Positions 1 through 26,838 of a stretch of DNA of 26,838 bases are shown here, one piece after another. The notes under the pieces were generated by a model. It did not search any database, was not told the DNA's origin, and worked only from the letters and a program-made list of their open reading frames with translations. Made by a program: the position numbers and the translations under genes. Origin of the DNA: a virus; IMG/VR virus record IMGVR_UViG_3300009176_000069, positions 1 through 26,838 of that record. The stretch is one strand, 5' to 3'. Each line of letters starts with the position of its first letter. Position 1 is the first letter of the stretch.

Positions 1-1
1 C

Positions 2-97
2 GCCGTCGCCGTCGCCGTCGCCGTAGCCGTAGCCGTAGCCGTAGCCGTAGCCGTAGCCGTCGCCGTCGCCGTAGCCGTAGCCGTAGCCGTAGCCGTC
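2..97. repeat. Hexanucleotide tandem repeat GCCGTM (16 units)
   Basis: Sixteen head-to-tail 6-bp units of two kinds alternate in blocks: GCCGTC x3, GCCGTA x6, GCCGTC x2, GCCGTA x4, GCCGTC x1. The array starts at the window edge, so its true length is unknown. It lies just downstream of the stop codon (103-105) of the minus-strand gene at 103-411. All three minus frames and two of the three plus frames are open through it. In the plus frame reading Ala-Val and the minus frame reading Thr-Ala the C/A difference is synonymous; in another minus frame it gives Gly-Tyr/Gly-Asp. It may be a microsatellite or an assembly-edge effect. Confidence 0.9.
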
Positions 98-102
98 CAG
101 GG

Positions 103-411
103 TTAGAATCCTTTGCACGGCACGAGATGGATTAGAGCGCGTTTCGGTGCGAGGATTTCTCCAACGTCGTCCAGCTTTGTTTCCGGCAGTGGCCCGTTGC
201 AGAGTTCGCCGAGTCCTTTCTTAGTTCCCCAATAGCGAATGTTCTTGCAGCGTTTCACGCGGAGATAATCGCCTTCCTCGGTGACATCGCCAACGTAAAC
301 GAAGCCGCGATCCAGCACGACGATGTTTTGACCGAAGTCTTTGCTTTGGGTGGATGGTGTAGGAGCTTCAGTGAGTGCGGCGATGATTGCCGCTAGTTGC
401 TGTGTAGTCAT
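103..411 (-). CDS. Hypothetical phage protein (102 aa)
   Basis: Unrecognised small protein and the last gene of the long minus-strand operon. The start is placed at the ATG at 411 (MTTQQLAAII) rather than a longer form from 489. The longer form would run into the upstream gene, and its extra residues look like translated leader. The N-terminal part is Ala/Thr/Ser-rich; the rest contains beta-like stretches such as IVVLDRGFVYVGDV and ends in a hydrophobic strand (ALIHLVP). About 34 nt separate it from the upstream stop at 446; that leader contains almost no G on the coding strand and no Shine-Dalgarno site. The hexanucleotide repeat starts five bases past the stop codon. Confidence 0.6.
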   Translation of the reverse strand: MTTQQLAAIIAALTEAPTPSTQSKDFGQNIVVLDRGFVYVGDVTEEGDYLRVKRCKNIRYWGTKKGLGELCNGPLPETKLDDVGEILAPKRALIHLVPCKGF

Positions 412-445
412 TTGGTTATGGTTTGGGTGTTTTGGTTGATGTGAA

Positions 446-649
446 TTAGTCGAAATCCTCGAAACGGTAAGGTTGATCCTGCTTGCCAAGGTGCCGACGA
501 TACGCGAACCAGTCCCACAGGAAGACGGCGAGCGATAGCAGGAGCACGACTCCGCTACATGCGGCGACCCTCCAATCCTGATTGATTAGCGCCGACAGCA
601 GGAACAGCAGCGAGATTCCGGCAACGGCCATGCATAGGTTCGGGGTCAT
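446..649 (-). CDS. Small two-helix membrane protein (67 aa)
   Basis: A predicted inner-membrane protein with two hydrophobic segments, at about residues 5-23 (LCMAVAGISLLFLLSALI) and 31-50 (VAACSGVVLLLSLAVFLWDW), followed by a positively charged YRRH stretch and an acidic tail. The start at 649 is chosen because its ATG overlaps the upstream TGA (646-648) as ATGA, implying translational coupling; a longer form from 676 would overlap the upstream gene more deeply. The size and two-helix topology would fit a holin or superinfection-type membrane protein. However, it sits in the early operon, away from the endolysin, so no function is assigned. Confidence 0.6.
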   Translation of the reverse strand: MTPNLCMAVAGISLLFLLSALINQDWRVAACSGVVLLLSLAVFLWDWFAYRRHLGKQDQPYRFEDFD

Positions 650-981
650 GATTGGGGCGCTCCCATTTTCAGCCATTCACCAAATGACCAGTTGATTGAA
701 GGACCGTTGAGCCAGTAGTCGAAACGCTCCTTTGCGCGCTGCTTTCGCTTTGGTAGCACCGGCGGCTTCGGTTGCGCTGCATGCCACTCGTTCAATATCT
801 GGCGTCCCGTGGGAGTGGTGACGTAGTAGTGTGCTCCATCAGCAAGAGTCTGTGGCCCGTAATCACGCAACGCGCCGACGCTTACAAGCGTTTCCATGTC
901 GGCATCGTGATCGCCAACGAATCGACCGTTTGACGACGTGTGAAGCAGGATGTCGATTTGTTTGTTTGAGAGCGTGATCAT
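646..981 (-). CDS. Winged-helix-like hypothetical protein (111 aa)
   Basis: The N-terminal half (about residues 2-70) looks like a winged-helix domain: a helix-rich start (LSNKQIDILLH), then a beta-hairpin ending in HYYVTTPTGRQIL, which resembles the 'YxLTxxGrxaL' wing of many small regulators. The C-terminal 40 residues are basic and proline-rich (KPPVLPKRKQRAKER). The start at 981 forms an ATGA overlap with the upstream stop at 978-980. A longer reading from 1095 would begin inside the preceding zinc-ribbon gene. It may bind DNA or be a structural adaptor; the domain call rests on pattern only. Confidence 0.55.
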   Translation of the reverse strand: MITLSNKQIDILLHTSSNGRFVGDHDADMETLVSVGALRDYGPQTLADGAHYYVTTPTGRQILNEWHAAQPKPPVLPKRKQRAKERFDYWLNGPSINWSFGEWLKMGAPQS

Positions 982-1325
982 TTCAGGATCTCCTGTATGC
1001 GGTCGTGCCAATACCCGATTTCGGAGGCAACGTGATGATCGGCGCTCAGTGGCGATGCTTGGCGCTCGTTTCGAGCAACCTTCATGAGTTTGCAAAGATC
1101 GGTCAACCGCTTCGCCATCTCAACCTTCTCGTTTCCGAGTCGGGCAAGCTGGGATTCAAGCTCTGCTACGGCGGAGACTTCGGGTAGGTTTGATTGCGAG
1201 CTATCCCGCTTGTTCCAGTCGTCTTCAGGCGTGAGAGAGTTAATGGTGAAATTACACACGGAACAGTGCGCGTTGAATCTGTCAATCTCCGGGTGCGTCC
1301 CGCAAAATGGGCAAGGTAGCGTCAT
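978..1325 (-). CDS. Lar-like zinc-ribbon protein
   Basis: A 115-residue protein whose first 40 residues form a Lar-type zinc ribbon: CPFCG at residues 5-9, CSVC about 12 residues later, then the typical WNKR ending. The rest is a helical, coiled-coil-prone tail (VAELESQLARLGNEKVEMAKRL). Lar-like proteins of Rac and related phages are linked to relief of host restriction, but most members of this zinc-ribbon family are uncharacterised, so an anti-restriction role is only an inference. The ATG at 1323-1325 overlaps the exonuclease stop as ATGA, placing it directly behind the recombination genes. Confidence 0.7.
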   Translation of the reverse strand: MTLPCPFCGTHPEIDRFNAHCSVCNFTINSLTPEDDWNKRDSSQSNLPEVSAVAELESQLARLGNEKVEMAKRLTDLCKLMKVARNERQASPLSADHHVASEIGYWHDRIQEILK

Positions 1326-1951
1326 TGGTTTTTCTGGGTTAGGGTTTCAAAGGCTGCGTTTAGCGATGCGTGGAATTTCGTAACAACGTCGTGAATCTTG
1401 GAGCAGATTTCTTCGTCGCGTTCGATCTTCACAACGTGCGCCGGGAATCGAGGGCAATAGCTCATAAAGATCCACCAGGGGCGACCCGTTACGAATAGTG
1501 ACCCATGAACTTGCGCTGCGTATTCCTTGGGAAGTCCACCGTTGACGAGGTATTTGACGTGGGTCTCAGCGAAAGGACACTTAACCTCGAGCCCTCCATC
1601 GTCGCCTATCAGCGCGTCGGGAGAGCATCCGCTAAGGCCGTCATCGGACTCCACGAACCCAACCTGCTTCACGCTCAAGTGCTCATATTCGAAACGGAAC
1701 CACGGGATTGCTTTCTCTTCCTTGATGTTGCCTTGCTCTGTCGCGTGCGACGTGAATCCCGGCAGAGCGTGACCCGTCCATTTCTCAGCAAGCTTCTTGT
1801 AGAGGTACGTTTTTGGCATTTCGCCTTCGCGTTCTTTCCACAGGGGAGAGATGAGGTTATCAAGCTCGCTGGCGGTTACCTTTCCGATGCGGAGACGAAA
1901 CCATTCGAGTTCTCCCTGAACAATCTCATGCGCTGAATGAATCTTTGGCAT
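1322..1951 (-). CDS. YqaJ/lambda-exonuclease-like recombinase nuclease
   Basis: A 209-residue PD-(D/E)XK nuclease of the YqaJ viral recombinase family, predicted to resect double-stranded DNA 5' to 3' to give single-stranded tails for annealing. Visible family motifs: QGELEWFRLRIGKVTASEL (residues 12-30), the GCSPDA metal-binding aspartate (108-113), LEVKCP with the catalytic Glu and Lys (121-126), and the conserved Gln of the QVHGSLFVTGRPWW helix (147-160). Its start codon shares one base with the ERF stop (TAATG at 1949-1953), so the annealing protein and the nuclease are translationally coupled, a Red-like pair. Length is normal for the family. Confidence 0.9.
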   Translation of the reverse strand: MPKIHSAHEIVQGELEWFRLRIGKVTASELDNLISPLWKEREGEMPKTYLYKKLAEKWTGHALPGFTSHATEQGNIKEEKAIPWFRFEYEHLSVKQVGFVESDDGLSGCSPDALIGDDGGLEVKCPFAETHVKYLVNGGLPKEYAAQVHGSLFVTGRPWWIFMSYCPRFPAHVVKIERDEEICSKIHDVVTKFHASLNAAFETLTQKNQ

Positions 1952-2724
1952 TACCAGCTATGGTCAGGGTCCGTTGCTTTCGGGCTCTCTGCGCGCTTCT
2001 TACGGCGCTCTAAAACGCCCATGAGTTCATCGAGTCTAGCCGTCCGAATCTTATCAATCGAATCGGCCTGCGCCAGTGCTAGAAACTTTTCCGTGTCGGT
2101 CTTGGTTTCGCGGATGAGTTGCCGGATAGCGTCGGACTGCTCCTTCGTGATCACATCGCCCTCAATCCGGGCGTCGTCTCCGTCTGTATCGTGCTCAACA
2201 ACGATGTTGAGAGCATCGCACAGCGCGCCACGCTTAGCGAGGGTCTTTACTGCCATGTCTGCTTGGGCCTCGTTCGCCCCAGGTGGTCCACCGCCTACGC
2301 GGGCCGCGAACTCGTTCGTCTGTGAATGACCGCCAGCGTGGAGAAGCTTGCAAGACACGATAAGTCGCGAACTGTCCCACTTTGTATTGAAGCTCACAGA
2401 AAATCCGTGCTTGGAAAGGTACGGTTGCGCCTCCCGCATGATCTCCTCGAATGGCGCGAACTTGTAGCGAACCGTGCCGTCTCGATTGGGAACTTCGCGG
2501 GTTGCGTGGATCTTCGGGAGATCCTTCTGGAGGTCGGCGAAAGAGCGTGCGAACTCCTGCTCCGCGTGTTTGGCCTGAGACCGCTCGTAAAGCCCCATCA
2601 TCTTTTCAAGAGCGCCGACGTTCTCTTGAGTGATTCCGCCCGCAATTACCTGCTGCATCATTGCGCAGATTGGATCGGTTGATGTAGCCAGGTCGGTTTG
2701 TTGAGTCGCTAGTTGTTGAGTCAT
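1951..2724 (-). CDS. erf: ERF-family single-strand annealing protein
   Basis: A 257-residue protein of the ERF superfamily (P22 Erf type), predicted to coat and anneal complementary single strands during phage recombination. The ERF core is clear: the LYERSQAKHAEQEFARSFADLQ helix, then HATREVPNRDGTVRYKFAPFEEI, then a region ending GGPPGANEAQADMAVKTLAKRGAL, matching the family's typical conserved C-terminal helix. The C-terminal 90 residues are charged and variable. The start at 2724 (MTQQLATQQ) is preferred to a longer form from 2877, whose N-terminus would overlap the upstream gene. Its 49-nt leader is A/C-rich with no Shine-Dalgarno site. The partner nuclease is immediately downstream. Confidence 0.9.
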   Translation of the reverse strand: MTQQLATQQTDLATSTDPICAMMQQVIAGGITQENVGALEKMMGLYERSQAKHAEQEFARSFADLQKDLPKIHATREVPNRDGTVRYKFAPFEEIMREAQPYLSKHGFSVSFNTKWDSSRLIVSCKLLHAGGHSQTNEFAARVGGGPPGANEAQADMAVKTLAKRGALCDALNIVVEHDTDGDDARIEGDVITKEQSDAIRQLIRETKTDTEKFLALAQADSIDKIRTARLDELMGVLERRKKRAESPKATDPDHSW

Positions 2725-2773
2725 GGTTTTTCGGGTGATGGTTGATAGGGTTGAGGGAGCGGCATCCACGCGG

Positions 2774-3058
2774 TCACGTACAGCGCTTTTTCGTCTCGGT
2801 CGGTGTATGACCAATACCTTGAATAGCTTCAATGCCGATACCGGATTTAGTAGGGGTAGGCGATTCGATAAACGCAAGAGCGTACTTGCACGCGGCGAGA
2901 AGATCGGCGTGGGAGTTTACGGCGCGGATAACGTCGTCTGCATCCGCGAGCCATCCAAGGCCAATGGCAAAGTCCACCACCAGATTGCCGTTTGCGTCGA
3001 TTATCTGATGTCCGGAACGTTTCCACGGCAGCGGAGAGTGTTTCGTTGTCATGGTCAT
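2774..3058 (-). CDS. Phage hypothetical protein of the 'HSPLPW' type (94 aa)
   Basis: A small soluble protein of a kind often seen in early regions of tailed phages. Recognisable features are HSPLPWKRSGHQIIDANGNLV near the N-terminus, an Asp-rich DADDVIRAVNSHADLLAACKYAL helix in the middle, and a short variable tail. No biochemical function is known to me for this family. The start at 3058 is chosen because its ATG forms an ATGA overlap with the stop of the upstream gene (3055-3057); an in-frame ATG two codons further in is possible. It precedes erf by about 49 nt. Confidence 0.8.
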   Translation of the reverse strand: MTMTTKHSPLPWKRSGHQIIDANGNLVVDFAIGLGWLADADDVIRAVNSHADLLAACKYALAFIESPTPTKSGIGIEAIQGIGHTPTETKKRCT

Positions 3059-3486
3059 TGCTTGTTGAGTTCGGAAATCAGGGCGTCAGTCGAAACGGCT
3101 ACAACCTTGCCGGGAAACATGCCTTCGGCTTCGGCGAGTGGATCAAGCGAGAGCCACGTGTCGGAGTCCGATGCGATCTCCAATGATTCGCCGAATTGCT
3201 CAGCGTATCGCTTCAGCCATTTCTTGATTGCGGTTTCCGGGCTCTCAATGCGAGCCGCAAGTATGGCAGTGAGTTCGTCGCGAAGCGCCATTGATTCAGG
3301 TCCCGCAAGCTGCGGATGTTGCGCGATGATTAGCGGGCGTGCGAACCGACAGGCACGCGGCAAAACGTGGGTGAAAAGGTCATCGCCGGTGAAGAAGTTG
3401 AGAAGCTCGTAAACGTCGCCCATTGATGTCATGAGACGACCGTCAACTACGTTTAGGATTGCTCCGATGGAGAATGATTTTGTCAT
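3055..3486 (-). CDS. Phage hypothetical protein (DUF7736-like, 143 aa)
   Basis: Resembles a widespread phage family. The diagnostic stretch is GRLMTSMGDVYELLNFFTGDDLFTHVLPRA (residues about 16-45), followed by RPLIIAQHPQLAG. The function is unknown; members sit in early regions of many siphoviruses and podoviruses. The C-terminal half is helical and contains no metal-binding or catalytic motif that I can see. Its ATG at 3484-3486 lies inside the end of the preceding small basic gene (44-nt overlap), and its stop overlaps the next start as ATGA. The family name is from memory of the motif and not checked. Confidence 0.75.
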   Translation of the reverse strand: MTKSFSIGAILNVVDGRLMTSMGDVYELLNFFTGDDLFTHVLPRACRFARPLIIAQHPQLAGPESMALRDELTAILAARIESPETAIKKWLKRYAEQFGESLEIASDSDTWLSLDPLAEAEGMFPGKVVAVSTDALISELNKQ

Positions 3487-3628
3487 GATGCTCGCGGATT
3501 TTACGCCAGCGGCTCACGGCGTTTTGCTTGTTGGATTGTCGTCGCTTCTCTGTCACGTTCGCGCCACCGATCTTCCCGCCTTTGCGGCCCAGGATTGCAG
3601 CGGCTTTGCTGAGGTTTGGCTTGGTCAT
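3443..3628 (-). CDS. Small basic Gly-rich protein (61 aa), first gene behind promoter
   Basis: A 61-residue, strongly basic protein with the Gly/Lys motif ILGRKGGKIGG at residues 12-22. Similar 'LGRKGG' stretches occur in small phage and bacterial proteins that often end in GGRPRK; a relative may lie at 11792-11980 (SIGKKGG). Nucleic-acid binding is plausible from charge but unproven. It is the first gene after the candidate promoter at 3635-3662. The spacing from the -10 box to its ATG is only 6 bp, so the mRNA would be leaderless. Its end overlaps the next gene by 44 nt in a different frame. Confidence 0.55.
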   Translation of the reverse strand: MTKPNLSKAAAILGRKGGKIGGANVTEKRRQSNKQNAVSRWRKIREHHDKIILHRSNPKRS

Positions 3629-3634
3629 CGGCGC

Positions 3635-3662
3635 ACTCTACCGAAACGCTTTCGCATGTCAA
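3635..3662 (-). promoter_or_regulatory. Sigma70-like promoter placed for leaderless transcription
   Basis: On the minus strand: a perfect -35 box TTGACA (3662-3657), a 16-bp spacer and a -10 box TAGAGT (3640-3635, 4/6 to consensus). Then come six bases, GCGCCG, and the ATG at 3628. Transcription starting about 7 bases past the -10 box would begin on the A of the start codon. It would drive the operon from 3628 down to 103. Confidence 0.6.
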
Positions 3663-3705
3663 GCGGTTCATTGGCGCGGCCTGTCACACCGCGCTGTGAA
3701 ACGCT

Positions 3706-4020
3706 CTACTTCTTGGGAAGGCTGGCAATCAGAGCGGCGTCTTTCTCTTGCTGCTCACGGCTCAGTGTCACGGTAGCGTCGTATTTGCTGGGGAAAACGT
3801 GAACGTATGAATCAGGGAATCCGCCTGTCACAAGCGGCTGATAGCACTCCTTGTCCCACCCCAGCTTGCGCACGAGCGCCAAGGCTGCGCGACGGTGATT
3901 GTCTTCCACGTCGAAACCGTGCTCCCATGAGAGGGTGATTTTGCCAGCTTCAGCGGTGGCGGTAACGCGGGAGGGTTTGAAGTTCGTAAACCCGTGGTAT
4001 TTGGTGCGGATGGCTTGCAT
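3706..4020 (-). CDS. Phage hypothetical protein of the 'MQAIRTKYHG' type (104 aa)
   Basis: Belongs by motif to a small family common in phages and mobile elements: MQAIRTKYHGFTNFKPSRVTATAEAG at the N-terminus, then NHRRAALALVRKLGW in the middle, then a GGFPDSYVHVF strand. No activity is known to me. Proteins of this type are about 60-100 residues; the C-terminal extension here (KYDATVTLSREQQEKDAALIASLPKK) is helical and charged. Its ATG lies four bases after the upstream stop at 4025. After its stop (3706) there is a 77-bp gap containing the promoter for the next group of genes. Confidence 0.8.
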   Translation of the reverse strand: MQAIRTKYHGFTNFKPSRVTATAEAGKITLSWEHGFDVEDNHRRAALALVRKLGWDKECYQPLVTGGFPDSYVHVFPSKYDATVTLSREQQEKDAALIASLPKK

Positions 4021-4024
4021 GGCG

Positions 4025-4399
4025 TTACTTTCCAGTTTGAGCAGTTTCGACGCAGGTCCACGTTGTCATTCCCCCGAATTCGGGATACTTGGCATGCGGC
4101 GGGCACTTGGGACAGGTATTGAAATGACCCAAGCTCCACGTTTTACCGCTGTGATTGGTGCTCTGCTGCGTAACGTAGCCGCAACGGTCGCAAGAGTAAT
4201 TTTTGAGCGTTACCGGCTCGATACGAGTGTATTTGGTGCCCTTCGGCATCCGTGAAACTGGCGCTAGGCCATCATGAGCCCGTGCGGAGTTGTAATCTTG
4301 CAGCGCTTCGGCGCGGTAGCTCTGCATGTAGGAGCCGGAAACTACGGTCGTGTAGCTGCCTTGTTCCATTGTGGGTGGGACTGTGACTTTGTATTTCAT
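4025..4399 (-). CDS. Zinc-ribbon hypothetical protein (124 aa)
   Basis: A 124-residue protein with a C-terminal zinc-ribbon: CDRCG and CPKCPPH are separated by about 22 residues, in the order expected for a four-cysteine zinc site. The N-terminal half is Tyr/Ser-rich (GSYTTVVSGSYMQSYRAEALQDYNSAR). Start: the ATG at 4399 (MKYKVTV) is preferred to one at 4420, which would place the start inside the hairpin at 4409-4429. The leader between that hairpin and the ATG is the A/C-rich AACCAAAAC, with no Shine-Dalgarno site. The function is unknown; zinc-dependent nucleic-acid or protein contact is the obvious possibility. Confidence 0.65.
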   Translation of the reverse strand: MKYKVTVPPTMEQGSYTTVVSGSYMQSYRAEALQDYNSARAHDGLAPVSRMPKGTKYTRIEPVTLKNYSCDRCGYVTQQSTNHSGKTWSLGHFNTCPKCPPHAKYPEFGGMTTWTCVETAQTGK

Positions 4400-4408
4400 G
4401 TTTTGGTT

Positions 4409-4429
4409 GCTCGCATCCACTCGGCGAGC
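4409..4429 (-). promoter_or_regulatory. Hairpin directly upstream of a start codon
   Basis: Perfect 6-bp stem GCTCGC (4409-4414) / GCGAGC (4424-4429) with a 9-nt loop. On the minus transcript it ends nine bases before the ATG at 4399 and is followed by AACCAAAAC. It probably keeps the start region open or protects the 5' end of a processed mRNA. Confidence 0.45.
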
Positions 4430-4450
4430 CTGAGGTTTTGGTTAGTTGTT

Positions 4451-4511
4451 CCGCCCTTCCTTCCGGTATCTCAGCCCCTTTACGGGCTGCAAGTGCGTCT
4501 AGGAAGGACGG
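4451..4511 (-). ncRNA. Candidate structured RNA element in the operon leader
   Basis: In the 134-bp gap between the genes at 4534-4755 and 4025-4399, an 11-bp outer stem pairs 4451-4461 (CCGCCCTTCCT) with 4501-4511 (AGGAAGGACGG), the only non-Watson-Crick pair being one G.U. Inside it a perfect 6-bp stem pairs 4472-4477 (CAGCCC) with 4484-4489 (GGGCTG) around a 6-nt loop. The two stems are joined by asymmetric single strands of about 10 and 11 nt. There is no T-tract, so it is not an intrinsic terminator. Whether it is a riboswitch-like element, an RNase target or a translation control is not known. Confidence 0.5.
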
Positions 4512-4533
4512 AAAAGTGTTTTGTTGAGTCTTG

Positions 4534-4755
4534 CTAGTTTGGTTTAATCGGAGCGGGTTTCATTCCAGAGGCCATGCCTAGCTCCCATGCCTTTGCGCCT
4601 TCCGTGGCTTGCGTGAGATCAGAGAAGCGAATGTAGTTGGCAGATCGACCAAAGAAGCCCATCAAAAAGGCGTCCTGTAGTGGGCCAGCCGCTTTCGCGT
4701 AATCGCTGCTTTCCAGCGCGTCAAGGGCTCGGAGGGTTTGGGTGTTGTTGGTCAT
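4534..4755 (-). CDS. Hypothetical protein (73 aa)
   Basis: An unrecognised small acidic-to-neutral protein. The start at 4755 (MTNNTQTLRALDAL) is favoured because the ATG overlaps the upstream stop as ATGA (4752-4755); a longer reading from 4890 would lie within the preceding gene. It is mostly helical, with a Gly/Phe-rich centre (DAFLMGFFGRSANYIRF) and a C-terminal GMASGMKPAP stretch. No membrane segment or metal site is seen. It is followed by the structured element at 4451-4511. Confidence 0.6.
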   Translation of the reverse strand: MTNNTQTLRALDALESSDYAKAAGPLQDAFLMGFFGRSANYIRFSDLTQATEGAKAWELGMASGMKPAPIKPN

Positions 4756-5030
4756 GGTTGGGAAAGCTTTAGTTTGTATCCTTCGGAGTAGTGAAGTCCC
4801 CTGTGGTCTTTTCCGATGATCTCGCGGATTATCGCGTACCGCGTGCGCAGTCCTCGAACCTTGCGCCATTTTGCAAGGCGTTTGGCGCACTTCTCCGCAT
4901 CATACAGGTTGTCACACTGAAAGCCAGCAATGACATTTTGGCCGGCCACAATCGAAACTTGATAGTCTCCCACGCGGTCGGAGTTGTCGATCAGCGGGGA
5001 ATTATAGAGCGGAGAGAGTTGGGTTTTCAT
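4752..5030 (-). CDS. Hypothetical protein (92 aa)
   Basis: Unrecognised. The protein has an N-terminal strand-rich part (VGDYQVSIVAGQNVIAGFQCDNLYDAEKCAKRLAK resembles the one-domain 'ixxv..n.edAe.iaraLA' pattern of many small phage proteins) and a basic middle (WRKVRGLRTRYAIIREI). The ATG at 5028-5030 follows a hairpin at 5038-5079 and the short A/C-rich spacer TAACACA; no Shine-Dalgarno site is visible. The stop overlaps the next gene as ATGA. Confidence 0.65.
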   Translation of the reverse strand: MKTQLSPLYNSPLIDNSDRVGDYQVSIVAGQNVIAGFQCDNLYDAEKCAKRLAKWRKVRGLRTRYAIIREIIGKDHRGLHYSEGYKLKLSQP

Positions 5031-5037
5031 TGTGTTA

Positions 5038-5079
5038 GTGGCAGCCGGAGGTTTGCTGTCCCTCCGGGTTTCTTGCCAC
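5038..5079 (-). promoter_or_regulatory. Two-stem hairpin in front of the gene at 5030
   Basis: An outer 6-bp stem GTGGCA (5038-5043) / TGCCAC (5074-5079) encloses an inner 7-bp stem CCGGAGG (5045-5051) / CCTCCGG (5061-5067) with a 9-nt loop. On the minus transcript the structure ends 7 nt before the ATG at 5030. It fills almost the whole gap after the gene at 5087-5260. It contains no T-run and so is unlikely to be a terminator. The layout repeats that at 4451-4511: outer stem, internal loop, inner GC stem. Confidence 0.5.
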
Positions 5080-5086
5080 AGAAAGG

Positions 5087-5260
5087 TTATTTAAGGGCTT
5101 CTTCGGCTTCTGCTCTGGATTTAAACCATCCAACGCATTCCCATGATTGAAACATGCTATCCACGGGCTTTAGAGCCCGGAACCATCCAGGGTAAGAGGT
5201 GTCGATTTTACATTGCTCTGTGTCGCGGGCCGCGTCTGTGGTGATTTGGGTCTGTGGCAT
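5087..5260 (-). CDS. Hypothetical protein (57 aa), first gene of the left operon
   Basis: A small unrecognised protein. The start is placed at the ATG at 5260 (MPQTQITTDAARD) because residues of the longer reading from 5437 are of leader type and unlike a conserved fold. The C-terminus has a pattern seen in many tiny phage proteins, ECVGWFKSRAEAEEAL, where a strand is followed by an 'AEAEEAL' helix. The leader upstream is A/C-rich and G-poor with repeated CTAAC/CCAAC. It is divergent from the gene at 5540. Confidence 0.55.
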   Translation of the reverse strand: MPQTQITTDAARDTEQCKIDTSYPGWFRALKPVDSMFQSWECVGWFKSRAEAEEALK

Positions 5261-5539
5261 GGGAATTGTGAGGTTAGGAGTTAGCAAGGGTTGGGCCACG
5301 AATCGTGCCATGCCGTAAAAACCGCGCAAAAATCTTTTTCTACAGAGAGTATGTAAGAAAGTAATGAACGTGGAACGATTCACGCTTAGCACGCTTTGCG
5401 ATACAAAGAGGAAGAAAGTTCCGAAGCGCTTTGGCATTCTCGCCCTACCCCAGGAGAAATCTTCCGTTTGTTACGCCAGATCCGTAACAAGTCACAGAGA
5501 GAGCCCGCTGGTTTACTTCTGGCATGATCCCTGCTTAAC
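5261..5539. promoter_or_regulatory. Divergent control region between left operon and plus-strand genes
   Basis: A 279-bp stretch without a gene separates the minus operon (5260) from the plus gene at 5540. It holds the operator-like repeat at 5468-5490 and a smaller odd palindrome CACGAATCGTG near 5298-5308. A related sequence, GTGGAACGATTCAC, lies near 5371. I found no convincing -35/-10 pair for either direction, so promoters are inferred only from the divergent arrangement. Confidence 0.5.
5468..5490. promoter_or_regulatory. Operator-like perfect inverted repeat
   Basis: Two perfect 8-bp arms, TTGTTACG (5468-5475) and CGTAACAA (5483-5490), flank a 7-bp centre. The size and dyad symmetry fit a dimeric HTH repressor site, and the position between divergent transcription units supports an operator. 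No repressor gene is obvious nearby. Confidence 0.55.
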
Positions 5540-5926
5540 ATGGACCGTATGCAAAACTCTACTCCAATTATACCAACCGAAAGACTCGACTCCTTCACTG
5601 GTTCTTACATCACAACCGCCCTTTGGTCATCGACCGATGACAACGGCGAGCCAATCGACAGGAGCTATGGCCGGGATGACATCGCCGATGAAACGCTTGC
5701 AAAGATGATCGCCGACTGCGATGCGTTCCAGAAGCAGAATGAAGCGCTCTTGGAAGAAGGGACAAGCGAGCGAGCCGGCCATGACTTTTGGCTCACACGC
5801 AACCGGCACGGGGCTGGCTTTTGGGACGGTGATTGGCCGGTCAACGGCGACAAGCTGACTGAAGCCGCACACGCTTTCGGCGAATGTCATCTCTACGTTG
5901 GGGATGACAGCAAGCTTTACATTTGA
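5540..5926 (+). CDS. Widespread phage hypothetical protein ('ALWSSTDDNGEPID' type)
   Basis: A 128-residue protein of a family that I recognise from many phages and plasmids. Its marks are TTALWSSTDDNGEPIDRSY near residue 25, DETLAKMIADCDAFQKQN in the middle, and the C-terminal AGHDFWLTRNRHGAGFWDGDW block ending in GECHLYVGDDSKLYI. No function is established as far as I know. The start at 5540 is the first ATG; another ATG nine bases on is possible. No Shine-Dalgarno site precedes either. It is the first gene of the plus-strand group that runs to the terminator at 6856-6889. Confidence 0.85.
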   Translation: MDRMQNSTPIIPTERLDSFTGSYITTALWSSTDDNGEPIDRSYGRDDIADETLAKMIADCDAFQKQNEALLEEGTSERAGHDFWLTRNRHGAGFWDGDWPVNGDKLTEAAHAFGECHLYVGDDSKLYI

Positions 5927-5949
5927 TCGCAGCCTAACTGACACACACG

Positions 5950-6012
5950 ATGAATACTCAAGCTATCCTTTCAGGCGTCGAGAGACTTCACGCCACCGCC
6001 AAGCTGATATGA
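5950..6012 (+). CDS. Possible 20-residue leader peptide
   Basis: A 20-codon ORF (MNTQAILSGVERL...) starts 24 bases after the previous stop. It ends in an ATGA overlap with the next gene, whose ATG is at 6009. The peptide is amphipathic and helical. It could be a real microprotein or simply couple ribosomes into the next gene, which lacks a Shine-Dalgarno site. Evidence is positional only. Confidence 0.3.
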   Translation: MNTQAILSGVERLHATAKLI

Positions 6013-6314
6013 AACTCACGATTCTCACCAAGATTGGCGACATTCAGCCAGGCTCCCGACAAGCTTTGGTGCGCGACCCCGCGAACTTTCACAAAGCCGC
6101 TGCGTGCGCTCTCACAATCTCGCGTTGCGCCAAGATGCCAGCCTACCACGGCAAGCGTATGGTGGTGCTCCCAGGAAACTCCTACGGGTACAAGGTTTTC
6201 CATGTCGCCAAGGAAAACGACGATCTCCGCGAGTTTTGCCCCGGCATGCAGGAAGTAGCTTGCGGAGTGGTGGAGAACAACGGCGAAGTGTTTCAGGCTG
6301 TCGCGAAACCCTAA
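6009..6314 (+). CDS. Hypothetical protein (101 aa)
   Basis: An unrecognised soluble protein. The start is placed at 6009 (MKLTILTKIGDIQPG), where the ATG overlaps the stop of a 20-codon upstream ORF; the longer reading from 5898 would overlap the previous gene. It contains a strand-rich C-terminal half (MVVLPGNSYGYKVFHVAKEN ... EVACGVVENNGEVFQAVAK) and two Cys around residues 31 and 37. No known domain is evident. It is part of the plus-strand group of four small genes ending at the terminator at 6856. Confidence 0.6.
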   Translation: MKLTILTKIGDIQPGSRQALVRDPANFHKAAACALTISRCAKMPAYHGKRMVVLPGNSYGYKVFHVAKENDDLREFCPGMQEVACGVVENNGEVFQAVAKP

Positions 6315-6325
6315 GGATTTACACG

Positions 6326-6838
6326 ATGAGCCGCTCATTTATCATTCACTCGTTCCTATCTGACATCACTTGCGGAGAGCCATGTTGGCACGCCAAGGAA
6401 GACGTTTGCCGGTGCTCTTGCGGCGGGAAGAATCACGGGTGTTTGCGCACGGAAGGCGGAGAGCGTCCCGTGCGCACCTGTAAGATCGACGGCCAACGCT
6501 ACGAACTCGCCGCCGTGGGAATGCGCAAGGAGCTATGGGCGGAGGCAAAACGCATGAATGAGCGCGACGGCTTCAGCGCTATCGACACGTCCCACGAGAA
6601 ATGGGGTGGTCCACGCTACCACTACACTTGGAAGGAAACAGACCACGGCGCTCCAGCTCGCCTCAAGTATGCGACGTGGCCGCAGATTGCCTCATGGCCC
6701 GAACTCAAGGCTTACGTCCAGTGCGACGAACTCGGAAGGCCAAGCCTGCTTTGGCGCAAGCTGGACCCCTCCAAGCAGATGTTTTGCGCCGACGATTGCG
6801 AAGATTGCTCAAAGGCACGGCTCGCTTTCGCCGCGTAA
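6326..6838 (+). CDS. Cys-rich phage protein, putative metal binding (170 aa)
   Basis: A 170-residue protein with a Cys/His-rich N-terminus: CGEPCWHAKEDVCRCSCGGKNHGC at about residues 16-39, a block I recognise from proteins in many phages, and a second Cys group near the C-terminus (FCADDCEDCSKAR). Zinc binding is likely; the biochemical role is unknown. The start at 6326 (MSRSFIIHSF) has AAGGA eight bases upstream, one of the few good Shine-Dalgarno sites in this window. A longer reading from 6104 overlaps the previous gene and looks like a shadow. The intrinsic terminator at 6856-6889 follows the stop by 17 bp. Confidence 0.75.
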   Translation: MSRSFIIHSFLSDITCGEPCWHAKEDVCRCSCGGKNHGCLRTEGGERPVRTCKIDGQRYELAAVGMRKELWAEAKRMNERDGFSAIDTSHEKWGGPRYHYTWKETDHGAPARLKYATWPQIASWPELKAYVQCDELGRPSLLWRKLDPSKQMFCADDCEDCSKARLAFAA

Positions 6839-6855
6839 CCTCTCGCTCTCAACCC

Positions 6856-6889
6856 ACGCCCGGCCCTCAAAAGCTGGGCGTTCCTTTTT
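6856..6889 (+). terminator. Rho-independent terminator
   Basis: A 9-bp stem, ACGCCCGGC (6856-6864) / GCTGGGCGT (6873-6881), with one G.U pair and an 8-nt A-rich loop, is followed by TCCTTTTT. It ends the plus-strand group 5540-6838. This is the clearest intrinsic terminator in the window. Confidence 0.85.
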
Positions 6890-6929
6890 CCGCTCTTGAC
6901 GTAAAAACTCCAGAGCCGTAATAACTGCC

Positions 6930-6989
6930 ATGCTCCTTCGCTGGCATCGTCTCTCTAACCTCCTACGCGCCATTCTGGCCGCTCTCTGA
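6930..6989 (+). CDS. Possible 19-residue leader peptide
   Basis: A 19-codon ORF (MLLRWHRLSNLLRAILAAL) follows the terminator and ends in a TGATG overlap with the HTH gene at 6989. It is strongly amphipathic with three Arg and seven Leu. It may be a coupling leader for the downstream gene, which has no Shine-Dalgarno site of its own. There is only positional support. Confidence 0.3.
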   Translation: MLLRWHRLSNLLRAILAAL

Positions 6990-7498
6990 TGCCAGCCGCG
7001 CTAGACGTTGACTGGGAGGCAATCAAGATACTGGCACGCGAGATAGGGGTACGCGAAACCGCACGACGGATGGACATTCCCGAGGCGACTCTCCAAGCGA
7101 GATCCGCAAGAGAGGGCTGGATTCGAGATATTCCCCGCTCTCAACCGTTGCCCGCAACCATGAGACAGACTGCAACCGGTGCAACCAATGGGCCTAAACC
7201 GTCTGTGGTTCATGCTGAAACTCTGAAGGAACTTGCGGGGAAAACGAGACTCGGCCACGCGAAAGCGCAAGCGAAGGTGGCCGAACTTGTAGAGACGATG
7301 GACGCGCAAGAGGTGCTTGCGATGATGCCGGGAGTGCTCCAGGCAGTGAAGGCCAGTTCGATTCTTCACGGGTGGACAGCGGGGAACAACGGTGCTCCTA
7401 GCGTTCGGCTTGATCTCATCGCGAACTCTGGCGGGACAGCCCTGCGACTCGAAATGGGCGGGAGCGTGGAGTCGGAGTCGGAGGAAGACGAGGAGTAG
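6989..7498 (+). CDS. HTH protein, candidate small terminase subunit
   Basis: A 169-residue protein with an N-terminal helix-turn-helix at about residues 8-46 (DWEAIKILAREIGVRETARRMDIPEATLQARSAREGW), the pattern typical of terminase small subunits and some phage regulators. A helical middle (about 75-120) could be an oligomerisation region. The C-terminal tail is acidic (SVESESEEDEE), also common in small terminases, where it contacts the large subunit. If so, it would recognise the packaging site. It is unusual that the large subunit is 6 kb away on the other strand (13783-15612). A transcription regulator is the main alternative. Confidence 0.55.
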   Translation: MPAALDVDWEAIKILAREIGVRETARRMDIPEATLQARSAREGWIRDIPRSQPLPATMRQTATGATNGPKPSVVHAETLKELAGKTRLGHAKAQAKVAELVETMDAQEVLAMMPGVLQAVKASSILHGWTAGNNGAPSVRLDLIANSGGTALRLEMGGSVESESEEDEE

Positions 7499-7501
7499 GG
7501 G

Positions 7502-7517
7502 CTTTTGATCTTTTGAT
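7502..7517. repeat. Tandem 8-bp direct repeat CTTTTGAT
   Basis: Two perfect adjacent copies, 7502-7509 and 7510-7517, directly after the stop codon of the HTH gene. The function is unknown; it may be a binding site or a slippage product. Confidence 0.6.
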
Positions 7518-7541
7518 AATCAGTCCCGTAATCGCTCCAGG

Positions 7542-7712
7542 ATGACCGTGAAGGGCTGTTTGGGCTATCCGTCCGACTCTCGGTGGCGCAAGCGCTTTCT
7601 CAAACGGGAATTCGCGGGAGCGTGTGAACGGCGAATCAAGGCACGGTTGGAGGGTTGCAATCTCATTCGCTCCCAGGTCGGGCACTCGAATCGAAACAAA
7701 GTCCGGCTCTAG
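7542..7712 (+). CDS. Possible small basic protein (56 aa)
   Basis: An open frame of 56 codons starting MTVKGCLGYPSDSRWRKRF and ending NRNKVRL. The product would be strongly basic, with a long helix-like centre (WRKRFLKREFAGACERRIKARLEG). Conceivably it binds nucleic acid. No homology is recognised and no ribosome site is seen: the bases before the ATG are CTCCAGG, too close. It lies between the HTH gene and the noncoding stretch from 7713, so it may or may not be translated. Confidence 0.35.
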   Translation: MTVKGCLGYPSDSRWRKRFLKREFAGACERRIKARLEGCNLIRSQVGHSNRNKVRL

Positions 7713-7791
7713 GGCTCGGAATCCAGTCGGTAATCGCTGCGCGTGACGTAGCGCCAGCACGACGGGAGCGGAAGTGGACTGTCTACCGTGG

Positions 7792-7858
7792 GACCATGAG
7801 GGTGGTCGTGGGGTGCCGGTACACCCCGGACGCCGGGCGGTCGAACGAGCGGAGGACC
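7792..7858. other. Cluster of adjacent hairpins (candidate structured RNA or origin DNA)
   Basis: Successive perfect stems: GACCA/TGGTC (7792-7796 with 7803-7807), GGGGTG/CACCCC (7810-7815 with 7822-7827), CCCGG/CCGGG (7825-7829 with 7833-7837), and GGTC/GACC (7839-7842 with 7855-7858). The second and third compete for three bases, so alternate folds are possible. There is no T-tract. This much local pairing in a gap suggests a function, but it could be a consequence of high GC. Confidence 0.4.
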
Positions 7859-7976
7859 CCTCTGATGAGAAAAGCCATTAATCGGATTATGGTTTCTACA
7901 ATGCAGCCTACCTGTGAAAAAATGGATTATTCGGGCACTGAGGCTTTGGCCTTGGATGTGCACGGCTGTGGGTTCG

Positions 7977-7990
7977 ATGTACCGGTACAT
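7977..7990. repeat. Perfect 14-bp palindrome
   Basis: ATGTACCGGTACAT reads the same on both strands with no spacer. It lies in the gene-poor stretch about 50 bp before the iteron-like repeats. It could be a dimeric protein site; there is no direct evidence. Confidence 0.5.
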
Positions 7991-8039
7991 GTACTCGGGG
8001 AGAACGCGCGCGCGTGAAGTAATACAATACAATATCGCT

Positions 8040-8107
8040 CCGTAGGGTGCTGCCACAGACCCCTCTACGGACCCCGTAGGGTGCCGCTATAGCCAGTGCT
8101 ACGGCAG
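8040..8107. repeat. Two 34-bp iteron-like direct repeats with internal dyads
   Basis: Unit 1 is 8040-8073 and unit 2 is 8074-8107. Both begin with the identical 11 bases CCGTAGGGTGC and carry CTACGG at the same offset (8065-8070 and 8099-8104). Each unit can therefore fold CCGTAG against CTACGG. Between these, about half the bases differ. Unit 2 runs into another hairpin, AGTGCT/AGCACT (8095-8100 with 8106-8111), ending at the stop of the winged-helix gene. Phased direct repeats next to an AT-rich patch and a winged-helix gene suggest iterons of an origin; a terminator or recombination site are alternatives. Confidence 0.5.
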
Positions 8108-8111
8108 CACT

Positions 8112-8405
8112 CTACTCCTTAAAAAGTCGTCGGCCGGACGGTTTTCTGGTCAGCCTGTAGACCGCTGGTTTTCTGCCAGTGGCAGGCTTCAGCAGGATCA
8201 TTTCTCCTAAGTCCTCAATAATGCGCGCTATGCACTCCCGGCATCTGCGCTCCTGTAGCCCTGTATGTTGTGAGATCCACGTCAACGACACAGAGAGCGT
8301 TCCATCTGGCGAACAGGACGACGCCATAGCGAGCAATAGTAGGCGCTCTGATGGCCTGGCTTCGCTATTGGCCAGCACATACCTCGGCCATGACTCTGCC
8401 CTCAT
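8112..8405 (-). CDS. Winged-helix protein, replication-initiator-like (97 aa)
   Basis: A compact DNA-binding domain typical of phage replication or early regulators: ARPSERLLLLAMASSCSPDGTLSVSLTWISQHTGL is a helix followed by the HTH, then a recognition helix (QERRCRECIARIIEDLG), and a wing (MILLKPATGRKPAVYRL). It ends soon after the wing, so it is one domain only; full replication proteins of this type usually carry a further DnaC/DnaA-contact region. The start at 8405 gives an ATGA overlap with the upstream stop (8402-8404). The iteron-like repeats begin right behind its stop, which supports an origin-binding role by position. Confidence 0.65.
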   Translation of the reverse strand: MRAESWPRYVLANSEARPSERLLLLAMASSCSPDGTLSVSLTWISQHTGLQERRCRECIARIIEDLGEMILLKPATGRKPAVYRLTRKPSGRRLFKE

Positions 8406-8605
8406 GTGCCACACCTCGGGCACGGCTCTTCTTGCAGCGTGATCGAGTTGCGGTATGGCCTACCTCGGCAGGTAGCGCAGATGTCATCCCAGCGCTTCTG
8501 TGGGTATGTGGCGTAGCCCTTTTTCGCGCGATGCGAATGGGCTGGTGTCATTCTAGGGGGTTGACTTCGGGGCACGAAGCCCTCAGGTTGGCGTCGTTGT
8601 TTCAT
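8402..8605 (-). CDS. Small zinc-finger protein (up to 67 aa)
   Basis: The C-terminus carries a CxxC...CxxC zinc site: CATCRGRPYRNSITLQEEPCPRCG. The N-terminal third is basic and proline-rich and looks less conserved. The ATG at 8551 (MTPAHSHRAK, giving 49 residues) may be the real start: a small hairpin (8565-8579) and an A/C-rich spacer precede it, as at other genes here. The first ATG in frame is at 8605. It is translationally coupled to the winged-helix gene by ATGA. Its function is unknown; a small DnaJ-like or single-stranded-DNA-binding zinc finger is possible. Confidence 0.55.
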   Translation of the reverse strand: MKQRRQPEGFVPRSQPPRMTPAHSHRAKKGYATYPQKRWDDICATCRGRPYRNSITLQEEPCPRCGT

Positions 8606-8684
8606 TATTCAGCGTCAACCGTGCCCCTGCTGTCGTAGGAAGGCAAGCACGGTTGTACGTTTTCGGCGTAAAAACTGATTTCTG

Positions 8685-8713
8685 TTGGCATGTTGGTACT
8701 AGGGAGGTAGTAT
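8685..8713 (+). promoter_or_regulatory. Sigma70-like promoter placed for leaderless transcription
   Basis: TTGGCA (8685-8690, 5/6), a 17-bp spacer and TAGTAT (8708-8713, 4/6) are followed by six bases, CGCACC, and the ATG at 8720. The predicted start point falls on the start codon, the same geometry as at 3635-3662. The 10-mer GGCATGTTGG overlapping its -35 box (8687-8696) recurs inverted at 8961-8970. Confidence 0.55.
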
Positions 8714-8719
8714 CGCACC

Positions 8720-8932
8720 ATGAGCTTCAAAACCATCCTGATCGGCGGTCCATGCGCGGGGCAAGAGGTCGAGGTGAATTCAAATCTTCCGTACATCAAG
8801 GCCGTCAAAAGACCGGAAATCTGCACCGAGTTCATGGACTTCTGCGACCCTCACGCGAAGGCTTTCGAGGAGTACACCTACAAGCGATACCTTTACCAAG
8901 TCGGTGAAACTACGTGGGGCCTCTGGACGTGA
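8720..8932 (+). CDS. Small phage protein of the 'IGGPCAGQ' type (70 aa)
   Basis: The pattern FKTILIGGPCAGQEVEVNS, then a loop, then YTYKRYLYQVGETTWGLW matches a small beta-rich family common in phage genomes ('l.GGp.dGq.v.v' followed by a Tyr-rich strand). Its function is unknown. The start at 8720 is the only sensible ATG. The preceding AGGGAGG lies about 12 bases upstream, too far for a good ribosome site and within the promoter spacer, so leaderless translation is the better reading. Confidence 0.75.
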   Translation: MSFKTILIGGPCAGQEVEVNSNLPYIKAVKRPEICTEFMDFCDPHAKAFEEYTYKRYLYQVGETTWGLWT

Positions 8933-8954
8933 TTCTTGTTGCTGCGTGTGGTGC

Positions 8955-8970
8955 GGCATGCCAACATGCC
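8955..8970. promoter_or_regulatory. Perfect inverted repeat overlapping a start codon
   Basis: GGCATG (8955-8960) and CATGCC (8965-8970) flank CCAA. The right arm contains the ATG at 8966, and the inverted 10-mer GGCATGTTGG is shared with the -35 region of the promoter 270 bp upstream. It could be an operator or an RNA hairpin controlling translation. Confidence 0.4.
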
Positions 8971-9211
8971 ATCAATGAACAACCTGTGTCTCTGGAATGT
9001 CACCTTCAAGAGCGAAACTGAAAACCCGTCCCAGGAGGATCGCTTCAGGAAGATTCAGAATGCGGAGCGAACGGTTTGGCTGACCACTTCAGAGGAAACC
9101 ATCGACTCAGTTCGACTTGCGATTCAGGAAGGGCTCTACGTGAAACACGGCCCTGGAACCAATCTCACCGAGCTAGTCCGGTGCGGATACCACGGCACGC
9201 TTTTCAACTGA
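8966..9211 (+). CDS. Hypothetical protein (81 aa)
   Basis: Unrecognised soluble protein. It starts MPSMNNLCLWNVTFKSETENP; an ATG at 8975 is an equally good start. Later features are a VWLTTSEETIDSVRLAIQEGL helix-strand unit and a C-terminal VRCGYHGTLF strand. The ATG at 8966 lies inside the perfect inverted repeat GGCATG-CCAA-CATGCC (8955-8970), which could mask or mark the start. Its 3' end overlaps the convergent glycosyltransferase (9173-9772) by 39 bp. Confidence 0.6.
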   Translation: MPSMNNLCLWNVTFKSETENPSQEDRFRKIQNAERTVWLTTSEETIDSVRLAIQEGLYVKHGPGTNLTELVRCGYHGTLFN

Positions 9212-9772
9212 AATCGTTTTGACGAACTCCTCGATCAAGTGCTTCTGACCGCCCGCGAAATGCCGGAGCTTGGCCGGTCCCTCGAACATCCGGTTGAATT
9301 CCATAGGTATCTTCTGCACCACGATTCTCTCCCGGTGGATGGCCAGATTCACGATAGCCTGATCCTTCATGGGCAAGATCGGTCGCCCGAAATCTCGCAC
9401 CGTACGCCGCAGCTTTTCGACATCCTCCGGGCTCCATCCCATCACGCCGGAGTTGTAGAATACCGAGCCGCGCGGAACGTGAACTCGGCATTCCCTCGCC
9501 CACCGGTGGAACCAATCGGGACAGGTCGGGCATCCTTCATCCGTGGCCATGCAGGTGCCTTTCAGCGTTTCAAGATCATCGTCGGTGATGGCGTCGAGCA
9601 CCGGAGCCACGTCGGCGTCGAGCACTAGACCACCTTGGCATGCAGCGTTTAGCTTGGTCCAGTGATCGCCACTCAGAGCCCGGAACCGGCATCCCATCCG
9701 ACGCGCCAGTTCGCGGTGAAGCGGAACGGTGAGATGGGCGTAGTGGGTTGATGCGACCGTGTGGAGTGTCAT
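9173..9772 (-). CDS. Glycosyltransferase, GT-A fold (GT8-like, 199 aa)
   Basis: A predicted nucleotide-sugar transferase. The metal-binding DxD is at GLVLDADVAPVL (D52-A-D54). Next come FYNSGVMGWSPED (105-117), the 'NsGvm' element common to GT8-type enzymes, then PMKDQAIVNLAI (134-145) and EFNRMFEGPAKLRHFAGGQKH, where the late His would complete the metal site. It is shorter than typical GT8 enzymes (about 300 residues), as phage versions often are. The start codon at 9772 begins on the last base of the CCA of the tRNA-like element (9772-9917), leaving no conventional leader. The sugar donor and acceptor cannot be read from sequence. Confidence 0.75.
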   Translation of the reverse strand: MTLHTVASTHYAHLTVPLHRELARRMGCRFRALSGDHWTKLNAACQGGLVLDADVAPVLDAITDDDLETLKGTCMATDEGCPTCPDWFHRWARECRVHVPRGSVFYNSGVMGWSPEDVEKLRRTVRDFGRPILPMKDQAIVNLAIHRERIVVQKIPMEFNRMFEGPAKLRHFAGGQKHLIEEFVKTISVEKRAVVSAPD

Positions 9773-9917
9773 GGTACCGAAGGTGGGATTTGAACCTACA
9801 GTTGATCTGCCCTGTCTGCTGCGCGCATATCAGCGGGAATTACCCTTTCGTTTCACGCGCAGAGTGACATGGCCAGTATCATAATCAGGGTGCGTTTTTA
9901 CATTTCGCTACTTCGGC
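9772..9917 (-). tRNA. tRNA-like element with normal 3' half and expanded middle
   Basis: Minus strand. The 3' half is textbook: T arm GTAGG-TTCAAAT-CCCAC (one mismatch), acceptor CTTCGGT, discriminator A and encoded CCA (9772-9774). A matching 5' acceptor, GCCGAAG (9917-9911, one G.U pair), is followed by TA, a 3-bp D-like stem GCG/CGC and A, as in a tRNA. CCCTG (9890-9886) can pair with CAGGG (9814-9810) as an anticodon stem, but 71 nt lie between them, including a 9-bp hairpin (9854-9862 with 9819-9827). The D loop lacks the usual GG. Options: a tRNA with a very short intron, a decayed tRNA, a chance 5' match beside an attP-type tRNA 3' end, or another tRNA-like RNA. Confidence 0.45.
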
Positions 9918-10041
9918 ATTTGGTGGATTCACTCCTTGGTTCAGAGCACCGACAGTGGTCCACAAAGGTGTGTCGATGCCCTGAACAAAAGAGACGCCGC
10001 CCCACCCCGAGACGGCGCGATACCATCACTACCAACATTTC

Positions 10042-10072
10042 TCTTGCAGGCAAGACCTTTTTCGCGTTGAAT
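10042..10072 (+). promoter_or_regulatory. Inverted repeat overlapping a weak promoter
   Basis: The perfect repeat TCTTGC-AG-GCAAGA (10042-10055) overlaps TTGCAG (10044-10049), a weak -35 match. After 17 bp comes TTGAAT (10067-10072, 4/6). Seven bases later is the ATG at 10080, again close to leaderless spacing. The promoter match is weak on its own. Confidence 0.35.
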
Positions 10073-10079
10073 CGTGGAA

Positions 10080-10217
10080 ATGTTGAAAGCATTCCTCATC
10101 TGGACCGGAGTAACGGTCGTCGGCGCGATCCTCGGCGCGCTGGTCATGTTCGTGGGTGAAGCGCTGAAACGCCGGAAGCTCAACAAGCCCAAACCTTACT
10201 GGAGGCAGTTTCCGTGA
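10080..10217 (+). CDS. Single-pass membrane protein (45 aa)
   Basis: A 45-residue protein with one hydrophobic helix (FLIWTGVTVVGAILGALVMFV, about residues 5-25) followed by a strongly basic segment (EALKRRKLNKPKPYW), predicting an N-out/C-in inner-membrane protein. It is first in a chain of tightly overlapping plus-strand genes. The stop overlaps the next GTG start as GTGA. The size would fit a small holin or a phage membrane accessory protein, but nothing specific identifies it. Confidence 0.6.
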   Translation: MLKAFLIWTGVTVVGAILGALVMFVGEALKRRKLNKPKPYWRQFP

Positions 10218-10414
10218 TTCCAACCCTGTTCTCGAATCCGTTCGTTGCGCGTGAGTTGACACGTAGGATTTGGAATCGCGGGATCCCAAAGGGTAGATTC
10301 ACAAGAAAACGAACTTATATCAACATTCCTCGATGTACCACTGAGGAATTTTATCCTGGTCTCAGGTTTGAGTGGGACTTATCCATAAATAACTGGAAAC
10401 AAAAAACCGAATGA
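10214..10414 (+). CDS. Hypothetical basic protein (66 aa), GTG start
   Basis: Unrecognised. It begins with GTG at 10214, overlapping the previous TGA (GTGA), and ends in an ATGA overlap with the next gene. Both overlaps support the frame. The product is basic and aromatic (RELTRRIWNRGIPKGRFTRKRTYINIP), ending in FEWDLSINNWKQKTE. There is no domain that I recognise. Confidence 0.5.
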   Translation: MIPTLFSNPFVARELTRRIWNRGIPKGRFTRKRTYINIPRCTTEEFYPGLRFEWDLSINNWKQKTE

Positions 10415-10653
10415 CCATGCCCGCAACCGTCCAAGATTTCGATGTCCGAGTGAGGCGAAAGATTCACGAGTACGCCATTGGAGGGGGAAATCGAAAGCCT
10501 ACCAAGCTATACGTCGGACACTCTGAAGAGCGAGAGTTGCATGCGATCATGGGCCGTGGTTTTGCCGCATCGGAACGAGAAAACGGTCGCGCTCAGATTA
10601 ACAATCTCTCAGTGTTCGTTGTGAACGCGGAATCGCATCTGGAGGTCGGCTGA
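10411..10653 (+). CDS. Hypothetical protein (80 aa)
   Basis: A small soluble protein of unknown function: VQDFDVRVRRKIHEYAIGG helix, then KPTKLYVGHSEERELHAIMGRG, a strand-helix pattern seen in small phage 'KPT.LYlg..E...L' proteins, then a C-terminal strand (INNLSVFVVNAESHLEVG). The ATGA overlap with the upstream gene fixes the start. The stop shares a base with the next start (TGATG). Confidence 0.6.
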   Translation: MTMPATVQDFDVRVRRKIHEYAIGGGNRKPTKLYVGHSEERELHAIMGRGFAASERENGRAQINNLSVFVVNAESHLEVG

Positions 10654-10895
10654 TGGACGTTTACGACTCCGGGACTAGGAACCAAGCGATACAGCGGTGT
10701 CGCGAGATACTTGGTGAGCACTTCAAGGCGTTCTCGATCATCACGCTTGTCGAAGGAGACGAGGATTCAGAGAACGACGCCACTCAAGGTTGTTTCCACC
10801 ACTATGGAGGAGGATTCTGGACAGTCCTAGGAATGATTGATGACACTCACACGAAAATGAGTGCTCGAAGCGGAGACTCACGAGAGGAAGAATAG
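10653..10895 (+). CDS. Hypothetical acidic protein (80 aa)
   Basis: Unrecognised. This gene has one of the best Shine-Dalgarno sites here, GGAGGT at 10641-10646, six bases before the ATG at 10653, which also overlaps the previous stop as TGATG. The protein has an N-terminal helix (SGTRNQAIQRCREILGEHF), a strand (AFSIITLVEG), an acidic loop (DEDSENDA), a CFHHYGGGFW aromatic strand and an acidic tail. The fold may be a small alpha/beta domain; the function is unknown. Confidence 0.6.
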   Translation: MDVYDSGTRNQAIQRCREILGEHFKAFSIITLVEGDEDSENDATQGCFHHYGGGFWTVLGMIDDTHTKMSARSGDSREEE

Positions 10896-11762
10896 ATGCC
10901 TCCGACGCCGATCTTCAATCCTAGGTCCGAACTGTTCCGAGTCACGTCTCTAACCGAAGAGAACTGCTATCCCATCATGCAGTGGGCAATGCCGATTATC
11001 GCGCAGGAAGAGTATCCGGGATTCGACGGGATTGGGGTAGTGATTGTCGCGGGAGGGAAGTACCTCAAATATGCTTTTGGGGCCGTTACCAAACTTCGAC
11101 AACTCGACCCTGACATCCCTGTGCAAATCTGGCATCTGCCGGGAGAAAATATTTCGGGTCAGACGCGATTCGATCGATTCGGAAATGTTACCTTCCACGA
11201 CATCGGACCAGTCTGGAATCATGAATGCAGTTGGGTCAGAACAGGATGGAGCGCGAAGATGTTCGCCGTGAAGGCGTGTAGCTTTCGGCATGTGCATGTA
11301 ATAGATGCTGACTGTATTCCTCTTCATCCGCCGATGCGTTACTTTGATTCTGAAGAATACGGTACGACTGGGATGATTCTTTTTCCAGACATTCTGGATC
11401 ACAACAAGGGCGCTCTGTGGCCTTGTGTCGGACTGAAGTATAAATCGGTTCCAGAACACGAAAGCGGACAGCAATTCATCGACAAGAAGCGTGCATGGGA
11501 AGCAATAAAGCTTGGGTGCTGGATGGGATCGCATCATTTGTTTCACGACATGGCGCTGGGGGACAAGAACCTCTTTGGATTGGCATGCGCCAAGCTCGGA
11601 ATACCATTTTTCACCGCTCCCGCTTCGATAAATGAGCCGTGGGGCATAACTCAGAACTGGATTGACGGCAAACCCGCCTTCATGCATGTCATGCACCCCA
11701 AGAGATCGGCTGCAATCGCGCCAAAAGAGGTTCAAAGACTCTGGAATTCTTATGAAGCTTGA
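10896..11762 (+). CDS. Glycosyltransferase, GT71-like mannosyltransferase type (288 aa)
   Basis: Resembles the GT-A enzymes of the MNN1/GT71 group. It has GVVIVAGGKYLKYAFGAV (47-64) at the sugar-nucleotide strand, IPVQIWHLPGE (74-84), then GWSAKMFAVKACSFRHVHVIDADCIPL (117-143) with a DAD metal motif at 137-139. Further on are a GSHHLFHDMALGDKNLF region and a late HVMHPKRS metal-site His. It would transfer a sugar from a nucleotide donor; donor and acceptor are unknown. AGAGGAAG (10883-10890) gives a good ribosome site, and the previous stop abuts the ATG. The stop overlaps a TTG codon of the next ORF. Confidence 0.7.
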   Translation: MPPTPIFNPRSELFRVTSLTEENCYPIMQWAMPIIAQEEYPGFDGIGVVIVAGGKYLKYAFGAVTKLRQLDPDIPVQIWHLPGENISGQTRFDRFGNVTFHDIGPVWNHECSWVRTGWSAKMFAVKACSFRHVHVIDADCIPLHPPMRYFDSEEYGTTGMILFPDILDHNKGALWPCVGLKYKSVPEHESGQQFIDKKRAWEAIKLGCWMGSHHLFHDMALGDKNLFGLACAKLGIPFFTAPASINEPWGITQNWIDGKPAFMHVMHPKRSAAIAPKEVQRLWNSYEA

Positions 11763-11791
11763 CGGAACCCAACCGGAAAGGGATACTGGAG

Positions 11792-11980
11792 ATGCATGAA
11801 TCAATCAAACTGTATTTGTCCTCCATCGGCAAAAAAGGAGGGTCATCTTGCTCCGAAATTAAAGCGGCTGCGGCGCGAAGAAATGGTTCGAGAGGCGGAA
11901 GACCCAGAAAATCAGAGATTGTTTTGGGAAAAAGTTCACAAAACCGAAAAATGCTGGAAATGGAAAGGAAGGAAGAATGA
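11792..11980 (+). CDS. Small Gly/Lys-rich protein overlapped by the HNH gene (up to 62 aa)
   Basis: The N-terminal 40 residues match a small basic protein type that I recognise (LYLSSIGKKGG...IKAAAARRNGSRGGRPRK). Proteins of this type usually stop close to GGRPRK; here the frame continues about 20 residues (SEIVLGKSSQNRKMLEMERKEE) through sequence that also codes for the HNH nuclease in another frame. The original end was therefore probably lost when the HNH gene arrived. The start may be the ATG at 11792 or a TTG at 11759 that overlaps the previous stop as TTGA. Confidence 0.5.
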   Translation: MHESIKLYLSSIGKKGGSSCSEIKAAAARRNGSRGGRPRKSEIVLGKSSQNRKMLEMERKEE

Positions 11981-12368
11981 CGACGGGTACGGCAGATTTC
12001 AAAAAGGAAGTGCGTGGATCGTTTTTGCGCACAGGTTCTCATACGCCATGAACTCTGGAAAAATAACGGACCAGTCCGTTCTTCACACGTGCGACAATCC
12101 CGCGTGCGTGAATCCAGATCACCTATATCAAGGAACTCAAAAACAAAACATGCTGGACATGAGGAAAAGGAGAAGGGAGGTTAAGGCTATAAAGTATAGC
12201 AACGAAATAGTGGAATCAGCAATCTCAATGAGGAGAGATGGATTCACCTATAAGGAGATTAGGGAAAAGTACGGTATAGCAAGAGGAACTTTGAGAGGAA
12301 TAATAAAAGGAGTCAATAGATCAAAACCAGTAAACCACGTATTAAAACCATGTCGTTCAAATCCGTAG
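11883..12368 (+). CDS. HNH endonuclease (homing-type, about 161 aa)
   Basis: A zinc-loop HNH nuclease of the HNH_3 kind: KTEKCWKWKGRKNDDGYGRF, then FAHRFSYAMNSGKI, the catalytic LHTCDNPACVNPDHLYQGTQKQNMLDM core, and a C-terminal HTH (YSNEIVESAISMRRDGFTYKEIREKYGIARGTLRGII) of the kind that directs homing enzymes to their site. It would nick or cut DNA. The start is uncertain: 11883 is taken because upstream bases encode the Gly/Lys-rich protein in another frame; the frame is open from 11796. The gene is clearly more A-rich than its neighbours, especially 12120-12345, suggesting recent transfer. It overlaps the next gene by 19 bp. Confidence 0.8.
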   Translation: MVREAEDPENQRLFWEKVHKTEKCWKWKGRKNDDGYGRFQKGSAWIVFAHRFSYAMNSGKITDQSVLHTCDNPACVNPDHLYQGTQKQNMLDMRKRRREVKAIKYSNEIVESAISMRRDGFTYKEIREKYGIARGTLRGIIKGVNRSKPVNHVLKPCRSNP

Positions 12369-12493
12369 CTCGCAAGATCGCTAAAAAGGAAGGCGTTTCC
12401 AAGAACCGTGCTTCTGCAATACTCGCCGTCGCAAGTCGCAAGGCTTCCCCGGCAGCGAAACGTAGAAATCCTAAGCTTCGCCGAGTAAAGTAA
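12350..12493 (+). CDS. Small basic phage protein (47 aa)
   Basis: A 47-residue, lysine/arginine-rich protein (SFKSVARKIAKKEGVSKNRASAILAVASRKASPAAKRRNPKLRRVK). I recognise this as a recurring phage type, with the 'IAKKEG.S...A.AILA.aSRKAS..AK..NP.LkrVk' layout. It may be a virion or DNA-associated basic peptide; its function is unknown. The leader contains AAAACCAGTAAACC and ends in AAAACC before the ATG, with no Shine-Dalgarno site. It starts inside the last 19 bases of the HNH gene. Confidence 0.75.
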   Translation: MSFKSVARKIAKKEGVSKNRASAILAVASRKASPAAKRRNPKLRRVK

Positions 12494-12494
12494 C

Positions 12495-12857
12495 ATGAAC
12501 ATCAATCGTAGGGAATCAATCCTCGCATTACTAGGTGCGATATTCGGATTTGGCGCGTCGTCCAAAGCTGGTTCGTCCAGAATACCTGGGCTTCCAGACC
12601 TTCCACGGTGTATCGGTCCTTTTTGCGAAAGAGCGGCCAAGGCGGACGGCAATTTAGAGCAGATCGAGAAGGAGTATCGAGCGCTCACGAGAGGGTATAC
12701 CGAAGAGTTTGCAAAGCACGGAATCAAAGTTAGATTTGTCCGCAGACAGGACAGCAATGAATTCACGCCGTGCAACGCGGACGGGTATTTAGTGGTGTAC
12801 CAGACTATTGCGGACGAGCACATTTTTCAGATTTACTCAGAAAACAACCCACCATGA
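12495..12857 (+). CDS. N-terminally anchored or exported protein, candidate inner spanin partner (120 aa)
   Basis: The N-terminus reads NINRRESILALLGAIFGFGASS: two arginines and a hydrophobic helix at residues 8-21, either a membrane anchor or a (Tat-like) signal. The rest is predicted periplasmic, with a charged helical segment (ERAAKADGNLEQIEKEYRALTRGYTEEFAKHG, about 45-76) and a small beta-rich C-terminus (VRFVRRQDSN ... YLVVYQTIADEHIFQIYSE). Its stop overlaps the start of a lipoprotein gene as ATGA, with the endolysin 370 bp downstream. That order fits an inner/outer spanin pair, but the C-terminal domain is not spanin-like, so this is only a suggestion. Confidence 0.55.
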   Translation: MNINRRESILALLGAIFGFGASSKAGSSRIPGLPDLPRCIGPFCERAAKADGNLEQIEKEYRALTRGYTEEFAKHGIKVRFVRRQDSNEFTPCNADGYLVVYQTIADEHIFQIYSENNPP

Positions 12858-13066
12858 AACTAATCTACTCCATCCTACTAATGGCCGTTCTCTCGGCCTG
12901 CACCACAACCACCGACACCACGGGCAACAAAGTCACGTCCTTCGATCCTGTGAAGGCGCAACAGGCTGAAGAACTGGCTCTAAAGACGGCCAATGACGCG
13001 CTGATCGTCGCGCAAGAAGCCCAGCAACTCAAAGCCGCACAGAAAGCGACCACGGCCACAAAATGA
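12854..13066 (+). CDS. Small lipoprotein, candidate outer spanin (70 aa)
   Basis: A typical lipoprotein signal: a Lys at position 2, a hydrophobic stretch LIYSILLMAVLSAC and the lipobox LSAC with Cys at residue 15, followed by a Thr-rich linker (TTTTDTTGNK) and an Ala/Gln helix (KAQQAEELALKTANDALIVAQEAQQLKAAQ). After processing it would be a lipid-anchored protein of about 56 residues. It is next to the endolysin group, and ATGA overlaps on both sides show tight coupling. An outer spanin is the obvious role; a virion or exclusion lipoprotein is possible. It implies a diderm host. Confidence 0.7.
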   Translation: MKLIYSILLMAVLSACTTTTDTTGNKVTSFDPVKAQQAEELALKTANDALIVAQEAQQLKAAQKATTATK

Positions 13067-13230
13067 GTCCTGCGCCATTCACGAAGTGGGTATGCCAAGG
13101 GCTAAAGGGCTCCGGTGAAAAATTCACGGTCGTATTCTCTCACCCTGACGAAATTATCGCCGTATCCATGAACTACGCTTTCTTGGGAAACATGAGTCTG
13201 TTCATGAAACATTTCGTTCTATGCAAATGA
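13063..13230 (+). CDS. Hypothetical protein (55 aa) between lipoprotein and endolysin
   Basis: A short ORF held between its neighbours by ATGA overlaps at both ends (13063-13066 and 13227-13230), strong support for the frame. The protein has a strand-rich first half (FTKWVCQGLKGSGEKFTVVFSHPDEIIAVSM) and a hydrophobic end (NYAFLGNMSLFMKHFVL). It contains two cysteines and no clear membrane helix. The function is unknown; the position suggests a lysis or endolysin accessory. Confidence 0.6.
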   Translation: MSPAPFTKWVCQGLKGSGEKFTVVFSHPDEIIAVSMNYAFLGNMSLFMKHFVLCK

Positions 13231-13790
13231 GCTACGTCGCTACCCGCGAAGGCGTCTCCAACCGTGGCCGCCCTCCTGAATCGTTTCTGGATCAACTGAT
13301 TACGTGGGGAAAGACCGCGCCAGATGAAATCTTCCAGTGGATGCCCGACGCTGACCGGCCCGATGATGTTTATAGCCACGTTTTCGGCACGCTTGGACCC
13401 TACACTGCGGGTGTGAACCGCAAGGCCGTCATGCTCGAAATCATGCGAGTACTGGCAGGTTTCGAATCAAGCTGGAACTGGAACGAGGGCCGCGATACAA
13501 ACAATCCGAGCAGCAACCAGCCCGACACCACGGAGGCGGGAGCGTGGCAAGTCTCGGCAAACTCGATGGCGTTCGGAGATGAGTTGAAAGAACTCGTGCA
13601 GAATCGCGTCGGAAGCACGCATGGTCTCGACTTCCAAAGTGCCATGAAACGCGATCACACCCTGGCGATGGAATACATCGCTCGTTTGCTGCGCCGAACC
13701 ACGCGCCACAACGGACCTGTGCAACGTCACGAAATAGACAAGTATCTCAGCCGCGAATCCGTGAAGGAGTTCGAATCGTTTCTCACCTAG
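13227..13790 (+). CDS. Endolysin, lysozyme-superfamily muralytic enzyme (187 aa)
   Basis: A predicted peptidoglycan glycosidase with a lysozyme-like fold. The likely catalytic Glu is E80 in VLAGFESSWNWNEGRD; it is followed by the EAGAWQVSANSM motif (103-114), corresponding to the conserved 'GxxQ' strand of goose-type and transglycosylase enzymes, then the helix MEYIARLLRRTTRHNGPV. There is no signal peptide, so it would need a holin. The start at 13227 overlaps the previous stop as ATGA; an ATG two codons earlier is possible. Its last 8 bp overlap tail-to-tail with the large terminase gene on the other strand. Confidence 0.8.
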   Translation: MSYVATREGVSNRGRPPESFLDQLITWGKTAPDEIFQWMPDADRPDDVYSHVFGTLGPYTAGVNRKAVMLEIMRVLAGFESSWNWNEGRDTNNPSSNQPDTTEAGAWQVSANSMAFGDELKELVQNRVGSTHGLDFQSAMKRDHTLAMEYIARLLRRTTRHNGPVQRHEIDKYLSRESVKEFESFLT

Positions 13791-15612
13791 GAGCGTACGA
13801 CCTTCGCGACTGATACTGCGACCCGTAGGAGTTACGTTGTTGAATCGGTCTGTCTGGCCAGTCGTCAATCTCGTGACTCGTGGTTGAGTCTTGCATTCCG
13901 CGAGATGGTGACAGACCAGCCTTGCGTGCAGCTACGTGGCAAAGCGCTCTGGCATCGGCGTGGTCGGGAGAACGCTTGATTCTTTTTTTCATATCTTCCT
14001 TCTTTTCCACTTTGAACTTTCGCTTCTCATCCTGAATCACGCGCCTTTCACAGAACTGTTTGCAGACGTTAGAGCTTATGTTGAATCCACGAATTAGTCG
14101 ATTCTGAACAGCTAACCTATAGCTATACCAAAGTTCTGTAACCTTTCGGTCGAAGAGTTCTTTTGCAGGAACCAAGGTGCCGTCTCCACGGTCATAGTTT
14201 TCTTCGGATGGCGAACCGCCAAAGTCCACGGCGATTATCTCGATGTTATATCCCTGTAATTTAGCTTCTTCGCGTATCGCTAGAGCCATCGTTCCACCGC
14301 CGCCGCTGATGTCGAGCGCAACCAAGTGGCATTGACGATTCTCGCACTCCTGAATAAATCGTTGCGCGATTTGCTTTTCGTACGGAAGTTCGCTGGTCAT
14401 GTTTTGCGGAAGCGCAACCGCATCTTCCTCCTCTGCTAGAATGATTTGACCGTCGATTGATTTTCCAACGATAGCGAAGCTTGAGCAGCACGGGTCGCCG
14501 TCCTTCTTCAACCCTAGGTCAAGTCCTGCCACGGTCTTCTTGTCTGGATTTGGCCCCCAGATAGGCTGATCGTTTGCACCAAAAGCCTCAATTATCTTCA
14601 CCGTCAAAACTCGGTCGTTGATCTCACCCTTCTTCGGGAATGCCTTCCACCAACGCCAGAACTGCGGCCCATTTTCAATGCCGTCCATTGAGACGAGTGT
14701 CTTGCGGTACTCCCGCGTCGATAGCATCGGAAAAGGAACAGGTTCGTCTTCAGGCGCTTTGAGGTTCGGGCTTTTATCGCCATCGAAATAAATGCAAACA
14801 CCTAGGCGAGTAGGCCACGATGTTCTTTCAGATAGCCCTGGTGTGTCCCACCCCTTCTCGAATCCGGGTCCGAACGGCTCTGCATCCTGATACATCGGAT
14901 CTCCCTCCTCTGGTTTGTTTGAGCAACCAAAGAACTGAAATGACCTATTGGCAGCAAGGTTACCTCTTGCGGTCTGAATAGCGTTGCCGTCCATGTGGCC
15001 TAGCTCGTCGCAAAGCCAAATCACGTTGTGATTCTTACGACCTTGTATTTCGCCGATGGCCTTCTCTCCTTCGGAGCCTTTCGGTAGCGCGACAGCGATG
15101 ATGGAGTTTTCCATCAATCTGTCTTTGTCGTTTTTGTCTTCCTGAAGAACAATCGCGTCTTTGTAGTCCAGCCGCATACCGATCTTGTACCTGTCAAGGG
15201 TGTGCATTTTTTTCATGATGCCCCACGCGCGCTGCTGGAGGGCATCACGGCTGGTGCTGCTCACGATTCCGCTAGTGCACCATGCGTTAGCCTTCCACGC
15301 GGTATCTAGGTACGCAGCGAATCCCATGCTCTTGCCAGAGGAGGCTGCTCCGATTGCCCACACGAACCGATTTCTGCATGCTACGCGGACGATTCTCTTG
15401 AACCAATAATTGTCGTATCCATTTGCCTCCAATACTAACCAATCTCCCCACTGCATCCGCATGCAATTCAGGGCGAAAATGTGCTTCGATGGATGCCCTA
15501 TCGGAAGGTTTCTAAAGCACGAAATTTCCGTCTCATATTCATTCGCATTCCCCAAAGCTTTCGCCATCGCTTCACGGTATGCGTCGGGCGTAGTGAGAAC
15601 GGTTTCAGCCAC
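13783..15612 (-). CDS. terL: Large terminase subunit
   Basis: A 609-residue packaging motor with both domains. ATPase: Walker A GAASSGKS (88-95), Walker B VIWLCDE with catalytic Glu (197-203), and a coupling-type segment FGCSNKPEEGDP (228-239). RNase H-fold nuclease: AGLDLG (362-367), VALDISGGGG (431-440) and SPDHADA (548-554), supplying the acidic metal ligands. The C-terminal 45 residues are Ser/Tyr/Gln-rich and disordered. It starts with GTG at 15612, overlapping the preceding gene by 8 bp. It faces away from the portal, and glycosyltransferase genes separate the two, an unusual order. Confidence 0.93.
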   Translation of the reverse strand: MAETVLTTPDAYREAMAKALGNANEYETEISCFRNLPIGHPSKHIFALNCMRMQWGDWLVLEANGYDNYWFKRIVRVACRNRFVWAIGAASSGKSMGFAAYLDTAWKANAWCTSGIVSSTSRDALQQRAWGIMKKMHTLDRYKIGMRLDYKDAIVLQEDKNDKDRLMENSIIAVALPKGSEGEKAIGEIQGRKNHNVIWLCDELGHMDGNAIQTARGNLAANRSFQFFGCSNKPEEGDPMYQDAEPFGPGFEKGWDTPGLSERTSWPTRLGVCIYFDGDKSPNLKAPEDEPVPFPMLSTREYRKTLVSMDGIENGPQFWRWWKAFPKKGEINDRVLTVKIIEAFGANDQPIWGPNPDKKTVAGLDLGLKKDGDPCCSSFAIVGKSIDGQIILAEEEDAVALPQNMTSELPYEKQIAQRFIQECENRQCHLVALDISGGGGTMALAIREEAKLQGYNIEIIAVDFGGSPSEENYDRGDGTLVPAKELFDRKVTELWYSYRLAVQNRLIRGFNISSNVCKQFCERRVIQDEKRKFKVEKKEDMKKRIKRSPDHADARALCHVAARKAGLSPSRGMQDSTTSHEIDDWPDRPIQQRNSYGSQYQSRRSYAPR

Positions 15613-15805
15613 TTTTCACGCGCCCGAAGGTAATGTTTTGCTGCGCCCGAATGTCGCGAGTTCTGAAACACCAAATCTCGCAGGAGTCATCAATGATCGT
15701 TGCGAAAATCAAGTCGTCTTCATCGCCCGGATCAATCACCAAAAATGCGCGTCCTTTTCCATTCGGTGTTTCCAGTGGGAGTTGCGGGTTCAGTTGCAGC
15801 ATCAT
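15605..15805 (-). CDS. Small beta-rich phage protein (66 aa)
   Basis: The sequence RAFLVIDPGDEDDLIFATIIDDSCEIWCFRTRDIRAQQNITFGR matches a small family seen in many phages, where two strands flank an acidic turn and the domain ends 'R.q.N.t.GR'. It is probably a compact SH3-like or beta-barrel domain; the function is unknown. Two consecutive ATG codons begin it. The first overlaps the previous stop as ATGA. The end overlaps the GTG start of terL by 8 bp. Confidence 0.75.
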   Translation of the reverse strand: MMLQLNPQLPLETPNGKGRAFLVIDPGDEDDLIFATIIDDSCEIWCFRTRDIRAQQNITFGRVKSG

Positions 15806-15984
15806 TTAGGTTTCGGAATCACGAACGCAATTAGCCAATCCACGCAGCACGCCTGCGAGCAGAAATCGACATCTCGCTCTGGAAGAAGAATGCCGTGGGT
15901 AGTGGATATTCCTAGGATTGAGATTGGAGTCATCCTTGTGTCCGAGCAGTCTCTTCTACATTTATCGCAGACGTACTTCTTCAT
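15802..15984 (-). CDS. Small zinc-binding protein (60 aa)
   Basis: A four-Cys zinc finger: CDKCRRDC at residues 6-13 and FCSQACCVDW near 42-51. This resembles the CxxC...CSxxC treble-clef fingers of small phage proteins. The middle (ISILGISTTHGILLPERDVD) is a beta-hairpin. Probably it contacts nucleic acid or protein; the actual role is unknown. ATGA overlaps tie it to both neighbours. Confidence 0.7.
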   Translation of the reverse strand: MKKYVCDKCRRDCSDTRMTPISILGISTTHGILLPERDVDFCSQACCVDWLIAFVIPKPK

Positions 15985-16682
15985 GCCGCTTCAGGGAATT
16001 CCAGCCGAATGATCTGGTCGATGGCGGTCTCCTTCGGTGTCGCGTCGGGAATCCCGTGCTTTTTCTTGGCGCTCACTAGGGCGAAGTGACGCTTGAGGGC
16101 GGAACGGCGCTCTTCCTGTGGGTCCGAGGAGCGCTTCTGTGCCGCAATCTCCATTCTGGCGACTGCAACGGCCTTGGGATTCGCCATCGGCGTTTGATTG
16201 CTCACGCTACGAGGCCACACAATCGCGTATTCGCCATGCGGCATGTCCTTCGGCCATTGCGACTGGAGTTCGTGCAGGGCGCGGTAGAACTCGGCGTAGC
16301 TGTAGTTCTCGCGAAGGGGGAAAATGGCGTCGGTGCCGATGTTTCCGAGAGCCTTCTGGTAAATCTTGCGCCGGTCGGGTTCGGGGATCTTGCTCCACCC
16401 GTCACGAATGGCCAGATCACGGTCCACTTGAGCGGCTTCGAGGTCTTCTTTGTACTGGATCGCCGCCGTGAAGTCGTCGCGCTGCTTGCACTGTTCGATT
16501 GCGCCTCGCAAATCGGATATGCGCTTGTCGATGTCGGCGGTCACGGCGTCGTCCGTGATTCCCACATTGGGATTTATGACGATCATGAGAACCTCGGTGC
16601 CGTTTCGGGACAGAAAGAGCAGGCAGTTACGGAGGGCGTCGAGGTCGGGTTGTTCAAGGATTGGAATTAATACGGATTTCAC
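15981..16682 (-). CDS. Hypothetical helical protein (233 aa, GTG start)
   Basis: Unrecognised. After an N-terminal strand-helix unit (KSVLIPILEQPDLDALRNCLLFLSRNGTEVLMIVINP), a coiled-coil-like segment follows (IDKRISDLRGAIEQCKQRDDFTAAIQYKEDLEAAQVDRDL), resembling UvrB/C-type hairpins, then a helical domain and a basic tail. The GTG at 16682 is preferred as start: an 11-codon upstream ORF ends in a GTGA overlap with it, and the protein then begins with a clean strand. The frame is open back to a TTG at 16718. It is the first of the four genes leading to terL, so it may be a packaging or virion-assembly accessory. Confidence 0.6.
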   Translation of the reverse strand: MKSVLIPILEQPDLDALRNCLLFLSRNGTEVLMIVINPNVGITDDAVTADIDKRISDLRGAIEQCKQRDDFTAAIQYKEDLEAAQVDRDLAIRDGWSKIPEPDRRKIYQKALGNIGTDAIFPLRENYSYAEFYRALHELQSQWPKDMPHGEYAIVWPRSVSNQTPMANPKAVAVARMEIAAQKRSSDPQEERRSALKRHFALVSAKKKHGIPDATPKETAIDQIIRLEFPEAA

Positions 16683-16714
16683 GTAGAAAGGTCTTGCATG
16701 GGTTCGGCGAGCAT
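16679..16714 (-). CDS. Possible 11-residue leader peptide
   Basis: An 11-codon ORF (MLAEPMQDLST) whose stop overlaps the GTG at 16682 as GTGA. GATAAT, a 5/6 match to a -10 box, ends eight bases before its ATG, but no -35 box was found. It is the third micro-ORF in this window that ends exactly on a downstream start. There is positional evidence only. Confidence 0.25.
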   Translation of the reverse strand: MLAEPMQDLST

Positions 16715-16738
16715 GCAATCAAATTATCTCGTCCATCA

Positions 16739-16978
16739 ATGCTTACACGTGATTCTCTGGCTGTCATCGAACGAGCACCTGTTCTGCCGAAAAGGGGGAT
16801 TACCTCTTTTGGGCGGGAGATTTGCGTCGTCTGCACTATGCGAGAACTCGGAGTTGGTCAATCCTTCAAAATTGACGAGCCCGAGAAGCGCAACTCGATC
16901 TACGCGACCGCGCACCGGCTCAAAATCAAAGTCACGACGACCAAGGAAGGCGAAAAACTGAGGGTCACGCGAGTATGA
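16739..16978 (+). CDS. Phage hypothetical protein (DUF7303-like, 79 aa)
   Basis: A small protein with the pattern MRELGVGQSFKIDEPEKRNSIYATAHRLKIKVTTTKEGEKLRVTRV in its C-terminal half. This is a 'vGqSf...r.s....A.rl.ik..t....... RV.R' module recurring in phage genomes, with an HTH-like helix followed by two strands. It may bind DNA. The start is set at 16739 (MLTRDSLAVI) because the region upstream to 16682 is a short divergent promoter region. The family label is from memory. The stop overlaps the next start as ATGA. Confidence 0.65.
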   Translation: MLTRDSLAVIERAPVLPKRGITSFGREICVVCTMRELGVGQSFKIDEPEKRNSIYATAHRLKIKVTTTKEGEKLRVTRV

Positions 16979-17253
16979 ATAGTTGCCCACCTTCAATCGG
17001 CCTAGAAGATCATGCGCTGCGTGTGGTTCTTGGAACCCTATGGCACGAGCAGCAAAAATGGAAACCAGACGCCGAGATAACGCTGACAAAGGAACCGGCC
17101 AGCAAGGGAGGCATGATTCGCCTTCGCATACTTTGGGAAGAGGATGGAAACTGCCATGCCTGTGAGCAACGATTTCCGCAGGTTTACACCCCACAAGGTC
17201 TAACTGGAATGTGTAGGGAGCTTGTGCGTTCATGCTCCGAAAGATTCAAATGA
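16975..17253 (+). CDS. Hypothetical protein (92 aa)
   Basis: Unrecognised soluble protein. It has an N-terminal segment LEDHALRVVLGTLWHEQQKW, then a beta-rich middle (AEITLTKEPASKGGMIRLRILWEED), a CxxC pair (CHACEQRF) and a C-terminal helix with two more Cys (MCRELVRSCSERF). A zinc site is possible but the spacing is irregular. The ATGA overlap with the previous gene supports the start. It converges on the glycosyltransferase at 17273 with a 19-bp gap and no visible terminator. Confidence 0.6.
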   Translation: MNSCPPSIGLEDHALRVVLGTLWHEQQKWKPDAEITLTKEPASKGGMIRLRILWEEDGNCHACEQRFPQVYTPQGLTGMCRELVRSCSERFK

Positions 17254-17272
17254 TCCCCGTTCTCACCATCCC

Positions 17273-18106
17273 TCACCTAAGCCGCCGAACCCATTCCGCG
17301 ACTTTGCCGAGATCCTCTTCCGAAAGAGGCCACTTCAGGTATAGATTGCCTTCTTCACCAACGCCCCAATACCAACTCCATTGTGACAAACCCCTCTGAA
17401 CAAGGTCAAAAGTCTGGTCTTCCCGATACAGGACCACTGTCGGAATCCCCATCATCGCCGCGATGTAAGTCACGGCTGACTCGCTTCCAATCACTCCTTT
17501 TGCGTGCATCAGAGTGCTTGCGAGCGATAGCGGATGCAGTTGAGCGCCTTGCTCTTGGCCGTGGCCTTCGCGCTGAAACGAAGCCCCCACCTCTAGGGTT
17601 GTGGTGTTACGAAACTCGGCACGCATTTCGTCCAGAAAGGAAGTATCAATGGCACGCATTTGTGCACCGGCTCCCAGGTGAAACACGAAATCCACCGTTG
17701 GAAACTCCATCTTCGGAAGGTCCATCCGCATCGTATTGCTGGCAATCCACTCGACCTCACCATGTGGCGTCCGCAGAGGATCAAATTCCTCTGAATAGGT
17801 CGAACGTCTGTCCTGAACGTGAAAACGCAATTCCTTCCCGGCAAGAAGTTCTGGATAGCGTTCATAAAACACTTCCCACGACTTCTCCGTATCCGTTGGG
17901 AACGGAACCTGAATCACTTCGTCAATCCACGGCTGGTAGTCAAGTAACTGACGGGAACTAGGATTATGCGACATCAACACTACCCGAAGCGAATCTTGGC
18001 GATGCAGGAGTTTCCATCGTTTCAGGATTCCAAGCGCGTTGTGCCTCCAGCATTCGCGCCACAAGTCACCGAGTCCACCTCCAGAAACGTAATGCGAGTA
18101 TTTCAT
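17273..18106 (-). CDS. Glycosyltransferase, GT9 (heptosyltransferase-like, GT-B fold)
   Basis: A 277-residue protein resembling ADP-heptose:LPS heptosyltransferases. SGGGLGDLWREC (8-19) is the N-terminal nucleotide loop, FVFHLGAGAQMRA (140-152) corresponds to the 'h.GA' strand of the second Rossmann domain, and HAKGVIGSESAVTYIAAMMGIPTVVLYR (201-228) is the typical donor-binding block. It is shorter than bacterial homologues (about 350 residues), mostly in the N-terminal domain. It would add a sugar to a glycan acceptor. Its start codon is 2 bp from the divergent start at 18109, and its promoter lies inside that gene. Confidence 0.75.
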   Translation of the reverse strand: MKYSHYVSGGGLGDLWRECWRHNALGILKRWKLLHRQDSLRVVLMSHNPSSRQLLDYQPWIDEVIQVPFPTDTEKSWEVFYERYPELLAGKELRFHVQDRRSTYSEEFDPLRTPHGEVEWIASNTMRMDLPKMEFPTVDFVFHLGAGAQMRAIDTSFLDEMRAEFRNTTTLEVGASFQREGHGQEQGAQLHPLSLASTLMHAKGVIGSESAVTYIAAMMGIPTVVLYREDQTFDLVQRGLSQWSWYWGVGEEGNLYLKWPLSEEDLGKVAEWVRRLR

Positions 18107-18108
18107 TC

Positions 18109-18837
18109 ATGATTCCAGCACTAGCCACAGCTTATGTCAACCGCCCTGATTTGCTGAACAGGATGTTGTCCAGTGTGGATGCGCCATGCGAGCATCTACT
18201 GGTTGTGAACAACAGCGGAAAACCGCTGCCTCAAACGCGACCAATAGAAGAGTTGTCGCTCGGTGTGAATCTGGGATGCGCGGGCGCATGGAATATGATT
18301 CTGGATCGCGCGTTCAACCAACTCAATTTGCCATGGGTGCTGATTTGCGGCTCGGATATTGAGTGGCAGCCAGGAGACCTGAATACATTTGAGAAGACGG
18401 TGAATGATTTTCCTGAAGCGAGCTTTTTGAATGGCCCTTTGGCGTTTAATCACTTCGTAATTTGCCGTGCTTGTTGGGAAAAGATCGGTGCTTTCTGGGA
18501 GGAGTCATACCCTGCTTTTCTGGAAGACAGCGACTACTGGCAACGCATAAGACGATGCGCAATCAAGGTCGCGGGAGCAGAGGGCTTGTGGACTAAGCAC
18601 GAAGGCAGCGCTAGCCTTAAAGCAGGAGATGAGGAATTTCGATCATTCGTTCGTCAGAGGCACCAGCGAACATGGAGTAAATACGCAGCCAAGTGGGGGT
18701 GTCCTGAATGGAGTAGCGGGCTAGAGACTTTCGCGACTCCATTCAACGAAGGCGGTCCCATAAACGCTTGGAAGCTTTCACCTGAGCGCATGAACGAGCC
18801 TCACTACTACACGGAGAATCCAATTGTCACATGCTGA
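18109..18837 (+). CDS. Glycosyltransferase, GT2-like (242 aa)
   Basis: A GT-A fold transferase. It opens with the usual strand and helix (PALATAYVNRPDLLNRMLSSV), then LLVVNNSG (30-37), NLGCAGAWNMILDRA (54-68), the 'N.G.agA.N.gl..a' block of GT2 enzymes, then the metal site ICGSDIEWQPGD (79-90, SDI in place of the usual DDD) and FLEDSDYWQRI (137-147), the ED acceptor/base motif. It is shorter than most GT2 proteins and lacks membrane helices, so it is cytoplasmic. The stop overlaps the next start by 7 bp (ATGCTGA). Confidence 0.8.
   Translation: MIPALATAYVNRPDLLNRMLSSVDAPCEHLLVVNNSGKPLPQTRPIEELSLGVNLGCAGAWNMILDRAFNQLNLPWVLICGSDIEWQPGDLNTFEKTVNDFPEASFLNGPLAFNHFVICRACWEKIGAFWEESYPAFLEDSDYWQRIRRCAIKVAGAEGLWTKHEGSASLKAGDEEFRSFVRQRHQRTWSKYAAKWGCPEWSSGLETFATPFNEGGPINAWKLSPERMNEPHYYTENPIVTC
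18112..18140 (-). promoter_or_regulatory. Sigma70-like promoter inside the divergent gene
   Basis: Minus strand: TTGACA (18140-18135, perfect), a 17-bp spacer, TGGAAT (18117-18112, 4/6), five bases, then the ATG at 18106. Transcription would begin at or next to the start codon. The whole promoter lies within codons 2-11 of the plus-strand glycosyltransferase at 18109. Confidence 0.6.
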
Positions 18838-19622
18838 TTGAAGTATGGATTCCAGCAATCGGCAACGTGGAAATGTTGCAAGAGTGCATAACTCGTCTGA
18901 TCGAGAATTCTGCACTTCACCAGCATGGCAAACTGGATGTTTACGTGATAGACAACGGAAGCGAGTCTCCGATTGAGTTCGCCCGACTCCGAAACGAGAA
19001 GAACGTCGGCATGGTCGAAGCGTTAGCACAGGCAAAGGCGAATTCTTCAGCGGACATTCTGGTTTATCAACACTCCGATTTCAGGGTGCACGAAAAGGGG
19101 TGGGACGTGAAGATTCGGGACTATTTCATCGCGGACCCAAAGCTTGGTCTTGTTGGAGCTATGGGTGCACAGCAGGCGGACACCAACGGAGGCAGGTCTA
19201 ACTGCTACTGCGCCTTCGATGGTAGCGTTCATGGCCATCCTTGTCCGAAAGGCATCACTCCCGTGGTACTGCTTGACGGCTGTTTCCTTTGCTTCCGAAG
19301 GGCCGCAATGTTCTCTGCCGGAATACCAGAGCTTCCCTTCCCGGTTCACCACTTCCACGATAAACACTGGTCCATGCAGATGGTGAATTCGGGATGGCGG
19401 GTAGGTGTGACTGACCTGAATTGCGCCCATTTGAGCGGCCAAACCTCGTGTCAACCTGAGTGCCAAAAGTCGTTCGAACCCGAAGGTGGTGAGCAGGCAA
19501 TCTACAATGCCGCAGAACGCCAGTACATCGACCGATGGAAATCCATGTTTCCTGTGACCGTGGACCATGACTGGAACTACCGCACTGCCGCCGGTCCAAT
19601 CTTCTGCTCAACCGCACCATGA
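18831..19622 (+). CDS. Glycosyltransferase, GT2-like (263 aa)
   Basis: A second GT2-type enzyme: IEVWIPAIGNVEMLQECITRLIEN, then VYVIDNGSESP (37-47), NVGMVEALAQAKANSSADILVYQHSDFRVHEKGW (58-91) with HSD in place of DxD, then LVGAMGAQQAD, VVLLDGCFLCFRRAAM (a 'dg.....rr' acceptor-site strand) and FHDKHWSMQMVNSGWRVGV, where the family's ED/HD base is expected. The C-terminal third has several Cys and His and is less typical. It differs enough from its neighbour that the two probably add different sugars or linkages. It is coupled to the genes on both sides. Confidence 0.8.
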   Translation: MLIEVWIPAIGNVEMLQECITRLIENSALHQHGKLDVYVIDNGSESPIEFARLRNEKNVGMVEALAQAKANSSADILVYQHSDFRVHEKGWDVKIRDYFIADPKLGLVGAMGAQQADTNGGRSNCYCAFDGSVHGHPCPKGITPVVLLDGCFLCFRRAAMFSAGIPELPFPVHHFHDKHWSMQMVNSGWRVGVTDLNCAHLSGQTSCQPECQKSFEPEGGEQAIYNAAERQYIDRWKSMFPVTVDHDWNYRTAAGPIFCSTAP

Positions 19623-20143
19623 AATTCGACATCACACAGTTAAACTCGGCGACTAAAGGATTAGAGTCGTTCCTAAAGTTCATAGTTCAGGTGAAGCGCC
19701 CTGAAATTACCGTGGAACTTGGGGTAGACGAGGGCTATTCACTATTCAATATCGCCCTTCCTGAAATCGGACTAGTGTACGGCGTGGATGACTTCAACGG
19801 CTCGTTCCACATGGGAAAGGGGCATGAGAAGAAGCTTCGCATCGAACAGAACGCGCTGCCAAACATGCGCCTTATTGACCGTGACTTTCGTTCGGCGTCG
19901 GTGGAGTGGAGTGGAGGATCCGTCCAACTGCTATTCATAGACGGCAACCACGATTACGACGACGTGCGCGAGTGTTGGGAGGATTGGATTCAGTTTGTGC
20001 CGGTCGGAGGCATCATTCTATTCCACGACACCAGAAGCTACCCAGACGGTGCTGGCCGATTCTTCCGAGAGCGTTGCGCCGAATATCCAAACTACGAGAT
20101 CGAGCATTCACACGGACTCGGCGTGATCGTCAAAGACAAATGA
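19619..20143 (+). CDS. Class I SAM-dependent methyltransferase (174 aa)
   Basis: A Rossmann-fold methyltransferase of the Methyltransf_24 kind, often found in glycan and antibiotic clusters. Motif I is VELGVDEGYS (32-41), the acidic ribose-binding end is YGVDDF (54-59), and LLFIDGNHDYDDVRECWEDW (104-123) is the signature of this group, followed by GGIILFHDTRS (130-140). The usual N-terminal cap is short. It sits between glycosyltransferases with an ATGA overlap on each side, suggesting that it methylates the same glycan (for example O-methyl capping). The acceptor is unknown. Confidence 0.8.
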   Translation: MKFDITQLNSATKGLESFLKFIVQVKRPEITVELGVDEGYSLFNIALPEIGLVYGVDDFNGSFHMGKGHEKKLRIEQNALPNMRLIDRDFRSASVEWSGGSVQLLFIDGNHDYDDVRECWEDWIQFVPVGGIILFHDTRSYPDGAGRFFRERCAEYPNYEIEHSHGLGVIVKDK

Positions 20144-20778
20144 TCGAGCGAAAAATATTCACATGTTGGTTGGGTGGACAGCCGCCAGAGCGTATCCGAA
20201 AGCTCATAGACGATGCGCGCAGGATAAACGAGAAGGCCGGATGGAAGTACACATTCTACGGCAAGGAAGTGCTCGACCGTTATCAGGCTGATCCGTACGT
20301 GAAGCTGCTGCTCCAAAAGGGCGAGAAAATCGCGTTCGTGGTGGATCGAATTCGGCTCTTACTGGCGCGTGACGAGGGAGGATTCTGGGTGGATGCTGAT
20401 GCACAGTTCATCAAGTCGATGGCGCTACTGAATGTGGTGTGCGAGCGGCCAGATGTGGACTTCATCACGGGGCTTCGTAATCCGTGGCGTCCGCATCTTG
20501 GAATTGGACGTGGAATCCCCCTGGTAGACAATACGGCATTTGGAAGCGCCAAGGGTGGTCAAATGGTGAAGCGGATTCTCGACCTCTACAAACCTGAGAC
20601 GCCAAAGCAGACCGGACAGACGTTCGGCATGGAGGTACTTCGCACGGCAGACCAAAACACTGTGCTGTTGAATTTCAGGTATTTCTACGCTATGAACGAT
20701 CAGATTTCTCCTGAGACGATCATTTTGCATGACCAGTCGAACCTACATTCGTGGAAGGATGAACTACCAAAAATCTGA
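20140..20778 (+). CDS. Glycosyltransferase with DxD (GT32-like, 212 aa)
   Basis: Resembles the 'Gly_transf_sug'/capsular polysaccharide type: KIFTCWLGGQPPERI at the start, FVVDRIRLLLARDEGGFWVDADAQFI (66-91) with a typical 'sD..R...L...GG.y.D.D' core and DAD metal motif at 85-87, then VDNTAFGSAKGGQMVKRIL, which matches the later 'n...a...hp....l' block. The start at 20140 gives ATGA with the methyltransferase; a longer reading from 19906 is a shadow of it. It completes the glycan block. The stop shares a base with the next start (TGATG). Confidence 0.75.
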   Translation: MIERKIFTCWLGGQPPERIRKLIDDARRINEKAGWKYTFYGKEVLDRYQADPYVKLLLQKGEKIAFVVDRIRLLLARDEGGFWVDADAQFIKSMALLNVVCERPDVDFITGLRNPWRPHLGIGRGIPLVDNTAFGSAKGGQMVKRILDLYKPETPKQTGQTFGMEVLRTADQNTVLLNFRYFYAMNDQISPETIILHDQSNLHSWKDELPKI

Positions 20779-21083
20779 TGCTTCGCTTTCAAAATCCAAA
20801 CGGTCTTCAGGTGATTCCTCGCTCCTATTACGGGACGCTTCCTAACGGTGAGAAGTTCCGCATTGTATGGAATAACGCTATCCAGTCGTGGGAATCGTTT
20901 TACGCCACTGTTCGAAGCACGCTTTCGGCGAATAGCGTAACTAACCTTCCGAGCGAGGCGGATGTGATGGATTTCATCTGCCGACACGTCCCCCAAGGCT
21001 GTGTTGGAGATCCTCCTGATTTCACGCCAGTCTACACTCAGCATAACACTGGAGAATGCTCGTCATGCGGGAAACAATTCTGA
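20778..21083 (+). CDS. Hypothetical protein (101 aa)
   Basis: Unrecognised. It starts with a beta-rich part (MLRFQNPNGLQVIPRSYYGTLPNGEKFRIVWNN), then a helical part with IQSWESFYATVRSTLSAN, then EADVMDFICRHVPQGCVGDPPDF, ending in a CSSCGKQF zinc-knuckle-like pair. The pattern 'PRE.Vmd.ic...p.gC' near the end occurs in some small phage proteins. Its function is unknown. It is coupled to the gene before it by TGATG and overlapped by the next by 28 bp. Confidence 0.6.
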   Translation: MLRFQNPNGLQVIPRSYYGTLPNGEKFRIVWNNAIQSWESFYATVRSTLSANSVTNLPSEADVMDFICRHVPQGCVGDPPDFTPVYTQHNTGECSSCGKQF

Positions 21084-21361
21084 AACTCTTTCCACTGATG
21101 ATTCTGAATGCTCTTGTGATAATTGGAGTCCACAAGGCGACCAGAGTCGGTGAAGTAGGGGAGCCCATTGCGCGCAAACTGGATGATCCCGACTGGCTGC
21201 GAAAGCCCACCATTGGCTGTATGCCATGTATGCCTAGTGTCTGGGGAACACTCGTGTTTTGGACCATCGGGCCGCGCAACTGGCTTCTGTGGCCGTTTTA
21301 CGTGCTCGCTTTGAGCGGCCTTATGAGGTTTGTTGTGCAGATCGACCATAAATTGAAATGA
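21056..21361 (+). CDS. Membrane protein before portal (101 aa)
   Basis: A predicted integral membrane protein with hydrophobic segments at about residues 9-27 (ILKLFPLMILNALVIIGVH) and 60-97 (one or two helices around SVWGTLVFWTIGPRNWLLWPFYVLALSGL), and a GCMPCMP motif between them. An ATG at 21065 has GGAGA nine bases upstream and may be the true start. The stop overlaps the portal start as ATGA. The location directly before the portal gene is odd for a membrane protein; a holin role is possible. Confidence 0.6.
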   Translation: MLVMRETILKLFPLMILNALVIIGVHKATRVGEVGEPIARKLDDPDWLRKPTIGCMPCMPSVWGTLVFWTIGPRNWLLWPFYVLALSGLMRFVVQIDHKLK

Positions 21362-23958
21362 GCACCGAACTTGCCGTAGCCCCCAACACGGACCTCGCAT
21401 CAGGTCATCAACCCGCAACTATCTCCGCGAAGGGCAAGCCGCCAAAGGCAAGGTTTACGACCGCTCAAGGGCTCTGGTCCTGTTACCAGCAATCCCTTCA
21501 GGAAAGCCTCAAGAACGATCTTCGGCTCACTGACATTCGCTCTCTGTACGACGGGATGCGGCTCGAACTGGATACGATCTCCAACCAGCAATGCGGCAAC
21601 GCGGGCGAGCTTCCGAACATCAATCTGCGCAAGTTCGGAGCGAAGATTAAGACCTACGTTGGTAATTTCACCCAACTGGACTGTGGGGCGGATTTCATCG
21701 CGGATGTGCGGGTGAAGATGAAGTATTGCAAGAGCCCGACCGAAAAGACGCTCTGGGAACAGCAACTCACAGGGTTCTTTTCCGAGGCGTTCGCCGAATG
21801 GGACCCGGACTGCAACTCGATGGCCCAATACGTGATGGAATCGACGGTTCGGAACATTCAGATGGCCCTGTTCGGAATCGGTTGCGCCTTCTTCCGTGAT
21901 CAGTGGGATTGGCGCTTCATAGCGGTGCCGACGCGCTCCGTTAGGGTGCCGAATGGTACGAAGATCAGTCTTCGGAACCATTCGATGATGTTCGTCAACA
22001 AGACCTACACTGCCACCGAGTTGTGGGATAAACGGAAGTGCGACGGCTGGAACGAGCAGGTGATCATCGAATTCCTCTACAACCACTTAGGTGAAGGTGA
22101 TGTTGGGCTCGGTGGTGAGCGAATGACGCTGGCAGCGTGGCAAAACTGGCTTCGCAACAACGAGACTTATTACCAGCGTGATTTCCGACAAATCTACCTT
22201 GTGCACGGCTACGTGCAGGAGTTCAACGAGTACCGGGAACAGAACGGTGTCAGCCAATACGTGATTGACGAGTACATGCAGACCGCCTCGTTCCTGTACC
22301 AGAAGGAGCGGGAATATGCGTCGATCTCGAATGTACTGATTCCGTTTGCCGATGATCCTTCTCCAGAGGGCGATTGGCACGGCGTCAAAGGCTACGGCGA
22401 CGAACTGTACGACCTGTGTCATTTCCAGAATCTCTACTGGAACCACATGGCCACGATGGCGCTGATCAGCAGCACGCCGATGTGGCAGGGTGCCACGCAG
22501 GACGACCGAAACCGGCTCTCGCAGATCGTCTGGAGTCGGCTCGGTATGTTGGCCCCAAACTTACAACTCGTTCAGGTCAAGTTGAACGTGGATCTCGGTG
22601 GATGCGCTACGATCTTTGAGGCATCTGACCGTATCCTGAACGAAATCAGCCGCACCTATCCGGTGGGTGATACCGTGGACGCCAAGACCAAGACCGCCAC
22701 GCAAGAGACCTTTGACCGGCAGGATGAGAGTCAGATGACCGGTCTTCAACTCCTGGTTTACCGCACAAACGGACTCTATCGACTCTTCACGGAGATGTAC
22801 CGGCGCGTGACCCGAAAAGGGTATCCCGACCGCTGGCCTGGAGGTAAGGCCGCACAGAACTTCAGGGATAAGTGCAAGGCTGTCGGGATTCCGCCTGAGT
22901 GCTACACGGACCCGCAGAGCGTACGGGCAACCCGTAAGGGTGGCAGCGGCAACAACGCGCTCGATGCTCAGAAAGCGCTTGGAATCCTCAAGGTTGCCAC
23001 TCCCGGCCAAGGTCAGGCCAATGCCAAGAAGCTTTTCATTGCCTCCACTGCCGGATGGGATCAGGTTACGGCATACTATCAGGATGTACCGCCGCAAGAC
23101 TCCGACGACGAGGCAATTACGCTGGAGAACGCCCTGTTCGGCCTTGGGCAACTTACGACCGCTCAGAGCTACCAGAACCACCAGAAGCACCTTGGTACTC
23201 CAGACCCGCAAGGACCGGGGCATCTGAGCCTTATATCTGCCTCTCGGATGGCGGCGATGCAGCTTCAACAGCAAGGCGTCAAGAACCACTTGGAAGACGC
23301 GCAGCGGCTCTCCCGTACGATGGACGCCACGGTTCGGCATTGCGCGGAGCACATGCAATATATGGGACAGCTTTTGGCCTTCAACGATGACCCGGACCTG
23401 AAGACGATGGTCAAGGAACTGAATCAGGTTATCACCGTGTTCACGAAGTTCGCCACGGAGTTCGACCGTACGGTTGCGAAGGCAGCGCAGGAACAACAGC
23501 AGCAAGCCCCGCAGATGGCGGTGGAAGACCAGATCAAACTCGACAAGTGGAACGTCGAGAAACAAATCATGCTGCAAAAGGCGCAGATGGAGCTTCAGAT
23601 TCACGAGGCGTCCCAGAAGCTCAAGCTTGGCCAGATCGCAGAGCGCAGCATGGCCAAGATGCACGTCAGCGAGCAGGAGCACCTACAGAAGCTTGGAAAC
23701 ATGGGAGAGGCGACTCTTACCGAGAACCAAATCTCACGAACCCAAGCTGCCGTCGATGCCGCCGCGCAGATCCAGCAAAACCTCCAATCCACCCATCACA
23801 ATGCCGTCGCCAACGCCCAGGAACTTGCGCAAACGTCTCAGCAACACGAGCAGGAAATGCAGCAGTCCCAAGCGGAGCACGAACAAAACATCGCCCAAAC
23901 CAGAGCGGAACATAATGTCAAACTTGAACAGCAATCCCCAGAGCCTACCGGAGAGTGA
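21358..23958 (+). CDS. Portal protein (head-tail connector), 866 aa
   Basis: A large podovirus-type portal, predicted to form the dodecameric ring through which DNA is packaged. Recognisable parts: an N-terminal wing (residues about 30-330), the stem/clip region around YDLCHFQNLYWNHMATMALISSTPMWQG, and the crown region with TYPVGDTVDAKTKTATQETFDRQDESQMTGLQLLVYRTNGLYRLFTEMYRRV. The last 180 residues or so are Gln/His/Glu-rich coiled coil (for example QQQQQAPQMAVEDQIKL) and form an extended barrel or tail. Most short-tailed portals are 500-750 residues, so this is long. It directly precedes the scaffold-type protein as expected. Confidence 0.85.
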   Translation: MSTELAVAPNTDLASGHQPATISAKGKPPKARFTTAQGLWSCYQQSLQESLKNDLRLTDIRSLYDGMRLELDTISNQQCGNAGELPNINLRKFGAKIKTYVGNFTQLDCGADFIADVRVKMKYCKSPTEKTLWEQQLTGFFSEAFAEWDPDCNSMAQYVMESTVRNIQMALFGIGCAFFRDQWDWRFIAVPTRSVRVPNGTKISLRNHSMMFVNKTYTATELWDKRKCDGWNEQVIIEFLYNHLGEGDVGLGGERMTLAAWQNWLRNNETYYQRDFRQIYLVHGYVQEFNEYREQNGVSQYVIDEYMQTASFLYQKEREYASISNVLIPFADDPSPEGDWHGVKGYGDELYDLCHFQNLYWNHMATMALISSTPMWQGATQDDRNRLSQIVWSRLGMLAPNLQLVQVKLNVDLGGCATIFEASDRILNEISRTYPVGDTVDAKTKTATQETFDRQDESQMTGLQLLVYRTNGLYRLFTEMYRRVTRKGYPDRWPGGKAAQNFRDKCKAVGIPPECYTDPQSVRATRKGGSGNNALDAQKALGILKVATPGQGQANAKKLFIASTAGWDQVTAYYQDVPPQDSDDEAITLENALFGLGQLTTAQSYQNHQKHLGTPDPQGPGHLSLISASRMAAMQLQQQGVKNHLEDAQRLSRTMDATVRHCAEHMQYMGQLLAFNDDPDLKTMVKELNQVITVFTKFATEFDRTVAKAAQEQQQQAPQMAVEDQIKLDKWNVEKQIMLQKAQMELQIHEASQKLKLGQIAERSMAKMHVSEQEHLQKLGNMGEATLTENQISRTQAAVDAAAQIQQNLQSTHHNAVANAQELAQTSQQHEQEMQQSQAEHEQNIAQTRAEHNVKLEQQSPEPTGE

Positions 23959-24118
23959 ACCCGAAGACATTTCGATGCAGATCATCACTGCAAATGATAT
24001 GATCGTAATCGGATTCGAGCAGCCACTGTCCTACATCCAACTCACCCCGAACGCCGCAATCGACATGGCCAATGCGGTGCTGAAAGCGGCCCGTCAAATC
24101 AACCGTCAACTGAACTGA
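23915..24118 (+). CDS. Hypothetical protein overlapping portal end (67 aa)
   Basis: A small protein in a different frame from the portal, starting inside its last 44 bp. The N-terminal 20 residues are polar (NLNSNPQSLPESEPED); the second half is a typical fold fragment, MQIITANDMIVIGFEQPLSYIQLTPNAAIDMANAVLKAARQ, with a strand, a loop and an amphipathic helix. An ATG at the MQIIT Met is a possible alternative start. Its function is unknown. The stop shares a base with the next start (TGATG). Confidence 0.6.
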   Translation: MSNLNSNPQSLPESEPEDISMQIITANDMIVIGFEQPLSYIQLTPNAAIDMANAVLKAARQINRQLN

Positions 24119-24384
24119 TGACCCTATCGCAACTCCATCAACTCCCCGACTTCAAGAAGCTCTACCAAGATGAGCGTTTCAAGGGCGCGGTCGCGAATCT
24201 ACGCTCTCAGATTCCGCGCCATAAGGAGACCAGCGGCGATTGGTTCAACGGCTGGCATGACGCCATCGACCGGCTGATGGCTCTGGAGATACCGCCTGAC
24301 CCCGAGAAACCGCCAACAGTGGAGCGCGGTCTCAATTACCGCACCGAGTTCACCCCTAAAAATATCCCAATCTCCGCAACCTAA
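24118..24384 (+). CDS. Hypothetical protein between portal and scaffold (88 aa)
   Basis: Unrecognised helical protein: MTLSQLHQLPDFKKLYQDERFKGAVANLRSQIPRHKE, then DWFNGWHDAIDRLMALEIPPDPEKPP and a proline-rich end. The conserved position between portal and scaffold suggests a small head or assembly protein. The TGATG junction supports the start; the next gene begins 3 bp after its stop. Confidence 0.6.
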   Translation: MTLSQLHQLPDFKKLYQDERFKGAVANLRSQIPRHKETSGDWFNGWHDAIDRLMALEIPPDPEKPPTVERGLNYRTEFTPKNIPISAT

Positions 24385-24387
24385 TCT

Positions 24388-25545
24388 ATGCCCGAAGTCG
24401 CTGAAAGCCCTGCTGTTACTCCCGAAACCAAGCCAATTCCCGAAGGCGAGGATTACACGCCGCTGGCAAGCCTGCTGGTCAACACGGCTCCCAAGCCCGA
24501 TGGAACGCCACGGACAGCGCCGGTCAAGGAAGAGCCGTCTGGTGAACTTCCAAGGCCGATAGTCGCCAAGCCTGAACCTAAGCCAGCGGAGGCTGACAAG
24601 CTCAAGCGCGAGGATTACAAGAAGCTCGAAGAACGCGCCAAGAAAGCCGAGTCCGACTTCGCGGCGTTACAGAGCAGCAAGGGCGAGCACGAGAAGCGCA
24701 TCGCTGACCTTGAGGCGGCACTGGCGGCATCCAAGAGCGCAGCCGGTAACGTCGATGGACTGAAGCTCACCCTGACGGAGCGCGACAACGAGATTCGGAG
24801 GCTACAGGAAGAACTGCGAACCGCCGACATCCGGCGTGACCCGGAGTTTGAGGCGAAGTTCGAACACGGCCTAAAGTTCCACGTGGAACGCATGACCGAA
24901 ATCGGAGGAACAGTCGTGGAGAAGACCGAGATTGAGCGGTTGATCCGGCTCGGGGACGACGACAAGCTTGCGGAAGTACGCGAAGCTCTCAGCCCCGGTC
25001 AAAAGGTAAAGTGGGACGCGGCACGGCTCAAGATCGAAGAACTTTCCACTGAGAAGGAGCAGTTGCTGAAGCGCTCCGATGAGACGTGGAAGACCCTGCA
25101 AGAGCAACGGCGGCAGAAGCAACTTCAGAACGCCCGCAGTCAGGGTGAGCAGACTCTAACCATCGGCAACGGCATCGTGCAGAAGATTTTCAGTTCGATT
25201 CCGCCGATTCAGGAAGATTCTGAGCTACGAGACGAATGCAAGGCACTTGTGCGCGGCGTGTCGGGATTCGAAGGAGCAGAGCAGTGGACAACGGAGAAGA
25301 TGATGGAGTCGTTGGTGATGCGGACGGTTCTCAACAAAATCGCGATGGCTCAAAACGCGGCCATTGAAGGACTTACCAAAGAGAAAGAGGAAGCCGCCGA
25401 AAAGATCAAATCTCTGGAAGAAGTTCTAAAGAGCCGTGGAATCAGCGTCAACGGCGACAGCGAGAACTACAAGGGACCTCCCGTGAACGAAGATCCTTAT
25501 GCGGGCGATGAACCTTTGGCGTCCAAACTGGTAGTCAGACGCTAG
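24388..25545 (+). CDS. Coiled-coil protein, predicted head scaffold (385 aa)
   Basis: A highly charged protein built of long helices. After a Pro/Glu-rich, disordered N-terminus (1-70), coiled coils run over about 75-150 and 210-250 (EDYKKLEERAKKAESDF, EKRIADLEAALAASKS, ELSTEKEQLLKRSDETWKTLQEQ). There is a small domain near 260-330 and another coil at 330-360 (TKEKEEAAEKIKSLEEVL). This composition, the size and the position after the portal are typical of phage scaffolding proteins that guide capsid assembly. No protease motif is seen. The capsid gene that usually follows is absent; instead a minus-strand operon converges on it. Confidence 0.7.
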   Translation: MPEVAESPAVTPETKPIPEGEDYTPLASLLVNTAPKPDGTPRTAPVKEEPSGELPRPIVAKPEPKPAEADKLKREDYKKLEERAKKAESDFAALQSSKGEHEKRIADLEAALAASKSAAGNVDGLKLTLTERDNEIRRLQEELRTADIRRDPEFEAKFEHGLKFHVERMTEIGGTVVEKTEIERLIRLGDDDKLAEVREALSPGQKVKWDAARLKIEELSTEKEQLLKRSDETWKTLQEQRRQKQLQNARSQGEQTLTIGNGIVQKIFSSIPPIQEDSELRDECKALVRGVSGFEGAEQWTTEKMMESLVMRTVLNKIAMAQNAAIEGLTKEKEEAAEKIKSLEEVLKSRGISVNGDSENYKGPPVNEDPYAGDEPLASKLVVRR

Positions 25546-25565
25546 ACATACGTGGATGAGTCTGA

Positions 25566-25581
25566 GCAGCGATTACGCTGC
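25566..25581. repeat. Perfect hairpin between convergent units
   Basis: GCAGCG (25566-25571) / CGCTGC (25576-25581) with loop ATTA, 20 bp after the scaffold stop. There is no T-tract on either strand, so an intrinsic terminator is not supported, though it could stabilise the 3' end. The rest of the 122-bp gap to the minus-strand gene shows nothing else. Confidence 0.4.
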
Positions 25582-25667
25582 ATGATCTGGTGGCTACAAG
25601 ACCGAACCCTGCGCAGCAATTTCGAGGTTACGCGGGATGCTGTGCTGGCGGAATTGCGGGCGTCCAG

Positions 25668-25961
25668 TCAACCCTGCTCCGCTTCCATTCGGTCTTGGCA
25701 TTCGCGGCAGATGCAGATGCCTCCCGAAGTAACGTCCTCTTCACCCGACAGCAATTTGTCGCGAATCTCTGGAGTCAATCCCATCTCTTGTAATTCGTAA
25801 TCGCTCTTCGTTTCCAGTTCTTCAGGCGTAACCGAAACCATTTCTTCCGCCTGTTCCTCTGGGACTACAGCTGCCGACCAGTGGACCTCTACCATTGAAT
25901 CAGGGTCAGGGTCAAATTGCTTTCCGCATTCCGAGCATGTGAATTGGAGTTCGTCGCTCAT
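25668..25961 (-). CDS. Acidic zinc-binding hypothetical protein (97 aa)
   Basis: A strongly acidic protein with CSECGKQFDPDPDS at residues 9-22 and a second pair near the C-terminus (GGICICRECQDRMEAEQG), together a plausible four-Cys zinc site. The middle is rich in Glu (VVPEEQAEEMVSVTPEELETKSDYELQEMGL). Last gene of the right-hand minus operon. Its function is unknown; zinc fingers with acidic middles can act as protein-binding inhibitors, but there is no direct sign of this. Confidence 0.65.
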   Translation of the reverse strand: MSDELQFTCSECGKQFDPDPDSMVEVHWSAAVVPEEQAEEMVSVTPEELETKSDYELQEMGLTPEIRDKLLSGEEDVTSGGICICRECQDRMEAEQG

Positions 25962-25962
25962 A

Positions 25963-26214
25963 TCAGTTCGTTTTCGAGTTCTCAGGGTGAATGCACTGGT
26001 CTTCGTACCTAGTTCCCATGATAGCCTGATTGTGTTTTTCGATGATTTTAAGGCCCGTGATCATCTCAGCGCGCTCCAGTCCATTCTTTAAACCAGTCTT
26101 GTATGACTTTTGAATTTGTTCGTGGATCTCAACATTCATTCCGTAATTACATCCGTGAAACCACGCCAGCGCGACAAGGATTGACCAGCCGATGCTGAAG
26201 ACGAGGAGGATCAT
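25963..26214 (-). CDS. Single-pass membrane protein (83 aa)
   Basis: An N-terminal hydrophobic helix (ILLVFSIGWSILVALAWFHGCNYG, residues 2-25) anchors a charged cytoplasmic or periplasmic helix (VEIHEQIQKSYKTGLKNGLERAEMITGLKIIEKHNQ). The topology resembles phage signal-anchor proteins such as inner spanins or i-type accessory proteins, but no lipoprotein partner is adjacent. The ATGA overlap with the upstream gene supports the start at 26214. Confidence 0.6.
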   Translation of the reverse strand: MILLVFSIGWSILVALAWFHGCNYGMNVEIHEQIQKSYKTGLKNGLERAEMITGLKIIEKHNQAIMGTRYEDQCIHPENSKTN

Positions 26215-26405
26215 TTCTCGGTATAGGTTACGGTTGTTCCGTCGAACTCCACGATGTTTGTTTCCATGCTTCCATGTCCCTCGAGCCGCTGTCTGGTTTT
26301 GAATATGATCGAGTCAAAAGGATGTCCGTGTTCCTTCAGCCACGCTGCTAGAATAGCCTCAACCTCACCGGCTGTGAAGTGCGTGATTACGGTTCTCTTG
26401 CTCAC
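26211..26405 (-). CDS. Hypothetical protein (64 aa), GTG start
   Basis: Begins with GTG at 26405 overlapping the previous TGA (GTGA). The product VITHFTAGEVEAILAAWLKEHGHPFDSIIFKTRQRLEG...NIVEFDGTTVTYTEK is an alpha/beta unit with a helix followed by two strands, a pattern common among small phage proteins of unknown role. There is no metal site or membrane segment. Confidence 0.6.
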   Translation of the reverse strand: MSKRTVITHFTAGEVEAILAAWLKEHGHPFDSIIFKTRQRLEGHGSMETNIVEFDGTTVTYTEK

Positions 26406-26560
26406 TTCTTGTCCCTCCTGCGTTTCCCGGCTCGGTACTCGCGCATGTAGGCGCGCTGGTGTTCTAGGAGCTTCTGGCGGCGTTGCTGTTCGAGAGTCAT
26501 GATTTCGCCCAGCAGTTGGGCGTCACGACGTGCGGCGGTGATGCTTGGTTTGGTCTTCAT
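26402..26560 (-). CDS. Small basic helical protein (52 aa)
   Basis: A very basic helical peptide: MKTKPSITAARRDAQLLGEIMTLEQQRRQKLLEHQRAYMREYRAGKRRRDKK. The 'AYMREYRAGKRR' end is a motif repeated in small phage and bacterial proteins, possibly nucleic-acid binding. The start at 26560 is chosen because it overlaps the stop of the small gene upstream as ATGA; a longer reading from 26752 would run through that gene. Confidence 0.6.
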   Translation of the reverse strand: MKTKPSITAARRDAQLLGEIMTLEQQRRQKLLEHQRAYMREYRAGKRRRDKK

Positions 26561-26727
26561 TCTGAGTAAATCACGGTTTCGTCCTGAGTGTCCACCACTT
26601 GAACCCTGTCGAAGTCTAGATACTTTGCGGAAGTTATTGCCTCGTCTCGATACTCGTGGCTTTCCACGAAGTCTCCAAATCCTCCTTTCGGGTAGCAGTC
26701 GTCGTATGCGAAAATAAAGTATCTCAC
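26557..26727 (-). CDS. Small phage protein of the 'RYFIFA.D..YPKGG' type (56 aa), GTG start
   Basis: An ORF of 56 codons beginning GTG (RYFIFAYDDCYPKGGFGDFVES) and ending VQVVDTQDETVIYSE. I recognise this small beta-alpha-beta phage type, whose members start M-R-Y/F and carry YP.GG then an E-A helix and a final 'vqvvD...' strand. Both features favour the GTG at 26727 over an ATG two codons upstream (26733). Six bases separate the -10 box from this GTG, matching the leaderless geometry of other genes here. Its stop overlaps the next ATG (ATGA). It is first in the right-hand minus operon. Confidence 0.7.
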   Translation of the reverse strand: MRYFIFAYDDCYPKGGFGDFVESHEYRDEAITSAKYLDFDRVQVVDTQDETVIYSE

Positions 26728-26733
26728 AGCCAT

Positions 26734-26762
26734 TTCTTACTTCAATACTCACAGCGCGTCAA
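26734..26762 (-). promoter_or_regulatory. Sigma70-like promoter placed for leaderless transcription
   Basis: Minus strand: TTGACG (26762-26757, 5/6), a 17-bp spacer and TAAGAA (26739-26734, 3/6) abut the ATG at 26733 and lie six bases before the GTG at 26727. Two CCGG tetramers separated by TAATT (26771-26783) lie just upstream and could be a protein site. It would drive the minus operon down to 25668. Confidence 0.45.
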
Positions 26763-26838
26763 GCGAACTATCCGGTAATTCCGGTGAGTTGCTGTTTCGC
26801 CCTGTAAATCTGGTTGTGGACCCACGGCTTGCGGGGCC

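Follow-up and report, generated by a model that had tools for sequence, protein, structure and literature searches.

The closest described counterparts of the locus reported here are phage cassettes in which glycosyltransferase (GT) and methyltransferase (MTase) genes lie together. In the cluster O mycobacteriophages (Corndog gp35-38, Firecracker 33-36, Catdawg 33-36), an O-methyltransferase and GTs are encoded by genes whose ends overlap, within the region that spans terminase, portal, protease and capsid. The order in Firecracker and Catdawg is portal, O-methyltransferase, three further open reading frames (ORFs), protease and capsid, and two of those three ORFs in Firecracker and all three in Catdawg are annotated as sugar transferases. 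The authors describing cluster O suggested a capsid-modifying role for these enzymes (PMC4351075). In addition, PMC12363180, PMC11256854 and PMC11652166 report glycosylated virion (capsid or tail) proteins for Che8, Corndog and Myrna, and PMC12363180 and PMC11256854 cite Freeman 2023 for virion glycosylation.

Further cassettes occur in the Pontimonas phage phiPsal1 (gp10-12), with the order capsid-GT1-MTase-GT2-neck, and in the Synechococcus phage S-CBS4 (gp14-16), in which a terminase on the minus strand is followed by portal-GT1-GT2-MTase on the plus strand. The methyltransferases of S-CBS4 and phiPsal1 are 53% identical across a cyanobacterial and an actinobacterial host, which suggests that such cassettes move between phages. 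The glycosyltransferases of pelagic myophages (pelagimyophages) have been read as modifiers of the host O-chain (PMC7029224).

Gene content and layout of the viral fragment

The DNA analysed here, hereafter the window, comprises all 26,838 bases of the virus record IMGVR_UViG_3300009176_000069, in which an earlier note had described a phage-borne glycan module at 17273-20778. The open frames that it listed are all present. Four of the five cluster genes, encoding GT2a, GT2b, a methyltransferase and a GT32-type enzyme, are consecutive plus-strand frames (18109-20778) with ends overlapping by 1-7 bp (junctions at 18831/18837, 19619/19622, 20140/20143 and 20778) and, judging by these overlaps, are probably co-expressed. 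The overlap had been claimed for all five genes, but the GT9-like gene lies on the minus strand, head-to-head with GT2a, with start codons 2 bp apart (window 18104-18111), so that any divergent promoters must sit within the coding sequence of the other gene; around 18104-18111, promoter-like sites did not rise above chance level.

The cluster had further been placed between a terminase and a portal gene. The former holds, as the large subunit of the terminase is encoded at 13783..15612 on the minus strand (phrog_2, E 1.1e-12), while the latter, a plus-strand ORF of 866 aa at 21358..23958, is portal-like in position and size only and has no match in any database or profile collection searched. 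A YqaJ exonuclease and an ERF annealing protein are encoded in the minus-strand block on the left side of the window, and no capsid or tail gene was identifiable within the 26.8-kb fragment. Queries with the terminase, portal, GT2b, GT71, GT9 and GT8 sequences returned no close relatives of the phage, the terminase matches in IMG/VR being only about 30% identical.

Several other features of the fragment were recorded. A GCCGTA array of about 16 units (window 2-96) lies at the extreme contig end and is perhaps the reason why the assembly stopped there. ORFs at 978-1325 and 8112-8423, both on the minus strand, weakly matched a Lar-like restriction alleviation protein and replication initiation proteins. 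At 9775-9917 on the minus strand, a candidate interrupted tRNA-Ile(UAU) scored 30.9 bits with the Rfam tRNA model against a cut-off of 29 and was found by ARAGORN only with introns allowed; it has a 7-bp acceptor stem, a T stem with one mismatch, an encoded CCA end and, at anticodon-loop position 38/39, an insert of 64 nt. This insert is below the size of a group I intron, and the candidate may be a pseudo-tRNA or a chance match.

Family assignment is firm for GT2b, the methyltransferase, GT32 and GT71, good for GT2a, weak for the GT9-like enzyme and by motif only for the GT8-like ORF. GT2a (18109..18837, plus strand) is a soluble GT2-type glycosyltransferase of a family found beside phage capsid genes; it matches phrog_29879 'galactosyl transferase' at E 2.2e-15 and PF00535 at 15.7 bits only, and keeps the NLG, D83, ED.D and H164 motifs in alignment with its relatives. 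GT2b (18831..19622, plus strand) is likewise GT2-type, with two matches over cut-off, to PF13712 (E 2.5e-9) and to PF00535 (E 2.1e-6), and with DN, H.D, DG and HH..D kept. Its relatives were found in only three viral contigs (L128, L155 and L149), all originally fetched via their methyltransferase, and a scan of bacterial genomes with the GT2b alignment gave no matches.

The Methyltransf_24-type SAM-dependent methyltransferase (19619..20143, plus strand; PF13578, E 1.1e-15) keeps D57, DG.H.Y and D137 in its relatives, as well as E33 and H136 in a second alignment (terminal HD). The enzyme is probably an O-methyltransferase. A PDB sequence search with it returned mostly plant-type O-methyltransferases. 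The GT32/Caps_synth-type glycosyltransferase (20140..20778, plus strand; PF05704, E 1.2e-5, over cut-off) keeps D..R, EGG and D.D; a mechanically called GTG start at 19906 was rejected, since it overruns the methyltransferase and the homologues align from the ATG at 20140. The GT32 match MT835535 (L081, 'Bacteriophage sp.') appears to hold a bacterial locus of the capsule/exopolysaccharide type, which encodes many glycosyltransferases as well as acyltransferase-like membrane proteins. The GenBank record is probably mislabelled as phage, and the match was dropped as phage evidence.

Thus, loss of catalytic residues in most of the cluster enzymes, which the earlier note had named as a counter-indication, is not what the alignments of GT2a, GT2b, the methyltransferase and GT32 with their relatives reveal, and the catalytic motifs of these three phage-encoded glycosyltransferases are conserved. 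The 'four fold types' that had been counted reduce to two folds (GT-A and GT-B).

The remaining glycosyltransferases are less uniform. The probable GT9-like (GT-B) enzyme of 277 aa (17273..18106, minus strand) carries the sequence GGGLGD and, towards its C terminus, a GT9-like motif; it scores 14.1 bits against PF01075, under the cut-off of 22 (E 3.5e-4 when its own record alone is searched), and 13.1 bits against heptosyltransferase I over the same residues, and no relatives were found in our searches. Two extra glycosyltransferases had also been reported, at 10896-11762 and 9173-9772. The one at 10896..11762 (plus strand) is confirmed as GT71/Mannosyl_trans3-type by PF11051 (E 9e-24) and reads DADC directly in the sequence, while the ORF at 9173..9772 (minus strand) shows the GT8-type motifs LDADV, FYNSGVM, DQAIVN and HFAGGQKHL and is unmatched in Pfam (PF01501 included), PHROGs and NCBIfam. 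Neither has relatives in the phage or viral collections searched, and both genes sit 5.5-9 kb from the cluster. Given this distance and lack of phage relatives, and given the opposite strand and weak assignment of the GT9-like gene, the proposal of a single six-glycosyltransferase pathway was not upheld. Matches of the GT9-like, GT8-like and GT32 sequences in the PDB were at chance level and were discarded, and single-sequence structure predictions of the GT9-like (mean pLDDT 36) and GT8-like (32) proteins were not used.

Grouping of relatives with each other and with head genes

The GT2a family was surveyed in 50 sampled records holding a GT2a relative. An HK97-type capsid gene (PF05065) is present in 29 of the 50, always on the same strand as the GT2a relative (29/29) and mostly close to it (26/29 within 5 kb, median 1.8 kb); most of these records represent one phiPsal1-type lineage and are hence not independent. 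A GT1-type gene lies between the capsid gene and GT2a in most of the capsid-holding records, and Methyltransf_24 occurs in only 6/50 of the whole sample. The survey also brought up a widespread group of uncultured phiPsal1-related phages (L077, L172, L175, L202, L212, L221, L228, L237, L238 and similar loci) with the mostly near-fixed order terminase-portal-capsid-GT1-(MTase or epimerase-like gene)-GT2.

Among 49 sampled records holding a relative of the methyltransferase, 33 have a PF00535 match, 28 of them within 3 kb, although some records are near-copies and the counts therefore overstate independence. In a comparison set of 38 records fetched by distant terminase similarity, PF00535 was matched in two, neither over cut-off. 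The co-occurrence of GT2 and methyltransferase genes is more than chance. In L155, the GT2b and methyltransferase relatives are adjacent with a 4-bp overlap, the same as in the window, and in L149 the GT2b and methyltransferase relatives, together with one of GT2a, lie upstream of the terminase and portal genes. L128 has the order portal (PF04860, E 8.5e-24), unknown, SU10-type capsid (PF17236, E 7.9e-13), short ORF, GT2b, C-methyltransferase, epimerase-like ORF (called by eye, with no family search) and GT2, followed by the methyltransferase, a GT2a-like gene, another glycosyltransferase, a short ORF and a virion protein. Far from being single, scattered genes, relatives of GT2a, GT2b and the methyltransferase are thus grouped in other viral contigs, and the idea of a phage-borne glycan module is supported by these co-occurring relatives and their tie to head genes.

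Acceptor of the putative glycan

Taken together, we regard a module for virion-protein glycosylation and methylation as the best explanation of the cluster, and a reasonably probable one. The evidence leans towards virion proteins as the acceptor, the main clue being the capsid proximity of the GT2a family; relatives of GT2a, GT2b and the methyltransferase lie near head genes in other viral contigs. In addition, all seven enzymes lack transmembrane stretches and hence probably work in the cytoplasm, where they could reach virion proteins. In the window, the cluster itself lies close to the terminase gene.

The main rival is modification of the host surface, in which a surface polysaccharide would be altered (e.g. 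LPS or O-antigen capped or extended, and methylated) to block superinfection, as in serotype conversion. The GT9, GT32/Caps_synth and GT2 families are generally known to serve bacterial surface polysaccharides in many cases. The sole GT32 database match among phage records is the capsule-type locus L081, and the authors of PMC7029224 favour a host-surface role for the pelagimyophage enzymes. We nevertheless consider this somewhat unlikely, as the enzymes lack transmembrane stretches, the ORFs searched include neither an integrase nor the gtrABC features of serotype conversion (a membrane flippase GtrA paired with a membrane-anchored GtrB GT2), and the relatives of GT2a lie beside capsid genes. 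It is rather improbable that each enzyme was acquired on its own as an accessory function with a role apart from the others, which would make the cluster a cargo hot spot and not one pathway: the strand switch at GT9, the distant GT8 and GT71 genes and a GT/methyltransferase combination that differs from relative to relative would fit such an origin, but the plus-strand frames overlap and groups of GT2b and methyltransferase, in part with GT2a, recur. Glycosylation of modified bases in phage DNA, as generally known from the glycosyltransferases of T-even phages, is very improbable, given that no enzyme of the fragment matches the DNA glucosyltransferase families and the relatives are positioned with head genes. 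The earlier remark that no hydroxymethyl-nucleotide enzyme is encoded agrees with our searches of about 40 ORFs of this fragment (Pfam, partly PHROGs), which revealed neither a hydroxymethylase nor any other base-modification enzyme.

Virion-protein modification, as we infer it with respect to co-expression, activities, transfer order, methylated sugar and acceptor, would proceed late in infection. Host nucleotide sugars would then serve the soluble glycosyltransferases as donors for a short glycan on a virion protein encoded in the same gene region, with a capsid or other head protein as the likeliest target, and the Methyltransf_24 enzyme would O-methylate one sugar of this glycan. The GT9-like enzyme might contribute from the divergent terminase-side unit, and GT71 and the GT8-like enzyme may or may not belong. 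A methyl-capped oligosaccharide is a plausible product, because in the cyanophage S-SRM01 a GT2-like domain is joined to a methyltransferase of the same family (QPX48312, whose Methyltransf_24-type domain is 34% identical to the window methyltransferase). It is unlikely that as many as six glycosyltransferases of five families serve an uncultured, highly divergent lineage of tailed phages to assemble a methylated glycan of unusual length on its own particle; for the GT71- and GT9-type enzymes that this would include, no phage relative was found in our searches.

Comparison with described cassettes

The S-SRM01 counterpart differs from the window in being one fused protein, encoded by a phage of 240 kb in the neighbourhood of epimerase and sulfotransferase genes. 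Counterparts also exist in phiPsal1, whose GT2 is homologous to GT2a (32% identity) and which carries a methyltransferase and another glycosyltransferase directly after the capsid gene, and in S-CBS4, which shares the minus-strand terminase and plus-strand GT genes, a GT2 homologous to GT2a (28%) and a methyltransferase that follows. However, both have a methyltransferase of another family; phiPsal1 has a GT1 partner and belongs to another phage lineage, while in S-CBS4 a GT1 takes the place of GT2b and GT32 and the cassette lies after, not before, the portal gene. Apart from GT2a, the window genes have no blastp-level homology to S-CBS4 or phiPsal1 genes.

The cluster O cassette likewise has overlapping genes, whereas the window cluster comprises five genes, one on the opposite strand. 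The window enzymes gave no blastp match to the Firecracker set at E<=0.05, and the parallel is therefore one of arrangement only; by sequence, the cluster lies outside the Corndog gene lineage and is the same kind of cassette only.

With the window, the few phages that carry glycan cassettes within or close to their particle genes gain one independent and divergent example, and the link of the GT2a family to capsid genes across many uncultured phages makes virion glycosylation testable far beyond the mycobacteriophages. Its cassette probably works like those of the mycobacteriophages and of S-CBS4 and phiPsal1. As such cassettes are already known from other phages, the window is a distinctive, not an unprecedented, example.
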